Shown here: piece after piece, positions 1 to 64,000 of the stretch
Numbering within the stretch: the first letter of the stretch is position 1
Layout of the letters: each line of letters begins with the position of its first letter
NCBI GenBank assembly: GCA_019359075.1
Contig: JAHHIB010000030.1
Coordinates: forward strand, 1 to 64,000
DNA length: 64,000 bases
Source of the DNA: Kalymmatonema hyalinum WJT4-NPBG1
GTDB taxonomy: Bacteria > Cyanobacteriota > Cyanobacteriia > Cyanobacteriales > Nostocaceae
Direction: 5' to 3'
The notes under the pieces: generated by a model
What the model saw: only the letters and a program-made list of their open reading frames with translations
The model's database searches: none
Told to the model about the DNA's origin: nothing
Program-made: the position numbers and the translations under genes

Positions 1-57
1 CCGTTTTTTCAATTCCTCTTCGCTTTCTGTTATCTCAACCTTGAATGAGCGGCCCAT
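1..57 (-). CDS. IS630-type transposase, N-terminal tip (runs off window)
   Basis: Reading leftward from an ATG at 57, the 19 visible codons give MGRSFKVEITESEEELKKR, which resembles the start of the helix-turn-helix domain of cyanobacterial IS630-family transposases. The rest lies outside the window. It starts only about 50 bases from the 3' end of the truncated surface-protein gene at 110-916 and points the same way, so the insertion sequence probably cut that gene. The identification rests on a short stretch and is tentative. Confidence 0.5.
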   Translation of the reverse strand, partial: MGRSFKVEITESEEELKKR

Positions 58-109
58 GAGTACTTAAACTTATGCAATTTGCAACTTCTCTATTATATGC
101 AGCTTCACA

Positions 110-916
110 TTAAATTGGTATAAGTAGTCCATTATTGTTAGAGCTAGTTAATCGCAGTGTTTTCGTGGTAATTCCATCCAGCCTAATGCCTTGCGACCCA
201 ATATTGAAAGGTCCATTGTTAAGAACTGGAATGACCTCAGTACTGATGTTGTAGTCAGCTTTCGTGTAGTTTTGCCTCAATATTTTGTAACTTGCTACAA
301 CTGCATTATTATCGTCCAACGCTTCAACGAATAAATCGCTATCGCCTGCAACTGCTCCACCCGGTGTTCCACCACGCTCCCAGAACAAGAAGGTATTCAC
401 GGGATTCTCGAAAGAGACCTCGATACTTGCTGTATTTGCATTTTCACGCGTGACCAGAATACTATTCAGATTTAGGTTGCCCAAACTGTTAATAATGTCT
501 TGATCAGTTGGGTTGGGTTTTGAGGGACCTTCTCCAAGCAGGTTGTCGCGGGGGGTATTGGGACCTCGTCCTGAATGGAGTACGCCCAGGACACTTCCAT
601 CGTCGAGGGTGTAGGTATCGTTTTGGAGAATCTTTGCCTGTTTGACAACCTCAAAGTTGCTAATCGTGTTTCCATTAAACACCACTGAGTCCAGGCGGAT
701 ATCTCTTGTGGGGTCATTTAACAGATTACCTGTAGGATCGTTAATCGGACTAGCCGTGACATTAGTTTTAAACGAAAACTGAGTGAATGATGCTGCCATA
801 GCAGGCAGTGTGGTCACTAGGGAAGCTATTGATACAAAGGCAGCTGTTGTTGCGATTGCGCTAAGCGCTCCCTTCGAGTACGCGATCGCGTTTGCAAAGA
901 TAGTTTTCAAGAGCAT
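110..916 (-). CDS. Exosortase-dependent surface protein XDP2-like, C-terminally truncated
   Basis: The 268-residue product has a signal peptide (hydrophobic stretch about residues 17-42, ending AMA-AS). A body typical of the cyanobacterial XDP2 surface proteins follows, with 'LDSVVFNG', 'SLGNLNLN' and 'NTFLFWERG' blocks. Family members normally continue after the 'LRLTSSNNNG' block into a VPEPT-type PEP-CTERM tail (signal, membrane helix, Arg cluster) that is used for exosortase sorting. Here the frame ends at LLIPI with no such tail, and a transposase gene begins about 50 bases beyond. It would be exported but not sorted to the surface, so it is probably a pseudogene produced by the insertion. 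The family call is from memory of the motifs. Confidence 0.6.
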   Translation of the reverse strand: MLLKTIFANAIAYSKGALSAIATTAAFVSIASLVTTLPAMAASFTQFSFKTNVTASPINDPTGNLLNDPTRDIRLDSVVFNGNTISNFEVVKQAKILQNDTYTLDDGSVLGVLHSGRGPNTPRDNLLGEGPSKPNPTDQDIINSLGNLNLNSILVTRENANTASIEVSFENPVNTFLFWERGGTPGGAVAGDSDLFVEALDDNNAVVASYKILRQNYTKADYNISTEVIPVLNNGPFNIGSQGIRLDGITTKTLRLTSSNNNGLLIPI

Positions 917-1238
917 TTCACCTTAAATAGACACCGAAAATAAACTTGCTTGACTGAATCAGACAGATTGCTAAGCACAACAAAACCCGCCGCACAGCCT
1001 CAAATATGTATAGCTTCGCGCCTGTTGCAACAAGCGAAGTTTTAAACTTCTCCACATTTTGGTTAAATTAGCTTCTCACTTTCTGAAAGCCTTTAACTAA
1101 GGAACTTTTTTAGTACTGTAAATCCATCAATTTACCGTATTTTAATAGAAATATCCCACAGCTTTTTATCTATGTCAATAAGTATCTTTTATCACTCTAG
1201 GTTGAGGAGAAATAGAAATCAGGGTGAAGTCTTTTGGT
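917..1238. other. Gene-free stretch, upstream of surface protein and downstream of dhaL
   Basis: About 320 bases without a supportable gene. It should hold the promoter of the leftward surface-protein gene and the 3' end of the dhaKL transcript. I see no clear terminator hairpin, RNA gene or repeat. Confidence 0.4.
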
Positions 1239-1874
1239 TCAACTAAAACTTTCCAACACTGTCAACAAACTCTTCAACATTAAATAGGAAGAAGTCGCCC
1301 CTGGATCTTGATGTCCCACGCTGCGTTCTCCTAAATAACTAGCCCGTCCTTTTTTAGCAAGCATCGGCGTAGTATCCTTCATCCCCTGTTCACCTGCTGC
1401 TACAGCTCGTTGCATCGCTTCCAATGTACTGTTTCCCTCACCTACAGCCTGCCCAAAAGCTGTGACAGCAGGAGATAGCGCATCAAGCATCGTCTTGTCG
1501 CCAAGTTGTGCTTTGCCACGCCCAAGCACACCATCTAACCCAGCTTGGAGTAGCCCTAGCATATCCTGCTCATTCAGTTCCTGTTTACCAGCTACGGCTG
1601 TACTTGCTCGCAGAAACAAAGTGCCATACAGAGGACCACTCGCACCGCCTATTGAGGAAATTAAAGTCATACTGACTGTTTTCAAAATGCTGCCAATATC
1701 CTTATCTGCAACAGTTGGTAACTGAGCGATCGCCTTTTTGAAACCGCGATCCATATTGATCCCGTGGTCAGCATCACCGATCGCCGCATCTAATTCTGTC
1801 AAATAGTCTTTATTCTGCTCTATCTCAGTTGCAAATGTTTGCAACCATTGCAATATCTGCTGTTTTGTCACCAT
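1239..1874 (-). CDS. dhaL: Dihydroxyacetone kinase subunit DhaL
   Basis: The 211-residue product is the nucleotide-binding, all-helical subunit of dihydroxyacetone kinase. It carries the acidic Mg/nucleotide motif 'IGDADHGINMDRG' (about residues 31-43), a 'GGASGPLYGTLF' loop (about residues 75-87) and the C-terminal 'RSVGHQDPGA' block. It starts 3 bases after dhaK ends, so the two are surely co-transcribed (dhaK first). In PTS-type enzymes DhaL holds ADP that is rephosphorylated by DhaM. No DhaM gene is seen here, so the phosphoryl donor may be ATP directly or a DhaM encoded elsewhere. Length is normal for the family. Confidence 0.93.
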   Translation of the reverse strand: MVTKQQILQWLQTFATEIEQNKDYLTELDAAIGDADHGINMDRGFKKAIAQLPTVADKDIGSILKTVSMTLISSIGGASGPLYGTLFLRASTAVAGKQELNEQDMLGLLQAGLDGVLGRGKAQLGDKTMLDALSPAVTAFGQAVGEGNSTLEAMQRAVAAGEQGMKDTTPMLAKKGRASYLGERSVGHQDPGATSSYLMLKSLLTVLESFS

Positions 1875-1877
1875 TTC

Positions 1878-2951
1878 TCAAACTCCCCACCGCAGACTCG
1901 GTGTCTTTACAGGCGCATCCCATAACCGAATCATCTCATCATCCAACTTCAACAGGGTAATCGAACAACCTTGCATATCCAAAGAAGTGATGTAAGGACC
2001 AATCAGGTTTCGCACAATTTGCAATCCCTTCTGTTCGCAGATTTCAGCCAGTTTACGGTAAACAATATAAAGTTCAGAAATAGGAGTACCACCCATGCTG
2101 TTGACGAAAGCCAGCAGCTTATCCCCCTTTTCAAAAGCGGGATCAATCAATTCCACATCCACCCATTCCCCTTTTTCTTCATCCCACTCCCGCACTGTAC
2201 GAGTGTAGGGCGCATCTTCAATAATCGATAGCGCCAGCATCTCAGTGATCTCGTCTGCTGATTTGAGAGTCATGCGATCGCGTCCTGGTTCACCGTGGAT
2301 ACCGATCCCCATTTCTATTTCCTGGTTTCCTAGTTTAAAGGTAGGCGTTCCTTTCGCGGGTACTGTACAGGAAGTCAGTGCGATCCCCAAGCTACGTCCA
2401 TTCAAATTCACGCGACGGCACAGATCTGCTATTCGCTGCAAATCATACCCTTGCTGTGCCGCAGCACCACAGATTTTTTCTGCTAGCACTGTTGTTCCCA
2501 CACCCCGCCGTCCTTGTGTATACAAGCTGTCCTTCACCGCTACATCGTCATCAATCAAAATACTTAGCACCCGGATACCTTCACTACGGGCTAACTCTGT
2601 TGCCATCTCAAAGTTCATGATATCGCCGCTGTAGTTCTTGACGATATAAAGGATACCAGCACCCCCATCGACTCTCTTAGCAGCTGACAGCATTTGGTCA
2701 GGGGTAGGAGAAGTGAAAACCTCTCCAGGACAAGCAGCATCTAGCATTCCCATCCCCACAAAGCCTGCGTGCATCGGTTCATGACCGCTACCACCACCAG
2801 AAATAATCGCTACTTTTCCTTGTACGGCTGCATCGGCTCGATAGACAAAGGCAGGGTCATAGTTGACTTTGATTAAATCGGCATGAGCCGCAGCCATACC
2901 TTGTAAACTTTCGCGAATAAAGTCTTCTGATTTATTAATAAGTTTTTTCAT
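1878..2951 (-). CDS. dhaK: Dihydroxyacetone kinase subunit DhaK
   Basis: The 357-residue product is the substrate-binding subunit of dihydroxyacetone kinase, converting dihydroxyacetone to its phosphate for entry into glycolysis. It shows '[17 protein letters not shown]' (about residues 50-66) and '[12 protein letters not shown]', whose His (about residue 219) is the residue that binds the carbonyl covalently. An in-frame TTG at 2957 would add two residues; I prefer the ATG at 2951, which begins the usual MKKLIN sequence. It is the first gene of a two-gene leftward unit with dhaL. There is no regulator next to it. Confidence 0.93.
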
Positions 2952-3580
2952 AGCCAAGTCACTTTTTATTAAGAGGTTCCTAAAACCAAGGATAAAGCAC
3001 CTTGCTGCTTTCTTGTTTCTGAGAGATGTGTAAAGTTAAGTAAAACTTAAGAAATATTGTTAATAAACATTGCAGGTAGTTGATCCCCTTGCTAGTGTAT
3101 GCAAAGTACAGTTGGTTCTGGTAGATACTTGTATCTAAAAGAGGTGTTATCCATGCTCTACGTAAATCTAGGCTTTTCACTGATTCACTGATTCTTTGAA
3201 TTATCAGCAAAGATATTTCTCCGACTGCTTTACACCAATTTTCCAGCAAGACGGCTCTTGAAATATCTTTATTGCTCCTTTTACGCTGAGGATTCATTCA
3301 GACGGTTGCTTACTTACTTCATTCTTACGTATTGCCAGTCCAACTCAAATCTTACTGAAGTCTGACTAAATACATACCCAAAGTTTGTCTACAAGCATGC
3401 GGTAAGACAAGCAAGATTTCTCATAAATTTCTGACTACGAACGGTTGAGTTCAATTCATACCCCAATCACGAGTCTCTTTCGTCTCACTCCACGCTAAGG
3501 ATGCACGCTTTGTTACAAAATCCTTCAACTTGGCATTGACGGGCTGGCACGATGAGACTTCAACTCTGGAGGTTTTAACT
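2952..3580. other. Gene-free divergent region between dhaK and the SDR gene
   Basis: About 630 bases between divergent genes. A 105-codon leftward frame (2980-3297) exists but has no recognisable domain and a composition unlike the neighbours, so I do not call it. The region should contain both promoters. No repeat or RNA gene was recognised. Confidence 0.4.
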
Positions 3581-4405
3581 ATGGATATTCAAGGAAAAAC
3601 GGCTCTTGTTACTGGAGCCTCACGTGGTATTGGAAGAGCGATCGCCATCGAATTAGCAAGACAAGGAGTCAAACGCCTGTTGTTAGTGGCACGGGACTCT
3701 GCTCGGTTAGCTGAAGTCGCCACTGAAATAGAGATGCTTGGTGTGGAAGTCGTCACCTTGCCTTTGGATTTGTCTGTTGTTGTAGAAGTGAATATTGCGA
3801 TCGCCCAAGCTTGGCGAGATCACGGACCAATAGATCTGCTCGTTAACTGCGCTGGAGTTGCCCACCAAGCGCCCTTCTTAAACTCTCGACTGTCAAATGT
3901 CGAGGCAGAGATATCCGTTAATTTAATCGGAATGTACACCATGACTCGTCTCGTTGCCCGACGCATGGTGGTACAAGGCTCAGGGACTATCGTGAATGTT
4001 TCCAGCTTGATGGGCAAGGTGGCAGCGCCGACAATGGCAACCTATAGCGCCACCAAGTTTGCGATTATAGGCTTCACCCAAGCCCTGCGCGGCGAGCTAG
4101 CTGCACACAATATCCGAGTCATAGCTTTGCTGCCATCTCTGACCGACACTGATATGGTGCGAGAGTTACAGTGGTTTCGGTGGGTAGTACCCGTGACTGC
4201 CCAGAAAGTGGCTCAGGCACTTGTTACCGGACTAGCAAGGGATTCACCAGAAATCTTGATAGGATGGCAAAGTCATTTAGCCGTGTGGTGCAACCGTATG
4301 GCTCCTTGGCTGTTGGAAAAGGTTTTACTGATGGCGGCTCCGCTGTCGCAAAACAGACAACCACGCTACCAAAGACTCAGACACGCTAGGGCAACCTCAC
4401 GTTAA
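3581..4405 (+). CDS. Short-chain dehydrogenase/reductase (SDR family)
   Basis: The 274-residue product is a classical NAD(P)-dependent SDR oxidoreductase. 'TGASRGIGRA' near the N-terminus is the glycine-rich dinucleotide-binding motif. 'NCAGV' follows the fourth strand, and a catalytic Ser in 'VNVSSLMG' is followed by Tyr-x-x-x-Lys in 'TYSATKFA'. The frame is open upstream to a TTG at 3530, but the ATG at 3581 has a GGAGG eight bases ahead and begins right before the Rossmann fold, so I chose it. The C-terminal part is family-variable, so the substrate cannot be predicted. It stands alone, with a hairpin just downstream. Confidence 0.85.
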   Translation: MDIQGKTALVTGASRGIGRAIAIELARQGVKRLLLVARDSARLAEVATEIEMLGVEVVTLPLDLSVVVEVNIAIAQAWRDHGPIDLLVNCAGVAHQAPFLNSRLSNVEAEISVNLIGMYTMTRLVARRMVVQGSGTIVNVSSLMGKVAAPTMATYSATKFAIIGFTQALRGELAAHNIRVIALLPSLTDTDMVRELQWFRWVVPVTAQKVAQALVTGLARDSPEILIGWQSHLAVWCNRMAPWLLEKVLLMAAPLSQNRQPRYQRLRHARATSR

Positions 4406-4416
4406 AGCTTTTGCTA

Positions 4417-4448
4417 GTGGGGGTCTAACTAAAGATTCCCCACCTTTT
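4417..4448 (+). terminator. Probable Rho-independent terminator of the SDR gene
   Basis: GTGGGG (4417-4422) can pair with CCCCAC (4438-4443) across a 15-base loop, followed directly by CTTTT. It begins 12 bases after the SDR stop codon. The stem is short, so it is a moderate call. Confidence 0.5.
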
Positions 4449-4571
4449 AGGTGATTTGCTAAGGTGACAGTAATGCTTGCTTGTATTGGCGATCGCTTAT
4501 GGATCCAGAACGTGCAGCTGCGGCTGTTAATTGTTGCGGCTTGCAAACATAATCAGTCTGGCTTACAATCA

Positions 4572-4697
4572 TGTCAATTTCTGGCTCAGATTATTTGCAA
4601 ATGAAAATGCACTCTGGCTCAAATTAACTGCAACTCGGCTCACATTATTTGCAACCAGATCGCAATCATCCGCTCTAGCTCAAGTTAATTGCAAATA
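4572..4697. repeat. Array of four imperfect ~20-bp direct repeats; possible solitary Tn7-like transposon end
   Basis: Four similar units read GGCTCAGATTATTTGCAA, GGCTCAAATTAACTGCAA, GGCTCACATTATTTGCAA and AGCTCAAGTTAATTGCAA, at about 4581, 4616, 4638 and 4677. The consensus is GGCTCAnATTAnTTGCAA. A TGT lies at 4572-4574, a few bases outside the first unit. Ends of cyanobacterial Tn7-like/Tn5053-like elements have this architecture: TGT, then several imperfect TnsB-binding repeats. No tnsB, tniB/tnsC or tniQ gene is present, so this would be an orphan end. The repeats are seen directly; the transposon interpretation is inference. Confidence 0.45.
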
Positions 4698-4877
4698 GCT
4701 TGAAATCTTTTGTAGCAGACGAAGACCGCGATGACTGCGGTCATTGTGCCGTCAATGAAAATCATGTGTTGACCGCAATAAATGACTATGTCCTGCGGGC
4801 ATCACAAAGCATTCTAGCGCGTGATTCAATATTTTTGATTACAAGATGTTTCCCTTGGTAAAAGAAAGAAAACAAAG

Positions 4878-5234
4878 ATGGATTTGAAAGAAACCTTGAT
4901 GGCACTTGAGGAACAGTTTTGGGAGGCTAGCTCTGCTGCAAACGTTGACTTAATTCGGGGATACCTCACTGACGATGCCCTTACTGTGGGAACTTTTGGG
5001 GTATTGAACAAGGAAACCACAATCGCGGTCAATTCGGGGCAACCACCATTCTTCTTTTGGCGCATCGACGATGCGCCCCGAATTTTGCAATTGATGACAG
5101 ACAGTGCTGTTGTGATCTATAAAGCTACTGCACAGCGTGAGGGACGCGAACCGTTCACAGTAATGATGAGTAGTACCTATGTCAACCGGGATGGCTCGTG
5201 GAAGCTTGCGTTCCATCACCAGACACCACTCTAG
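4878..5234 (+). CDS. NTF2-like / DUF4440 family protein
   Basis: The 118-residue product has the outline of the SnoaL/DUF4440 NTF2-like fold. An N-terminal helix 'ETLMALEEQFWEASSAANVD' is followed by a 'YLTDDALTVG' segment and C-terminal strands ending in 'YVNRDGSWKLAFHHQTP', a typical end for DUF4440. It is a single-domain soluble protein with no signal peptide. Members may be small enzymes or ligand-binding proteins, so no specific role can be given. It is isolated between the repeat array upstream and the convergent HMA2 gene cluster downstream. Confidence 0.7.
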   Translation: MDLKETLMALEEQFWEASSAANVDLIRGYLTDDALTVGTFGVLNKETTIAVNSGQPPFFFWRIDDAPRILQLMTDSAVVIYKATAQREGREPFTVMMSSTYVNRDGSWKLAFHHQTPL

Positions 5235-5317
5235 CTCATGAAGGAAGCCAGATTCTCCCCTCAGTACGGGACAAAAACTTGCGAACAGGGAGTTGGATGT
5301 TTAATTCCCAATGTTAG

Positions 5318-5899
5318 CTATGACTTGCTATTTGATTGTGTTTGACTCGTGCCGTGCAGCTTAATAAAACTATCAAAGGCATACCAAGCCAACACATACC
5401 AAGGAATCGTTTCCAATTGCAATCCCCTAACAAGTAACTGCCGAATAGAAAAGATACCCAGTCCTAAAGGAAAAAGAACGCGCAAATCAACAACATTACT
5501 TGTCGCTTGTTGGACTTGCTTGTTCAAATCCACAACTGCATTGGAGACTCCTGCTGCTGCTTGGGACTTTCCTAGTGCGATATCACCGAAAATAATGCCT
5601 AAATCCCGCAGCGAGGCGAAAACATTATCCACACTTCCATTTTCACCATCATGATTTATGACAATGCTGCCATTCTGGATGTTAGTCCGCACCTGATTAA
5701 CATTTGGATTTGCTTGTAGCGCATTGGCAATCCGTTGCATTTCCCCAGATTGACGATGGGACGGTGCCACTCGCAAACGCAAGCGTCCTGGGGTAGAACT
5801 GACAACCCGCGTAGATATGGGTTTAAGTGCAGTTTTTATAGAGTTTTGATCAATAATTTTAGGCATCTGGGTGAGATTCATATAACCATTTTTTAACAC
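5318..5899 (-). CDS. HMA2-domain protein (single domain, C-terminal membrane segment)
   Basis: The 193-residue product is the last gene of the leftward metal cluster. Residues about 32-90 form an HMA2-type (heavy-metal-associated domain 2) unit. Its signature 'STPGRLRLRV' is followed by 'ANPNVNQVRTNIQNGSIVI', the ferredoxin-like pattern seen in all its neighbours. It lacks the CxxC of classical HMA domains. A hydrophobic segment near residues 140-175 ('LFPLGLGIFSI', 'WYVLAWYAF') may anchor it in a membrane. The start may be M1 or the Met at residue 7 or 12. Its role is unknown; context suggests a partner of the P-type ATPase. Confidence 0.7.
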   Translation of the reverse strand: MLKNGYMNLTQMPKIIDQNSIKTALKPISTRVVSSTPGRLRLRVAPSHRQSGEMQRIANALQANPNVNQVRTNIQNGSIVINHDGENGSVDNVFASLRDLGIIFGDIALGKSQAAAGVSNAVVDLNKQVQQATSNVVDLRVLFPLGLGIFSIRQLLVRGLQLETIPWYVLAWYAFDSFIKLHGTSQTQSNSKS

Positions 5900-5921
5900 T
5901 TAACTACCCTCCTAATTTAGG

Positions 5922-6000
5922 AATTCGTAATTTGTCATTGAGTAGAAAAACATGACGAATTACGAATTTCCTTGGATGTTCCCTGGCTGAACCAGGGAAC
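5922..6000. terminator. Two hairpins downstream of the DUF5132 gene
   Basis: GTTCCCTGG (5978-5986) pairs perfectly with CCAGGGAAC (5992-6000) around a 5-base loop, 17 bases after the DUF5132 stop. A second 17-bp near-perfect AT-rich inverted repeat lies at 5922-5938 and 5952-5968. Neither has a T-run, so they may be partial terminators or processing/attenuation signals between the DUF5132 gene and the last HMA2 gene. Confidence 0.4.
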
Positions 6001-6016
6001 AAGAAATGACTGGAAA

Positions 6017-6325
6017 TTACACACCGTTATCAGAAACATTGTCAGCAGAGGTACTTGCAACATCAACTGCTGGTAGCTGTCTTCCTTCAGCAAGTTCTGC
6101 TCTGGCTTCAGCTACAATGTCCTCCCAACTTTCACCAAGTTCTGCAGCGGCTCCCTTGCTTTTTTCATAGAGAGCAAGTCCACCTTTAATCAATGACTTG
6201 GTTATTGGTTTACCAATCCCAGCGACAACCGGAATCACGACCGGTGCTAAGAGTACTGCTCCAATACCGGCTATAATACCGGGTGCGCCAGCGTCTTCAA
6301 CGAAGTCAGTAATTTTAAATCCCAT
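6017..6325 (-). CDS. DUF5132 family small membrane protein
   Basis: The 102-residue product starts MGFKITDFVEDAGAPG and has a glycine/valine-rich hydrophobic segment at about residues 14-37 ('GIIAGIGAVLLAPVVIPVVAGIG'). An amphipathic, charged C-terminal half follows ('YEKSKGAAAELGESWEDIVAEARAEL'). This is the pattern of the DUF5132 family. A GGAGGA-type ribosome site lies just upstream of the ATG. It sits between the P-type ATPase and an HMA2 protein. Its function is not known; a one-span protein with a glycine-zipper-like helix could be a structural membrane component, which is inference. Confidence 0.75.
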   Translation of the reverse strand: MGFKITDFVEDAGAPGIIAGIGAVLLAPVVIPVVAGIGKPITKSLIKGGLALYEKSKGAAAELGESWEDIVAEARAELAEGRQLPAVDVASTSADNVSDNGV

Positions 6326-6396
6326 GACGATTTTCCTCCTGATGAACTGAAAAATTTTAGAAAGTCTACAATCCTACTATCGTTAGGACAGCTATC

Positions 6397-8655
6397 TCAT
6401 CCTACTGATGGTAGAGTTTTTTGTTTGCGGCTTTTGAGAATTGGGCGCAAACCATTGACTCCTGCAACAACTGTCGAACCATTGTTAACGACTGTTGCTG
6501 CTAGAGGGTTAAGACCAAACAAAACTGCTACTACTAATGCCCCTATATTAGGAACAGCGATCAGACTCGTGTTTTGCCGAATCAACTGCCTGGCTTTACG
6601 GGCAATTTCAATTGCCTCCAACAGACCATGCAAGTCATTCTGCATCAGCACTACGTCCGCAGTTTCGCGGGCAATTTCAGAACCGTTGGCGAACGAAACG
6701 GAAACATCAGCATAGGCTAAAGCTGGCGAATCGTTGATCCCATCGCCAACGAATGCAACTGTTTTGCCTTGTTCGTGCAGATCGCGGACAACTGTGGCTT
6801 TCTGCTCAGGAAAAGCTTCTGCGTGGGTATGCGTCGGATGAATTCCTAATTGAGCAGCAACAGCACTAGCAGTCCGCTTGTTATCCCCAGTCAGCATGTG
6901 GACTTCCACACCTTCGACTGTCAACAGCGCTGTGATAACTTCTCGACTTTCTGGACGCAGTATGTCACTGTACTCTATTCTACCTTGAAGTTGACCATTA
7001 CTCGCGACATAAATCAGTGATTTTGCCTCTTTTTGATGCCCATTGAGATTCATCTCAACGCCTTCTTGACGCAGATAGCGCTCGCTGCCTACGTAAACAG
7101 TCTCCCCATCAATTTCTGCTTTCACGCCCAAACCAAGTTGATAATCCCACTTGCTACGGGGCAGAACTTCGATTCCCTGGGTTTGGGCGTAGCGCACAAT
7201 TGCCTCTGCCACTGGGTGAGTTAGACGCTGTTCGGCAGCAGCAGCCAGTTCCAGCACTCGTGTTGTTGACGTTGCCGGATTAAGACTTTCGACACCAACA
7301 ACAGCCGCTTCACCTTGAGTCAGTGTGCCTGTCTTATCAAAGACAATGGTGTCAACTTCTGCTAGCTTTTCTAACGCTCGTCCGCTACGGATGAGAACAC
7401 CGCGCCGTGCTGCATAAGTCAGGGCTGCTAAAACCGTTGTCGGAACTGATACGCGAATACCAGTGGCAAAGTCTAGGGTCAGGACACTGGCTGCCCGTGC
7501 TGGGTTCCGGGTTACGGCAAATACTGCCCCACCAAGTAGCAATGTTGGCACGACAGCTTTTTGAGCAATGTTCAAGGCATAGTTTTCCATGCGGGTATCG
7601 TGGACGGGAGCTTCTTGCATTAACTTAATGCTCTGTCCAGCACAGGTGTCGTTACCTAGCCGTTCCGCCAAAATATAAATTCGTCCCTCGCGCATGAGGG
7701 TTGAGGCATAAACGGTTTGTCCCTTTTTCTTCAAAACCGGCATCGATTCACCGGTGAGTTTCTGCTCATCCAATAGGGCTTTACCTCGCAGGATCGTCCC
7801 ATCCACCGGCACTTGTTCGCCAGGGTAAACAATTACCGTATCCCCTCGCTGCACGTCCTGGATAGGAATTTGCACCTTTTCACCATCACGCTCAACCCAG
7901 ACGAACTGTCCGAGGGAACTCAGCAGATCCAGAGTTTGCTTAGCCGAAGAACGAGCCGTGCGATCGCGTATATTCTCCCCAACTTCAATTAAACTTAGCA
8001 TCAACGCAGGCGTGAGAAATTGACCTTGGACTGTGGTAATGGCGATCGCCATAAAATCCAGAAAGTCAATATTCAGTTTGCGGTCAACCCAGATCCCCTC
8101 CCAAGCTCGTTTGACAACCGGCAATGTGGCAAGGGCGATACTTCCCGCCACCATAACAGGCGGAATAGTCAATCCCAGCGGTCCACCCAACACAGCTAAA
8201 GCCGTAGCTATAGCCGAAAGTTGGATTCCAGGCCAAGATTTTTCTTCTGCATCTGACGCAGGTTGTGGCTTGGATTGTTTGAGAACGATGACTTCACTAG
8301 CTGCTTGGATCAAATAGCTCAGATGCGAACGTATCTTAGCATCTGAAACTTTGTTGGGTTGATAAGTGACTGTCAGTGACGCCGCCGCAGGCTTGATCCG
8401 AACACTTGTTACAAGGGAGTCAGCTTCCAACAACACTTGCAGGCGTTGTGCATAGTCCGCATCATAACGCAGACGAGGTACTCGCAACCTCATCCTTCCC
8501 GGGGTCGCATGCACAAGGCTGCATGGAACTTTGGGAGACTGAACCTGAGAGTGTCCATTCCTCTCAACTAAAGAACCCTTCCCATTTTTTGCCGCTACAG
8601 CGACTTCGGAAACATGACCTCGGGAGGGCGGTATTTGCACACTAAGTTCTGCCAT
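6397..8655 (-). CDS. P1B-type (heavy-metal) ATPase with N-terminal HMA2 domain, no CPx motif
   Basis: The 752-residue product is a metal-translocating P-type ATPase. Numbered from the chosen ATG: HMA2 domain about 48-100 ('HATPGRMRLRVPR'), TGES actuator loop 301-304, phosphorylated Asp of DKTGT at 440, HP nucleotide motif 480-481, GDGIND 637-642, and last helices with 'NNGSTVVAGVNGLRP'. The membrane motif that is usually CPC, CPH or SPC reads 'LDFATGIRVSVP' (about 394-405), so the ion-binding Cys residues are absent. The frame is open 61 codons further to 8838, but that part is repeat-rich; the ATG at 8655 has a purine-rich site ahead. Its metal is unknown. Confidence 0.88.
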   Translation of the reverse strand: MAELSVQIPPSRGHVSEVAVAAKNGKGSLVERNGHSQVQSPKVPCSLVHATPGRMRLRVPRLRYDADYAQRLQVLLEADSLVTSVRIKPAAASLTVTYQPNKVSDAKIRSHLSYLIQAASEVIVLKQSKPQPASDAEEKSWPGIQLSAIATALAVLGGPLGLTIPPVMVAGSIALATLPVVKRAWEGIWVDRKLNIDFLDFMAIAITTVQGQFLTPALMLSLIEVGENIRDRTARSSAKQTLDLLSSLGQFVWVERDGEKVQIPIQDVQRGDTVIVYPGEQVPVDGTILRGKALLDEQKLTGESMPVLKKKGQTVYASTLMREGRIYILAERLGNDTCAGQSIKLMQEAPVHDTRMENYALNIAQKAVVPTLLLGGAVFAVTRNPARAASVLTLDFATGIRVSVPTTVLAALTYAARRGVLIRSGRALEKLAEVDTIVFDKTGTLTQGEAAVVGVESLNPATSTTRVLELAAAAEQRLTHPVAEAIVRYAQTQGIEVLPRSKWDYQLGLGVKAEIDGETVYVGSERYLRQEGVEMNLNGHQKEAKSLIYVASNGQLQGRIEYSDILRPESREVITALLTVEGVEVHMLTGDNKRTASAVAAQLGIHPTHTHAEAFPEQKATVVRDLHEQGKTVAFVGDGINDSPALAYADVSVSFANGSEIARETADVVLMQNDLHGLLEAIEIARKARQLIRQNTSLIAVPNIGALVVAVLFGLNPLAATVVNNGSTVVAGVNGLRPILKSRKQKTLPSVG

Positions 8656-8769
8656 TTCTTCTTCTTCTCTCTCATACAAAAATTGTTCAAATTGAATTTT
8701 CAAAGCCTGCTGTGCAAGACACAGATAGGGTGCATTAAGGGGGTGGGGGTTGTAGGGGGACTTTAAAAC

Positions 8770-8945
8770 AGTGAACAGTGAACAGTACCAGCCGCAGTGA
8801 CGCCCTGGGGCTGGTGGGGGATTTAAACCCACCACCAACGCTTATGCCTACGGCACGTCTCTTGACGAACGGTGCTCTTGGTGGGGGACTTAAACATGCA
8901 AAGGATGAAACTGATAACTGATAACTGATAACTGGTAACTGTTAA
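8770..8945. repeat. Intergenic repeats incl. heptameric STRR (CTGATAA family)
   Basis: Between the ATPase gene and the upstream HMA2 gene lie 'GTGAACAGTGAACAGT' (about 8772) and an ACTGATA tandem run (8909-8944). They flank an imperfect palindrome with CCCACCACC and GGTGGGGG arms (about 8820-8890). Heptameric STRRs are typical of heterocystous cyanobacteria. The repeats separate two members of the metal cluster, so the ATPase gene may have its own promoter. Confidence 0.6.
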
Positions 8946-9008
8946 AGGTACCCTATTTCCTGACACCCATACATCCTACTTTCAAGCGACGGCTTGCCTA
9001 TCTTCTGG

Positions 9009-9929
9009 CTAATTTATGGCAACAACACTATCCCCAGCAGCAGATTGAATCAGACTGGATAGATATGATATGGCTTGTTCCAAAAGGCTCAAAGAACGCT
9101 TTTGGGAATTGAGCATTGCTCCAGACTTGTAGGTAATCACAATTGAGGCTGCCGCATTATTAACGCGATCGCCAGTGACGACAGGATCTGCTTTGAGCAA
9201 TGCCTCCAATCGTTGGACGTATTTTGAGTCTTTAGCTATTCGAGGCACGCGAAAACGCACTCGCCCTGGAATTGCATGAGCAATGCTATACGTCACTGTT
9301 GCTGGTTGCTTTACTGTTTGATGAGTTTTGGCAAGATCATGATTGGATTGATCTTGTGGGGTGGGCATCTGGTCCCCCCCTTTTAATTCCAATCCTAGGG
9401 ATACTCCCGCCCTCTCTAATTTGGATTGCAAGGATACTCCCATCCCAACTGATCGGGGATCAGACGAGACGCCCGCACTCACAGTTTCGTAACCATTCTC
9501 TTTTTCTTGTACAACGCTCTTACGAGTGGCTCTTTGAGATACAGAGGATGAAATCACTGGCTTTTCGGTTGCTGGCATTGTCTGTTCTGGGTTGCTGGCA
9601 GATTCAATCAGATTAGCCAAATACAGACGAATCTCAGAATCTGACATAATACCAGATTTGTAAGTAATGACAATAGACCCTGCCATGTAATTGATTTGCT
9701 GAGTAATTATCCAAGGCTCACAAGCGAGCAAATTCTGCAAGCGCTGCACATATTCTCGATCTTCGGATATCCGAGGAATGCAAAATCCTACTCTGGTTGG
9801 AAGTGCATGGGTAATGCTGTAATAAACCCCAGAGTGTGGCTTTGCTATTGGAGAATGAGTCTCTTCCTCTACTATTTCCTGAGACTTCTTACTTGAATAC
9901 AGTGTTAATTGCGATGTTGAACCAGCCAT
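9009..9929 (-). CDS. Protein with two HMA2 domains
   Basis: The 306-residue product has two HMA2-like units. The first is at about residues 36-92 ('HALPTRVGFCIPR ... GSIVITYKSG') and the second at about 213-270 ('HAIPGRVRFRVPR ... ASIVITYKSG'). A polar linker joins them ('EKPVISSSVSQ' to 'QDQSNHDLAKT'). In the first unit the conserved PGRxRxR has become PTRVGFC, so that copy may have lost its function. No membrane helix is seen. It overlaps the upstream HMA2 gene by 41 bases, which suggests translational coupling. It is probably a metal-binding or scaffold partner of the ATPase encoded next; this is inferred from context. Confidence 0.7.
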   Translation of the reverse strand: MAGSTSQLTLYSSKKSQEIVEEETHSPIAKPHSGVYYSITHALPTRVGFCIPRISEDREYVQRLQNLLACEPWIITQQINYMAGSIVITYKSGIMSDSEIRLYLANLIESASNPEQTMPATEKPVISSSVSQRATRKSVVQEKENGYETVSAGVSSDPRSVGMGVSLQSKLERAGVSLGLELKGGDQMPTPQDQSNHDLAKTHQTVKQPATVTYSIAHAIPGRVRFRVPRIAKDSKYVQRLEALLKADPVVTGDRVNNAAASIVITYKSGAMLNSQKRSLSLLEQAISYLSSLIQSAAGDSVVAIN

Positions 9930-11139
9930 TTTTGTCCTCCAATGTTCCTGAGTCGGGAACTGAGTCTAACGGAAAGTCCGCCAGAAACTTGAGAGCTGTA
10001 GAAAGAGCCGGAGTCTTGAAATCAGACCATACACTGGCTGTTTCGATTGGCTGCTGTTCTGCTGTTGTTGATCCCGCTGGTTCTACAAGCTGATTTGGTG
10101 GAAGCGGTTGCTCTGTTGTGTTTACAGGTGTTGTGTTTACAGGTGTTGTTTGAGGGATTGTTTTGTCAGCCAACTCCATCAAACCAACCCAATACGACAC
10201 TGGTATCTCACCTGCTTTGTGGGCGATCGCAATTGATGCGGCATCGCAATTCACACGCACGCTTGTCACTTTAGAATCGGTTTTCAGTAACCTTTCAAGT
10301 CGCCGCGCATAAGCGCGATCCCCGGCAACTCGCGGCACATTAAACCTGATACGTCCTGGAATGGCATGAACAACGCTATAAGCAATTTTTCCAGGCTGTG
10401 CTGCTACCTCGTTAACCTTGTCAACAACATTTGTTGACTTTTCAGTTTTGATGGGAAATGTTTGCTGCACTTTTGATAATGAAGCTTGGTCAGTTTTATT
10501 GGGTTTTATTTCCGAAGCTTTTTGAGAATTTTTCTTGATTTCTGATGCTGCAAATTGAGGCTTAAGAGAGTTAATCACCCGACGAGTTACATTTGCCGTA
10601 ATCATGTAAACCGGAATCGATGGCAAACCGCTGATTCCCAGTCCCCCAGTGACTGCTAGCCCCGTAAACATCGGAATAAACGAAATGCCCTGCTCCTTCC
10701 AAAAATCAGCAGATTTCCATGGGGCAAAGAGGTCTTGTTTGCTTTCTGCCTGAGGCGAAGCTGGCAATTGGTGTATGTCAAATTGCTGGAGTCTCTCCAA
10801 CATCTGGGGCAAGGACAGTTTATTTTCATCAAAGTTAACGACTAAACTGCCCGTTTGATCATTAACAGAGACTTCCCTGACCCCATCTTGCTTTCTTAAA
10901 TTTTCAGAGATAGTTTCAAGTATCGAGTTATGACTACCGTCAGTAGCACGGATTCGGACGCGCCCTGTCGTTGCATGAACAATATGCAATCCACCTACGG
11001 GTGGTTGCACTGTTGATTCTGCAACTGATTTGCTGGTAGTTTCACTTGATTCATCGCTTTGTTGCTGATCTGAGACTAAATCGACAAGCTTTTGCTCCCG
11101 AGGACTTAATCTCTCGCGACTACTGAGAGTTTTGGTCAT
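9889..11139 (-). CDS. Protein with two HMA2 domains and a central hydrophobic segment
   Basis: The 416-residue product is the first gene of the leftward metal cluster. The first HMA2-like unit is at about residues 52-117 ('HATTGRVRIRATDG ... GSLVVNFDEN'). A hydrophobic region follows at about 150-180 ('GISFIPMFTGLAVTGGLGISG', 'IPVYMITANV'), then a charged Lys/Ser linker and a second HMA2 unit at about 258-310 ('HAIPGRIRFNVPRV ... ASIAIAHKAG'). The C-terminus is proline/threonine-rich, with a short tandem 'TTPVNTTPVNTT'. The second unit closely matches that of the next gene, so the two arose by duplication. No enzymatic motif is seen; a metal-delivery or structural role is inferred. Confidence 0.68.
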   Translation of the reverse strand: MTKTLSSRERLSPREQKLVDLVSDQQQSDESSETTSKSVAESTVQPPVGGLHIVHATTGRVRIRATDGSHNSILETISENLRKQDGVREVSVNDQTGSLVVNFDENKLSLPQMLERLQQFDIHQLPASPQAESKQDLFAPWKSADFWKEQGISFIPMFTGLAVTGGLGISGLPSIPVYMITANVTRRVINSLKPQFAASEIKKNSQKASEIKPNKTDQASLSKVQQTFPIKTEKSTNVVDKVNEVAAQPGKIAYSVVHAIPGRIRFNVPRVAGDRAYARRLERLLKTDSKVTSVRVNCDAASIAIAHKAGEIPVSYWVGLMELADKTIPQTTPVNTTPVNTTEQPLPPNQLVEPAGSTTAEQQPIETASVWSDFKTPALSTALKFLADFPLDSVPDSGTLEDKNGWFNIAINTVFK

Positions 11140-11233
11140 TTACCCGATAACTGCGTCAAGCCAGATGGTTAACAATAGGTTAAATGTAACTTAAAATTCC
11201 AAAGATATTATCAGTCTTTAGAATTATTAATAC

Positions 11234-11767
11234 TTAAGTGTTGTTAATCACTCTTTTCTGATATTCTTGCTCTGTGACCATGTCCAGAGTACTTTCTAGC
11301 TTATCTAAAAAGACGATACCGTCGAGATGGTCATACTCGTGTTGAAAGATACGAGCTACAAAATCAGTAAATTCTTGCTTTTGTAGTTTACCATTTCGGT
11401 CTGTATATTCTACTTCAATTGCTTGGAATCTGGGAACTAATCCTCTAATCCCAGGAATAGACAAACAACCTTCCCAACCTTTAACTATCTCCGTTGAAGA
11501 AGCAATGATTTTGGGATTAATCATTGCAGTGGGTTCCATTTCCGGAGCGTTGGGATACCTGGGATTCGGGCGAGAGGCAACGATAAATAAACGATAGGAT
11601 TGGGCAACTTGAGGTGCAGCAATACCAACACCGTTAGCCTGAGCAACTGTCGCCATTAAGTCGTCAATCAGTTTTTGAATACGTTCATCACTGACATTTT
11701 CTACCAGTGTAGCTTTTTGGCGCAGTATCGGATCGCCTAACTGGATTATTGGTAGCAATTCACCCAT
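11234..11767 (-). CDS. def: Peptide deformylase
   Basis: The 177-residue product removes the formyl group from the N-terminal methionine of new proteins. All three family motifs are present: 'GVGIAAPQV' (about residues 47-55), 'EGCLSIPG' with the metal-ligand Cys (about 98-105) and 'QHEYDHLDG' with two metal-ligand His and the catalytic Glu (about 141-149). Length is normal. It is a stand-alone leftward gene. A MITE has inserted immediately upstream of the start codon (11784-12000), so its native promoter has been pushed away or replaced. Confidence 0.95.
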   Translation of the reverse strand: MGELLPIIQLGDPILRQKATLVENVSDERIQKLIDDLMATVAQANGVGIAAPQVAQSYRLFIVASRPNPRYPNAPEMEPTAMINPKIIASSTEIVKGWEGCLSIPGIRGLVPRFQAIEVEYTDRNGKLQKQEFTDFVARIFQHEYDHLDGIVFLDKLESTLDMVTEQEYQKRVINNT

Positions 11768-11783
11768 AAAAATAAAAACTCCT

Positions 11784-12000
11784 AGGACTTACGCATTGTC
11801 AAAAAATTGATTATGTGAATTGAGTCAAATCTTCGGTTTGAACTCTATTTAAGACGCATTATTTCGGCTCAATGAGAATTGTCATTTTCAACATACAAAT
11901 GAAATGTGAGAATCTGGTGAGTATTTTGTAAATTATTTAAAACAAAAACTTCATTAAGTTTGTAGTTTAGTTAATGCACATTTTTCAGTGCGTAAGTCCT
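11784..12000. mobile_element. MITE, 217 bp, with inverted ends and 7-bp target duplication
   Basis: The element starts AGGACTTACGCATTG and ends CAGTGCGTAAGTCCT, so the outer 12 bases are a perfect inverted repeat with further matches inside. It is flanked on both sides by the same 7 bases, AACTCCT (11777-11783 and 12001-12007), a clear target-site duplication. There is no open reading frame of note inside. The same end sequence, GCGTAAGTCCT, occurs alone near 61884. It sits about 16 bases upstream of the def start codon. The parent transposase is not in the window. Confidence 0.82.
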
Positions 12001-12061
12001 AACTCCTATAGATAAAATTTATGAAATACTTATGAAATATAAAAGATGAATCAGGAAGATT

Positions 12062-12098
12062 TTTAATTCATAATTCATACTTCATAATTTATAATTTA
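12062..12098. repeat. Short tandem repeat of the AATTCATA type
   Basis: A run of AATTCATA-like units overlaps the stop codon end of the HtrA gene. A similar run lies at 16518-16560. These are common intergenic STRR-like sequences of filamentous cyanobacteria. Confidence 0.5.
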
Positions 12099-13322
12099 GC
12101 TTCCACGCTTAACAGGTAAAGGTGCAGGTTTAACTGCTATTTGTGTTGTTTGTCCATTGCGTAATACTTGTAATTTTACAGGAAAACCAATTTTACTATT
12201 TTCGACTATTTTTTGTACTTCTTCTATTTTAGAGACTGACTGGTTTTCAATGCTTTGAATCACATCACCTTGTTTGAGCCCAGCGGAGGCTGCTGGAGAA
12301 CGCGGCACAACATCAACTAACAAAACTCCCTTATCTGTTGCCAAATTAATCCCTAATCTAGACTTAACTTTTTCCTTAACTTCTGAATTCAAAGTTACCA
12401 TTTGAATACCTAAATAAGGATGTTCAACTCTACCTTTTGCTATTAATTCCTGAGCAATCTTCTGTGCCGTACTAATAGGAATAGCAAATCCCAAGCCTTG
12501 AGCGCCGCGAATGATTGCAGTATTCATAGCGATGACATCTCCACGAGCATTCAGCAGTGGTCCCCCAGAGTTACCAGGATTAATAGCAGCATCGGTTTGA
12601 ATGAAATCAACACGCTTGTCAGTAGCACCGATGTCACTGCTAGAACGACCTATAGCGCTGATAATGCCAGATGTAACAGTATAATCCAAACCAAGAGGAT
12701 TACCAATAGCAATCACCGCTTCTCCTGGTTGCAAAACTTCAGAGTTACCCAAAGAAACAGTTGGCAAGTTATTTGCTTCTATTTTAATCACAGCAACATC
12801 CGTAACCGGGTCTTCACCCATGACACGTCCGTCAAAAGAGCGACCATCTTTGAGTTTCACCTTGACAATCTCAGCACCGTTCACCACATGGGAATTCGTC
12901 AAAATTTGACCGCCGGAGTTAATAATGAACCCAGAACCGCTACCTTGTTCTACTCTTTCTCTAGGTTGCGAGCCAAAAAACCGCTGGAAAAATGGATCGT
13001 CAAAATCTTCGGGTACCCGAGAAACTACTGTCCTAGAAGCATCAATGCGAACAACTGCAGGTCCGACTTTTTGGACAACTCCAACAACGAAGTTAGGATT
13101 ATTAGACGATGGGACGATGGACACATTTGTGGAGGTGGTATCAATTGTCCTTTTGACGGGTGTTTGAAGCTGAGCATCTGATTTTCCCGCATCCAGGGTA
13201 CCAGCAGGTATAGAACAACCCCCAATAGACATCACTGCTACACTACTTAGGAGTATGACCAGATGGGGCAAACGCCCTGCAACAATATCTTTAGGCTGAA
13301 AATCATGGTCTTTTGTCTTCAT
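12096..13322 (-). CDS. HtrA/DegP-family serine protease with one PDZ domain, lipoprotein-like
   Basis: The 408-residue product is a trypsin-like protease of the HhoA/HhoB/HtrA type. Its N-terminus carries a hydrophobic stretch ending in 'MSIGGCSIP', a good lipobox, so it is probably membrane-tethered on the outer face. The catalytic triad is seen as His in 'LTNSHVVNG', Asp in 'VTDVAVIKI' and Ser in '[11 protein letters not shown]'. A single PDZ domain occupies about residues 300-395 ('[10 protein letters not shown]', '[14 protein letters not shown]'). It is divergently oriented to dnaA. Cyanobacteria usually have three such proteases, and I cannot say which this is. Confidence 0.9.
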
Positions 13323-13496
13323 TTGTCTTTGCTTCTCCGTATGAATCAGTCGGTGTTAGAATCTTGGCTACCGGGGGAAGTCCAAGAATGATGACAACTC
13401 AAAAGCTTGTTCCAGGTTTAGAGGATGGTTTGCTCTTATTGGCGCTTGCCCATCTCTTCAATTATTGTGACGATTGCCGAGCATTGGTGGTAAATC

Positions 13497-14873
13497 ATGG
13501 AAATGCCCATAGAAAATCTGTGGAGTCAGGTACTAGAGCGCTTACAATTAGAGCTATCCCGTCCCACCTTTGAAACTTGGATTAAAACTGCGAATGCAGA
13601 GCAATTTGAAAATAATTGCTTGGTGATTTGCACTCCCAACCCGTTTGCTCGTAATTGGTTACAGAAATATTACATAAAAACGATCGCTAATGTCGTACAA
13701 GATATTCTTGGTTATCCGGTAGAGATTTATATAACTGTTACCAATGATGAATCTCCTGTCAGTGAACAAGAAGTTTCTTGGGGATTCCCGGATCAAACCA
13801 GTATTCCAGAAACACTTCCTCAAAACCGACTAAAAACTCCAGAATTAAACCCCAAGTATGTTTTCTCCCGATTCGTAGTCGGTGCTAACAATCGTATGGC
13901 TCACGCTGCTTCGTTAGCAGTTGCTGAGTATCCTGGTAGAGAGTTTAACCCCTTATTTTTGTGTGGTGGCGTTGGTTTGGGAAAAACTCACCTCATGCAG
14001 GCGATCGGTCACTATCGATTGGAAATTTGTCCCGATTCAAGAATCTTTTACGTCTCTACTGAGCAATTTACGAATGATTTAATTACCGCTATCCGTAAGG
14101 ACAGTATGCAAAGTTTCCGCGAGCATTACCGCGCTGCTGATGTCCTTTTAGTGGATGATATTCAATTTATCGAGGGTAAGGAATATACCCAAGAAGAATT
14201 TTTCCATACTTTTAATACTTTACATGAAGCAGGCAAGCAAGTCGTCTTAGCTTCTGACCGCCCTCCCAACCAAATTCCTCAGTTGCAAGAGCGTCTGTGT
14301 TCTCGATTTTCTATGGGGTTAATTGCTGATATTCAAGCGCCCGATTTAGAAACGAGAATGGCGATTTTACAAAAAAAAGCTGAGTATGAAAATATTCGTC
14401 TCCCCAGGGATGTCGTTGAGTATATTGCTTCTCACTACACTTCTAATATTCGAGAGTTGGAAGGAGCATTGATTCGAGCGCTAGCGTATATTTCTATTTG
14501 GGGTCTACCCATGACGGTGGAAAATCTTGCACCCATTTTAGAACCTCCAACACACAAGGGAGAAGCCACACCAGAAGGAATTTTAACAGTGATAGCTGAA
14601 GCTTTTGATGTACCAATAGAAGACCTCAAAGGGAATTCACGGCGACGAGAGATTAGCTGGGCACGTCAAATCGCAATGTATCTCATGCGGAAACACACGG
14701 ATCTGAGTTTGCCTAGAATAGGAGAAGAATTTGGTGGGAAAGACCATACAACGGTGATGTACAGCTGTGAAAAAATTACTCAACTGCGAGAAACAGATCA
14801 AAATTTGGCACAAACGCTGCGCCAATTGAGCGATCGCATTAACATGGCTAGCCGTCCCAAAAAATCATATTGA
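13497..14873 (+). CDS. dnaA: Chromosomal replication initiator DnaA
   Basis: The 458-residue product has all four DnaA domains: an N-terminal DnaB-contacting domain ('[10 protein letters not shown]', residues about 5-80), a short linker, and an AAA+ domain with Walker A '[15 protein letters not shown]' and Walker B 'LLVDDIQF'. The C-terminal DNA-binding domain holds the '[14 protein letters not shown]' signature. A second ATG two codons later (13503) is an alternative start. It lies just upstream of a dense cluster of DnaA boxes and dnaN, the classic dnaA-oriC-dnaN order. It overlaps nothing and diverges from the HtrA gene. Confidence 0.97.
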
Positions 14874-14924
14874 TCTTAAAAAGCGGTGTCAGGTTGTAGG
14901 GGAATAAAGAAACAAAATATTGAG

Positions 14925-15190
14925 TTTTCCACAAGCAACAGATAATCTCAATTGTTAAGTCAACTATAAAAAATCTTTAAGATAAGATTACATCGGTGAA
15001 AATTTTTGATTTTTTGTGGAAAACTCCCGACAAATCTGTGGAAAACTTAAGAGATCCAGTGGAAAAGTTTATTTAAGTATAAATACTCTGTGGAAAAACC
15101 TCTGGACTTTTCCACAAGTTTTCCACAGTTGACGACTTGCGAAAGAATCTTTCAAATAGACCTGCATCTAAGTTTTCCACAATTTCCACA
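14925..15190. other. Candidate replication origin: DnaA-box cluster between dnaA and dnaN
   Basis: Seven perfect TTTTCCACA boxes occur on either strand, at 14925, 15015, 15037, 15089, 15108, 15119 and 15173. Two one-mismatch copies lie at 15058 (AGTGGAAAA) and 15182 (ATTTCCACA). The boxes at 15108 and 15119 are 11 bases apart. An AT-rich stretch (about 14950-15015) lies next to the cluster and could be the unwinding element. The same region must also contain the dnaN promoter. The boxes are seen directly; origin activity is inferred. Confidence 0.8.
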
Positions 15191-15263
15191 GGTGTAACTA
15201 ATCAACTACCCAACACCCATCTGAGTGGTGCTAACATATCCAACACAGAAGCCGAATTTGACC

Positions 15264-16427
15264 ATGAAATTAGTTTGCACCCAAAGCGACCTTAGTACTA
15301 ATCTCTCACTCACAAGCCGTGCTGTACCTTCACGCCCAACGCATCCGGTACTTGCGAACGTGCTGCTACAAGCGGATGCTGAAAATAACCAGGTCAGCCT
15401 AACAGCTTTTGACCTCAGCTTGGGTATCCGCACCAGTTTTAGCGCTGAGGTGTTGCACTCTGGAACAATTGCGATTCCCGCTAAACTGCTCAATGACATC
15501 ACCGCTCGTCTTCCAGAGGGTGAAATCACTCTAGAAGACGAATCAGCTACAGGTGACACCTTAGGCGGGGAAGGCTCAATTGTTACACTGACACCCAAGA
15601 GTGGGCGTTATCAAGTACGAGCAATGGGAGCAGAAGAGTTTCCAGAACTCCCTGTGATCGAAAATGCTCAAGCGCTACACATTCCTGCTGGTGCATTAAT
15701 TGAGGGCTTGCGAGGTTCTCTGTTTGCAACCAGTGCAGATGAAACCAAACAGGTTCTCACCGGAGTGCATTTAACAGTTCAACAAGACACACTTGAGTTT
15801 GCAGCAACCGACGGACATCGCCTAGCAGTGGTACAAACGACTAACGAAAGTCCAGATACAAACACTGAAACTCAGTTAGAAGTGACAGTACCAGCCAGAG
15901 CTTTAAGGGAACTTGCACGGATGCTCGCTCATAATAACTCACCCAATGAACCCATCGCTTTGTATTTTGACCAAGGTCAAGTTGTTTTTGAGTGGCAAAA
16001 TCAACGTCTGACAAGCCGCACTCTTGAAGGACAGTATCCTGCTTACTATCAACTTATCCCTCGACAATTTCAACGGGAATTGATTTTAGATAGAAAACAA
16101 TTTTTGAGCGCTCTAGAGCGGATTAGTGTGTTTGCAGATCAAAAAAATAATGTCGTTAAGGTTAGCGTAGACAGCGGAGGGCAGGAAATTACTATATCCT
16201 GTGAAGCTCAAGATGTTGGTAATGGAAGAGAGTTAATGCCAGCACAGATATTGGGAGAAGATATAGACATTGCCTTCAATATTAAGTATTTGATGGAAGG
16301 CTTAAAAGAGTTACCCTCTACTGAAATTAAAATGCAGCTAAATGGAAACTTGACTCCAGTGATTTTCACGCCACTCGGTGGTTTGAAGATGACTTATTTA
16401 GCGATGCCTGTTCAACTGAGAAATTAG
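15264..16427 (+). CDS. dnaN: DNA polymerase III sliding clamp (beta subunit)
   Basis: The 387-residue product forms the ring-shaped processivity clamp. It begins MKLVCTQSDL and shows 'RPTHPVLANVLL' in domain I, 'FATSADETKQVLTGVH' and 'ATDGHRLAVV' in domain II, and the conserved clamp ending 'TPLGGLKMTYLAMPVQLRN'. The frame is open from a GTG at 15225, but the ATG at 15264 gives the usual N-terminus. Transcription must begin within or after the DnaA-box cluster. Length is normal for a cyanobacterial clamp. Confidence 0.97.
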   Translation: MKLVCTQSDLSTNLSLTSRAVPSRPTHPVLANVLLQADAENNQVSLTAFDLSLGIRTSFSAEVLHSGTIAIPAKLLNDITARLPEGEITLEDESATGDTLGGEGSIVTLTPKSGRYQVRAMGAEEFPELPVIENAQALHIPAGALIEGLRGSLFATSADETKQVLTGVHLTVQQDTLEFAATDGHRLAVVQTTNESPDTNTETQLEVTVPARALRELARMLAHNNSPNEPIALYFDQGQVVFEWQNQRLTSRTLEGQYPAYYQLIPRQFQRELILDRKQFLSALERISVFADQKNNVVKVSVDSGGQEITISCEAQDVGNGRELMPAQILGEDIDIAFNIKYLMEGLKELPSTEIKMQLNGNLTPVIFTPLGGLKMTYLAMPVQLRN

Positions 16428-16445
16428 AAGTGATAATTCTATGGG

Positions 16446-16475
16446 TGTAATGAAAGTGCATGCACTTTCATTACA
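16446..16475. repeat. Perfect 30-bp palindrome after dnaN
   Basis: TGTAATGAAAGTGCA is followed immediately by its exact reverse complement, centred between 16460 and 16461. It lies 19 bases after the dnaN stop, between convergent genes. There is no T-run, so it may be a bidirectional hairpin terminator, or a symmetric protein-binding site such as a partition or regulator operator. Confidence 0.6.
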
Positions 16476-16517
16476 TAGGTTATGAGGCGTAAAGCGGTTC
16501 ATCTCAAATAAAAATAT

Positions 16518-16560
16518 AAATTATGAATTATGAAGTTTTTCTCATTCATAATTCATAATT
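16518..16560. repeat. Short repeat AATTATGAATTATGA / TTCATAATTCATAATT
   Basis: An AT-rich inverted arrangement of AATTATGA units lies between dnaN and the ArsA-like gene. It is related to the run at 12062-12098. Confidence 0.45.
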
Positions 16561-16585
16561 CCAACCTTGACACTCTAACTCATTT

Positions 16586-17764
16586 TCAGACTGCAGCAAA
16601 ACGAATTTTGAGATAGTCTTCTTCCATTTTTGCTCCTGTAGGTTGCAGCGCTGCCAAAGCTTGTGGTAATACTAAATTTCGGCGGTGATTACCAATTGTG
16701 ATGCTTAACTCATCTCCTGTTTTACTTAATTGAACCTGGTTTTTAGGAATGCCAGGTAAGTATAATTCCAAGCTGTATTGATTGTTCTCTTGCACAACTC
16801 TAATTGTGTTTTCTTTGTAATAAACCTGAGTTGGGTCTTCATCCTTATACAGCGTGTCCTTAAGACGTTCTAAGGCATCCAAACCACACATTTCCTCAGA
16901 GAAAAGCGGGACTTCCTTAACAGGTAGAGGATGAAAGTTTTCATGAATTTCGTGGCGATACTGCTGTTGACTCTCTTTCCAACGCTGGAAAAAAGGGTCT
17001 TGCACAGCTTCGGGAATAATGCGATTTGCGACGACTAAATCCGTGGCAACGTTATACAAACTTAGATATGCATGGGCGCGAAGAGACTCTTTAATCACCA
17101 TCTTTTCGGGGTTGGTGACGAGGCGCACAGAGGTTTGACTGTTATCTGTTAATACTTTTTCCAGAGCTTCAATTTGTTGATAAAACTCGTAAGGTGCGTC
17201 CATCACCTCTTTGTCTGGTAAAGAGAAACCAGCAATTGGTTTAAAAAAAGGTTCAACTAAAGGTCTAAGTGCAACAGAAATATTTTGAAAAGGTTTGTAA
17301 AAACGGCGCATATACCAGCCACTAACTTCTGGTAAACTCAACAGACGCAGGGCTGTGCCGGTAGGAGCTGAGTCAATAATCAAAACGTCATACTCCCCTT
17401 CATCGTAATGGCGTTTCATTCTTACCAAGCCAAAAATCTCATCCATGCCTGGTAAAATAGCCAATTCTTCCGCCTGCACTCCGTCTAAACCGCGTGCTTG
17501 TAAAACTTGGGTGATGTAGCGCTTTACAGAACCCCAGTTTGCCTCCAGTTCTAGTAGTGCATCCAGTTCCGCACCCCACAAATTGGGGCGAATTTGTTTC
17601 GGTGCGTGTCCCAGCTCTAGGTCAAAACTGTCTGCTAGAGAGTGAGCTGGATCTGTACTCAAAACAAGTGTACGATAACCCAGTTCTGCACAACGGAGTC
17701 CAGTGGCGGCGGCTACGGAGGTTTTTCCCACACCGCCTTTGCCTGTCATTAAAATTACACGCAT
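16586..17764 (-). CDS. ArsA/Get3-family ATPase with C-terminal Hsp20-like domain
   Basis: The 392-residue product has the deviant Walker A '[15 protein letters not shown]' (residues 8-22), the '[13 protein letters not shown]' switch and '[14 protein letters not shown]', hallmarks of the ArsA/Get3 (TRC40) anion-transporting ATPase family. Residues about 320-392 ('[14 protein letters not shown] ... EEDYLKIRF') resemble the small alpha-crystallin-like domain attached to many cyanobacterial and plant members. There is no second ATPase half and no arsB/arsR neighbour, so arsenite export is unlikely; tail-anchored-protein handling or a regulatory role is more plausible. It is soluble and stands alone, convergent with dnaN. 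Confidence 0.85.
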
Positions 17765-17807
17765 CGATGGTTTTGTCCTAGCTGAGAATTTTTTACACTT
17801 ATTTACA

Positions 17808-18197
17808 TTATGGACTTTTTAAGGAGAATAAATGCTGTTTCAGCACATCTAGGCGTGAACAATGCCAATAATCTATGTGAGAAACAATCAAACCTTGAGC
17901 GTTGAGGCGCAATTCACTCCAGCCAGAGATAGAAATGCGTGGTTTCCAAGGAAGGGGGGTATTCCAGCTGAGTGTCCACTCAGTTTTGATTGTGTCTCCT
18001 ACACGATTAATCTCATGCAAGTCCATTTTGGTATTTAAAAACCAAGTCTCGATCAATTTAATCATCTGCTTGTACCGCTTAACACCACGAAATTTGTTCA
18101 GCGGATCTTGAAAATAAACGTCTTGTGCGTAGATGCTATATGTCTGATTATCAGGAAATCTTTGATAGTCCTGCTGAAGAATTTGAATGATGTCCAT
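17808..18197 (-). CDS. DUF2358 family protein
   Basis: The product is 129 residues from the ATG at 18197. The sequence '[37 protein letters not shown]' and '[17 protein letters not shown]' matches the NTF2-like DUF2358 family of cyanobacteria and plastids. The frame is open 41 codons further upstream (to 18320), but those codons do not look like the family. No catalytic residues are recognised; the function is unknown. It lies upstream of, and in the same direction as, the ArsA-like gene, 43 bases apart. Confidence 0.72.
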
Positions 18198-18415
18198 AGG
18201 TAAGGTGCAACTTAATTTAATAACTGCTAATTTTGAGATTACCTTTAAAGTAGGATAAAAAGATAGAAAGCTGCTTTCCAAAAGGCATTTGTTCGTAATG
18301 CAGGCTTTCAGTCTGCGCAATCTAAAAGCCTAGACTACAAGCAAGGTTCACAATTGAAGTAGAATGGCTGTAGGAATTTAAGAAAAGTTGCACATTACCT
18401 ATCAATAATAATTAG

Positions 18416-19012
18416 TTAGCGATCGCTTGAGATGATTGCATCTTTAACTTTCCGTTTTTGTAAAAAATTGGACATAAACGGTCGCTCAAAGACCATGTAA
18501 AATGAATATGCGACTAGCAAAGACGATAGGGGACTTACTACATAATATAATATGACATTTATCTGAAGATGGGAAAGATGTAAGCTGTGTAGATACTGAT
18601 TCACTGGAGTCATCACCACAACGTGAATTAGATAGAGACTGTAGGAGAACGTCCCTAGTGCAACTGCCCAGGGAGATTGAAACACTCGCAAAACTAAAGG
18701 TGTTGCTTTGCTATCAATCACACAATTGGTGCAGTAGATTAGCAAACAGGCAGTAGCCAAGCCAACAAAACTGTCAGTAATCCACATTATTGCTATCCCA
18801 AATTTTGGCGACTCAGCCAGCAATGCTACGCCAAAAAATATTGTGGCAAGCCAACCCCACGGTAACAAATTTCTCATTTTCATTAAAGACTGCTTGTGAG
18901 AAAATCCTATATCTGCGGCAGCCATTCCTAAGGCAAACAAACCTACATACCAAGGATGCGCTAAGTCTATGAATCCATGTAGTAAGATGACTAACTTCAA
19001 TTTTCCGCACAA
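18416..19012 (-). pseudogene. Acyltransferase 3 family protein, C-terminal half only
   Basis: The 198 residues contain about five hydrophobic helices and end 'YSLYLIHVVVMTPVNQYLH ... AYSFYMVFERPF', the typical C-terminus of membrane acyltransferase-3 (OafA/YrhL-like) proteins. Full members have about 350-400 residues and an N-terminal His-bearing catalytic loop. None of that is present, and the upstream 70 bases do not continue the frame. I read it as a 5'-truncated remnant. It might still be translated from the ATG at 19012, but it should be inactive. Confidence 0.65.
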
Positions 19013-19083
19013 AAAAAGCTGATATTCAGAGATTTTCTAAAAGACAATTTGGAGGGCGTTTTGTAGTGAACTTGGGTTAGTCT

Positions 19084-19653
19084 TTAGGGTTCTATTTCTG
19101 GCCAAAGTCGCTCCAACTGATACCGCCATGCAGCGAGAACTTCTTCACGCGCCTGAGAAGTTTGGTTGACCTCGCCCATCAATCCTTCTGCATAAAAGCG
19201 GTCTAGGTTTTGCATAGTAGCTTGAAGGGATTGACCTTGCTGTTTTGCTGCCTGTATAATTTGCCGAATGCGTCTTTCAATCAGTCGATTAAAGACATTA
19301 TCTAAGCCAGTGCGATGGAGAAGAATAAGTCGGGCGATCGCATCGCGAAAATCTTCTGCAACTAAACTATTGCAGTTGTGCTGAAACACCGCCCACACAA
19401 CTCCTTGCTGCAAGGCATAACGTACTTCCTGAGTTTCGTCAAAGTTTGCTTCTAAGAACTGTTCTAAAAAGGGTTGAGCCTCAGATGCTGGCATAATCGG
19501 TAATAAAACACGCAACCAACTTTCATCGTCCGAAAGCATGACCAGCAGCCGAAAATTTGCAGTTTCTATTTGCCAAGAACCAGGGGTAATAGCATTGACA
19601 GACGCTGCATCAAATAATTCTTTAAGCGTATCCGCGATTTCAGAGGGTGTCAT
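19084..19653 (-). CDS. Conserved hypothetical cyanobacterial protein
   Basis: The product is 189 residues from the ATG at 19653; the frame is open 23 codons further to 19722. I do not recognise a named domain. It is soluble, acidic and mainly helical, starting MTPSEIADTLKELFD. Two segments look fold-forming: 'SWQIETANFRLLVMLSDDESWLRVLLPIMP', and a basic helix 'NRLIERRIRQIIQAAKQQGQSL' that may form a coiled coil. The N-terminal part vaguely resembles type III-secretion-chaperone-like or YbjN-like folds, but I would not assign it. It has no obvious operon partner. Confidence 0.6.
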   Translation of the reverse strand: MTPSEIADTLKELFDAASVNAITPGSWQIETANFRLLVMLSDDESWLRVLLPIMPASEAQPFLEQFLEANFDETQEVRYALQQGVVWAVFQHNCNSLVAEDFRDAIARLILLHRTGLDNVFNRLIERRIRQIIQAAKQQGQSLQATMQNLDRFYAEGLMGEVNQTSQAREEVLAAWRYQLERLWPEIEP

Positions 19654-19801
19654 AGTCTTTTTTTTTGCTTTAGTTTCTAGCGTACCTTTTTCAGGCAGCA
19701 ATGCGATCTGCTTTACCAACAAGTCTCTCTTTTGGCGTAGCTGTTTTTTAAGTACTTACTATAATTGAAAATTATTAATTCACAGCTATACTATTTGTTG
19801 A

Positions 19802-20743
19802 TTAATTATTATGAGATTTCCTATAAATTAAAAATACCGAACCAATTGGTCCTAAGTTTTCTACATACATTTTTTTGTTGTAGTACAATCCAGGAGACAT
19901 ACCTCCATCAAATAACATTCCCTCTTGAATCTTGCCCAAACAATTATTAGAAGCAATTCCTTCAAGGACATTATCAAACATATCTGGCAAAAGCTCTTGA
20001 TTCAACTGAGATAATTGAATATCGGAATTAGCTTTAGCGTCGTTAACTAGCAGAATGACATAGCCTTTATCAGTGATAGCTACCATAGAGCGATTTGTTG
20101 CTTGTTTACAGGCAAGTTCTCCTAAATCTTGACAAATATCTTTAAACTTGCCGTTGCGATAAAACCTACCATTACCTCCCACTAAGTTATAGTTAAGAAT
20201 ATTATCCTTTCTTCTTCCTGCCTGGATGCTAGCCTGACGTTGCTTTGGTTTACCTGCTGATATACCGAAGGAAGAACGCTTATTCTTAAAAGCTCCTGAA
20301 TATTCTACTCCACGAGAAATATTGAAGCCTTGAGGTTTATGATCTATATCTATGTAATCAGCATTAATTGCTGCAATAGGTGTTTGTCCGTTTAATTTTG
20401 CGTTTTCATCAGTAATGAGTTCATGAAATAATTTTGGTACATATTCTTGACGTAGTTTGCCGCTACTGTCTTTTGCATAAAGTTTATGAGATACACCAAC
20501 ATTGACTTTGAAGTCTAATTCTTCTGATTTGGGGTTGAAGATAATGACATGATTAATACCTCTTGCATCTTTTTTACCTTGATTGTTAGTTTTAAAAAAG
20601 TCTAGACTGAACCTTGTATTTTTTCCTAGGCATTGTGACACTTGTGTTTTTGCTAAAGTTTGAGAAGTCTGTTTACAGGCAAAACAAAGAGCAATTATGG
20701 TTATGAATGTAGAGAAAAAATAGATAAAGTTATTTTTAGACAT
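19802..20743 (-). CDS. Phosphodiester glycosidase (NAGPA-domain) family protein, exported
   Basis: The 313-residue product has an N-terminal hydrophobic segment ('FIYFFSTFITIIALCFACK') that is a signal peptide, with a possible lipobox Cys. The body resembles the NAGPA (phosphodiester glycosidase) domain, with 'AAINADYIDID' and the C-terminal 'GMLFDGGMSPGLYYN', where the family has its catalytic-site Asp-Gly-Gly. Members cleave sugar phosphodiesters or act on cell-envelope glycans. A second, fused NAGPA-type domain is encoded at 30897-32744. It stands alone, divergent from the DUF4351 fragment. Confidence 0.7.
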   Translation of the reverse strand: MSKNNFIYFFSTFITIIALCFACKQTSQTLAKTQVSQCLGKNTRFSLDFFKTNNQGKKDARGINHVIIFNPKSEELDFKVNVGVSHKLYAKDSSGKLRQEYVPKLFHELITDENAKLNGQTPIAAINADYIDIDHKPQGFNISRGVEYSGAFKNKRSSFGISAGKPKQRQASIQAGRRKDNILNYNLVGGNGRFYRNGKFKDICQDLGELACKQATNRSMVAITDKGYVILLVNDAKANSDIQLSQLNQELLPDMFDNVLEGIASNNCLGKIQEGMLFDGGMSPGLYYNKKMYVENLGPIGSVFLIYRKSHNN

Positions 20744-20793
20744 ATTTAGATAATTCTCATCTTTTCACTATCAGATTGTTTCGAGAGGAAATT

Positions 20794-21033
20794 ATGCAGG
20801 AATCTGTAATTTATCAAGATATCCTTCAAAAGGGCGAGCAAAAAGGCAAGAAGCAAGAGGCGCTAGCACTCATTTTGCGTCAGCTTCCACGCCGCATTGG
20901 TCCTGTTACCCCTCAGTTGCAAGAGCAGATTCGCAGCTTATCAGTTCCTCAGTTGGAGGATTTGGGAGAAGCGCTTTTAGATTTCTCCAGCGAAACTGAT
21001 TTAATCAACTGGTTGGCTACCCAAGATTCATAA
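20794..21033 (+). pseudogene. Rpn-family (DUF4351) nuclease, C-terminal fragment
   Basis: The 79 residues start MQESVIYQDILQKGEQKGKK and end in a DUF4351 domain ('LRQLPRRIGPVTPQLQEQIRSL ... LGEALLDFSSETDLINWL'). In cyanobacteria this pair forms the C-terminal third of Rpn-type recombination-promoting nuclease/transposase-like proteins of about 250-300 residues. The PD-(D/E)xK nuclease part is missing. The ATG at 20794 has AGAGGA ahead, and the open frame runs on upstream through 'LFREEI', which also matches the family, so this is a remnant cut from a longer gene. Confidence 0.65.
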
Positions 21034-21126
21034 ACAAAATTATCCCAAATACAAAACCTCCGCTACGGTTATGCTGTAACGGAGGATAAATTTTGATTCT
21101 GATTATAATTAATCACAAATCCAAAA

Positions 21127-22404
<1,278 letters not shown>

Positions 22405-22898
22405 GAATTTGGCCTCCAGTAGTTTGAAAGGTTGGTGATGTCCCCTGGTTAATAAGTGGCTGATATATAGCCATCAAGCCCAGATAAACTTCTTATTCCT
22501 GACTCCTGGTTTTGCCCAGTTGTTTATGTTTTTTAGTGTCTTTTTAAATTGCGGTGACTCCCTTTGAATTCCCACATAATGCCAAAATCAGCATTTTTGA
22601 TAGGGGAGCGCAGGAGCCTTTTGTTAATAAATATTAAGCACTAATCCTCCACTGGGATCAAGGGGTCAAGAGACGCTTTTTTCAGCTTTTGACGAATTTA
22701 TTAGCCCTTCGGGGATCACTAAGTGATGATTCTCTGACATTCTAGCTCCTTACAAGCCAGCCCAGCATCTGCGATCTCATGATATTGTCAAGATATCTTG
22801 ACAAAGAGCGGCTCGTGGGGATCTAGGGGCGCAATGGCTTCTGTTATGGGTGTAGGGGAAAAATTGTGAATAACAAATTTCCCTTACCCTCTAATAAC
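22405..22898. other. Gene-free stretch of about 490 bases
   Basis: It lies between the DUF4912 start and the AEC transporter stop. It must hold the DUF4912 promoter. I see no RNA gene, and no convincing repeat beyond short AT-rich runs and a purine-rich segment near 22800-22860. Confidence 0.35.
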
Positions 22899-23765
22899 TC
22901 ATGATCCGAAAATCAAAATCCACAAAGGAAGTATGAGGAGTAACAAGAGTGTGGAGATCATAATACTGCTGGCGATTAAATCGCGGTCGAGGTTGTACTC
23001 TTCTGCCAAAATCAGACCAGCAAAAGCCGTGGGTACACCAGACATTAAGACTATTGCCAAACGTGGTGAACCTGATAATCCAAAAAATAAAGTTGTAGCT
23101 AGACCAACGAGTAGGGGTGTAATAAAAACCCTCAGGAAAGCGGGGACGAAGGCAACTTTCAAACTCTTCCACCCCTGAAGCTGTGCTAAGCGAATACCAG
23201 TCAGTAAAAAGGCGCAAGCGATGACGATGTTTACAGAACCTTGGAGTCCTGACTCAATCATGGATGGTAGTTGTACAGAGCGAGTGAGATAGCCGAAGAG
23301 AAATGCCCACAGAGGAGGTACACTCAGAACATCGCGCACTTGTATCCACCAGCGATTTTCGGATTGTGAATGATTGAAGTAGCTGGCAATCACAACTCCA
23401 AAGCCATAGGTGCCGATGACATTGTGGGTAATACTGTAAACGACAGCCCAGTTGAGAGCATCTGAGTTAATTAAAGCAGGGGCGATCGCCAACCCGACGA
23501 AACCTGTATTACCCAAAACAGCAGAAAGCACAAAACTACCTTGAAACGAAGAATCAACTAAATCAGGGGGAAGTAATTTAGCCCAGTATGGCTTTAACTT
23601 GTGGGATAGTAACAGTTTCCATCCCCACAAAACGAGTGACGCCATTACCAAACCAACTATCAGCGCTCCCAAAGTGATTATTGGTGCTAGTAAAGGTAAA
23701 CTGGCTCCGCCCCCAAATTCCTCTAATTGACCTTGTCTTGCTAACGCCAAAAGCTCTAATGGCAC
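22899..23765 (-). CDS. AEC (auxin efflux carrier) family transporter; true start unresolved
   Basis: The 288 residues from a GTG at 23765 show about eight membrane helices, with the AEC-family 'GNTGFVGLAIAPAL' and the C-terminal 'SGVPTAFAGLILAEEYNLD'. These are permease proteins of the bile/arsenite/riboflavin (BART) superfamily, probably exporting an organic anion. In the same frame, homologous-looking sequence continues upstream for about 42 codons ('TETLFHAYAPLILWTSLGLF ... FPRLLGRGLYWFG'), before a stop at 23925-23927. That stretch contains no ATG, GTG or TTG. Either a rare start (an ATC lies at 23889-23891) is used or the start codon has been mutated. The GTG given is a conservative minimum. 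Confidence 0.7.
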   Translation of the reverse strand: MPLELLALARQGQLEEFGGGASLPLLAPIITLGALIVGLVMASLVLWGWKLLLSHKLKPYWAKLLPPDLVDSSFQGSFVLSAVLGNTGFVGLAIAPALINSDALNWAVVYSITHNVIGTYGFGVVIASYFNHSQSENRWWIQVRDVLSVPPLWAFLFGYLTRSVQLPSMIESGLQGSVNIVIACAFLLTGIRLAQLQGWKSLKVAFVPAFLRVFITPLLVGLATTLFFGLSGSPRLAIVLMSGVPTAFAGLILAEEYNLDRDLIASSIMISTLLLLLILPLWILIFGS

Positions 23766-23924
23766 CCCGAACCAGTAAAGACCACGACCTAAAAGCCGTG
23801 GAAACCACTGAGGTAGGAACTTAAATATGAATAGCCCCAGACTCGTCCAGAGAATCAGGGGCGCATAGGCATGAAACAGAGTTTCTGTGATGAATAAAAC
23901 GTATTCCAGCGACTGGGATGAGCC

Positions 23925-24223
23925 TTATACAAATTAAAAATTAAAAAATAAAAATTTTAAAGTTATCTTCTTGACTTGACTAGAGAATAATGGTGAACGA
24001 AGCGTAGATAGGAGTAATATCATATGCGGTTAAAGACTTATCATTAGGGCGGAAAGGGGCACCTTTGAACGGAGCAGGGGGAAAAGTTTTCACCCTTTCT
24101 GCACAGATGTAGGAATAATAACTAATCAACCGGACTTGGTATAACCTAGCTTTCTTTGGGATAAAAAGTCTTGACATTTTGCCATCTAGACTTTTTTGTC
24201 TCATTTATGATTAATTTTTTTAT
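23925..24223. other. Gene-free stretch between AEC transporter and ftn2
   Basis: About 300 bases. I see AT-rich sequence and the phrase CCGGACTTGGTATA near 24132, which resembles ends of cyanobacterial insertion sequences, but no partner end that would define an element. Confidence 0.3.
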
Positions 24224-26572
24224 CTAAAAAATCATACTTATCTTGTTCAGAACTGACATATCCCGAATACGCCACACACCATCTACACGAACCAATCCAT
24301 ACCTAACTACGACCTTATCCTTCTCTGGTTCTGGGTTTTTGATCTGACCATTCTCATAATACTGTGTGACTTCAGTCACCGAAGCTTCTACCGCAGCGTG
24401 ATTTGGATCAGCATTATTTTTCTCCAAAGATTCTACTTTCACGCTATGCTCGTATTTCCGATAGCGGTTAGCTAATCTTTCCTGTTGTGCCCATCCCCGC
24501 CATTTTGTCAAGGATGAACCGACTAAAATATTCCCCAAACTATCAATCTCATGGTTGGGTCCGAAAGCTGCAGCTTTGGTATCTAGCCAAGCCTGAACCA
24601 TTTCTGCGGCTGTGGTTTCACTCAGGGGTCCAGCTGGTAATTGTGGTTTGCTATTTTGGTCGGGAATAGGGACTAGGGGTTGATTCAACTCGACTGATAA
24701 CTGTTCGCCTTTCAAGGAGGGTCCAGGGTAAAATAGATGTTTGAACAATCCCATAGTTGCTGCTATCAACAACCACAGCACCAATAGACTCGCCAAAGAA
24801 GCAAACATTATCGACAGGAACCGCATTTGCGCTGGAGAAATACGGGGAAAAACTCGCCGACGAGTAGAGCCATGACGGTTATCTGAGCCACCTCCTGAAG
24901 TGGCACGACTGCGTTTGCGCCTCCTTTGGGTTTGCCCTTGACTCTGTGCTGTCTCCGGTTTGGACCGACCATTCAAATTGTGGTAAGTTGATCGAGATGT
25001 GGGGTCTGTGTTGGGAATTGGTGCTACTGGTGTTTCTGCATTTGCACTCCACCAAGTACCCGAAGCAGAGGGTGATGTCGGCTCACTGGCTGAGGAAAAG
25101 TTTGAATACTCAGGGTTTTTCGGGGTTGATGTGGCTGGTATTTCTGAGTTGGGAGTTTTTTGAGTTGGGAATTGTCCCTCAACCACTGCAGAATTGTTGC
25201 GCCGACTCCGACGAGTGGTTTGTGTTTGGGAAGACTGGCGGTTCATGACCGTCGCTTCATTTGTGGTTTGTGCTTGTGTGGGAAGAGCTTCTAAATAAGC
25301 TTGCACCTGTTGGTTGGCAAAATAATCTTTCAGGGAAGCTGGCTGTTCCCCTAAATCTCGAAAATTGGGAAACACTTCGTTTTCTAACCAGCGTTCTCCG
25401 TATAAACACAGTCCTGGTAATAAGTCGGGAGAGTCTTGAGAATTTTCCCGAATAAAAGCTAGAGCCTCGTACTCTTGCGAAAGTTCTAAAGCACGGCTTG
25501 CTTCTTCTGTTTGCCCCAGCAAAAGCGCACACAGCGACTGTTCTAGATGGACATCTTGACGTCTCCCCAGACGGATCAGCATTTGCTTTGCCTGACGAAT
25601 TAATGCGGGTTGGCGTTGAGTGAACCCCCGGGCTATTGAAGCATAAACGGCTAAATAAGTAGCGACTGCTGAGGGACGCCTGCTTTCACCTTCAAACAGT
25701 TTATGCTGCTCTGCGACTGTTAGGTAGTTACGCAGTTGCTGAATAAATCGCAGAAAATCATCTATACTCAGACCAGATTTGTCGTTTCCACTCCCATCAA
25801 TGCCACCCCGCTCATCTAAAATATCATGCAATAATTGCAACCCTTGTTTTCGTTCACTGGTCTGTTCTTCAGGGAGTGCGAGTAATTCCAAAATTCGATA
25901 TGGTCGCAATCTATACAAGTCAGACTGAATTTCTGCCCGAACGCTGGGGAATAAGGCTTCGCGTGCTAGAAGTTCCTCTCCCGTTTCCAGGGAAATCGCA
26001 GCATTTTCGTAGTGACTTTGCTGCCATTGCTCGCGTCCCAGTTCCAAACAAGCAAGGGAAACGGTAAGCACAACGTCTGGACGTTCAGCAGCAGCAGGAG
26101 AGGGAATTTCCGAAATCTCCTGTGTATCTCCTTGGAAACTCCCTGTTGTACCATTTCTATTAACCAGGTATGGACGACCCAGTTGTAGGACAAGCTCATA
26201 TTCCCCAAGCTCTTGCAAAATCAACAAAGCACCAACTAATTCATCTTGGGAAATTTCGATACTTAGAGATTGAGAATCAATACGTGAAAGCTTGCCTTGT
26301 TCGCGACTTTCAACAGCGACAGCGCCACCTTGAGTACTGTCAGAACCATACGCATGAGCAAGATAAAGCTGATCGTAGCTTTTGCGTTCTTTTGGGTCAC
26401 ACAGAACAAGATAAGCTTCTTCTATGAGGTTTCTTCGAGATGTAATTGCTGCTTGGGAATACTCACGGCGCGGCAATTGTACGATGCGATCGCCATATGC
26501 CTGCCGCAACTGTTCCTCACTTGCCGCCATCGGTATCCCTAAAATTCTGTAGTAATCTAGCGGAATGCGCAC
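24224..26572 (-). CDS. ftn2: Cell-division protein Ftn2/ZipN (ARC6 homologue)
   Basis: The 782-residue product matches the cyanobacterial Ftn2/ZipN family, orthologous to plastid ARC6, which anchors FtsZ to the membrane at the division site. A J-like domain occupies residues about 5-70 ('DYYRILGIPMAASEEQLRQAYGDR', 'EAYLVLCDPKERKSYDQ'). A long helical region follows, then a Ser/Thr-rich low-complexity linker (about 440-560). A single membrane helix lies near residues 580-605, and the C-terminal IMS/DUF4101 domain has 'MVQAWLDTKAAAFGPNHEI' and 'VVVRYGLVRVDGVWRIRD'. The J region lacks the HPD motif, as usual in this family. It is a stand-alone gene. Confidence 0.9.
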   Translation of the reverse strand: MRIPLDYYRILGIPMAASEEQLRQAYGDRIVQLPRREYSQAAITSRRNLIEEAYLVLCDPKERKSYDQLYLAHAYGSDSTQGGAVAVESREQGKLSRIDSQSLSIEISQDELVGALLILQELGEYELVLQLGRPYLVNRNGTTGSFQGDTQEISEIPSPAAAERPDVVLTVSLACLELGREQWQQSHYENAAISLETGEELLAREALFPSVRAEIQSDLYRLRPYRILELLALPEEQTSERKQGLQLLHDILDERGGIDGSGNDKSGLSIDDFLRFIQQLRNYLTVAEQHKLFEGESRRPSAVATYLAVYASIARGFTQRQPALIRQAKQMLIRLGRRQDVHLEQSLCALLLGQTEEASRALELSQEYEALAFIRENSQDSPDLLPGLCLYGERWLENEVFPNFRDLGEQPASLKDYFANQQVQAYLEALPTQAQTTNEATVMNRQSSQTQTTRRSRRNNSAVVEGQFPTQKTPNSEIPATSTPKNPEYSNFSSASEPTSPSASGTWWSANAETPVAPIPNTDPTSRSTYHNLNGRSKPETAQSQGQTQRRRKRSRATSGGGSDNRHGSTRRRVFPRISPAQMRFLSIMFASLASLLVLWLLIAATMGLFKHLFYPGPSLKGEQLSVELNQPLVPIPDQNSKPQLPAGPLSETTAAEMVQAWLDTKAAAFGPNHEIDSLGNILVGSSLTKWRGWAQQERLANRYRKYEHSVKVESLEKNNADPNHAAVEASVTEVTQYYENGQIKNPEPEKDKVVVRYGLVRVDGVWRIRDMSVLNKISMIF

Positions 26573-27298
26573 GGCTCACGTCCCCTGCAGCGCGATCAAC
26601 ATAATTCTCCTAGAGTATTCCAGCCTTGTAAAAATTTGCCATAGAAATAACATGTTGACCCCACACCACAAGTGTGTTTTGCAACAACTTTACTCGTATT
26701 TTTCCAAAAATCTAATCTTGCTATAGTACTAGTCTTTTGCCTTAGCTGAGAAGTATCTAAGCTTTTTAATAATATTTTTATTATTTCTGGCTTTACAATA
26801 CTGCAACCTGCTTGACACACCAGAAACTCACCATAGCATTTTAGATAGCAACATAAATAATAATACTGGGCTTGCAAGAAAAATTTTTTACTTTCTTTTT
26901 TAAATATTTGGCTTGACCATTCCTGCAGCTGGTTGAGAACCACTTTCTCCGGGATACGGTCACAGAAGCACCATTTTATTATAGGTTTAGTATTATAGAG
27001 CTAAAAAACTATATCATAAGTTATTCTTTCATAACAAGAATCTACAGAAAAATACTTACTTTCGTGACCATTTTTCTAAAATGTTAATAAATATGCAGAA
27101 AACTTGCTATTTTGATTGGTAATCTAGAAATCAAGGTTGCCATACTACCCATTGCTGTAGAACCAGATAAACCACAGCAGTGAATCAAGTTTGATTATTG
27201 ACTCCTTTAAACGCTATCTTTTTAAAAGCTTACGCTGAGCGAGCGCTACTTATCTCAAATCATAACTTTAAGTTTTACGACAGGAACACTCAGAAATA
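26573..27298. other. Gene-free divergent region upstream of ftn2 and pdhA
   Basis: About 725 AT-rich bases between divergent genes. A leftward 115-codon frame (26596-26943) has no recognisable domain and is Cys/Tyr-rich, so I do not call it. Both promoters should lie here; no RNA gene was recognised. Confidence 0.4.
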
Positions 27299-28336
27299 AT
27301 GGTTCAAGAACGCACATTACCCAAATTTGATGCGGCTACCGTACAGATAACGAAAGAAGAAGGGTTGCTGTTGTACGAGGACATGGTACTGGGGCGCACC
27401 TTTGAAGACAAGTGTGCCGAAATGTACTACAGAGGCAAAATGTTTGGTTTTGTTCACCTGTACAACGGTCAGGAAGCCGTTTCCAGCGGTGTAATTAGGG
27501 GGGCGATGCGACCTGGTGAAGATTTCGTTTGCAGCACTTACCGCGACCACGTTCATGCTTTGAGTGCAGGAGTCCCGGCAAAAGAGGTCGTGGCAGAGTT
27601 ATTTGGCAAAGCCACAGGGTGCAGCAAAGGACGTGGTGGCTCGATGCATATGTTCTCTAAGGAACATCGGCTACTAGGTGGTTATGCTTTTGTGGCTGAG
27701 GGAATTCCTGTTGCTGCTGGGGCGGCTTTTCAGACGAAATACCGCCGGGAAGCGTTAGGTGATCCAAACGCCGACCAAGTAAGCGCTTGCTTTTTTGGCG
27801 ATGGAGCTGCTAATAACGGTCAGTTTTTCGAGACGCTAAATATGGCGGCGCTGTGGAAACTACCGATACTTTTTGTAGTGGAAAATAATAAGTGGGCGAT
27901 CGGCATGGCTCACGAACGGGCGACTTCCCAACCAGAAATTTACAAGAAAGCTAATGCATTTAACATGGTGGGTGTGGAAGTCGATGGTATGGATATCCTG
28001 GCGGTGCGAGCAGTAGCGCAGGAAGCCGTAGCCCGCGCCCGTGCAGGAGAAGGACCCACGTTAATTGAAGCACTGACCTACCGCTTTCGGGGTCACTCTC
28101 TGGCTGATCCAGACGAGTTACGAAGCAAGGCTGAGAAAGAGTTTTGGTTTGCTCGTGACCCAATTAAGAAATTTGCCGCTTATATGGTCGAGCAAAACTT
28201 GGCTTCCCATGAAGAACTTAAAGCAGTTGACCGTAAGATACAGCAAGTTATCGACGAAGCCGTGAAATTCGCTGAAAGTAGCCCAGAACCAGATCCCAGC
28301 GAGTTGTATCGCTTTGTGTTTGCGGAAGACGAATAA
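27299..28336 (+). CDS. pdhA: Pyruvate dehydrogenase E1 component, alpha subunit
   Basis: The 345-residue product is the thiamine-diphosphate-binding alpha subunit of the E1 part of pyruvate dehydrogenase, which decarboxylates pyruvate to feed acetyl-CoA synthesis. The diphosphate motif '[20 protein letters not shown] ... FVVENN' is clear. So are the '[12 protein letters not shown]' segment and the phosphorylation-loop region '[16 protein letters not shown]'. Length is normal for cyanobacterial/plastid-type subunits. The beta subunit gene is not adjacent, as is usual in cyanobacteria. Confidence 0.95.
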
Positions 28337-28485
28337 TTGTAGAGGCTCGTGATGGCGCGTCTTTTAACTGGCGCGTCTCCTAACTAATCTACACAAGCGC
28401 TATAGCGCGTCCATCAACAGCAGTGTTTGCGATATCTAACGAACACGCTCCGCTCCACGTCTACGCACTCCAATAGCAATAACAA

Positions 28486-29322
28486 ATGAGTAAACAGTAT
28501 ATCCAAACAAATCAGTCCCGGCTGGAGGTCGTACCAGAAAGAGGTGGTATCATCACCAGCTGGCAAGTACAAAATCAAGAAATTCTTTACCTGGATGAGG
28601 AGCGCTTTGCTAATCCTCAATTAAGTGTCAGGGGTGGAATTCCAATTTTGTTTCCCATCTGCGGGAACTTACCTGATAATACTTACACCCTCAACGACAA
28701 ACAATACACTCTCAAACAACATGGCTTTGCCCGTGACTTGCCTTGGAAATCTACACAAGACCAAGTGACTCCAGAAAAAGCGAGCCTCACTTTAGTCTTG
28801 AGCAGCAACGAGCAAACACGCGCAGTTTATCCTTTTGACTTTCAACTCGCTTTTACTTATCAAATACAGGGCAATACATTAGAAATCAAGCAGCAGTTTA
28901 CCAATCTTTCCACTGAACCAATGCCTTTTTCTACAGGATTTCATCCTTACTTTCTCACAGTGGATAAAAATCAACTCAAGTTTGAAATTCCCTCACAAGA
29001 GTACCAAGACCAAATAACCAAGGAAACTCACTCATTTAACGGGGGTTTTGACTTTAACCGTGATGAAATTGATGCAGCCTTTAAGCAGCTAAGCGGCAAA
29101 TCAGCTACAGTCACAGATAATGCTCGCAAACTGAAATTGACGCTGGAATATGACGATACATATTCCACTCTGGTCTTTTGGACTGTTAAAGGCAAAGACT
29201 ATTACTGCCTGGAACCCTGGAGCGGTCCCCGCAACGCTATAAACACAGGTGAACATTTGACTGTGTTAGAGCCGCAAGCTAGCCATACGGCAACTGTACG
29301 CCTGACAGCAAATTTTTTCTAA
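28486..29322 (+). CDS. Aldose 1-epimerase family protein
   Basis: The 278-residue product is a galactose-mutarotase-like beta-sandwich enzyme that interconverts alpha and beta anomers of sugars. The motifs are 'GGIPILFPICGNL', 'HGFARDLPW' (the catalytic-region His), 'STGFHPYF' (second His) and the C-terminal 'YYCLEPWSGPRNAINTGE' (containing the catalytic Glu). A sugar-phosphate-specific relative is possible. It follows pdhA by 150 bases in the same direction and precedes tRNA-Lys. Confidence 0.85.
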   Translation: MSKQYIQTNQSRLEVVPERGGIITSWQVQNQEILYLDEERFANPQLSVRGGIPILFPICGNLPDNTYTLNDKQYTLKQHGFARDLPWKSTQDQVTPEKASLTLVLSSNEQTRAVYPFDFQLAFTYQIQGNTLEIKQQFTNLSTEPMPFSTGFHPYFLTVDKNQLKFEIPSQEYQDQITKETHSFNGGFDFNRDEIDAAFKQLSGKSATVTDNARKLKLTLEYDDTYSTLVFWTVKGKDYYCLEPWSGPRNAINTGEHLTVLEPQASHTATVRLTANFF

Positions 29323-29382
29323 ACCCCCTTTACAAATCTATAGAGAGTTATGCTATGATGGCATAGTTCCAAATGACGGAAC

Positions 29383-29454
29383 GGGTCGCTAACTCAACGG
29401 TAGAGTACTCGGCTTTTAACCGATTAGTTCCGGGTTCGAATCCCGGGCGACCCA
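29383..29454 (+). tRNA. tRNA-Lys (anticodon UUU)
   Basis: The cloverleaf is clear. Acceptor GGGTCGC (29383-29389) pairs with GCGACCC (29447-29453), with discriminator A at 29454. The T-arm is CCGGG-TTCGAAT-CCCGG, and the anticodon loop CTTTTAA has TTT at 29415-29417. The terminal CCA is not encoded. Length is 72 bases. Confidence 0.97.
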
Positions 29455-29725
29455 TAAAAAAGTAATCAGTGGTTGATAAAGACTCGAGGTTGTGAGTTGA
29501 ACAACCTGTTTATTTGTCCCTTGTAACTGAAGGTACAAAAGTAAGTCATCGAAATGGTAGAGTGATGTGGGCAGTGTGCAACCTACTTTGGTTAAAGTTT
29601 TTCAACATAAGGTACCCATCACTAGTTATAATTTCCTATAAGCTTAAAATACTATTAAGAATAGCGTATATATTATGTACGCTTGTCTCACCCACTAGCT
29701 GACAACCCTATTAGGAGGACTATCT

Positions 29726-30805
29726 ATGGCGCTCGTACCTCTGCGTCTGCTGTTGGATCACGCAGCAGAAAACGGTTACGGCATACCAGCTTTCAACGTT
29801 AACAACTTGGAGCAGATTCAAGCTATTGTGCAAGCTGCCCAAGAGACAGATAGCCCCGTGATTTTGCAAGCCTCTCGTGGTGCTCGTAAGTATGCTGGTG
29901 AAAACTTCCTCCGCCACCTGATTTTGGCAGCGGTAGAAACCTACCCCCATATTCCCATTACCATGCACCAAGATCATGGCAATGAACCTGCTACCTGCTA
30001 CTCAGCGATTAAAAACGGCTTTACCAGCGTAATGATGGATGGTTCGCTAGAAGCCGATGCCAAGACCCCCGCTAGCTACGAGTACAACGTCAACACGACC
30101 CGCGAAGTGGTGAAAGTGGCTCACTCTCTGGGTGTCAGCGTTGAAGGCGAACTAGGTTGCTTGGGTTCTCTGGAAACTGGTATGGGTGAAGCTGAAGATG
30201 GTCACGGTGCGGAAGGCGTTCTTTCCCACGACCAGCTGCTGACTGACCCAGACCAAGCAGTTGACTTCGTGGAGCAAACCCAGGTAGATGCTTTGGCGGT
30301 AGCTATTGGTACTAGCCACGGTGCTTACAAGTTTACCCGTAAGCCGACTGGGGAAATTTTGGCAATCAGCCGCATTGAAGAAATTCACCGCCGTTTGCCC
30401 AACACCCACTTGGTAATGCACGGTTCCTCCTCTGTACCTGAAGATTTGCTTGCCATCATCAACCAGTATGGTGGTGCTATTCCTGAAACTTATGGCGTAC
30501 CCGTAGAAGAAATCCAAAAAGGTATCAAGAGCGGTGTGCGTAAGGTGAATATTGACACCGACAACCGTCTGGCTATTACCGCTGCTGTGCGTGAAGCTTT
30601 GGCAGCAAATCCCAAGGAATTTGACCCCCGTCACTTCCTCAAGCCTTCTATCAAATATATGCAGAAGGTTTGTGTTGATCGCTATCAGCAGTTTGGCACA
30701 GCTGGCAATGCTAGCAAGATTAAGCAGATTTCACTAGAAGAATTTGCTGCTAAGTATGCCAAGGGCGAACTCAACGCAGTGACAAAGAAAACTGCGACCG
30801 TTTAG
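29726..30805 (+). CDS. fba: Fructose-bisphosphate aldolase, class II (Calvin-cycle type)
   Basis: The 359-residue product is a zinc-dependent aldolase that condenses or cleaves fructose-1,6- and sedoheptulose-1,7-bisphosphate in glycolysis and the Calvin cycle. Zinc ligands are visible as His in 'TMHQDHGNE', '[11 protein letters not shown]' and '[10 protein letters not shown]'. '[20 protein letters not shown]' and '[11 protein letters not shown]' are typical of the cyanobacterial class IIB enzyme. An AGGAGG-type site precedes the ATG. A hairpin terminator follows at 30884-30915. Length is normal. Confidence 0.97.
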
Positions 30806-30883
30806 TTTAGAGAATAAGTAAATAGGGACACTACATAATTAGCTGTGTCCCTAGATCACTGAGGATTCTCTTTGCGTAGACAG

Positions 30884-30915
30884 AACCGGGTGGTACTTAA
30901 GTTCCCCGGTTTTTT
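30884..30915 (+). terminator. Rho-independent terminator after fba
   Basis: AACCGGG (30884-30890) pairs with CCCGGTT (30905-30911), followed by TTTT. It overlaps the last bases of the convergent deacetylase gene. A second hairpin, TAGGGACAC/GTGTCCCTA, lies just before it (30823-30853). Confidence 0.75.
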
Positions 30916-32744
30916 GTTTTATGTTGCACTAAAACGCACGAGGGGGTGTTAGTCATTGACCCAGGTGCTAAAAGGGCAACTGCATGGGGGACAGGACGAG
31001 GTTCGTAACGTACGAGAGATTCCCCTTGGTAAACCAAGGAAGTACTTTGACCCGAATCAACCATAACAACATCCTGTAACCCAGCCTTAACCAGTGCTGC
31101 TCCCAAAGATATGGAGTCAACAGATTCCAGAGAAACACCGATAGTGGCTTGTTTATTTTGGTTAATACCCCAAAAAGCCCGATAACGCGCAGCATCAAAG
31201 TCAAATAGCCCGTTAAAGGTACTTGCTTCCTGGGGTTGACCATCTTTGACCAGCCACGCTGCTGCAACAAAAGCATCAGTGACCTCGGGCATTTCAGCTT
31301 GTATTCCTTCTAAAGTGTTGTGCTTGAGTGGGTCGAAGGGAATGAAGCGCACAGCATGAGGACTAATCAGTACCAATGGACGTGTAGCAATTTTCTGGAT
31401 GTCCCAATTGTTGCCAGGAATGAATTGTTTTGTCACCTGGCTGTACACTGGTCCAATCATTACATTGGAATTTAAAAATTTCATGGAGAAGAAACCCCCG
31501 TCCACAGCAGCAACAGCATTGGTGTTACTTTTAGCCAAAATCTCCTTAACTGTATAACGGCTATCTGCGTGGATGGTTATCGGTTTGCCACCTGAAACTA
31601 AGATGAGAGGAATTTTGTCAATCGTGATGTCAGTTTTTTGAACTGGACTTGCAAAGTTAAAGCCTATTTTCCAGCTTGGTAATTGAGGACCTCCCCAAGC
31701 TTGGGCGATCACGTCTTTTATTCTAGATTGACCAAAGCGGGAAACTGCCAATAAACTTTCTGATGCACCTGCAAATCGCTCATCTACATCATTCATGGTG
31801 AGTGCTAACTCATACCCTGCTGCTTGCACCATATTTGCAACTTGCACATCATATTTTCCAGCAGGATAGGTGAAGTAGCGAATGGGAATGCCTAAGTTTG
31901 CCTCCAAAGTTGCCTTAGACTCAACAACTTCTTTTTGGATTTGTTCTGGTGGCAAAACTGTTAAATCTGGTGGGTGACTAATGGTGTGAGATGCAATTGT
32001 TACCAAGGGATCAGTTGCCATCTCTTTGACTTGTTCCCAACTCACATGAGTTCGACCAACGTTGTTGCCAACACCTTTTGTATAAATAGAAAATACAGCA
32101 GGGTAATTGTATTTTTTCAGCAAAGGGTAAACATACTCATAATGCCCCCCGTAACCATCATCAAATGTCAACAGAACAGGTTTTTCTGGAAGTGGCATTC
32201 CAGTTTGTAAATGAGTCATCAGCTGGTCAAGACTGATGGGCGTCATACCATTCTCTTTAAGAGTCTGGAAATGCTCTTCTAATTCTTCTGGGGTGACATC
32301 AAAAAAGACTTCTTTTTTTGGTAGAATGTCGTGATACATGAGAATGGGTACTTTTGCCTGCTTTGCCCGTTCATTAATGTTGGGCCAAGCACTACGATTC
32401 AGGAAGGCAGAGACGTAGGGACCGACGGCTTCCACAATGTTTTCTAGTCCCCAATTAGGCTTACTCACCCAACTGGATGCCAAAACAAAATTGCTAGCCA
32501 ACTGGGAAACTTGGTTATTTAGCCCTACATCGTTGCTGCAAGCTTCACTGGTCGTTGTGGGAGTGCTTTTAGGCTCAGTATGTTTAGGCTCAGTATGTCT
32601 TGGACGTGAACGACGAGCAACAGCCAGTTGCGGCAACAATACTGAGATAGTAAACAATCCACAAATAAGGGCATGAAATATGCTTCGGGTAGGGAAATTA
32701 AAAAATATGTAATTCAGGATACGATTATTAAGAATTAGCTTCAT
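30897..32744 (-). CDS. Polysaccharide deacetylase fused to phosphodiester glycosidase domain, exported
   Basis: The product is 615 residues from the ATG at 32744 (the frame is open from a GTG at 32792, but a GGAAG precedes the ATG). An N-terminal signal segment ('ALICGLFTISVLLPQLAVARR') is followed by a Thr/Pro linker with a duplicated 'HTEPK'. A NodB-type carbohydrate-esterase domain then shows 'PILMYHDILP', 'LTFDDGYGG' and 'IASHTISHPPDL' (metal-binding Asp and His). The C-terminal third is a NAGPA-like domain: 'TNAVAAVDGGFFS', 'SLGAALVKAGLQDVVMVDSGQSTSLVYQ'. It is probably an envelope glycan or peptidoglycan remodelling enzyme outside the cytoplasmic membrane. Confidence 0.82.
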   Translation of the reverse strand: MKLILNNRILNYIFFNFPTRSIFHALICGLFTISVLLPQLAVARRSRPRHTEPKHTEPKSTPTTTSEACSNDVGLNNQVSQLASNFVLASSWVSKPNWGLENIVEAVGPYVSAFLNRSAWPNINERAKQAKVPILMYHDILPKKEVFFDVTPEELEEHFQTLKENGMTPISLDQLMTHLQTGMPLPEKPVLLTFDDGYGGHYEYVYPLLKKYNYPAVFSIYTKGVGNNVGRTHVSWEQVKEMATDPLVTIASHTISHPPDLTVLPPEQIQKEVVESKATLEANLGIPIRYFTYPAGKYDVQVANMVQAAGYELALTMNDVDERFAGASESLLAVSRFGQSRIKDVIAQAWGGPQLPSWKIGFNFASPVQKTDITIDKIPLILVSGGKPITIHADSRYTVKEILAKSNTNAVAAVDGGFFSMKFLNSNVMIGPVYSQVTKQFIPGNNWDIQKIATRPLVLISPHAVRFIPFDPLKHNTLEGIQAEMPEVTDAFVAAAWLVKDGQPQEASTFNGLFDFDAARYRAFWGINQNKQATIGVSLESVDSISLGAALVKAGLQDVVMVDSGQSTSLVYQGESLVRYEPRPVPHAVALLAPGSMTNTPSCVLVQHKTKNRGT

Positions 32745-33032
32745 ACTTAACTTCCAGAACGCTTGCGCTCTGTGATGGTGCATTGACTCCACTTAGAGTG
32801 ACGCTTACACTTTATTCCCTATTCGTTATAAGGAGAAGAGGCAAAAGTATAAATAAAAGTTAATAAAACTATAAGGATGGCTTAAGCTTTACATCGGCAA
32901 TTTTACAGGAAGTTGATATTTGTTACATACTCACCCTTAGGAAATTTAGGCGTTTCTGTTGATTAGACTGAGGTTGATACCAGTTAAGTTCCTCTGTTTT
33001 TTTGTTTGATTGACTAGTTATTGCCTAAAAGT

Positions 33033-33071
33033 ACCCCACCCCTAACCCCTCCCCGCAAGCAGGGAGGGGAA
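33033..33071. repeat. GC-rich palindromic repeat (CCCCACCCCTAACCCC family)
   Basis: CCCCTCCC and GGGAGGGG arms around GCAAGCA, preceded by ACCCCACCCCTAA. A related copy is at 43262-43313. These iterated palindromes are scattered between genes in many filamentous cyanobacteria. Here it lies after the nitrilase-family gene and may act as its terminator. Confidence 0.6.
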
Positions 33072-33097
33072 GTAGGAAACAAAAAAACTGGGTAAAA

Positions 33098-33916
33098 TTA
33101 CACAAAGACACGGTGTTGTAGGCTAGGCATTTGACGACGGACTTGTTCTAGCCTTGAGGGGTTAATTTCGGCGATCGCCACTCCCGGCTGCTCACCAGCA
33201 TCGGCTAAAATCGCTCCCCAAGGGTCTATAATCATGGCGTGTCCGTGAGTTTGGCGACGAGCGTAGTTGATTCCAGTTTGTGCTGGAGCAATAATATAGC
33301 AGGTATTTTCAATGGCACGGGCTTGCAGGAGGACTTGCCAATGGTCTTTACCTGTGAAGGCAGTAAAGGCAGCAGGCACAAATATGACATCCCCGTTTTT
33401 GTAGGCTATATGTCGGTAGAGTTCAGGAAAGCGAACATCGTAGCAAACTGATAGCCCTATATTACCCAGTTCTTGCGAGAAGTAGACAGGGGGCAATTGC
33501 GTGCCAGCCATGACCGTAGTAGATTCTCGATAGGTGTTGCCGTCTGGGACGTTAACATCAAACAGGTGTACCTTTTGGTAACGGGCGAGTTCTTGACCAC
33601 TAGGATCGATGAGTAAGGCAGTGTTATAGACTCTATTGCTGGTATGGTCTACAGGAACTGGAAAGCCACCACCCAGGATGGTGATTTGAAAACGCTGCGC
33701 CATCGTTTTGAGAAATGTTTCTGTTTCTTGGGCGATCGCATCAGCTTGAGCTAGTTTTTCATTTTCTTCTCCCATGAAAGAGAAGTTTTCTGGCAAACCA
33801 ATTAATTCAGCACCCTGACGCACGGCTAAATCGATGAATTCCTCTGCTTGTGCCAAGTTTTTTTGTAAATTGGACACACTCGTCATTTGAATAGCGGCGG
33901 CTAGATAAGACTTCAT
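33098..33916 (-). CDS. Carbon-nitrogen hydrolase (nitrilase superfamily, Nit1/Nit2-like)
   Basis: The 272-residue product has the Glu-Lys-Cys triad of the nitrilase superfamily: Glu in 'LIGLPENFSFMG', Lys in 'YQKVHLFDV' and Cys in 'LSVCYDVRFPELYR'. The closest resemblance is to Nit1/Nit2-type omega-amidases and deaminated-glutathione amidases ('GNTYRESTTV', 'RQTHGHAMIIDPWG'). It is a cytosolic enzyme cleaving small amides, with the substrate unresolved between these two. It stands alone and has a normal length. Confidence 0.88.
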   Translation of the reverse strand: MKSYLAAAIQMTSVSNLQKNLAQAEEFIDLAVRQGAELIGLPENFSFMGEENEKLAQADAIAQETETFLKTMAQRFQITILGGGFPVPVDHTSNRVYNTALLIDPSGQELARYQKVHLFDVNVPDGNTYRESTTVMAGTQLPPVYFSQELGNIGLSVCYDVRFPELYRHIAYKNGDVIFVPAAFTAFTGKDHWQVLLQARAIENTCYIIAPAQTGINYARRQTHGHAMIIDPWGAILADAGEQPGVAIAEINPSRLEQVRRQMPSLQHRVFV

Positions 33917-35012
33917 AAATTCAACAACGAATAATAAAGTTGTGCGAGGTTAGAAACAGTTAAGCTACCACACTAAGAAAAGTTAACTTGTCCTCAACAA
34001 GTCTTGTGTGATGGAATCTTAACAATGGACAAAGCAACCGAGTTGGTTGAATCAATTAGTCCAACTGTACATTTGAGAGGATATATGCTACACCGTGAAA
34101 TTCCAGATTTTTCTGGTCAAAGCAACGCTAGACTTATACCCTTTCAAGGAATGCAAACTTCCAAGTGGTTGACACAACTAACCTTAAGACCTGGAACTGC
34201 CAAGGGCAGAAACCTTTCAAGGAATGCAAACTTCCAAGTGGTTGACACAACAGCGCACAAGTCATAGCGATTCATCCAGTGTTGTAAAGTTTGCGGGGTA
34301 CAGAAGGAAGAAGTCATGAAAATGTCTTCGGTGGGGCATCACGAAGACGTAAAGCCAAAGCTCAGGAAATGTCCTATGCAATAGCAGGAGTCACTGAAAA
34401 GCCTACACGCTCACTGCTTGCAGTCAGTGTAGGAGATGTCACATGAACTGTAGATTACCAAAATATCTCTCAGTTGAGAAGCTGGTAGGCTTCAATTTAA
34501 GAATAAATTGCGAATTTAGAAGAATTTTAGGACTTTTAGCCCTAAAAAACTCATTACTCCACAAAATCTGCTAATATTGCTAAATTTTCAATTGCATCAT
34601 CTTGTCGTCGGCTGATTCCTCAGTGTGAGTTATGAATCATCCAGCAAACGATTCGGCAAGGAACAGCCCTTTTGGAGCGATGGCGCAGAGCGCCCGCCGA
34701 AGGCGATCGCACTCTAGAATGGTTGTCATAATAGGTAAAAGCAATGCGATTAGAGATATCTGCTGCGCGGAAGGGTGGGTGTTTTTTTAAACGGAAGTCA
34801 AAAAATCGCTGAACAACCCATGATACAAGGCTTTGAAGAGTTCATAACCAATTTACCATCCGCGCAATCTCTCAAAAGCTTGCCAAATAAAGGTTTTTGC
34901 TTGTATGATGAAACAGAAGATTTTGGAATCGCGTCCAAAAACGGTATGCTTTTACCGATTCGCGCAACTGAACCTAGAAAACTGAATATAGTAAGGGTTT
35001 CATATGCCAGCG
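33917..35012. other. Gene-poor 1.1-kb region leading into the CRISPR array
   Basis: No convincing gene. It holds a two-copy 39-bp direct repeat (34140-34251) and a hairpin around 34413-34431, where CCTACAC and GTGTAGG arms resemble the ends of TnpB-type elements. A GC-rich palindromic patch with a GCGATCGC site lies near 34676-34716, and the presumed CRISPR leader is immediately before 35013. Short open frames (34004-34267, 34775-35083) run through repeats and are not called. Confidence 0.45.
34140..34251. repeat. Two-copy 39-bp direct repeat with 34-bp spacer (CRISPR-like)
   Basis: Identical 39-base copies at 34140-34178 and 34213-34251 are separated by 34 unique bases. Read on the minus strand the repeat begins GTTGTGTCAACC and ends CATTCCTTGAAAGG, which resembles CRISPR repeats in ending near TTGAAA(C/G). 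No third copy is found on either side. It may be a two-repeat relic array of another type, or a chance duplication. Confidence 0.45.
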
Positions 35013-38000
35013 GTTACAATTTCTACGAATCCCTATTAGGGATTGAAACGCCTTTTTGTGGCTGCAAGGCGAGAACGATGTAAGTTACAATTTCTACGAA
35101 TCCCTATTAGGGATTGAAACAAAGACACTGAAGTTGCTTATGACAACTTTAAAGCAAGTTACAATTTCTACGAATCCCTATTAGGGATTGAAACTGTTAA
35201 ACTCTAAAGATTTTAAAACCCAAGTTGAGAGGTTACAATTTCTACGAATCCCTATTAGGGATTGAAACCTGTAACTGTGACCATTCAATAAATTAAGGAA
35301 GAAAACTATGGTTACAATTTCTACGAATCCCTATTAGGGATTGAAACGGTGATGATTTCGGCGGGTTCTGTGACTTCTACAGCTGGCAGTTACAATTTCT
35401 ACGAATCCCTATTAGGGATTGAAACATGGCTGAAGTTTACGATTTCAGCCTGTCCTTGGTGTTACAATTTCTACGAATCCCTATTAGGGATTGAAACAAA
35501 CCCGCCTACTTAGCTTATACAAGGGTGTACAGCGTTACAATTTCTACGAATCCCTATTAGGGATTGAAACAGAAGGGGGAGCTTCTCCAAAGCACGGGCA
35601 TCAGTTACAATTTCTACGAATCCCTATTAGGGATTGAAACTTGAACTCCTGGTACGTCTACCCCTTCCGTAAAAATTTGGGTTACAATTTCTACGAATCC
35701 CTATTAGGGATTGAAACTGGTTTTTTCAATTCACCATCTCAGGTTACTTGCGTTACAATTTCTACGAATCCCTATTAGGGATTGAAACTTTTTTTATGCA
35801 AACTCTTACCCCTCCAGAACCTGTTACAATTTCTACGAATCCCTATTAGGGATTGAAACCGTACTCAATACTTTTTTCGACCACTGCCAGGACAAAGGTT
35901 ACAATTTCTACGAATCCCTATTAGGGATTGAAACTTATTAAAAAACAAAAAACCACACGCAATCAATGGGTGTTACAATTTCTACGAATCCCTATTAGGG
36001 ATTGAAACTAAAGAAGAGTACCCAAAAGCACAAGGGATAATGTTACAATTTCTACGAATCCCTATTAGGGATTGAAACACAGTGCCACTCGGGACTATTT
36101 CAGGTAGCCATATGTTACAATTTCTACGAATCCCTATTAGGGATTGAAACAAGTAGCAGAGAAGAAGGGGATTGATGGAAAGGAAGGTTACAATTTCTAC
36201 GAATCCCTATTAGGGATTGAAACTCAATTTCAAACATCGATGACATTAGTCTGATAGAGGTTACAATTTCTACGAATCCCTATTAGGGATTGAAACTCAA
36301 TGGAAGAATTGAGGCTCCAACTTTCAGAGAAAGTTACAATTTCTACGAATCCCTATTAGGGATTGAAACTCAAACAATTATGAGTACTGCAAAAACCGTA
36401 CGGTTGAAGTTACAATTTCTACGAATCCCTATTAGGGATTGAAACTGTAATTTTTGACCACCTAATGACCAATATCACGTTACAATTTCTACGAATCCCT
36501 ATTAGGGATTGAAACACAACTATTGATTTTCCTCCCGATGGAAGTCAGAATGGGTTACAATTTCTACGAATCCCTATTAGGGATTGAAACTTTTTTCATT
36601 CACTGCTTTATATATTTGTGCTGTCTGGTTACAATTTCTACGAATCCCTATTAGGGATTGAAACACCAATCAAATCATTGCTAAACCGTTTATAAAGTGG
36701 TTACAATTTCTACGAATCCCTATTAGGGATTGAAACAGATACTGTGCTGGGTATATATCACTACCATAATGTTACAATTTCTACGAATCCCTATTAGGGA
36801 TTGAAACAAGTATAAAAAAATCCTTCCAGTGCTACCAAAGGGTTACAATTTCTACGAATCCCTATTAGGGATTGAAACCTTCTTAATTAATTGAATGAAT
36901 TTTGGATATTTCAGTTACAATTTCTACGAATCCCTATTAGGGATTGAAACAAAGCACGGATTACGGCTCGGATTATTCCGGTCGGTGGTTGGTTACAATT
37001 TCTACGAATCCCTATTAGGGATTGAAACTATAAAAACTTTCAATTGCTACCCTCCTTTAATTAAGTTACAATTTCTACGAATCCCTATTAGGGATTGAAA
37101 CTGATTTTTTCGCTAACCTTTGGTTACTGAGTTTTTTGTTACAATTTCTACGAATCCCTATTAGGGATTGAAACTTCTAACACCGCTGTAGCGTGATTAT
37201 TAGAATTGTTACAATTTCTACGAATCCCTATTAGGGATTGAAACCGATTGAACAAAAGACGAAGAAAAAATCAAGGCAAAGTTACAATTTCTACGAATCC
37301 CTATTAGGGATTGAAACTGAAGTACTTTTGGACAACAAGGAAAGAGCATAGACGTTACAATTTCTACGAATCCCTATTAGGGATTGAAACTAATCAACCA
37401 AACCACCTATGTATACTATGCTCTGCGTTACAATTTCTACGAATCCCTATTAGGGATTGAAACTAATTTTAGGTCAGCTTTCTTCCTCTGTCCGGCGAGG
37501 TTACAATTTCTACGAATCCCTATTAGGGATTGAAACCTTCAGTGCTGGTAAGTTTAGAGCTAAAGTGACTGGGTTACAATTTCTACGAATCCCTATTAGG
37601 GATTGAAACGCAATGGCAATAGCAGATGAGGCTAAGCCAGCTAAAGTTACAATTTCTACGAATCCCTATTAGGGATTGAAACATCTTTTTTAACTAGTGC
37701 TAGGTTAGAGGAAACGTTACAATTTCTACGAATCCCTATTAGGGATTGAAACGCGAATTCAATATATAATGTGCGAGTTAGAGCAAAAAGTTACAATTTC
37801 TACGAATCCCTATTAGGGATTGAAACGTAGCTCATAACGTATGGGCGCTCAACACCGCAGGTTACAATTTCTACGAATCCCTATTAGGGATTGAAACCAT
37901 AATAAATTTACGAATGGTCGTTTCTCTGGTAACGTTACAATTTCTACGAATCCCTATTAGGGATTGAAACTTTCGTAAAGTTGGCAATAAATCTTTGATA

Positions 38001-38258
38001 GCTTGTTACAATTTCTACGAATCCCTATTAGGGATTGAAACTGAATGTTCGCACGTTGGGACAAAAGCCAACAGAAGTTACAATTTCTACGAATCCCTAT
38101 TAGGGATTGAAACCCCCGATTTCATGCGATCGCTCTTGATTGGCATGAGGTTACAATTTCTACGAATCCCTATTAGGGATTGAAACGGACGCTTACAGAG
38201 GACTGGAAGCTCAATCCAGAGGTTGCAATTTCTACGAATCCCTATTAGGGATTGAAAC
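35013..38258 (+). CRISPR. CRISPR array, 45 repeats of 37 bp and 44 spacers, no adjacent cas genes
   Basis: The repeat starts GTTACAATTTCTACG and ends CTATTAGGGATTGAAAC, with an internal CCCTA/TAGGG dyad. I count 45 copies, from 35013 to the last at 38222-38258. By eye all are identical except the last, which has GTTGC in place of GTTAC. Spacers are 33-42 bases. The ATTGAAAC 3' end and the degenerate terminal repeat place the leader at the left, with transcription rightward. Repeats of this form are usually linked to type I-D or type III systems in cyanobacteria. No cas1/cas2, Cas6 or effector gene lies in the window, so crRNA processing must come from elsewhere. Confidence 0.98.
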
Positions 38259-38287
38259 TAAGCGGTAAATTCAAAATTTATTAATTA

Positions 38288-38325
38288 TTTTTGAATTTGG
38301 AATTTTGAATTTTGAATTTTGAATT
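38288..38325. repeat. Heptameric tandem repeat (TTTTGAA)n
   Basis: Four to five TTTTGAA-type units directly after the CRISPR array, followed by a small CTCGCGAAGCGAG palindrome. This is a typical cyanobacterial STRR; it separates the array from the convergent glycosyltransferase gene. Confidence 0.65.
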
Positions 38326-38340
38326 CTCGCGAAGCGAGAC

Positions 38341-39408
38341 TCAGGTGGATAATAAGTTCAATTTTTCAGCAATGTACGCTCCGACAACGGCTTCCGAACA
38401 TTTATTTTTCCACCAATTCAAAGATTCCTGGTGTTTTTCTTGCATGAGTTGCTTGTTTGTAATCAGCTTTTTTAGTATTTCCTCTAATTCGCCCCAATCT
38501 CTTATCTGAATAGCAGGTGCTCCATCTAAAAACCATCGTGGAGGTAAAACTTCCGTCACTAAGATGCAACCATATCTCATTCCCTCAAACAAGCGAATGG
38601 TTTCAAACGAAGTACCTCTAGGGACAATGCATATTTTGGTATTCATCATTCTTTCAGAATAGCTGTTTCCATCTTCATTCATTGAATAATGAAAACCAGG
38701 AGTGATTGATAATTCAATTTTATAATCAGGATATTTTTCCTTGAAACTATTTAAACTTGATATCATTAATTTTCGAGAAAGGGTTTTTGGAGTTCCCAAC
38801 CAGTACTTCAAAGACCATACAGGTAATGGTATCTGAACTAGACTGCCAGCAAAAAAAACTTCATAGGGGCGTGCTTCTATATCTTTTCTTGGCAAATCCT
38901 TTGAGTTGCCATAGCCCTGTGGAATATCGTAGATAGGTGGAATTTTGGCTGTACCGGATAGCAAACTCTTGAATTTGTAAAACTGATAATTTACCACCCA
39001 GGGCAGGCGGAAAACTAAGATTCTGATAAATTGAATCAGTGTCAAAAGGTTTATAAGAGAAGGCTTGAGGAAGGGATTACATCCAAGGATTGGGGATGTG
39101 CCAAGGCACTTAAATACAGCCTTTACCTTGTGAAAATACTTTGGTATGCGACACCATTCATCTCCCAGCACGACAGCAACAACATTTTGTCCATATGATG
39201 GGAGTTCATCAATTTCGTCCCAAGTTATGTAAAATATTAAACCGCTGAGATTCAAACTTTTTTCCATAGCCTGGAACACTTTACTAAAATAATCACTTAA
39301 GCCGAGTTCAGTCGGTGGATTAGGGTCGTATATGTTCCAAGGAATTGGCTTTTGACCTCGTTTTATATAGATATAGTAATAATTGGAAAATGACTTAATT
39401 TCAGACAT
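38341..39408 (-). CDS. Exostosin-like / GT-B glycosyltransferase family protein
   Basis: The product is 355 residues from the ATG at 39408 (the frame opens at 39441). The C-terminal block 'KICIVPRGTSFETIRLFEGMRYGCILVTE ... FLDGAPAIQIRDWGELEEIL' is the nucleotide-sugar-binding half of exostosin-like (GT47) glycosyltransferases and related cyanobacterial proteins. No membrane anchor or signal peptide is obvious. It probably acts on an extracellular polysaccharide or glycolipid in the cytoplasm; the donor and acceptor are unknown. It is convergent with the CRISPR array and has no polysaccharide-cluster neighbours. Confidence 0.65.
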   Translation of the reverse strand: MSEIKSFSNYYYIYIKRGQKPIPWNIYDPNPPTELGLSDYFSKVFQAMEKSLNLSGLIFYITWDEIDELPSYGQNVVAVVLGDEWCRIPKYFHKVKAVFKCLGTSPILGCNPFLKPSLINLLTLIQFIRILVFRLPWVVNYQFYKFKSLLSGTAKIPPIYDIPQGYGNSKDLPRKDIEARPYEVFFAGSLVQIPLPVWSLKYWLGTPKTLSRKLMISSLNSFKEKYPDYKIELSITPGFHYSMNEDGNSYSERMMNTKICIVPRGTSFETIRLFEGMRYGCILVTEVLPPRWFLDGAPAIQIRDWGELEEILKKLITNKQLMQEKHQESLNWWKNKCSEAVVGAYIAEKLNLLST

Positions 39409-39627
39409 AGGGTTTAAGTTACAAAAACGTATAGAGTACAAACAATCGGAAGGCTCAACAGTTCATCCCCTGACATCTCAAAAATGGTGAAAAAAGTTTA
39501 ATAAAAACCGGAAGATTTTGACTTTTCAAAGTCCCTGAGAGTTGAAGGGCACAAAGCCATAGACTGCAGTAGTTTCACCCTAGTTGAAGCTAATTCTCCC
39601 TATATTACCCGAATAATTTGTTTTCAG

Positions 39628-39719
39628 CCAATGCTGCGCAAGTTGTTGCGCAGCATTGGGTTTGATATAGCTTTGTTCTAATGCATTTAGCTAGAAGTTC
39701 CCCTATAAAAGGGAACTTC
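39628..39719. terminator. Two strong hairpins between the glycosyltransferase and PDZ-less HtrA genes
   Basis: CCAATGCTGCGCAA (39628-39641) pairs perfectly with TTGCGCAGCATTGG (39646-39659) around GTTG, a 14-bp stem. A second perfect stem, GAAGTTCCC (39694-39702) with GGGAACTTC (39711-39719), lies 15 bases after the HtrA-like stop. Neither has a T-run. They may form the 3' end of the protease transcript; the first is strong enough to be part of a small structured RNA. Confidence 0.5.
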
Positions 39720-39733
39720 CGTTAGGCATATAA

Positions 39734-40525
39734 TTAAGCAGCTGCTTGAGCAATTAATTGGTTAGCAATCTGCTGCGCCAAGTTAATCGGAATTGCAAAT
39801 CCCAGTCCTTGGGCACCTTGAATAATAGCAGTGTTCACACCAATGACTTGTCCTCGTTGATTCAGGAGTGGTCCACCTGAGTTACCAGGGTTAATAGCAG
39901 CATCTGTTTGAATAAACCCAACTTCGCGATTTCGGGAGCCTAATGCACGACTCGTGCGGTCTGTTGCACTGATAATGCCTACTGTCACGGTGTTGTCTAA
40001 ACCCAGAGGATTACCGATCGCGATCGCCCATTCTCCAGGTTTCAACTGATCGGAATTACCAAGACTCACAACCGGCAGATTATTCGCCTGAATTTGGACA
40101 ACAGCTAGATCCGTTGCTCTATCTTGTCCTAATACTCGACCTGTGAAACTACGACCGTTTTTCAAAGTTACGCTGACTGTGTCTGCTCCACCAACAACGT
40201 GAGCGTTTGTCAGAATCAGACCATTCGACCTAATGATAAACCCTGAACCCGTACCTCTGGCTACTCTTCGACCATAGGTATATGGATTTCTTACGGTGCG
40301 TGTAGAGTCAATCCGCACGACAGCAGATCCGGTTCTTTCTACCGCAGAGGAAACAAAGTTACTATCTGTGTTGCCAATTGGTGCAGAAGGTAATTGAGCA
40401 ATTGGTTGCTGAGATAGCACTGGATTTGTGGGCATGAAATGTCCGCCCAACATAGCCGTTGCAGCTCCAAGTGATACCAAAGACAAATTCGTGAGAGACT
40501 TCTTCAAAGAAAAAAGAAAAGACAT
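39734..40525 (-). CDS. HtrA-like serine protease without PDZ domain, exported
   Basis: The 263-residue product has a signal peptide (hydrophobic about residues 10-30, '[16 protein letters not shown]') and a complete trypsin-like domain. The triad is His in 'LTNAHVVGG', Asp in 'ATDLAVVQI' and Ser in '[11 protein letters not shown]'. It ends at '[22 protein letters not shown]', where HtrA proteins normally continue into a PDZ domain. The ending looks natural rather than cut, because the frame closes cleanly and hairpins follow. The core is very similar to the PDZ-containing protease at 12096-13322. Probably periplasmic. Confidence 0.88.
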
Positions 40526-40601
40526 TTTAGATTTCCTATAAATGAGGATGGTTTAATACAGAATCATTGGAGACAAGCGCCGTTTTCCTCACCCACGTTC
40601 C

Positions 40602-41906
40602 TTAGCTAGGGTTAACAATCCGCTTAATAAGATCCAGCGCTACCTGAGTCGTTTCATTTAACAGTTTTGGGTCTACCTTTTTATCATTTGGCGTGTGGTA
40701 GTTCGGCTCGTCGCCTCGGTAGAAGAATAGAACTGGCACGTTTTTGTTAGCAAACGATGCATGGTCGCTACCGCCAGATGAGCCAAAGGTTTTCACTTTA
40801 GGGTCAATATTTCGCGCAAATGCTGTTAAAGATGACGTACCACCAATTCCTAACTGGTTGTTGACGCCAACCATATCGAAATTGACCATAGCTTTCAGCC
40901 CTGAGAGAAACTGCGGCTCAGCTTTATTGACAAAAGCCCGCGAACCGTGCAGCCCGTCTTCTTCACCATCAAAGGCGATGAACCAGGCTTGACGAGCAGT
41001 CGGTGTATTAGATAGATTACGGGCAAGAGCCAGGACAACTGCTGTTCCCGAAGCATTATCGTTTGCTCCCGGAGAACCAGGTACTGAGTCGTAGTGTCCA
41101 CCCAAGATAATTTTTGGCGCAGTCACTCCTGCAAGATGTGCTATAATATTACGCCCAGTAACAACACGTCGTTGCGCATTCACATTCAAACTGACATTGG
41201 GCGCTACACTTTGCACGCGTTGAATTAAGGGATTACCTTGCTGACCTGAAAGCGCCAGTACAGGAATTTTGATTTCCTCACCAAGCGTTCCGTACACATC
41301 GCCTTGTTGATTGTTGACAATCACTAAACCAACGGCACCAGCAGCAGCAGCATTTTTCGCTTTTTCAGAAAAACGAATTTCACCGCGCCTGACAATGGCG
41401 ATCGCCCCCTTAACATTCACAGCAGCAAAATCAGCTTTGCGTCCGACATTGGGAACCGCTACCAGTGGCGCATTCAGTTTTCCTGCGACTGTCCCATTGA
41501 GTGCTTTCCCCTCAACCGTTGCTTTATCAACAGTCAGGTTTGAGCCTAAGTCTTGAAACTTTGAATAAGTAAAAGTTTGAATTTCAGCCACATAACCAGC
41601 TTTGCGGTACTGTTCAATTAGATAAGCGCTTGCCTTTTCCATGACTGGTGTTCCAGCCACTCGCGGACCAAGATTCACTAAAGCTTGCACATCTGTAAAG
41701 GTGCGGTTAGACTCCTGAGCCTCAACAGCTTCTTGAGCAGGATTTGGCTGGGCAATGCAAGCTGTAGGAAGTCCAACCAAAGCAGCTACCAGCGCCGTTT
41801 GTAACCACGATTTAGCTAATGTCTTAAATAGAAAAATTGATGGAAATTTCGTGTTCGTCACCTTTGTACCTACAGCTATGAATCGCAGGTTTTTAAACGT
41901 AAGCAA
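40602..41906 (-). CDS. M28-family zinc aminopeptidase with PA domain, exported
   Basis: The 434-residue product starts at a TTG at 41906 that overlaps the upstream gene by 14 bases; a GTG at 41861 is an alternative. A signal peptide with 'LPTACIAQ' (possible lipobox) is followed by a PA insert domain ('GAIAIVRRGEIRFSEKAKNAAAAGAVGLVIV'). The M28 catalytic domain carries the metal ligands in 'GGHYDSVPG', 'GANDNASG', 'FDGEEDGLHGS' and 'NYHTPND'. It probably trims peptides outside the cytoplasmic membrane. It is the fourth gene of a leftward set with DUF6152 and DUF6644 proteins. Confidence 0.88.
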   Translation of the reverse strand: MLTFKNLRFIAVGTKVTNTKFPSIFLFKTLAKSWLQTALVAALVGLPTACIAQPNPAQEAVEAQESNRTFTDVQALVNLGPRVAGTPVMEKASAYLIEQYRKAGYVAEIQTFTYSKFQDLGSNLTVDKATVEGKALNGTVAGKLNAPLVAVPNVGRKADFAAVNVKGAIAIVRRGEIRFSEKAKNAAAAGAVGLVIVNNQQGDVYGTLGEEIKIPVLALSGQQGNPLIQRVQSVAPNVSLNVNAQRRVVTGRNIIAHLAGVTAPKIILGGHYDSVPGSPGANDNASGTAVVLALARNLSNTPTARQAWFIAFDGEEDGLHGSRAFVNKAEPQFLSGLKAMVNFDMVGVNNQLGIGGTSSLTAFARNIDPKVKTFGSSGGSDHASFANKNVPVLFFYRGDEPNYHTPNDKKVDPKLLNETTQVALDLIKRIVNPS

Positions 41907-42384
41907 TCAGGCGACCACAAATAATCACACCAGTCCAAAGCACAAGGGAAATGACTGCGATCGCCCTAACCACTCTTGGAGTTCTCACACCCCGGTTCCA
42001 GAACTTAACCGATTTAAAAGCCACTCTATGAAAAAAAGCCGCATTCACCCCAGCAGCGCACAAGAGCAAAAGCTTCAGGCGAAAAGCTGAATTTGCTGCT
42101 ATTTCGGTTGCATCCACTGCAAACATGAAAAAACCTGATAGCACGACAACGACAAAACTTAAGAAAGACCAAGGCAAGAGGTATCGTGCCATATCTGTCA
42201 CTAACAGGTGGCGGGAGAAACCAAGTAGCCTTAAATCGAACAGAGCAACTGAGCCAAAGACAATGGCTAGACCAATAATGTGTATCGTTTCGAGCATTGG
42301 GTACAGCCATAGCCAATGGCGAATCACTGAGGATAAGGCACTGTTTTCTAACCACAGCCACCAGCTTGTATCAGCAATGTCCAT
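41893..42384 (-). CDS. DUF6644-like membrane protein
   Basis: The 163-residue product has about four membrane helices. The pattern 'SVIRHWLWLYPMLETIHIIGLAIVFGSVALFDLRLLG' with a His in the first helix, and 'PWSFLSFVVVVLSGFFMF', recalls the DUF6644/DUF2214 group of small membrane proteins that may bind haem or copper; this is resemblance only. Its start codon shares one base with the stop of the DUF6152 gene upstream (TGATG), and its end overlaps the peptidase gene by 14 bases. The tight packing implies one transcript and probably a joint function. Confidence 0.7.
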   Translation of the reverse strand: MDIADTSWWLWLENSALSSVIRHWLWLYPMLETIHIIGLAIVFGSVALFDLRLLGFSRHLLVTDMARYLLPWSFLSFVVVVLSGFFMFAVDATEIAANSAFRLKLLLLCAAGVNAAFFHRVAFKSVKFWNRGVRTPRVVRAIAVISLVLWTGVIICGRLIAYV

Positions 42385-42791
42385 CAGCGCAGTTCTACTG
42401 TTTGCTTACCTATAGTAATTCGCTCTGCCCGCATTTCATTAACATCAGTGCGATGAGGGTAGCCTACTAGTCTCACTTGCTGTCCAACCTGCAAAGCGCT
42501 TTGGGGTAACCCACGTCTGTGCAATCGGGCAGGTGGTGCTAGGATTGCTTGCCATACTTTATTATCATCTGTTTTCACTTCTATTGTGGTGTGCGGATTC
42601 CCATAACTGATATTCTGGATTTCCCCAGAGACGTTAAGCGTTTGTTCGTTGTTGTACTCGCTCCATCCGTGATGGGCGCTCGCATTTTCAGTTCCAGAAG
42701 CTAGGAAAGTCGCAATTGTTGCCGCACTCAAGGCAGCCTGCATAAGTCCTTTTTTGAGCATGGCTTTGTTTAGTTGTTGCTGATTATCCAT
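42384..42791 (-). CDS. DUF6152 family exported protein (copy 2)
   Basis: The 135-residue product has a signal peptide (about residues 12-38, ending 'NASAHHGWSEY'), and the mature protein would begin with or near His-His. The body, 'LNVSGEIQNISYGNPHTTIEVKTDDNKVWQAILAPPARLHRRGL ... RLVGYPHRTDVNEMRAERITIG', is a DUF6152 OB-like fold. It is a paralogue of the next gene upstream (42832-43215), with which it shares the HHG start and 'NEMRA/NEMGA' block. The His-His start recalls copper-binding N-termini; no function is established. Confidence 0.78.
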   Translation of the reverse strand: MDNQQQLNKAMLKKGLMQAALSAATIATFLASGTENASAHHGWSEYNNEQTLNVSGEIQNISYGNPHTTIEVKTDDNKVWQAILAPPARLHRRGLPQSALQVGQQVRLVGYPHRTDVNEMRAERITIGKQTVELR

Positions 42792-42831
42792 GATTCCATT
42801 CCTGCTTTTCTTAAATGAGTGTTGTGTGTGC

Positions 42832-43215
42832 TCAGTTCACCAGCACAGTCTTTCCACCAATCGTGATTTGCGACGCTCCCATTTCGTTGGAACGATTGTA
42901 AGCCGGCCATCCTACCACAGTTGCAGTGGAGCCAACCTTAAGAACGCTACGGGTTAATCCTTGCCACTGTGCCTGCGTTGGTGATGGCAAGTCAATTTTC
43001 CAAACTTGTTTCTTCGAGCCACCAGTTGTTTGAAGTTGCATACGAATGTGGGGACTCGTATATCTGACTGCTTTAATCACCCCTGTGATTGTCCGTGGAT
43101 TTCCCATATCATAGTTTGTGTAATAGCCGTGATGTGCCGCTACCTCTCCAGGAAAAGCAAGGCTCGCAACTACAGTAATTATGGCTACCCAAAACAACTT
43201 AGAGCGTGCAATCAT
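42832..43215 (-). CDS. DUF6152 family exported protein (copy 1)
   Basis: The 127-residue product has a signal peptide ending 'GEVAAHHGYYTNYD' and a body with 'RTITGVIKAVRYTSPHIRMQL', 'WKIDLPSPTQAQWQGLTRSVLKVG' and 'NRSNEMGASQITIGG'. It is clearly a duplicate of the downstream DUF6152 gene, 40 bases away in the same direction, and is the first gene of the leftward set DUF6152-DUF6152-DUF6644-M28 peptidase. The function is unknown; the small size, export and His-rich mature N-terminus suggest a periplasmic metal or ligand role. Confidence 0.78.
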   Translation of the reverse strand: MIARSKLFWVAIITVVASLAFPGEVAAHHGYYTNYDMGNPRTITGVIKAVRYTSPHIRMQLQTTGGSKKQVWKIDLPSPTQAQWQGLTRSVLKVGSTATVVGWPAYNRSNEMGASQITIGGKTVLVN

Positions 43216-43261
43216 ACATTTGGCGGTGCTAAGTTTGGAGAAAGAATTTAGGTGTGTAAAA

Positions 43262-43313
43262 CAACCCCACCCCGTCTACGGCACCCCTACCCGCTTGCGG
43301 GAGGGGCGGGGTT
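43262..43313. repeat. GC-rich palindromic repeat upstream of the DUF6152 pair
   Basis: CCCCTACCCGC and GCGGGAGGGG arms around TT, followed by CGGGGTTTT. It is related to the copy at 33033-33071. It lies between the end of the histidine-kinase gene and the DUF6152 promoter side, and may terminate transcription. Confidence 0.55.
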
Positions 43314-43468
43314 TTAGGGTCATTGTGAATGATAAACCAATCATGATATGACAGACCTTTGATATTCTTCTTATTTCTTAGTGTGATGGGCAAGTATGAC
43401 AAAAAAATGTCAGTGCCCTTCGGTAAAGATAAAAAATTGAATTTCTTACTCCCCAATCCCCAATCCCT

Positions 43469-44749
43469 CTACTTCAGAGGTAGCTCAATTTGAAAGGTAG
43501 AACCTTGCCCAAGCAGACTTTTGGCACTAATGTGTCCTCGGTGAGCTTGCACAATTTGTTGGGCGATCGCCAATCCTAAACCAAAGCCACCTGTTTGACG
43601 CGATCGCGCTGTATCTACGCGATAAAACCGTTCAAAGATATGAGGTAAATCTTCCTCGGGAATGCCAATGCCGTTATCTTCTAGCTGAATAATGGCTCGC
43701 TGGGATTGTGTCAGCAATCTTAGTGCAACTGTACCACCTTCAGGAGTGTACTTCAAAGCATTGCTAAGTAAATTTACAATCGCCTGTTTTAACAAATCTG
43801 GATCGGCTTTGAGGTTAACAGGTGACTGGGGTAAGCCGGAAGTAAACTTGAGATTTTGTGCAGCTGCTAGTTGCTGATACTCTTGGGCTATAGGTTGCAG
43901 TAGCCCAACAAGGTCTATAGTCTTTAAAGCCGTGTTATTAAGCGGTCCATCCTGACGAGCCAGAAACAACAGATTATTAATGAGATTGCTCATTGATTTA
44001 GCAATCTCCGCAATATTTTCTAGACGAAAACGCTGCTCTAGTTCATCCTGTGGAGGCATTAAAGCCACTTGTGCATTACTTAAAATCGCAGCGACAGGAG
44101 CGCGTAACTCATGAGAAGCATCAGCAGTGAAGCGTTGTAGTTGTTCGTATGCCCGACGAGTTGGTTGCATAGCAAGCCCCCCCAGAAACCAACCAGTAAT
44201 ACCTATCGTGCCTAAAGTAGCTGGCAAAGCCAGTGTTAGAAATAACCTTGCTTTCTCTAAGTTCTTACGTAGAGGAGTCAGAGGAACAGCCACTTGAATA
44301 TAGCCAGCCAACAAATTATTTTGTATAATTGGCAACGTTATCTCTCGAAACCATTCTTTGCTCGCCGTTACCTCATCTTGGTTCCTACTGAGTTGAATAG
44401 TTTGAAAACCAGGAGCAACAGTTAATTTTCTCGAACCAGACACACCAGTAGAATCAACTAATTCTCCATTGAATTTGTACAACCGAACATACGCAAAGCC
44501 ATTATTGATTGGTGGTACTGTATCACCAAAAATTGGCACATCCCTTCGCTCAAGCAGAAGTTGTTTCTTATACAGCCTGTACGGTGGATTCCTGGCAATA
44601 GTTTTGCTATCAGAATACAATCTTTCATCAAAAGCCTGAAGCTGCTGTTGAACAATTAGGTAATATGCTATACCAGCAAATGCGATGAGAATGCTCCCCA
44701 TCGATATTGTAAATAAGTAAGCTAAATTGCGACGGCTACGAACAAACAT
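43469..44749 (-). CDS. Two-component sensor histidine kinase
   Basis: The 426-residue product has a membrane helix at about residues 9-32, a periplasmic sensor of about 130 residues, and a second helix near 170-195 ('[22 protein letters not shown]'). The cytoplasmic kinase follows: H-box '[15 protein letters not shown]', N-box '[16 protein letters not shown]', G1 '[22 protein letters not shown]' in two parts, and G2 '[10 protein letters not shown]'. A short HAMP-like stretch joins helix 2 to the H-box. The stimulus cannot be told from sequence. It follows its response regulator (44881-45558) after a 131-base repeat-filled gap. Confidence 0.92.
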
Positions 44750-44753
44750 AAAT

Positions 44754-44872
44754 AGTCATTACTCATTACTCATTTGTCATTTGTCATTAGTCAAAAATTA
44801 TTCTCCCCTCCCTCCTTCACTCCCTCCCTCCGTTCGGCTGAGCGCTCACGGCGAAGCCCTCACTCCCTCAGT
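44754..44872. repeat. STRR plus palindromic repeat between response regulator and kinase genes
   Basis: A heptameric-type run AGTCATTACTCATTACTCAT with further TTGTCAT units (44754-44792) is followed by CTCCCTCC-rich sequence and a CGGCTGAGCGCTCACGGCG palindrome (about 44832-44850). This fills almost the whole gap inside the two-component operon, so repeat expansion has entered an operon spacer. Confidence 0.6.
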
Positions 44873-44880
44873 CCCTCATC

Positions 44881-45558
44881 TCATTTTTCGGGAACATTAA
44901 GCCGATATCCCATACCATAGACATTTTCCAGCCAATCTTTTGCTTCAACTGTTTGCAGGCGCTGTCGCAGTCGGCGCACTAGTGTTGTGACAGCATTACT
45001 TTCTGGTTCTGTCCCCCATCCCCAAAGAGCCTGTTCTATTTGATTGTGAGATAAAATCTGACGAGGGTGACGCATCAGATACTCCATCAGTTGAAATTCT
45101 CGACCAGATAATTGAGATGTGAGTTGATTTCGCTCAAGAGTTAGGTTATTCAAATCGAGATGTAAATTTGCTAATGTAAGTTTGTCTCCTTGCCAAAGTG
45201 GCGATCGCCTTCTTAAGGCTCGTACCCTTGCAAGTAGCTCGATAATATCAACTGGTTTGACCAAATAATCATCTGCTCCGGCGTCTAAACCATAAACTTT
45301 ATCTGATGTTGTGTCCTTAGCAGTCAGCATCAGTACTGGGGAAGTTTTCCCAACGCGTCGATATTCCTGACAAAGGTCAACCCCACTCACTTTCGGAAGC
45401 ATCCAGTCTAAGATCAATAAGTCATAATCTTTCTGAGAAAACAGCCACTGAGCCGTTTCTCCATCTTCTATCGCATCAATTGTATGTCCTGCTTTGGTAA
45501 GCGCAGCTCGCAGTGGCTCTAATTGGGCTAAGTCATCTTCCACCAGTAAAATTAACAT
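44881..45558 (-). CDS. OmpR-family response regulator
   Basis: The 225-residue product has a receiver domain with acidic pair 'LVEDD', phospho-acceptor Asp51 ('LLILDWMLPK'), 'MLTAKD' and Lys in 'YLVKPVD'. An OmpR/PhoB winged-helix domain follows ('SGREFQLMEYLMRHPRQILSHNQI', 'VTTLVRRLRQRL', 'ENVYGMGYRL'). It is the first gene of a leftward unit with the sensor kinase. It resembles the RppA/ManR/NrsR group of cyanobacterial regulators, but the sequence does not allow a choice among them. Its targets may include the adjacent genes. Confidence 0.93.
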   Translation of the reverse strand: MLILLVEDDLAQLEPLRAALTKAGHTIDAIEDGETAQWLFSQKDYDLLILDWMLPKVSGVDLCQEYRRVGKTSPVLMLTAKDTTSDKVYGLDAGADDYLVKPVDIIELLARVRALRRRSPLWQGDKLTLANLHLDLNNLTLERNQLTSQLSGREFQLMEYLMRHPRQILSHNQIEQALWGWGTEPESNAVTTLVRRLRQRLQTVEAKDWLENVYGMGYRLNVPEK

Positions 45559-45632
45559 AGGCGATCGCGCTAAGATGGGTTTTTCCTTTATCTTAGTGTG
45601 CGTAGTATTTGTGGCGTGAAACTAGTTCATTT

Positions 45633-46037
45633 ATGCTCCAATCCCGATGGTTAAAGATTTTGCGTTCTTTGGGGTTAGAGTTTTGGCTACCCCTACCACT
45701 GCTTGGATTAGCTTTTTGGGTAGGAGGTGGATTTCTGATGGATAGAATATTAAGCCGCTCTCATCAACCAACGAATCCTTTGAAGGTTGAGACATTATCA
45801 GCCAAGCAACCGAGAACTATTGTACTGTCAATCACAACTCAAATAAAAAAGCATCAAGGTGTTTCAAGAGTCAGAGTTAAGACAGCTTCCAAAGCACTCA
45901 AAGAACTAGAATTTGAATTTCCGGTAACAGAACTTAATCAAGTGGAAGCGGCAATTAGCAAAGAGTTAGGATTGCCAATCGATGATGTGAGAAAGTTGAT
46001 GCGCTTTGAAACAGAAAATGGTAATGGAATGAAGTAG
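45633..46037 (+). CDS. Hypothetical one-span membrane protein
   Basis: The product is 134 residues from the ATG at 45633 (a 5' extension to 45609 is possible). It has a basic N-terminus, one hydrophobic segment ('LEFWLPLPLLGLAFWVGGGFL') and a soluble C-terminal domain 'RTIVLSITTQIKKHQGVSRVRVKTASKALKELEFEF' in two strands, then 'KELGLPIDDVRKLMRFE'. The alternating pattern looks like a small alpha/beta domain. I do not recognise the family. It diverges from the response regulator, so the two may share regulatory DNA. Confidence 0.55.
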   Translation: MLQSRWLKILRSLGLEFWLPLPLLGLAFWVGGGFLMDRILSRSHQPTNPLKVETLSAKQPRTIVLSITTQIKKHQGVSRVRVKTASKALKELEFEFPVTELNQVEAAISKELGLPIDDVRKLMRFETENGNGMK

Positions 46038-46172
46038 TTGCGGCTTAACTTTGGAAAAATGAGATGAGGGGGATGGGGCAGAACTAATGACTAATGTTTT
46101 TTTCAAATTTCTGAAGTATTAAAATACACTAGAACAACGAGAACAGTTATAAGCTTTTTCATCGCATTTGCC

Positions 46173-46865
46173 ATGACTCAGACCGCCCTCAATAGATTTT
46201 GGGAACTTGTATTCGGAGCGATCGCCCTCAGCGCCGAAGCCTTTAAGCTGATTCAATCGCTACCTCAAGGTGCAATAGCAGCCTTATACATTGTACTGAT
46301 TGCTGGGTTTTCTCAGGCGCTGGGTCAAGGGACGGTGCTATTCGTCAACCGAGTCAAACCGCTTCGCTTTTTTCTGAGTCTGTTGATTGGGTCTGTGTTA
46401 TTTGTATTCAGTGTTTTGTTTTGGGGTTTAAGTACATGGTTGGTGAGCCTTGTACTATTCAAGGTTAATATACCGTATCGCATCATTTGGTCTACGTTGG
46501 GATTTGCCTACGCACCGCTGATGTTGAGTTTTTTAGTAGCATTGCCTTATTTGGGTGTGCCAATTCAAGTCTTGCTCTCTATTTGGACGCTGTTAGCATT
46601 TGTGATGGGCTTGCGCGTCGCCCTTGGTCTTACTGTTTGGCAAGCGCTTTGGTGCAGTGTGTTGGGATGGCTTGTATTTCAGATTGTGCAGCGCACTATT
46701 GGACGACCAGTTGCAATAGTTGGCAAGTGGCTGTCTAATACAGTCGCAGGGACACGGTTGGTCACAGATATGCAAGGGTTGGAACAACTTTTGCAAGCAG
46801 GACCGCAGATGTTACGTAGAAATAACCAAACTAACGCTGGTGATAGAGACAACGGGGAGGTATGA
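46173..46865 (+). CDS. Multi-pass membrane protein, Yip1-like
   Basis: The 230-residue product has about five membrane helices from residue 30 to 175, including 'FFLSLLIGSVLFVFSVLFWG' and 'YRIIWSTLGFAYAPLMLSFL'. The second is the pattern seen in Yip1-type prokaryotic membrane proteins ('FAYAP'). The C-terminal 50 residues are polar. Its stop overlaps the start of the next gene (ATGA), so they are translationally coupled. The function is unknown; it probably works with the large hydrolase-like protein that follows. Confidence 0.6.
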   Translation: MTQTALNRFWELVFGAIALSAEAFKLIQSLPQGAIAALYIVLIAGFSQALGQGTVLFVNRVKPLRFFLSLLIGSVLFVFSVLFWGLSTWLVSLVLFKVNIPYRIIWSTLGFAYAPLMLSFLVALPYLGVPIQVLLSIWTLLAFVMGLRVALGLTVWQALWCSVLGWLVFQIVQRTIGRPVAIVGKWLSNTVAGTRLVTDMQGLEQLLQAGPQMLRRNNQTNAGDRDNGEV

Positions 46866-49762
46866 CTGTGAAGCGAATTACCACATTTTTAGGCATTGTT
46901 TTCATTGCTCTACTTTGTACTCTACTCTTCCCGCAACTGAGCCATTTGTGGTTAGTTTGGTACAACGCTTTGGGGAGTGCGCTTAAGCTAAGCGTTGATT
47001 TATTGCAGATTAGTTTAATTGCCGTCCTCTTCGCCGGACTCCTGGTTCCCCTCGAAGCTTTAGGTTGGTGGGCAGGGTGGTATGGTGATAAAATTGATAC
47101 TAAAGGTCGCTTAGGAATATTAGAGGAAGAAATTCCACCGCAAACAAACGTTGTCCGATATGTCATTTACCTTGATGGTATCGGTCAAGCTTCATTCAAG
47201 TACTTTCCAGATGGCGACCAGTTTTTACGCTCCTTAGGGGTAGCTTTGCCAGATAATATTGTCATCATTCGAGGACTCATGCCCTACTCAGTCCTCAATC
47301 GACCACTTACCGAAGGTGGAATACTAGCGTCCTTTTGGCGCTTCGCGGAACGACGCAGTCAATCCAATACAGGTGGTATCCTCAACGCTTTGCTTGCCTT
47401 GACGATTAATATTCGCAATCTCCTCGTTGTTGCTGTTTCCGCTGACCAACGCTTTGGACCAATTTATAACCAAGGCACGGCGCAGGTCATGTACAATAGC
47501 CTCATTAACCACGGTTACAAACCCGGTAGCGGAGTACCGATTACACTGATTGGTTTCAGCGGTGGTGGACAGATAGCAATGGGAGCGCTTTCTTATCTTA
47601 AGCAAGCACTAGATCAGGCACCCATTGAGATTATTTCTTTGGCTGGTGTCATCAGTGGCAATAACAATGCATTATTGGTAGAGCATCTCTACCATCTGGT
47701 AGGTGACAAAGACCCGGTTGAGCGCTTAGGTCCAATTTTGTTTCCAAAGCGTTGGAGGATCTTCTTCTTATCTTACTGGAACCGTGCCAAACGCATGGGC
47801 AAAATCACTTTTGTTTCACTTGGTTCAGTGGGGCATATGGGTGCTGGGGGTCCTTTAGATGCCAACAAATTTTTAAGCGATGGTCGCAGCTATCTAGAGC
47901 AAACGGTTGACATTATGTCAAGCATTTTGCTAGAGGAGTATCCCTACAATCAAGAACTTGTTAAAAAGAAGATTAGCAATTACGAACTGTATCAGCAAGC
48001 AGCGTTTAATCGACCAGAATACTATCCTTTAAACCAGTCGGTAAACGCAGAACTTTATCGACCAATTGCCTCTTGGATGGGACGGCTGATTTTGCCGCCT
48101 AAAGAGCAACGCCAATCAGGTGTTCTGTTTGAAGTGCATCACGCAGATGAGCAACACAAACACTTGGTGGGACAAGTCGTGTATTTGAAATGGATTGACG
48201 ATCCTGAATCAAAAGTATCGGTTCAGTCAACGAAAAAGGATGTTCACCTCAACGCCCAAGCATTATACAACTACACGCAGGGGAACATCGTTCCGATTCG
48301 TATAAATCATTGGCGTCAGGTGACTCCATTGGAATCGCTGGCTGGTTCAAGACCCAATGATGATATAGTCGTGATGCTGCGCAACCCAGTGATGGTTGAA
48401 CAGAATGGGGAAGCGCTCACCCTTTACGTTACCAGTGAACCTGTGCAAATTTCTGGGCGCTTTTATGCCTTAGTGAAGTTTTTGCAGCCCATCCAAGAGG
48501 GAAGCGAACAGTTCCGGGTGGTTCATTTCAATCGCAACTCCCGTGAGTTTGACTCTGTTGAAGAAGTCGTGCTTTTGCCTGAGGTGATTCCTAATCAAAA
48601 CGGAATTTACAACTCAACCAACAGTGGTATGGAAAAGTCCCCCCTTAATGCCTCAGGTTGGTATATTTACGGAGCAAAAAATGCTTCCGGGATGTTTGTT
48701 GTGCAGGCGATCGCCCCCCGTGCTTTGTTGCGAGTCAAACCCCAAGACGTGATTGTTGGCAGAAAACCAGCGCGTAAATATCTTAGAAAACGCTCTTGGC
48801 AGAATATTACCAAGCATAAAGGACAAATACAATCTGTTTTTTTAAGTACGAGAGGTACGGATATCCAAAAAGCAGTCTCCAAATGGCGTGAAGGTGACTG
48901 TGCCTTGCTTGTACACGTGTATGGCGGTGTAGGTGGCAAAAAACGAGAACCTGCAGCTAAAGCTCCTGTATACTTTGGTCATTGCGCCTATGGAGTGGCA
49001 GAGGTGGTGCGGGAACCACTGACAGGAGAACTGCGCTTTGAGATTAGGTACCACCAAGTTTATTGCCACAACAATGATGGACTGATTGCAGGAAGTCTGT
49101 CTTGGACTCGTTATATGGGCGATCGCCAGTTTGGTTGGTTGGGAATTCGTCCCGTTTGCGATATCCTGATTAAATTTGATGCTCTGACACAAGACTACGA
49201 TGCAGATGAAGTAAAGCGTACACCATTGGAAGTTTTGAACCGTCAACTGGAAATCATGACAGCGCGTTACCGCATTGGAGATGGTACGGGTGCAACTTAT
49301 GTCGGTCCTGCAAATAACTGTACCCAAGATTCTAACCAGGCATTATATGCAGCGATTAGAGGCATTCAGACTGCCATTCAAATCAATCCTACAGAGATTC
49401 CGTATGCCATCAAAACCAATCCCCAGTTTAAAAATTGGTTACTTCGCCATCCCGAATATGCCACCAGCTTTAAACAGTTGGTGAAGTTAGGCACAGTTCT
49501 CAGACATCAGCTATTACCCTTTGGGGTTGCACGAGCTGACTGGCAGAACTCTACTGCAAGCCTAGGGAGTTCTCTAGAGGATAGTCCTCTACAACAAGTT
49601 TTCAAAGCTTTAGTGAGTTGGCGAACTATTCTGCCTCGAAAGGCAAACGATAGCGTAACGCAGATATTTTTGAAACAAGGAGCATCTGTGTGGATACTAA
49701 GCTCCAGTCAAATAGGCAACTTAGACCCAGATATTGCAGCGATCGCCCCGTTCACTTTTTAG
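46862..49762 (+). CDS. Large membrane-anchored protein with alpha/beta-hydrolase-like region, unknown function
   Basis: The 966-residue product has two N-terminal membrane helices (about residues 5-27 and 40-72). A region resembling an alpha/beta hydrolase follows, with a strand 'YVIYLDGIGQASF' (about 103-115) and a nucleophile-elbow-like 'LIGFSGGGQIAMGAL' (about 231-245, GxSxG). A candidate His lies in 'VSLGSVGHMGAGGPLD' (about 325). The remaining 600 residues are soluble and unfamiliar. The gene overlaps the Yip1-like gene by four bases. I do not recognise a named family; lipase/esterase-type chemistry at the membrane is a hypothesis. Confidence 0.6.
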   Translation: MTVKRITTFLGIVFIALLCTLLFPQLSHLWLVWYNALGSALKLSVDLLQISLIAVLFAGLLVPLEALGWWAGWYGDKIDTKGRLGILEEEIPPQTNVVRYVIYLDGIGQASFKYFPDGDQFLRSLGVALPDNIVIIRGLMPYSVLNRPLTEGGILASFWRFAERRSQSNTGGILNALLALTINIRNLLVVAVSADQRFGPIYNQGTAQVMYNSLINHGYKPGSGVPITLIGFSGGGQIAMGALSYLKQALDQAPIEIISLAGVISGNNNALLVEHLYHLVGDKDPVERLGPILFPKRWRIFFLSYWNRAKRMGKITFVSLGSVGHMGAGGPLDANKFLSDGRSYLEQTVDIMSSILLEEYPYNQELVKKKISNYELYQQAAFNRPEYYPLNQSVNAELYRPIASWMGRLILPPKEQRQSGVLFEVHHADEQHKHLVGQVVYLKWIDDPESKVSVQSTKKDVHLNAQALYNYTQGNIVPIRINHWRQVTPLESLAGSRPNDDIVVMLRNPVMVEQNGEALTLYVTSEPVQISGRFYALVKFLQPIQEGSEQFRVVHFNRNSREFDSVEEVVLLPEVIPNQNGIYNSTNSGMEKSPLNASGWYIYGAKNASGMFVVQAIAPRALLRVKPQDVIVGRKPARKYLRKRSWQNITKHKGQIQSVFLSTRGTDIQKAVSKWREGDCALLVHVYGGVGGKKREPAAKAPVYFGHCAYGVAEVVREPLTGELRFEIRYHQVYCHNNDGLIAGSLSWTRYMGDRQFGWLGIRPVCDILIKFDALTQDYDADEVKRTPLEVLNRQLEIMTARYRIGDGTGATYVGPANNCTQDSNQALYAAIRGIQTAIQINPTEIPYAIKTNPQFKNWLLRHPEYATSFKQLVKLGTVLRHQLLPFGVARADWQNSTASLGSSLEDSPLQQVFKALVSWRTILPRKANDSVTQIFLKQGASVWILSSSQIGNLDPDIAAIAPFTF

Positions 49763-49899
49763 GATTTTACTATTCTTTGGTTTGACGGGCATCCATCATA
49801 ACTCATATCATCTGGCTTTTAGTTTCACCTATTTAGTTATAGGAAACTAAACCGGATTTGGGGTAATTTTTTAGAATAACTCATAACTTATGATCTGCT

Positions 49900-50511
49900 G
49901 TGGATATCTCGATTCTCGTAAAAACTTTTATTGCAGTCTTTGTTCTTGCGGATGCAGTAGGTAATATACCAATACTTTTGGTTCTGACAAAGGGCATGGA
50001 ACCAGAAAGCAGAAACAGAGTTATAGATAAAGCGATAGTCGTAGCTATAGGAGTGCTTTTACTCTTTGCCTTTGGTGGTCAATTTATATTACGTTACTTG
50101 GACGTCAGCTTGGGTTCTTTGCGAGTCGCAGGGGGACTACTGCTGTTGTTGATTGCCTTACAAATGCTTCAGGGAGAATTAGATACGCCTGTTATCGATC
50201 AAGAGCGAGATGTCGCAATTACTCCACTTGCCTTGCCACTACTAGCTGGACCTGGTACTCTGACATCGGTGATGCTGTTGATGTCGGAATCTCCCAGCCC
50301 TCATATCAGCGTCATCGTGGGTATTGTAGGGGCAATGTTCTCTAGTTGGTTGATTTTGCGTTTAGCAAACGGTATCGACAAGTGGATCGGTGTAGAAGGA
50401 GAAGTGATTATCACCCAGCTTTTAGGTTTTTTACTAGCAGCGCTGGCGGTGGAGATTGGCAGTGCTGGGATCAAGGAGTTGTTTATGAACTACCCGCCCT
50501 TACTGCATTGA
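49900..50511 (+). CDS. MarC family membrane protein, C-terminus altered by IS insertion
   Basis: The 203-residue product starts at a GTG at 49900. It has six predicted membrane helices and the MarC/UPF0056 signatures 'FVLADAVGNIPILLVLT' and 'ITPLALPLLAGPGTLTSVMLL'. The physiological substrate of this family is unknown. The last residues (YPPLLH) are encoded by the end hairpin of the TnpB element that begins at about 50493, so the natural C-terminus has been replaced by a few IS-encoded residues. The core is intact and the protein may still work. Confidence 0.85.
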   Translation: MDISILVKTFIAVFVLADAVGNIPILLVLTKGMEPESRNRVIDKAIVVAIGVLLLFAFGGQFILRYLDVSLGSLRVAGGLLLLLIALQMLQGELDTPVIDQERDVAITPLALPLLAGPGTLTSVMLLMSESPSPHISVIVGIVGAMFSSWLILRLANGIDKWIGVEGEVIITQLLGFLLAALAVEIGSAGIKELFMNYPPLLH

Positions 50512-51840
50512 AGGGCGGGTTTCTACATCCTGCCCAGTAAGAGTAGATTTCTGACGCTTCACGCGCCCTAGTTGCTTCATGCTTCCTGCGGTTTTGCGGG
50601 TACGTGAAGTAGAGCTAGCGACATCAGCGTCTACGAGGCTCGTTCCAAACCCCGGTAGAATTCCTTTTGCCCAATAAAGCATAACTTCTGCGGCAGCGAT
50701 ATCCCTGTCTTGGACATATCCACATTGTTGACACTCATGAACTCTATCATCGAGTGTCTTTTTGTGTTGGTATCCACATTTAGGACAAGTTTGACTGGGC
50801 TTCACTTTCTTGGTTGGAACTTCAATGAACACACCACCAATTTGTTCTAGTTTGTATTTGATGGTGCTTTTGAGCATTCCAAACCCAACATCGAGTATTG
50901 ACTTATTCAAGCCAGCCTTTTGTTTTTTACGCTTACCTTTTTTTGCTTTACTGGTCATCTTGACGACTTCTAGTTTTTCAGTTGCAACGAAGCTATTACC
51001 GCTTACAATTTCTGCTACAACTTGATGTACCCAATTTTGTCTTTGGTTTCGCACTCTTGAAGTTAGCTTGCTCACCTTAGATTGGGCTTTCTTCCATCTT
51101 CTAGAAGCTTTTACCTTTTTCTTTCTGTTTGGTGCTTGTTTTCCTCTTTTCTGTTTAGACGCTCGTTTTATTTCGCGCTCAGCATTACGTAGAAACTTGG
51201 GAGTATCGATGTGTTGATGATTCTGTCCGTCGGTAATAGACAAAGCTGACTTACAACCCAAATCAATACCAATTGCATTCGTTGGTAGTATTTCGGGTTT
51301 CAGTACTTGTTCCAATACCTCAACGGTAATAGATGCATACCATTTGCCATTGCGATAAACAATTGTGCAAGTAGTTGGGGTTCCCCAATACTTAGCCTTG
51401 CCACGCATCTGAATGCGTCCAATTTTGGACAAAAGAATATATCCGTTTTCACCATTTGATTCAACAGAGTAACCAGTTTTAGCTGGATACGTCCATCCTG
51501 AGTAATGACGGATTGATTTGAACTTTGGACGCCTACTTACATTTTTAAACCACCGCTCAAACGCAAAATCTACTCTTTTAAGAGTAGCTTGCAAGGCTTG
51601 AGAGTTAATTTCTTTGTACTCTGTCCAAACCTCTTTGAATGCAGGCAAACTATTCTGTTGCTCGATATAGCTAACAGAGTGTTTGAACTTTTCGTATTGC
51701 GTAAATCTGTTGTATACAGCAGCGTTAAACAAGTCTTTGTGAAGTTTCCGGTGATACCGCAAAGACTGTTCTATTTGCTTGTTTGGGTATAACCGAAAAG
51801 TCATTCGTCTTGTCGCCACTGTTTTATTTACCTCCTACTT
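50484..51840 (-). mobile_element. IS200/IS605-type element carrying only tnpB (left end not resolved)
   Basis: The right end is marked by a perfect 9-bp hairpin (50493-50501 with 50511-50519), followed outward on the minus strand by GGGTAGTTCAT, within which the end lies. The left end lies somewhere upstream of the tnpB start at 51819 and could not be fixed. There is no tnpA, so it is an orphan-tnpB (IS1341-type) unit. A guide (omega) RNA is expected to overlap the 3' end of tnpB and reach through the right end into the flank. Confidence 0.7.
50500..51819 (-). CDS. tnpB: TnpB, RNA-guided nuclease of an IS200/IS605-type element
   Basis: The 439-residue product starts at a GTG at 51819 (the ATG at 51804 is possible). 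The RuvC-like active site is complete: Asp186 in 'AIGIDLGCKSAL', Glu281 in 'VATEKLEVVK' and Asp in 'QDRDIAAAEVM' (371-373). The zinc ribbon is intact, with Cys345/348 (CPKC) and Cys363/366 (CQQC). A Lys/Arg-rich insert lies between about 210 and 255. Length is normal. The stop codon lies inside the terminal hairpin of the element. The family is known to cut DNA under omega-RNA guidance; activity here is inferred. Confidence 0.93.
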   Translation of the reverse strand: MATRRMTFRLYPNKQIEQSLRYHRKLHKDLFNAAVYNRFTQYEKFKHSVSYIEQQNSLPAFKEVWTEYKEINSQALQATLKRVDFAFERWFKNVSRRPKFKSIRHYSGWTYPAKTGYSVESNGENGYILLSKIGRIQMRGKAKYWGTPTTCTIVYRNGKWYASITVEVLEQVLKPEILPTNAIGIDLGCKSALSITDGQNHQHIDTPKFLRNAEREIKRASKQKRGKQAPNRKKKVKASRRWKKAQSKVSKLTSRVRNQRQNWVHQVVAEIVSGNSFVATEKLEVVKMTSKAKKGKRKKQKAGLNKSILDVGFGMLKSTIKYKLEQIGGVFIEVPTKKVKPSQTCPKCGYQHKKTLDDRVHECQQCGYVQDRDIAAAEVMLYWAKGILPGFGTSLVDADVASSTSRTRKTAGSMKQLGRVKRQKSTLTGQDVETRPSMQ

Positions 51841-51842
51841 CT

Positions 51843-51910
51843 CAGCTAAGGATTTTTAGTGAGATTTAGTGATGTGTACAGACGCTTCAAACAACGCGTT
51901 TTTACATTGC
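51843..51910. repeat. Dispersed repeat, copy A (partner at 61927-61994)
   Basis: Aligned blocks CAGCTAAGGATTTTTAGTG, GTGATGTGTACAGACGC and a terminal TTTACATTGC are shared with copy B. TGTACAGACGC and GCGTTTTTACA form imperfect inverted arms. This resembles the widespread cyanobacterial TGTAGAGACG palindrome family. Confidence 0.6.
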
Positions 51911-52087
51911 CATCCTGGTAACGGTTTTGGTCTTATCTAAACCGTATTGGAATATAAAGCAGCATCTATGTTCGGGTGTGGGGTACGGGAAAAATCCCTC
52001 ACTACACCCTACACCCGTTCACGCGCAATGCCTTACGCCTTCTCTACATCTAATCTGAATTGACACACTGAATGTGGAAAATACTAG

Positions 52088-53815
52088 TTACAAAAGACCT
52101 AACTGCTCCTTTAACGCTTCTGGCACATTGACAGCGGTGTCGAGTCCACGTACACTCTGCCACTCCAGATTTTCGTTCCAGGTCATTTCTTCGAGGTTGG
52201 CATCACTGAGGTCTGCACCAGCAAGAATAGCATAGCTGAGATCAGTATAACTAAGGTCTGCGCCACTGAGGATAGCACCACTAAGATTACTACCACTCAG
52301 GTTAGCGCTGCTCAAGTTGGCATAGCTCAGGTCAGTACCAAAAAGCATGGCATTGGTGAGGTCAGCACCACTGACATCGGCTTCGGTGAGAAGAACTCCA
52401 CTGAGGTCGGCTTCGTTGAGAATGACTCCACTCAGGTCTACGCCACTGAGATCCGCACCCAAGAGAATAGCGCTTTTGAGGTTAGCGCCGTTGAGTTTTG
52501 CGCCGTTGAGTTTGGCATAACTTAGATCAGCCGCGACGAGAATAGCGTCTGTGAGGTTAGTACTAAAGAGAATTGTATCGCTCAGGTTAGTGCCTCTGAG
52601 GATAGCACCACTGAGGTCAGCACCACTGAGGTCAGCGCGGCAAAGATCGCCATGACTGAGGTCTACGCCGTTGAGGTGTGCATCACTGAGGTTAGCACCA
52701 AAGAAGATGGCGTCAGTGAGATTGGCACGAGAAAGTTCAGCATCTCTGAGGTTAGCGCTTGTCAGGTTGGCACCTCTGAGGTCAACATTGCTGAGGTCAG
52801 CACTGCTGAGGTCGGCACTACTGAGGTTAGCATGGCTGAGGTTGGCACCACTCAGGTTGGCACCACACAAATTGGTACTGCTGAGGTCGGTACGCTTGAG
52901 GTTGGCATCACTGAGGTTAGCACCGCTGAGGTTAGCATCACCGAGGTTAGCAGTGCTGAGGTTAGCACCACTAAAGTTGGTACCTGTGAGGTTGGCATCA
53001 CCAAGGTATGCGCTACTGAGGTTGGCACGGCTAAAGTTGACACCCGTCAAGTTGGCATCACCAAGGTATGCACCGCTAAAGTTGCCCCTTGTGAGAAATT
53101 CCCCAACAACATTACTAAAATTTCCAATTTCAATCGCATCGCTGTAGTTAATGATGCGAAGAAGTTGCGAAGTGAAAAAATGGTCTTTATCCCTTTGACC
53201 AGAGGGATAGAAGATAATTTCATGCTTCAGTTCATCTCGCTCTTGGGCATAGCGATGTAACTCCAAAAGCAAAATCATCGCATTGAGTCCCGTATTGATA
53301 TCTACCTGCCTCAGTCCGATCGCAATGTCTTGTGCTTGCATCTTCAGCATCTTTTTCAAAGGCAAGTTATGAGCAGGTGAAGCATCAATAAATTCCCCTT
53401 GACACCAACGGCGGTAAAAATCTTCTAAACGTTGGAAAAGTCGCACTGGGTAAAATTCATTATTAGCCATGAGCCTTCTCATGACTTGTGCTAAAATTTC
53501 AGGTCTTAGCGTACCACCACCCAGTAAATCGTATATCTCTTCATGGAGTTGCCGATCGCCTTTATTTGCGGTTAAACTGCTCCTCGATTTTGTCCATTTT
53601 TGCAAACTTTTTTGTACTCTCTGCTGAAATATAAATTCTCGCGAATTGCCTCGAGAACACTCTACTCTTTTGCCCTGCTTATTATTAATTTTTCCTAAAG
53701 GCGAAACTGCAAGGGAGCTAAGAGATGTTTTCTTTAGCATCTCTTTGAACCAATGCCCCTTCACACAAGTTCTCAAAAGCTGACAAATTTGAGAGAAATG
53801 TGACATACTTGTCAT
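52088..53815 (-). CDS. Pentapeptide-repeat protein
   Basis: The 575-residue product has a non-repetitive N-terminal region of about 240 residues. This includes the helical part 'LLGGGTLRPEILAQVMRRLM ... FYPVRLFQRLEDFYRRW', seen before pentapeptide repeats in cyanobacteria. About 60 A(D/N)LxX pentapeptides follow (residues about 243-550), such as 'ANLSGANLSDANL'. These fold into a right-handed quadrilateral beta-helix. No enzymatic domain or signal peptide is present. Many cyanobacterial members are of unknown function. The repetitive DNA gives long antisense open frames that are not genes. Confidence 0.92.
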   Translation of the reverse strand: MTSMSHFSQICQLLRTCVKGHWFKEMLKKTSLSSLAVSPLGKINNKQGKRVECSRGNSREFIFQQRVQKSLQKWTKSRSSLTANKGDRQLHEEIYDLLGGGTLRPEILAQVMRRLMANNEFYPVRLFQRLEDFYRRWCQGEFIDASPAHNLPLKKMLKMQAQDIAIGLRQVDINTGLNAMILLLELHRYAQERDELKHEIIFYPSGQRDKDHFFTSQLLRIINYSDAIEIGNFSNVVGEFLTRGNFSGAYLGDANLTGVNFSRANLSSAYLGDANLTGTNFSGANLSTANLGDANLSGANLSDANLKRTDLSSTNLCGANLSGANLSHANLSSADLSSADLSNVDLRGANLTSANLRDAELSRANLTDAIFFGANLSDAHLNGVDLSHGDLCRADLSGADLSGAILRGTNLSDTILFSTNLTDAILVAADLSYAKLNGAKLNGANLKSAILLGADLSGVDLSGVILNEADLSGVLLTEADVSGADLTNAMLFGTDLSYANLSSANLSGSNLSGAILSGADLSYTDLSYAILAGADLSDANLEEMTWNENLEWQSVRGLDTAVNVPEALKEQLGLL

Positions 53816-54336
53816 ATTTAATACTATGCACCTGCTGATGAACTAAAGCCGATATCAAAAAAATTGCTTGCCTACTAGAGTTTCAGGCACTGGAGAAAAT
53901 CGTATGACTTAGTACCATATTTTCTGAAAATAACGTAATAATGCAGATTATGGATAAGCAGATTCAGCGCGGAAAGCTCCTCTGTATTAGGGTATGCCTT
54001 TGGGCAAAAAATGTCTGCTTAAAAAGTTTTTCGTTTGTCAGTAACCTCCTGTTTTTATTTAAGTTGTTATACTAACTTCTCTACTTCTTTCTTAGACAAA
54101 TGTAAAGATAATACGAAGTCTGTGCTAAAGAAGCAATTGTTGGGAAAACTCCTACTGTAAGAGACTACAACAAAGCTGAAAAATCGTATCGACAACTGAC
54201 TTTTGAAAGGTGGCTGCTTGTCATTAAGCGGTAAAGAGTGTTTACAGATATTACCACTTAGTTAAAGAGAGTATGAGGCAGCTTTGTTACACAGATATTG
54301 GAAATAAAATAGAAATTAAGACCGGGGACGGATTGG
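53816..54336. other. Gene-free divergent region
   Basis: About 520 AT-rich bases between the divergent pentapeptide-repeat and metalloprotease genes. It should hold both promoters. No RNA gene, repeat or further frame was recognised. Confidence 0.4.
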
Positions 54337-57300
54337 ATGAGAAGATTTACTAGTTGTGTTATTGTGTTGCATTGTTTATTTTTAGGTATACCAGCTTCTA
54401 GCGGCACACAGGCTGGGAAGACGGTTGACACGGGTATAAGGAGACAAGGAGACAAAAAGACTTGGGGACAAGCAGACAAAGAGAAAATCTTTCCCCGACT
54501 CACATCCTTATCTCCCTCATCCCCACGCCAGTCGCCTCAACGGGGGGAACCCCCGCACGGTGAGCCAGCGCTGCAGGAGGGAAACCCTCCGCAGGCGACT
54601 GGCGTAAGCGCAAAGCGCAGGCTCCGCCAACGCGTAGCGTCTCCGCAGGAGATACCCCGAAGGGGCGCTGGCTCCTCATCTCCTGATCGCCCCATCTCCT
54701 TTGCGTCATGGAAATCGTCTCAGTCTGGAACACTGAACGCTACAAACTTCCAGAAACTGGGGTTACCACGAGAGCAAGTCTGGGTGATTGATGGGAAGCA
54801 ACAAGCACAGCGTCAATCTTTTATGTGGGTAGTTAAAGATACTAAAAAAGCTGAACAGCAGCCATTTTTGCAAGTACAGAACAGCTTAGATAAACCGGCT
54901 AAGCCGGATGAAAAAACTGATGTCACGCCGAAACCAGCAAAAAAGGAGGAATTAGAACCATTTGATAAAGTCGTAAAAGATACTGAAACGCTACAAGGAC
55001 TGTTTACTCTGTACCGAGATAAGGAAAAAAATAAAATTTATCTAGAAATTAAGCCGGAGCAACTTAATAAAAATTATTTAGCGACAGCAACGTTAGAGTC
55101 TGGCATTGGCGAAGCTGGAATCTATAGTGGGATGCCGTTGCAAGATTTTTTGTTTTACTTCCAGCGGATGAGTAATAAAGTGCAATTTGTGGTAAAGAAT
55201 GTTAATTTTCGCACCCGCGAAGGAGATCCACAACAGCGATCGCTCGCCCGGTCTTTCAGTGACTCAGTTCTCTACTCAGTAACCATTAAAAGCATACACC
55301 CAGAACGCAAAACAATTCTCATCGACTTGGGGGACGTGCTGCTGACAGACTTGGCTGGATTATCTTTCAGTTTAGGAGTTGCTCCAGCCGCAGATAAATC
55401 CTATTTTGGAACTGCTAAAGCCTTTCCCCAAAATATGGAAATCGAGTCGGTGTTGAATTTCACCAACACCCGTGTCAATATTGAAAAGCTCCGTTTTGGT
55501 GCGCTTCCAGACCCTCGAGGCTTCACTTTACGCGTTCATTATAGTTTGTCCGAACTTCCACAGAACAATTACCGATCGCGTTTAGCCGATGAACGTGTTG
55601 GCTATTTTATCACCGCCTACCAAGACTTATCCAACGACGAGCGTAAAGAGCCATTTGTCCGCTACATTAACCGTTGGCATTTAGAAAAACAAAACCCCAG
55701 CGCTGCACTTTCTCCACCCAAAAAACCCATTGTCTTCTGGATTGATAACGCAGTACCCTTAGAGTATCGCGATGCGATCAAAGAAGGCGTCTTGATGTGG
55801 AATAAAGCCTTTGAAAAGGCAGGATTCAAGGATGCAATTCAAGTGCGTCAAATGCCGGATGACGCCACCTGGGATCCAGCAGATATACGCTACAACACAA
55901 TTCGCTGGATTAACACCGTAGATGGATATTTTGCTCTGGGACCATCCCGCGTTAACCCTTTGACTGGTGAAATTTTGGATGCAGACATTCTCGTAGATGG
56001 CAGCTTTATACGCGCACTCAAGAATGAGTATCCTAAAGTTGTACAACTCAACCAAACACAAAATCAGACGCCGCTGTCTGCGTTGATGGAAAACAGCCTG
56101 CTTTGCGCCAATAAATTAGAGGCAAAAAATAGCGATTCCACGCAGAGTTTGGAAATGGAGGGGTTAACCAACAATTTATCAAAACTGGCAGGTCAGTACG
56201 ACCTTTGCTATGGTATGGAAGCTGCTAACCAATTTGCTTATGGTTCACTGGCAATGAAACTTTTGCGAGACGTCCCGCCAAGTAATGAGCAAATGAAGGA
56301 GTATATTCATCAATATTTACGGTTAATTATTGCTCATGAAGTGGGACACACTTTGGGGTTAAGGCATAACTTCCGTGGAAGCACTCTGCTGAGTCCAGAA
56401 CAGATGAACAATAGAGATATCACTCGCACCAAAGGTCTGATTACGTCAGTGATGGACTATATTCCACCAAATATTGCACCCCGAGGCACTAAGCAGGGAG
56501 ATTATTTTCCCAAGATGATCGGACCTTATGATGAGTGGGCGATTCAGTACGGCTACACACCAATTCCAGCAGCAACTACCACAACAGAAAAACCATTTTT
56601 GGATAAGCTTGCCAACCAATCAGACAAGCCTGAGTTAAGTTATTCCACAGATGAAGATGTGTTTGACCTTGACCCCACTGCTAATGCTTGGGATAACAGC
56701 AGTAATGTGCTGCTTTATTCTCATTGGCAATTGGATAATGCGCGGGTTATGTGGCAGCGTCTCAACCAAGATGACCTGTTGTCTGGCAAGAGTTTTAGTG
56801 ATGTGAAAGAACAATTTGGTACGGTATTCAGTAACTATTTCCAAAATATTTACTACATTACAAAATATGTTGGCGGTCAGTCTTTCTACAGGGTTCAACC
56901 TGGTGATTCCCAAGGGCAATTACCATTTCAGCCAGTCCCTGTGGAAAAACAACGGCAGGCGTTAGATATTATACAAAAATATGTATTTGCTGAGGATGCT
57001 CTTAGCTTCCCGCCAGAACTGCTGAATAAATTAGCACCTTCGCGTTGGCGGCATTGGGGCAGTTCTCCCCGGACTGGTCGTTTGGACTTTCCAATTCATG
57101 ATTGGGTATTGTTTATGCAGAGTTCGGTGTTGTCGGATTTGCTGTCAAGCGATCGCCTTTCCCGCCTTAAGGACATCGAACTCAAAACTCAACCCAATCA
57201 ATCTCTGTCTTTACCAGAATTATATGATACATTGCAAGACAGTGTTTGGACTGAGGTTGTGAAACCAAACGGCAAGCCACTCGTAATTTCGAGTTTGCGC

Positions 57301-57519
57301 CGAGGCTTACAGCGACAGTATCTAGACTTATTAACTCGGATGGTTTTGCGAAAAGAACGTGTTCCAGAAGATGCTCGCACATTAGCTTGGTATAAACTCA
57401 GACAACTTAACGAGAAACTGGATGGAGTGAGTTCAAACGACGAGTACACCAAAGCACATTTGCTAGAAACACGCGATCGCATTAACAAAGTCTTGAACGC
57501 CCAAGTGCAGGCGAATTAG
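54337..57519 (+). CDS. Zinc-dependent metalloprotease (DUF5117-type), exported, with repeat-derived insert
   Basis: The 1060-residue product has a signal peptide (about residues 1-26). The metzincin-like zinc motif 'IIAHEVGHTLGLRHNFRGS' (HExxHxxGxxH, about residues 665-680) is followed by a Met-turn-like 'SVMDYIPPNI'. The upstream block 'LFTLYRDKEKNKIYLEIKPEQL ... DFLFYFQRM' fits the DUF5117/DUF5118 arrangement of these large secreted proteases. Residues about 33-125 are translated from STRR and iterated-palindrome DNA (54432-54710) and are low-complexity and probably disordered. The catalytic region is intact. A hairpin follows the stop codon. Confidence 0.85.
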   Translation: MRRFTSCVIVLHCLFLGIPASSGTQAGKTVDTGIRRQGDKKTWGQADKEKIFPRLTSLSPSSPRQSPQRGEPPHGEPALQEGNPPQATGVSAKRRLRQRVASPQEIPRRGAGSSSPDRPISFASWKSSQSGTLNATNFQKLGLPREQVWVIDGKQQAQRQSFMWVVKDTKKAEQQPFLQVQNSLDKPAKPDEKTDVTPKPAKKEELEPFDKVVKDTETLQGLFTLYRDKEKNKIYLEIKPEQLNKNYLATATLESGIGEAGIYSGMPLQDFLFYFQRMSNKVQFVVKNVNFRTREGDPQQRSLARSFSDSVLYSVTIKSIHPERKTILIDLGDVLLTDLAGLSFSLGVAPAADKSYFGTAKAFPQNMEIESVLNFTNTRVNIEKLRFGALPDPRGFTLRVHYSLSELPQNNYRSRLADERVGYFITAYQDLSNDERKEPFVRYINRWHLEKQNPSAALSPPKKPIVFWIDNAVPLEYRDAIKEGVLMWNKAFEKAGFKDAIQVRQMPDDATWDPADIRYNTIRWINTVDGYFALGPSRVNPLTGEILDADILVDGSFIRALKNEYPKVVQLNQTQNQTPLSALMENSLLCANKLEAKNSDSTQSLEMEGLTNNLSKLAGQYDLCYGMEAANQFAYGSLAMKLLRDVPPSNEQMKEYIHQYLRLIIAHEVGHTLGLRHNFRGSTLLSPEQMNNRDITRTKGLITSVMDYIPPNIAPRGTKQGDYFPKMIGPYDEWAIQYGYTPIPAATTTTEKPFLDKLANQSDKPELSYSTDEDVFDLDPTANAWDNSSNVLLYSHWQLDNARVMWQRLNQDDLLSGKSFSDVKEQFGTVFSNYFQNIYYITKYVGGQSFYRVQPGDSQGQLPFQPVPVEKQRQALDIIQKYVFAEDALSFPPELLNKLAPSRWRHWGSSPRTGRLDFPIHDWVLFMQSSVLSDLLSSDRLSRLKDIELKTQPNQSLSLPELYDTLQDSVWTEVVKPNGKPLVISSLRRGLQRQYLDLLTRMVLRKERVPEDARTLAWYKLRQLNEKLDGVSSNDEYTKAHLLETRDRINKVLNAQVQAN
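54432..54710. repeat. In-frame repeat block inside the metalloprotease gene
   Basis: GACAAGGAGACAA-type tandem units (about 54445-54480) and CATCCCCATCTCC-like units surround a dense set of GC-rich palindromes (54523-54672). These include CAACGGGGGGAACCCCCGC, CTGGCGTAAGCGC and TCTCCGCAGGAGATACCCC. The last two also occur in the repeat that splits the acetyltransferase at 63625-63712. The block keeps the reading frame open. Confidence 0.75.
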
Positions 57520-57530
57520 GAGAGCTTACT

Positions 57531-57551
57531 CCTCTCCCAAGTTGGGAGAGG
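57531..57551 (+). terminator. Hairpin after the metalloprotease gene
   Basis: CCTCTCCCA pairs with TGGGAGAGG around AGT, 11 bases after the stop codon. There is no T-run, so it is a probable but not certain terminator; the sequence is also a common cyanobacterial palindrome. Confidence 0.45.
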
Positions 57552-57581
57552 GATGCCATCAGGCAAAATAAAGTAAAAGCG

Positions 57582-58316
57582 TTAATTGCTCAACGCCCGT
57601 AAGAAACGTTGCAAACCCTTAAACAGATTCGGCTTTTTCGCACTTGAGCCACCTGCTGTAGCTGAGGGAGACTGTGCCTTAGCTATGATTAAATCGAGAT
57701 CGTCACCAGATGGCTTTTGCGGTAATTCGGCAATCTTTTGATAGTTGCCGCTCTTTTCCAACCAAACTTCCCACATTCTCGGGTAAAAGCGAAATACAGC
57801 AGTTTCGTCATCTACAGGGCGGAGATAATAGCAAGATTCAATTGTATTGACGAAGCGCTCACGTAATTGCCGCGCTGCATAACCAATGCCCACTGCCCCC
57901 AAATCTTCCAAACGAGGGTTTAATATTACGATGGGGCGATCGCCTACTAATTGAGCCATCTTTTCCACCTCTGCAACTTCCACCGCTGTGGGGGCAACCA
58001 GAAAGAAAATTTCATCCTCTGGTTCAATTTTGCGCTCAAGAGGTAATTTTCCTGTACCAATATCAAGAATCTTAAACGGCACATCTGCCCAATCGCGTAT
58101 CGCAAGCGCAGCACCACCAGCATCTGGGAAGAAAACCTTTAGTCGGGAACCGTATTCTTCAAAAACTGGCAAAAATTGCTCTGCCACAAGCATGGGTTTG
58201 AGTTCTGGAATCAGAATCTCAATTTGTAACCGTTTATACCCTTCTGCGAGTGCCGCTTTAGTTGCTTCACGGGCTTGGGCAATTGCATCTTCTAGAGTGT
58301 TTGGAAGTTCAGTCAT
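57582..58316 (-). CDS. DUF1995 family protein
   Basis: The 244-residue product matches the DUF1995 family shared by cyanobacteria and plastids (which includes plant LPA3-like photosystem II assembly factors): 'TLEDAIAQAREATKAALAEGYKRLQIEILIPELK' across two helices/strands, 'VKVFFPDAGGA'-like 'LKVFFPDAGGAALAIRDW', 'IFFLVAPTAVEVAEVEKM' and 'VILNPRLEDLGAVGIGYAARQLR'. The C-terminus is short and basic. It is soluble with no signal peptide. A role in photosystem biogenesis is possible by homology but is not shown here. It is convergent with the metalloprotease gene. Confidence 0.85.
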   Translation of the reverse strand: MTELPNTLEDAIAQAREATKAALAEGYKRLQIEILIPELKPMLVAEQFLPVFEEYGSRLKVFFPDAGGAALAIRDWADVPFKILDIGTGKLPLERKIEPEDEIFFLVAPTAVEVAEVEKMAQLVGDRPIVILNPRLEDLGAVGIGYAARQLRERFVNTIESCYYLRPVDDETAVFRFYPRMWEVWLEKSGNYQKIAELPQKPSGDDLDLIIAKAQSPSATAGGSSAKKPNLFKGLQRFLRALSN

Positions 58317-58433
58317 ACTAAATAATTTTGGAATTGAGATTTTAACCGCACCCTCGACGCAGATAAACGCAGATAAACTCAGATAATTGTTTGTTATGTC
58401 CGTGTGTATCCGCTATGGGCTGCAGTTGCAATT

Positions 58434-58690
58434 TTAGATTGTGAAGTACCCACCACCAAATCGGAGTACCTCTAACTGGTGGGGGCTTCCAGTTTCATTC
58501 GTCGTTGCCACGTTGGGTACTTCCCGGAAGAAGTTCGTCACTGAAGACGATGATGGTCTTACACGGCGTCCGGAGGTTTGGGACTCGCCCCTGACTCCCG
58601 TACATATCGCTATGTACCCTGGCAGCAACCCGCCTCCCGCAGGTCGTTGAATTGTTTTGTGCCGCTTGGTTTTCGCGGACTACGGCTTTA
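58434..58690 (-). mobile_element. Relic of the 3' end of a TnpB-type element
   Basis: Read leftward, the sequence contains a short open frame with '...NETGSPHQ' and ends GGTGGTGGGTACTTCAC at 58440. This strongly resembles the outer end (GGGTAGTTCAT) of the intact element at 50484, and TnpB C-terminal tails often look like this. No nuclease core remains. It is probably the omega-RNA/right-end part of a decayed element. The call is based on resemblance of the end sequence and composition. Confidence 0.4.
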
Positions 58691-58752
58691 GTTACACCTA
58701 ATACAGTCGGGGACTTACGCCGAAATTGTTAAAACTCAGGGGTAGGGTACAA

Positions 58753-58802
58753 AGTTATCAGTTACCAGTTATAACTGTTGACTGTTTTAACTAACGACTA
58801 AC
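58753..58802. repeat. Heptameric STRR (AGTTATC/AGTTACC units)
   Basis: A run of AGTTATCAGTTACCAGTTAT-type units continues with ACTGTTGACTG and CTAACGACTAAC, overlapping the stop end of the cysteine desulfurase gene. It is the same family as the run at 8909-8944. Confidence 0.6.
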
Positions 58803-59960
58803 AACCAATTCTACAGGTGATAGTCGGTGCAAAATCTGCCTGAACACCATTGCAACCCAATCCACATCAGCTTCTGTTGTGTCACGCCCCAGTGTCATAC
58901 GAATAGCGCCCAAAGCAGCGTTTTCTGGGTAGCCCATTGCTAACAATACGGGACTAGGGCTGAGTTTACCACTATGACAGGCAGCACCAGCACTGATGCC
59001 AATGCCTGCTAGATTCATCTGTCGCACCAGAGTTTTGCCGCTGAGTTTTTCTCCATCAGCATATTCTAAGCAAAAACTTACGTGGTGAGGTAGGCGGTGG
59101 GTGTAGTCGCCTGTGGGGATCAAACCAGGAATATCTCTTAACTGGGCAAACAGGCGATCGCGTAACTTCATCAGCCGGGTTGTTTCTGTCGGCATTTCTT
59201 GAACTGCCAATTCTGCTGCTACACCAAACCCAGCGAGTATGGGTACTGCTTGTGTCCCAGAACGCAGTCGCCTTTCTTGTCCCCCACCATTCAGCAAGGG
59301 AAGCAACTCGACACCAGGACGCACATACAACGCCCCAGCACCTTGTGGTCCATAAATTTTGTGACTGGACATACTCAACAAATCTACGTTCAGGCTTTTC
59401 ACATTTACAGGCAAGCGTCCTGCCACTTGTACAGCATCTGTATGGAACAAAACACCTGCACTGCGGGCTATATTTCCCAGTTCCTCAATTGGTTGTAATG
59501 TCCCAACTTCACTTTGACCGTAAATGACCGACACCAACACAGTATTATCTTGTAACGCCGCCTTTAAATCTAGAGGATTGACTCTTCCTTTAGAATCCAC
59601 TCCTAAGCGAGTGACTTGCCAACCCCACAACTCTAACAACCTTGCTGGTTCGGCAACAGCAGAATGCTCAACGTTAGAAATAATTATGTGTTGGGGCTTG
59701 GCATACAAATGGGCAACTCCCATAATTGCCAAATTGTTTGCTTCAGTGCCACCAGAAGTAAAGATAATAGATTCAGGATCAGGTGCGTTAATTAAAGGAG
59801 CAACCTGCATTCTTGCTTGTTCCACAACCGTTGCTGCCCGTTGTCCCCACTCATGCAAGCTGGAGGGGTTGCCCCACTGTTGTGTGAGAACTGCTTGCAT
59901 TGCGGCTATTGCTTCTGGGCGAGTGGGAGTAGTTGCGCTGTAATCTAGATAAATTTGCAT
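58791..59960 (-). CDS. Cysteine desulfurase (NifS/IscS family)
   Basis: The 389-residue product is a pyridoxal-phosphate enzyme that takes sulfur from cysteine for iron-sulfur clusters and tRNA thiolation. The PLP-binding Lys201 lies in 'SMSSHKIYGPQGAGALYV', and 'FHTDAVQVAG' supplies the cofactor-binding Asp and Gln. The sulfur-carrying Cys328 is in 'GISAGAACHSGKLSPSPVLLAMG', in two blocks. It begins MQIYLDYSATTPTRPEA. It stands alone, without iscU, nifU or suf genes, so I do not assign a specific paralogue name. Confidence 0.93.
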   Translation of the reverse strand: MQIYLDYSATTPTRPEAIAAMQAVLTQQWGNPSSLHEWGQRAATVVEQARMQVAPLINAPDPESIIFTSGGTEANNLAIMGVAHLYAKPQHIIISNVEHSAVAEPARLLELWGWQVTRLGVDSKGRVNPLDLKAALQDNTVLVSVIYGQSEVGTLQPIEELGNIARSAGVLFHTDAVQVAGRLPVNVKSLNVDLLSMSSHKIYGPQGAGALYVRPGVELLPLLNGGGQERRLRSGTQAVPILAGFGVAAELAVQEMPTETTRLMKLRDRLFAQLRDIPGLIPTGDYTHRLPHHVSFCLEYADGEKLSGKTLVRQMNLAGIGISAGAACHSGKLSPSPVLLAMGYPENAALGAIRMTLGRDTTEADVDWVAMVFRQILHRLSPVELVVSR

Positions 59961-60366
59961 AACCTATTAGGTGAGAACACGCTGGGCAACAGCTTATTTC
60001 TATTTTCAGACTATATAGTTAATCTGCCAAATTCTTACAACTTTGTGGATACCTATCTCTATATATATCTATATATATAGTTGGATATTTTGCCCTGATT
60101 GTACAGCTATACAAAAACACTTAGTTAGTTTTAGCGCTTTGTATCTTTACGTGAGGTTATTCACCGTCCAAATCACGGTGAATACATTACCTGTTGAAAG
60201 TAACAATTTGGATGTAGTGCGATTACTGAAAGAAATTGCAAGCCAAGAAAATCAACTTCCGTAATACCCGTATTGTTATAACATCTTTTTAAAAGAATAC
60301 TGAGAAAAGATATAACTTAGTTTTCCAACTGAGTAAAATTTATGCGCTATACTTCCTAATTCTTTA
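59961..60366. other. Gene-free divergent region with AT microsatellite
   Basis: About 405 bases between divergent genes, with an alternating TA-rich run (about 60056-60080, TCTATATATATCTATATATA). A 73-codon rightward frame (60043-60264) is compositionally poor and not called. It should contain the promoters of the desulfurase and the phospholipase-D-like gene. Confidence 0.4.
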
Positions 60367-61812
60367 ATGAAATTACTCTTAAATTTTATTACTTCTGAGC
60401 AACAAAATTTTAAATTTTTTAGAAGAACAATCTTCATATTGCTGCTTTTAAGCAGTGGTGTTGTTCTCGTTAACATTCTTAAACCTTCACCAAAAGTCAA
60501 GCTTGTCCAACCTTTACCTCAAGACCCTGCGATTCAAGTCTATTTTAACCAAAATCCGGCGTCTTCCTACGAAGACCCATACCGACACATTAAGCGCAAA
60601 GGAGACAACTTAGAACAGCAAATTATTGATGCTATTAACCAAGCAAACTCAACTGTGGATTTAGCAGTCATGGAGTTTAGGCTTCCCAAAGTTGCTGAAG
60701 CACTCACCGTTGCTTACAAGCGGGGGGTGAAAGTGAGGGTAATAATAGATAGTAAGTACAACAAAACTTTAGCAGAATATAAACAAGAAGAAATTGCACG
60801 GATGAATCGGCATGATAAAAGAGCATATGAAGAATTAAAGCGATATCCTGCTGATGCTTTAGCTATGTTACGTTCAAATGGAATTGAGATAAAAGATGAC
60901 ACATCTGGCGGTGCAACTAAAGGTAGTGGACTCATGCACCATAAATTTGTCGTCATAGATGGCAAGACAAATATCATATCTAGCGGCAACTTGACGACAT
61001 CTGATATGCATGGAGATTTTGGAAATTTTGAAAGTCGTGGCAATCCTAACAACATGATTGTTGTTCCCGATAATCCCCAACTTGGCAAAAGTTTGACTAA
61101 TGAATTTAACTCTATGTGGCAGGGGTTATTTAAATCTCATAAGCCAAAAAGATATCCCGTAACGATTCCAGTTGGCGCAGGAACTATCACTCTCAACTTC
61201 TCGCCAGCCAGCACAAAAGACGACATCGCAACAACCAGTAACGGCATCATTGCCTCTTATGTGCAGCAAGCTAAAAAGAGCGTGCATATTGCGGTATTTG
61301 TTTATTCAGACCAAAAGATTAGCGACACTCTTGGTAGTGTACATGATCAAGGAGTTGAAGATATCAAAGTGCTGATAGACCCAGATTTTTTCAGACAACC
61401 TTACTCAAAAGCATACGATGCTATGGGTGTTTGTCCTCGTCCAGGCAAGAAAAATAGCTTAATTAAAGTTAAACCTTGGAAGCGTCCAATAACTACTGTT
61501 GGTTTTCCCACAAGTCCAATAGGCGATCGCGGCGTTCATAGTAAAATGGCTATCTTGGATAAAATGTTAATTATCACTGGTAGTCACAACTGGTCTAATT
61601 CAGGAAATTACTTGAATGATGAGACTTTGATGTTTATACAAAATCCTACCGTCGCCGCACATTATGAGCAAGAATTTAGTCGGCTTTATGCAACAGCAAA
61701 GTTGGGGTTGAAAACTCTCCCATCGGCTCAAAAGTGCGAATTACTCGACTTAAAAAACGCAGAACAGAACTCTCAATCAGTAAACATCGATACATCTCAT
61801 CCAGAAGAATAA
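60367..61812 (+). CDS. Phospholipase D-like protein, membrane-anchored or exported
   Basis: The 481-residue product has an N-terminal hydrophobic anchor (about residues 19-38, 'RRTIFILLLLSSGVVLVNIL') and two HKD catalytic motifs. The first is 'MHHKFVVIDGKTNIISSGN' (about residue 197). The second is 'VHSKMAILDKMLIITGSHNW' (about residue 392). Each is followed by the usual SxN. It is a two-motif phospholipase D superfamily hydrolase, which may act on phospholipids, nucleic acid or other phosphodiesters. The N-terminal anchor suggests action outside the cytoplasm, where a nuclease of the Nuc type or a lipase are both possible. Confidence 0.87.
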   Translation: MKLLLNFITSEQQNFKFFRRTIFILLLLSSGVVLVNILKPSPKVKLVQPLPQDPAIQVYFNQNPASSYEDPYRHIKRKGDNLEQQIIDAINQANSTVDLAVMEFRLPKVAEALTVAYKRGVKVRVIIDSKYNKTLAEYKQEEIARMNRHDKRAYEELKRYPADALAMLRSNGIEIKDDTSGGATKGSGLMHHKFVVIDGKTNIISSGNLTTSDMHGDFGNFESRGNPNNMIVVPDNPQLGKSLTNEFNSMWQGLFKSHKPKRYPVTIPVGAGTITLNFSPASTKDDIATTSNGIIASYVQQAKKSVHIAVFVYSDQKISDTLGSVHDQGVEDIKVLIDPDFFRQPYSKAYDAMGVCPRPGKKNSLIKVKPWKRPITTVGFPTSPIGDRGVHSKMAILDKMLIITGSHNWSNSGNYLNDETLMFIQNPTVAAHYEQEFSRLYATAKLGLKTLPSAQKCELLDLKNAEQNSQSVNIDTSHPEE

Positions 61813-62118
61813 ACCTCTTGTAAAAGTGAATTGGAATGAAAATTAAACCACAACGGTAGAAATAAGAGTTTCAGAGAGTTCTTGCGTAAGTCCTAATGAT
61901 GAAAGTCGTTTATGTCCCAATACGGTTCAGTTAAAGATTTTCGTGAGATTGGGTGATGTGTAGAGACGCGCTGTTTGAAGCGTCTTTACATTGCTTAAGC
62001 TATTGCAAGACTGAGATGGAATGAAGTTGAGGCGGTTAATTCAATGTAGTCAAACTTGAATGATAAAGTGATTTTGTAGTGTTTAATCACGATTCATAAT
62101 TTCTGGGTTGCACCTAAA
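61813..62118. other. Gene-free stretch with a solo MITE-like end and dispersed repeat
   Basis: It contains TTGCGTAAGTCCT (61882-61894), matching the outer end of the MITE at 11784-12000, but no partner end nearby, and copy B of the dispersed repeat (61927-61994). Confidence 0.5.
61927..61994. repeat. Dispersed repeat, copy B (partner at 51843-51910)
   Basis: CAGTTAAAGATTTTCGTGAG, GGTGATGTGTAGAGACGC and GCGTCTTTACATTGC align block by block with copy A. TGTAGAGACGC and GCGTCTTTACA are near-complementary arms, so it can form a hairpin. Confidence 0.6.
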
Positions 62119-62775
62119 TTGTTCAAAAATTCTGATTCTCGACACCGACTGATTATTTCTGTCGGGTTTGCTGCATTAGTTTCAGTACTATTGCCGTCTT
62201 GGCTGCATTTCCCCTTGCGCATTCTCTGTGCTTGGAACTCAGGCGCTGAGTGTTTCCTAGGCTTGACTTGGTGGATAATGGTCAGGGCGACTCCAGAAAA
62301 AATGCGCCGTTTTGCGCGACTCGAATATCAAGGGCGTGTAGCTATCTTTACCTTCATTGTTGCCGCTGCTTGTGCCAGCGTGTTGGCAATAGGGTTCCTA
62401 CTCAGTGATAATAAAAAAAATCTATCAACAATTCTCCTCAGCCTACACGTCATGCTTGCTGTCATGACGATTGTCAGTTCTTGGTTACTAGTACATACTA
62501 TATTCGCCCTGCTATACGCACACACTTATTATCAACTAAGTAATGGTAATACAGAGCAAATAGCTGCTGGTCTAGATTTTCCTAATGACGAAGAACCAGA
62601 TTATTGGGACTTTTTATATTTCTCTTTTATCATTGGCATGACGAGCCAAGTTTCAGACGTGCAGACAATATCACGTTCTATGAGGCGTTTGGCTCTACTA
62701 CATGGAATATTATCCTTCTTTTTCAATACCTCAATTTTGGCTATGAGCATCAATATTATTGCCGCACTGATTTGA
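62119..62775 (+). CDS. DUF1345 family membrane protein
   Basis: The 218-residue product starts at a TTG at 62119. Five or so membrane helices and the DUF1345 features are visible: 'AWNSGAECFLGLTWWIMV', the acidic-aromatic block 'DFPNDEEPDYWDFLYFSFIIGMTSQVSDV' (in two parts) and 'RSMRRLALLHGILSFFFNTSILAMSINII'. The family is widespread and uncharacterised. The TTG start has no strong ribosome site, so the true start is uncertain by a few codons. It is followed by chaB in the same direction, 150 bases away. Confidence 0.85.
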   Translation: MFKNSDSRHRLIISVGFAALVSVLLPSWLHFPLRILCAWNSGAECFLGLTWWIMVRATPEKMRRFARLEYQGRVAIFTFIVAAACASVLAIGFLLSDNKKNLSTILLSLHVMLAVMTIVSSWLLVHTIFALLYAHTYYQLSNGNTEQIAAGLDFPNDEEPDYWDFLYFSFIIGMTSQVSDVQTISRSMRRLALLHGILSFFFNTSILAMSINIIAALI

Positions 62776-62928
62776 AAGAAGATTTTTGCTAAAGCGTGCT
62801 ATTATTTGGCTCTCCTGTTTGAGTCTCTGCCAAAGGTATGGTAATTTTTTATCTCTGCTTACAGAAAGAGGAAAACCTGCCTTGAACTTCTTAATATGAA
62901 TCCAAGTTTAAATAACCGGAGTGGGTTT

Positions 62929-63165
62929 ATGAAGATAGATGAATTAGGTCAAGATGTAAAAGAACAACTACCTCAAGAAGCCCAGCAGATTTTCGTTGCG
63001 GCATTCAATGCTGCCCATAGCGATGGATTGAGTGAAGAGGGTGCTCGTCAAGTTGCTTGGAACAGCGTCAAGAACCAGTACAAGCAAGGTGATGATGGCA
63101 AATGGCACATCAAGGCAGACGAAACTGCCAATCCTAATAAAGCTATAACCATGGGCGGTTATTAA
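62929..63165 (+). CDS. chaB: ChaB family protein
   Basis: The product is 78 residues from the ATG at 62929, which has GGAGTGGG ahead; an ATG at 62896 would add 11 residues. The ChaB domain is clear: 'LGQDVKEQLPQEAQQIFVAAFN' in a first helix and 'GARQVAWNSVKNQYKQGDDGKWH' in the second. ChaB was named as a regulator of the ChaA cation antiporter in enteric bacteria, but its real function is unresolved, and no chaA is seen here. The C-terminal 15 residues are family-variable. A good terminator follows. Confidence 0.9.
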   Translation: MKIDELGQDVKEQLPQEAQQIFVAAFNAAHSDGLSEEGARQVAWNSVKNQYKQGDDGKWHIKADETANPNKAITMGGY

Positions 63166-63189
63166 TTCGTTTTTAACTAAATATGAAAT

Positions 63190-63224
63190 AAAAGGCGTTT
63201 TGTCGTTTGTACAAACCGCCTTTT
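63190..63224 (+). terminator. Rho-independent terminator after chaB
   Basis: AAAAGGCG (63190-63197) pairs with CGCCTTTT (63217-63224), the right arm itself forming the T-run. It lies 25 bases after the chaB stop. Confidence 0.75.
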
Positions 63225-63317
63225 ACTCATTTGCAATTTTTCATGCATATTTCTTACAATATATAGTGATTGTGGTCACAAAGAAGTTGATTTCATCAAA
63301 GAAAGCTGCTATTTTAT

Positions 63318-63821
63318 ATGTTGCTTGAAAAAGACGAAATCTCTATTCGTCTTACGCAAGATGATACAGTATTACTCGTTAAATGACTTACCTGAAACCG
63401 ACAAGCAGATGTATTGTCTGGAAAAAACAGATGATGTCTATGCGATGGACTTATTTATAGGCGAAACCCAATATTGGAATCAGGGAATTGGCACAAAACT
63501 GATTTCAGTGCTTGTCAACTATCTTTTTGAAGAATTGGAAGCTGTGAAAGTTGTCATACCACAGGTGTGGAACACTCGCGCTATCCGCTGTTACGAAAAA
63601 TGTGGTTTTGTGAGTCCAGTGCTGTTGGCGCAGCCTGCCCGCAGGGCTTAGACGGGTTTCCCGTCGCAGCGCCCCTGGCGTAAGCGCGAAGGCGCTCTCC
63701 GGAGGAGATACCCGTAAGAGTCAAAGTCAAGCTCTTGCGCGAACATGAACTGCAAGAGGGAAAGTACTGGGATTGCTGGTTAATGGCAATTGAACGAAAG
63801 AAATCAGTACACTTATATTAA
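63318..63821 (+). pseudogene. GNAT acetyltransferase (AAC(6')-like), broken by deletion and repeat insertion
   Basis: Three pieces of one aminoglycoside-6'-acetyltransferase-like gene are present. The first is the N-terminus MLLEKDEISIRLTQDD (from ATG 63318). After a frame change comes the core 'MIQYYSLNDLP ... GIGTKLISVLVNYLF ... VWNTRAIRCYEKCGF' (63361-63624), with the acetyl-CoA loop QGIGT. Beyond a GC-rich repeat (63625-63712) carrying an in-frame stop comes the C-terminus 'KLLREHELQEGKYWDCWLMAIE', ending at 63821. About 60 codons between the first two pieces are missing. Not functional. Confidence 0.75.
63625..63712. repeat. GC-rich iterated palindrome inserted in the acetyltransferase gene
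   Basis: It contains CTGCCCGCAGGGC, CGGGTTTCCCG, CTGGCGTAAGCGC and CTCCGGAGGAGATACCC. The last two elements are shared with the block inside the metalloprotease gene (54523-54672). It splits an otherwise continuous reading frame. Confidence 0.7.
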
Positions 63822-63855
63822 GTTACCCTGCTGGGAGCGACGTTCCCATAGACCG

Positions 63856-64000
63856 ATGAGTGAACAACCTGCTAGAATTTGTATCCTTGGTGGAGGCTTT
63901 GGTGGTCTCTACACTGCCCTACGCTTGAGCCAGCTTCCTTGGGAACCTTTGCAAAAACCCGAAATGGTTCTGGTGGATCACAGCGATCGCTTTCTCTTCT
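63856..64000 (+). CDS. Type II NADH dehydrogenase-like flavoprotein, N-terminal part (runs off window)
   Basis: The first 48 codons, from the ATG at 63856, encode MSEQPARICILGGGFGGLY and then 'TALRLSQL ... MVLVDHSDRFLF'. The GGGFGGL dinucleotide-binding loop and the acidic end of the second strand are typical of the FAD domain of type II NADH dehydrogenases and related pyridine-nucleotide-disulfide oxidoreductases. It would oxidise NAD(P)H without proton pumping. The rest lies outside the window. Confidence 0.8.
   Translation, partial: MSEQPARICILGGGFGGLYTALRLSQLPWEPLQKPEMVLVDHSDRFLF

Follow-up and report, generated by a model that had tools for sequence, protein, structure and literature searches.

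A candidate iron-linked pump and assembly locus combining HMA_2 and DUF5132 proteins in the cyanobacterium Kalymmatonema hyalinum

Introduction

In the cyanobacterium Kalymmatonema hyalinum WJT4-NPBG1, a P1B-type ATPase is encoded among proteins that repeat its own N-terminal HMA_2 unit and next to a small DUF5132 protein, which raises the question of what the pump moves and what its companions do. An earlier note on this DNA had suggested a ferrosome-like iron locus. Ferrosome (fez) systems occur in Rhodopseudomonas palustris, Desulfovibrio magneticus and Clostridioides difficile, and Fez proteins carry an R-x8-TGRVR motif. Here, we examine the domains of the encoded proteins, the phylogeny of the ATPase, and the genomic context of the locus and its relatives.

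Results

Layout of the locus

Five neighbouring genes on the minus strand (5318-11139) make up the locus, which is listed here with its flanking genes.

1239..2957, minus strand: dhaL and dhaK (Dak2 and Dak1 domains, Pfam), downstream neighbours
5318..5899, minus strand: P5, 193 aa, an HMA_2 domain (PF19991 over model positions 9-150) followed by helices
6017..6325, minus strand: DUF5132 protein (PF17195), 102 aa, one Gly-rich span and then a Glu/Ala-rich helix, both read from the sequence
6397..8655, minus strand: P1B-type ATPase with an N-terminal HMA_2 unit at 8299-8517 (Pfam; alignments of relatives)
6472..6489, minus strand: TM6 motif VNNGST of the ATPase (alignments)
7438..7476, minus strand: TM4 motif LDFATGIRVSVPT of the ATPase, with F-A-T at the position of CopA's C-P-C (alignments)
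9009..9929, minus strand: P2, 306 aa, two HMA_2 units (Pfam, two stretches: 9582-9818 and 9114-9287), the first degenerate
9889..11139, minus strand: P1, 416 aa, two HMA_2 units (Pfam, two stretches: 10813-10989 and 10204-10377) flanking a helical hairpin (model)
11234..11767, minus strand: peptide deformylase (def, Pfam), upstream neighbour, 94 nt before P1
12096..13322, minus strand: HtrA-type protease (Trypsin_2 and PDZ_2), upstream neighbour
13497..14873, plus strand: dnaA (Pfam), landmark of the conserved site

The six HMA_2 matches fall in four genes (two each in P1 and P2, one each in the ATPase and P5), the fifth gene being that of the DUF5132 protein; the earlier note had the six units and the single strand right but spread the units over five genes. 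Bit scores reach 64 for P1, 59 for P2 and 46.8 for P5 against a family cut-off of 30, which the ATPase unit straddles (29.2 in one search, 31.8 in another). The DUF5132 protein, containing neither His nor Cys, scores 63.6 bits against a cut-off of 25, and its description as a glycine-rich, one-span protein holds, the glycines of the span being conserved. Across the whole genome, eight HMA_2 matches were found at E up to 0.001, six of them inside the 5.8 kb of the locus and two at C17, and the clustering is therefore not a matter of chance.

P2 overlaps the end of P1 by 41 nt; of the 18 ATPase-bearing loci of the same type that were mapped, 7 have a P2-type gene. In the structural model of P1, block mean pLDDT is 89-97 over both HMA_2 units and a helix pair occupies residues 144-209; judged from the sequence, this hairpin is probably membrane-embedded, and the C-terminal helices of P5 probably form a membrane hairpin as well. 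Shared ancestry of the P1 and P5 hairpins with TM1-TM2 of the ATPase looked plausible by eye but was not borne out by profile comparison (probabilities 1.0 and 0.3; 2.6 for P1 against P5). Promoter-like and terminator-like sites did not exceed the level of shuffled sequence, and PADLOC gave no match at E up to 0.001.

Cysteine-less HMA_2 units

CxxC is absent from all five operon proteins, in which the metal-binding HMA family (PF00403) stays below its own cut-off, and from all 194 distinct HMA_2 units of the fetched loci (0/150 cyanobacterial, 0/42 from non-cyanobacterial pump loci and 0/2 from a Microvirga plasmid), confirming what had been claimed for the K. hyalinum units. GRxR occurs in 129/150, 34/42 and 2/2 of these units, respectively. 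The longer shared motif proposed at first, HAxPGRxRxRxPR, is degenerate in the first unit of P2 (THALPTRVGFCIPR), and in P5 its place is taken by SSTPGRLRLRV.

The AlphaFold model of P5 (mean pLDDT 64.6) contains a ferredoxin-like unit at residues 28-104, whose matches in the PDB include MerP and CopZ (for MerP 1osd, a TM-score of 0.68 normalised by target length, at E 0.0077). HMA_2 units are thus predicted to keep, without the cysteines, the ferredoxin-like fold of classical metal-binding HMA domains (MerP, CopZ, the N-termini of CopA and ZiaA); the classical domains carry CxxC, whereas HMA_2 units have GRxR instead. HMA_2 units are found also on P2-type ATPases and on PAP2 phosphatases, with scores above the cut-off in loci L112 and L009, respectively. 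We infer that HMA_2 is a portable interaction tag and that this is the role of its Arg motif; the job proposed for Cys-less TPGRxRxR domains would be to address and assemble, not to bind metal.

The ATPase is sister to FezB-like pumps

The ATPase reading frame opens at TTG 8838, with an ATG at 8655. The latter is probably the true start, because the alignments of most close relatives begin no earlier than query residue 42-62 and because the two that extend beyond this point (G005, G058) contain stop codons. The phosphorylation, TGES, HP and GDGIND motifs are intact, and the enzyme thus appears catalytically intact.

In a tree whose FezB-like and DUF1490-linked references are all uncharacterised, and which holds no characterised Co or Mn pump and no characterised FezB, the ATPase grouped with FezB-like ATPases (SH-aLRT 98), away from CopA; a FastTree of an overlapping set also placed it apart from CopA and ZntA. 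Its clade is Cys-less and is sister to the FezB-like P1B-6 pumps, not nested within them, and a Feo-linked clade joins it at 96. The usual TM4 motif of the FezB-like clade, Y(S/A)C, is missing. TM6 carries NN in the ATPase and its clade, as against HN in FezB-like and DUF1490-linked ATPases and in every member of the Feo-linked sister clade with TM6 covered; HN in TM6 is given as a mark of P1B-6 ATPases in PMC9374683. The suspected P1B-6 affinity is thus borne out by the grouping with P1B-6-like pumps over CopA and ZntA, but not by the TM4 and TM6 motifs or by membership of the FezB-like clade. The outcome named beforehand as contrary, an ATPase in a characterised metal clade and no conserved HMA2 genes beside it, did not emerge: the ATPase stands apart from the Cu and Zn pumps included in the trees (CopA, ZntA and their kin), and its HMA2 neighbours are conserved. 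Export of Cu, Zn or Cd was set aside as the main reading on trees and motifs.

Conservation with and without the pump

Gene order is conserved. A DUF5132 gene lies directly downstream (within 1.5 kb) of the ATPase in 77 of 78 Nostocaceae matches of at least 68% identity, and within 1.5 kb downstream in at least 3 of the 61 less similar ATPase matches. Among 31 mapped loci of this type, a def-family gene is upstream in 26, the HtrA-type protease is present in 24, dnaA in 20, dhaK in 17 and dhaL in 14.

Twelve mapped genomes keep DUF5132 and an HMA_2 membrane protein with no detectable HMA_2-type ATPase, and def is upstream in eleven of them; serving an HMA_2-type pump is therefore not the sole role of the kit in these genomes. 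These naturally pump-less variants could serve as controls to tell scaffold function apart from transport.

DUF5132 and small proteins beside other pumps

A DUF5132 profile trained without the test loci was run on 25 non-cyanobacterial loci (mean 64 ORFs each). In 14 of them the top-ranked ORF is the one adjacent to the ATPase, six of these at E < 0.05 and the others at 0.48 to 8.9; in four of the 25 loci no ORF scores as well as E 10. Shared composition may add to the profile scores. HHalign comparison of DUF5132 with two sets of pump-adjacent small proteins, hand-picked and partly gathered through the same profile, gave probabilities of 93.9 and 81.8 over 35 and 54 columns of the soluble helix, and Pfam's own DUF5132 model matched pump-adjacent small proteins at E 0.0045 and 0.031. 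The resemblance of DUF5132 to the one-span proteins encoded next to FezB-like pumps is thus a weak one.

Against three PacL sequences, the HHalign probability is only 13.7, and a Pfam search of the DUF5132 protein at E up to 10 returns DUF5132 alone, with no DUF1490; what connects DUF5132 to PacL is the layout. PacL-Ctp platforms (DUF1490, DUF6110), like the DUF5132 locus, encode a one-span protein with glycines in its span and a Glu/Ala-rich cytosolic helix together with a P1B6-like ATPase, and in two DUF1490-linked plasmid loci the ATPases align with a GRxR N-terminus like HMA_2. PacL differs in having DUF1490 and a C-terminal metal-binding motif, which DUF5132, devoid of His and Cys, lacks; the PacL-linked pumps have CPC in TM4 where the K. 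hyalinum ATPase has FAT, and the K. hyalinum locus encodes further HMA_2 proteins. In loci L110 and L278, DUF5132 is fused to a P5-like hairpin. No credible solved structure matched the DUF5132 profile (best E 0.22) and our literature search found no paper on this family, which now gains a testable candidate role as a pump scaffold.

Iron genes near relatives of the locus

Within ATPase-bearing Nostocaceae genomes, 11 of 40 FeoB matches lie within 10 kb of an HMA_2-type ATPase, against about 0.26 expected. Outside the family, where 17 of 29 DUF5132 genomes, mostly those with stronger matches, were mapped, Feo genes are present in 9 of 13 ATPase-bearing DUF5132 loci, including a FeoA-FeoB-FeoC-ferritin-HMA_2-ATPase run (L275) that resembles one inside the family (L103). 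The sister clade of the K. hyalinum ATPase is often encoded with FeoA/FeoB/FeoC and ferritin. Two members of its own clade also adjoin FeoB, which directly precedes P1 in L111 and is represented by its N-terminal part after P5 in L151, and a non-cyanobacterial FezB-like locus (L137) reads ATPase-FeoA-FeoA-FeoB-FeoC by similarity. The K. hyalinum locus itself has no iron gene, and the genome has no match to FeoB_C. A third, more distant cyanobacterial clade of HMA_2-ATPases lies near genes for an Mntp-family putative Mn exporter, Na_Ca_ex and DUF1345, with no Feo gene in the stretches mapped.

Discussion

We lean modestly towards reading the operon as an iron-handling P1B-6-like pump accompanied by a PacL/Fez-like membrane assembly kit, with HMA_2 as the interaction tag. 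TPGRxRxR units would act as tags between the pump and its partners, and DUF5132 would be a scaffold with a single span, like the small proteins encoded next to FezB-like pumps. Its Gly-rich part would self-associate and its Glu/Ala helix would bind HMA_2 domains, as reported for PacL and mycobacterial pump N-termini; PacL is described as binding the N-terminal domains of mycobacterial ATPases in PMC13043812. P1, P2 and P5 would supply extra HMA_2 tags on membrane anchors, and a cluster may result. The most likely task of the pump is efflux of Fe(II) from the cytosol, for detoxification or storage, and the membrane crossed could be that of the cell, that of the thylakoid or a dedicated one; we infer substrate, direction and physical clustering. 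With such a system, pump assemblies of the PacL/Fez-like kind would extend to cyanobacteria, whose demand for iron is very high.

The FezB-like loci seen here are not the characterised ones: from a scan of genome contigs the best 80 loci were taken, none of them from R. palustris, S. putrefaciens, D. magneticus or C. difficile. They share with the K. hyalinum locus a P1B-6-type pump, GRxR HMA_2 proteins and small Gly-rich one-span proteins, and some have iron genes nearby, but they encode a YtxH-like small protein in place of DUF5132, and the K. hyalinum ATPase belongs to a sister clade that differs from theirs in TM4 and TM6. Of the ferrosome-like lead, the link to P1B-6-type pumps, the iron genes of relatives and the DUF5132-like small proteins remain; placement inside the FezB-like clade does not. 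The profile searches matched HMA_2 and DUF5132 as expected, but found no FezC-type (DUF4405) protein among seven scanned, five encoded by the operon and two by flanking genes; FezC is presented as a DUF4405-like cytochrome in PMC10979944. A true ferrosome-type system, in which the pump would fill a membrane-bounded iron store built by the proteins, seems quite unlikely: the common gene content, the iron neighbourhood of relatives and a kit kept without its pump, suggestive of a structural role, speak for it, against which stand the sister position of the ATPase and the lack of FezC among the proteins scanned. According to PMC12574912, FezA is required together with FezB in C. difficile and the ferrosome system is repressed by Fur; a search with one consensus (up to 3 mismatches) found no Fur-box-like site in the 64-kb window, the whole stretch of 64,000 nucleotides analysed.

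The same pump-and-scaffold architecture might instead form an exporter cluster, comparable to the zinc/cadmium platforms of mycobacteria, with Mn(II) or another divalent ion as its substrate. The Cys-less TM4 leaves the substrate open, the third clade keeps company with Mntp, Na_Ca_ex and DUF1345 genes, PacL-linked relatives export Zn and Cd according to PMC9374683 and PMC13043812, and K. hyalinum has no FeoB_C match; we nevertheless consider this unlikely, given the Feo genes and ferritin linked to the direct sister clade, the FeoB beside two own-clade members and the greater distance of the third clade. That the HMA_2 units are real metallochaperones, which bind iron or another hard metal by ligands that the motif supplies (His, Asp or backbone) and hand it to the pump, is very improbable. 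The HMA-like fold would suit such a role, and His precedes the motif in 80/150 cyanobacterial and 32/42 other units by a loose pattern, but Ser replaces it in 32/32 aligned P5 proteins, the conserved Gly and Arg are poor metal ligands, and units of the same type occur on PAP2 phosphatases.

A broader proposal, tentative and somewhat doubtful, is that HMA_2 and DUF5132 form a general kit for addressing and clustering in cyanobacterial membranes, independent of any pump, which would assemble P1B-6-like and P2-type pumps, a PAP2 lipid-phosphatase-like enzyme and even dead pseudo-pumps into one iron-linked membrane platform or compartment, the platform having outlived the pump in several lineages.

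DUF5132 matches were also obtained on plasmids of Microvirga and Sinorhizobium, in unannotated stretches that both contain DUF5132-like ORFs; the Microvirga stretch also holds two HMA_2 units.

The operon and its HMA_2 units

The five genes of the operon, all on the minus strand of the window, are as follows.

9889-11139, minus strand: P1, two HMA_2 units (Pfam)
9009-9929, minus strand: P2, two HMA_2 units (Pfam)
6397-8838 (ORF; likely start 8655), minus strand: P1B-type ATPase, HMA_2 around the cut-off (Pfam)
6017-6325, minus strand: DUF5132 protein
5318-5899, minus strand: P5, one HMA_2 unit (Pfam)

P1 starts 94 nt downstream of the peptide deformylase gene and overlaps P2 by 41 nt, and gaps of 71 and 117 nt precede the DUF5132 and P5 genes. 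Six of the eight HMA_2 matches of the whole genome fall in this operon; the ATPase scored 29.2 and 31.8 bits in two scans (cut-off 30 bits). A sequence check found CxxC in none of the five proteins, nor does it occur in any of the 194 distinct HMA_2 units of the fetched loci. Of the cyanobacterial units, 129 of 150 carry GRxR; so do 34 of 42 units of non-cyanobacterial pump loci and both units of a Microvirga plasmid. In AlphaFold models, the P1 units reach block means of pLDDT of 89-97, and the P5 unit lies below these. Both models match many HMA domains in the PDB (MerP, CopZ, domains of ATP7B), none at E <= 0.001, and the best single match of P5 by E-value is RNA polymerase subunit L.

Conservation of the locus and loci without the pump

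DUF5132 and HMA_2 were each found in 101 of 145 genomes of the same family (Nostocaceae), and 85 have an ATPase match (E <= 1e-140); phylum-wide, DUF5132 is present in 45 of 292 genomes. The ATPase matches listed with at least 68% identity number 78 and come from 77 genomes, one gene being split over two matches. DUF5132 follows 77 of the 78, on the same strand and no more than 1.5 kb downstream; the sole exception is a partial match. By the same rule, and among the DUF5132 matches listed, at least 3 of 61 less similar matches have DUF5132, a lower bound also because in some such loci (L101, L102) DUF5132 lies upstream.

The 47 mapped loci were chosen and are not a random draw; 31 belong to the window's type, and the ATPase is present in 18 of these and absent from 13. 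The order is dnaA, htrA, def, P1, (P2), (ATPase), DUF5132, P5, dhaK, dhaL (in the window, Pfam confirms what the neighbours are called); the fetched stretches contain def in 26 loci, htrA in 24, dnaA in 20, dhaK in 17 and dhaL in 14. All 18 ATPase-bearing loci encode P5 and DUF5132 (in two of them DUF5132 appears only among the complete set of ORFs), 17 encode P1 and 7 encode P2.

The pump-less loci all keep DUF5132 and P5, and 8 of the 13 keep P1; def is upstream in 12 (at 4.9 kb in L086), and one locus, L085, has only one downstream neighbour in common with other window-type loci. One of these genomes (G081) encodes a second-type ATPase elsewhere. The other twelve, and G028, which was not mapped, were searched with the ATPase as query (E <= 1e-40). 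In each of these 13 genomes the top match shows 34-36% identity and begins no earlier than query residue 273, and the 39 matches listed (30-38% identity) include none starting before residue 226, so that all 39 lack the HMA_2 N-terminus. CPC is present in every one of the 13 best-match proteins, as is CxxC in the first 200 residues, and none has GRxR in its first 150. Several of the pump-less genomes are drafts, in which a pump may be present but unassembled. ATPase presence changes at least six times on the P5 tree, two changes being forced by strongly supported branches. Because of the pump-less loci and these changes, the minimal unit consists of DUF5132 plus P5, with the pump optional.

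Placement of the ATPase

The catalytic motifs of the window ATPase are intact. Its TM4 reads LDFATGIRVSVPT, with F-A-T in place of CPC, and its TM6 VNNGST. The usual motifs of FezB-like pumps are DYSCALKL or DYACPVKL in TM4 and HN in TM6; DUF1490-linked pumps have CPC and HN. A FastTree phylogeny of 81 sequences places the window's clade, together with its relatives, as the sister group of the FezB-like clade, whose references were assigned from sequence and operon content alone; DUF1490-linked pumps and a Priestia pump come next, their pairing unsupported, and CopA and ZntA stand apart. IQ-TREE on 60 rows of overlapping sequences agrees, the node shared with FezB-like pumps being supported at 98. 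There, the window's clade (99) joins a 22-row cyanobacterial clade (98) at 96. Fourteen of these 22 rows carry our Feo-linked label, and every member with TM6 covered has HN; NN occurs in the window's clade and the related L276.

Three HMA_2 ATPases (L096:6050-8284, L097:5104-7323, L098:6222-8387) have the Glu of TGES replaced (TGAS, TGSS and TGLS), which would be expected to disturb dephosphorylation. In L093, L094 and L095, HMA_2 ATPases occur in tandem pairs, one of each pair with GEGIND for GDGIND; their clusters also hold DUF1345-, Mntp- and Usp-type genes and, in L093 and L095, Na_Ca_ex (names by Pfam for L095 and by clustering for the others).

Iron genes beside the ATPases

FeoB_C was found in 48 of the 145 family genomes, with no match in the window's own genome. 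Within ATPase-bearing family genomes, 11 of 40 FeoB matches, from eight genera, have an HMA_2-type ATPase no more than 10 kb away, against about 0.26 expected under uniform placement with kinship ignored; the ATPases so placed include 10 of the 24 of the second type (54-61% identity). In the window's own clade, FeoB adjoins two loci: L111 has the order FeoB, P1, ATPase, DUF5132, P5, and in L151, from a Tolypothrix, P5 is followed by the N-terminal part of FeoB and then an interrupted frame.

Outside the family, loci were fetched from 17 of 29 DUF5132-bearing genomes, and 13 of the 17 include the ATPase. Feo genes occur in the stretch in nine of these 13 (one a FeoB fragment, one a FeoB about 4.4 kb from DUF5132) and are missing in four. 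The runs FeoA-FeoA-FeoB-ferritin-FeoC-HMA_2-ATPase-DUF5132 (L103) and FeoA-FeoB-FeoC-ferritin-HMA_2-ATPase (L275) can hardly be taken for anything other than iron genes. In L275, Pfam identifies FeoB, ferritin and HMA_2 (the last at 29.3 bits, slightly below the cut-off), and FeoA and FeoC were assigned by similarity. A third cyanobacterial ATPase clade has an Mntp-family gene and Na_Ca_ex exchangers as neighbours, and the substrate may therefore differ between clades.

DUF2202 proteins, ferritin-like in our reading, lie inside Feo/HMA_2/ATPase operons (L269:10071-10664, L277:10541-10900), and DUF2202 is also annotated beside an Arcobacter FezB-like pump.

HMA_2 on other partners

HMA_2 is also fused to other enzymes, as listed here.

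L110:3214-6950; L112:3505-7276; L278:7033-11034: P2-type (Ca-type) ATPase with N-terminal HMA_2
L009:10106-11239 (contig C17 of the window's genome); L114:13493-14566: HMA_2-PAP2 phosphatase fusion

By Pfam, the unit on the P2-type ATPases scores 41.9 bits in L112 and, below the cut-off, 29.2 in L110 and 26.7 in L278. A DUF5132 protein with a P5-like tail precedes the ATPase (by Pfam DUF5132 in L110 and L278, by our own profile in L112), and S-adenosylmethionine synthetase follows it (identified by Pfam in L110 and L278 and by shared cluster in L112). The L110 and L278 fusions match P5 at 1e-25 and 1e-20 and the C-terminal part of the HMA_2 model at 20.9 and 25.4 bits, below the cut-off; they provide evidence that DUF5132 and P5 work together. 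On the PAP2 phosphatases, which have a single-HMA_2 protein encoded just before them in both loci, the N-terminal unit scores 31.2 bits (L009) and 29.5, just below the cut-off (L114). In Gloeothece, DUF5132 stands next to a pump remnant that lacks the phosphorylation motif. Given so many different partners and no metal-binding cysteines, HMA_2 fits better as an assembly tag than as a metal carrier. Ferrosome proteins have an R-x8-TGRVR motif, which would be the same thing.

Two pseudo-pumps, L126:9813-11381 (Gloeothece plasmid) and L280:12691-14781, resemble much of the ATPase and lack DKTG; their HMA_2 unit is detected by Pfam in L126 and by our own profile only in L280.

DUF5132 as a candidate scaffold

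PMC13043812 describes PacL proteins as associating via the glycines of their span and binding pump N-terminal domains through Glu/Ala repeats, and PMC9374683 describes related DUF6110 proteins encoded with P1B6 pumps. By sequence, DUF5132 has the same layout as PacL. A profile of 63 DUF5132 proteins from outside the test loci was run on all ORFs of 26 non-cyanobacterial loci, one of which was dropped for want of an identifiable pump start. In 14 of the remaining 25 (mean 64 ORFs per locus), first rank went to the ORF immediately preceding the pump, at E < 0.05 in six and 0.48 to 8.9 in the others; in seven a different ORF scored best (six small proteins of the operon or pump neighbourhood and one FeoB, in L143), and in four no ORF reached E 10. 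HHalign scored DUF5132 at 93.9 and 81.8 against two hand-picked sets of pump-adjacent small proteins and at 13.7 against three PacL sequences. From these ranks, E-values and scores, a tie to the small neighbours of FezB-like pumps is supported but not strong; that to PacL is one of layout.

Literature searches, with subscription papers mostly outside their coverage, found no paper on such a system by title for ferrosome and cyanobacteria, nothing for P1B-ATPase, FeoB and cyanobacteria, and no paper that mentions DUF5132.

Outside cyanobacteria, DUF5132-like ORFs were seen in unannotated stretches of the Microvirga plasmid pMVF16-1 (L124), together with two HMA_2 units, and of a Sinorhizobium chiapasense plasmid (L125).
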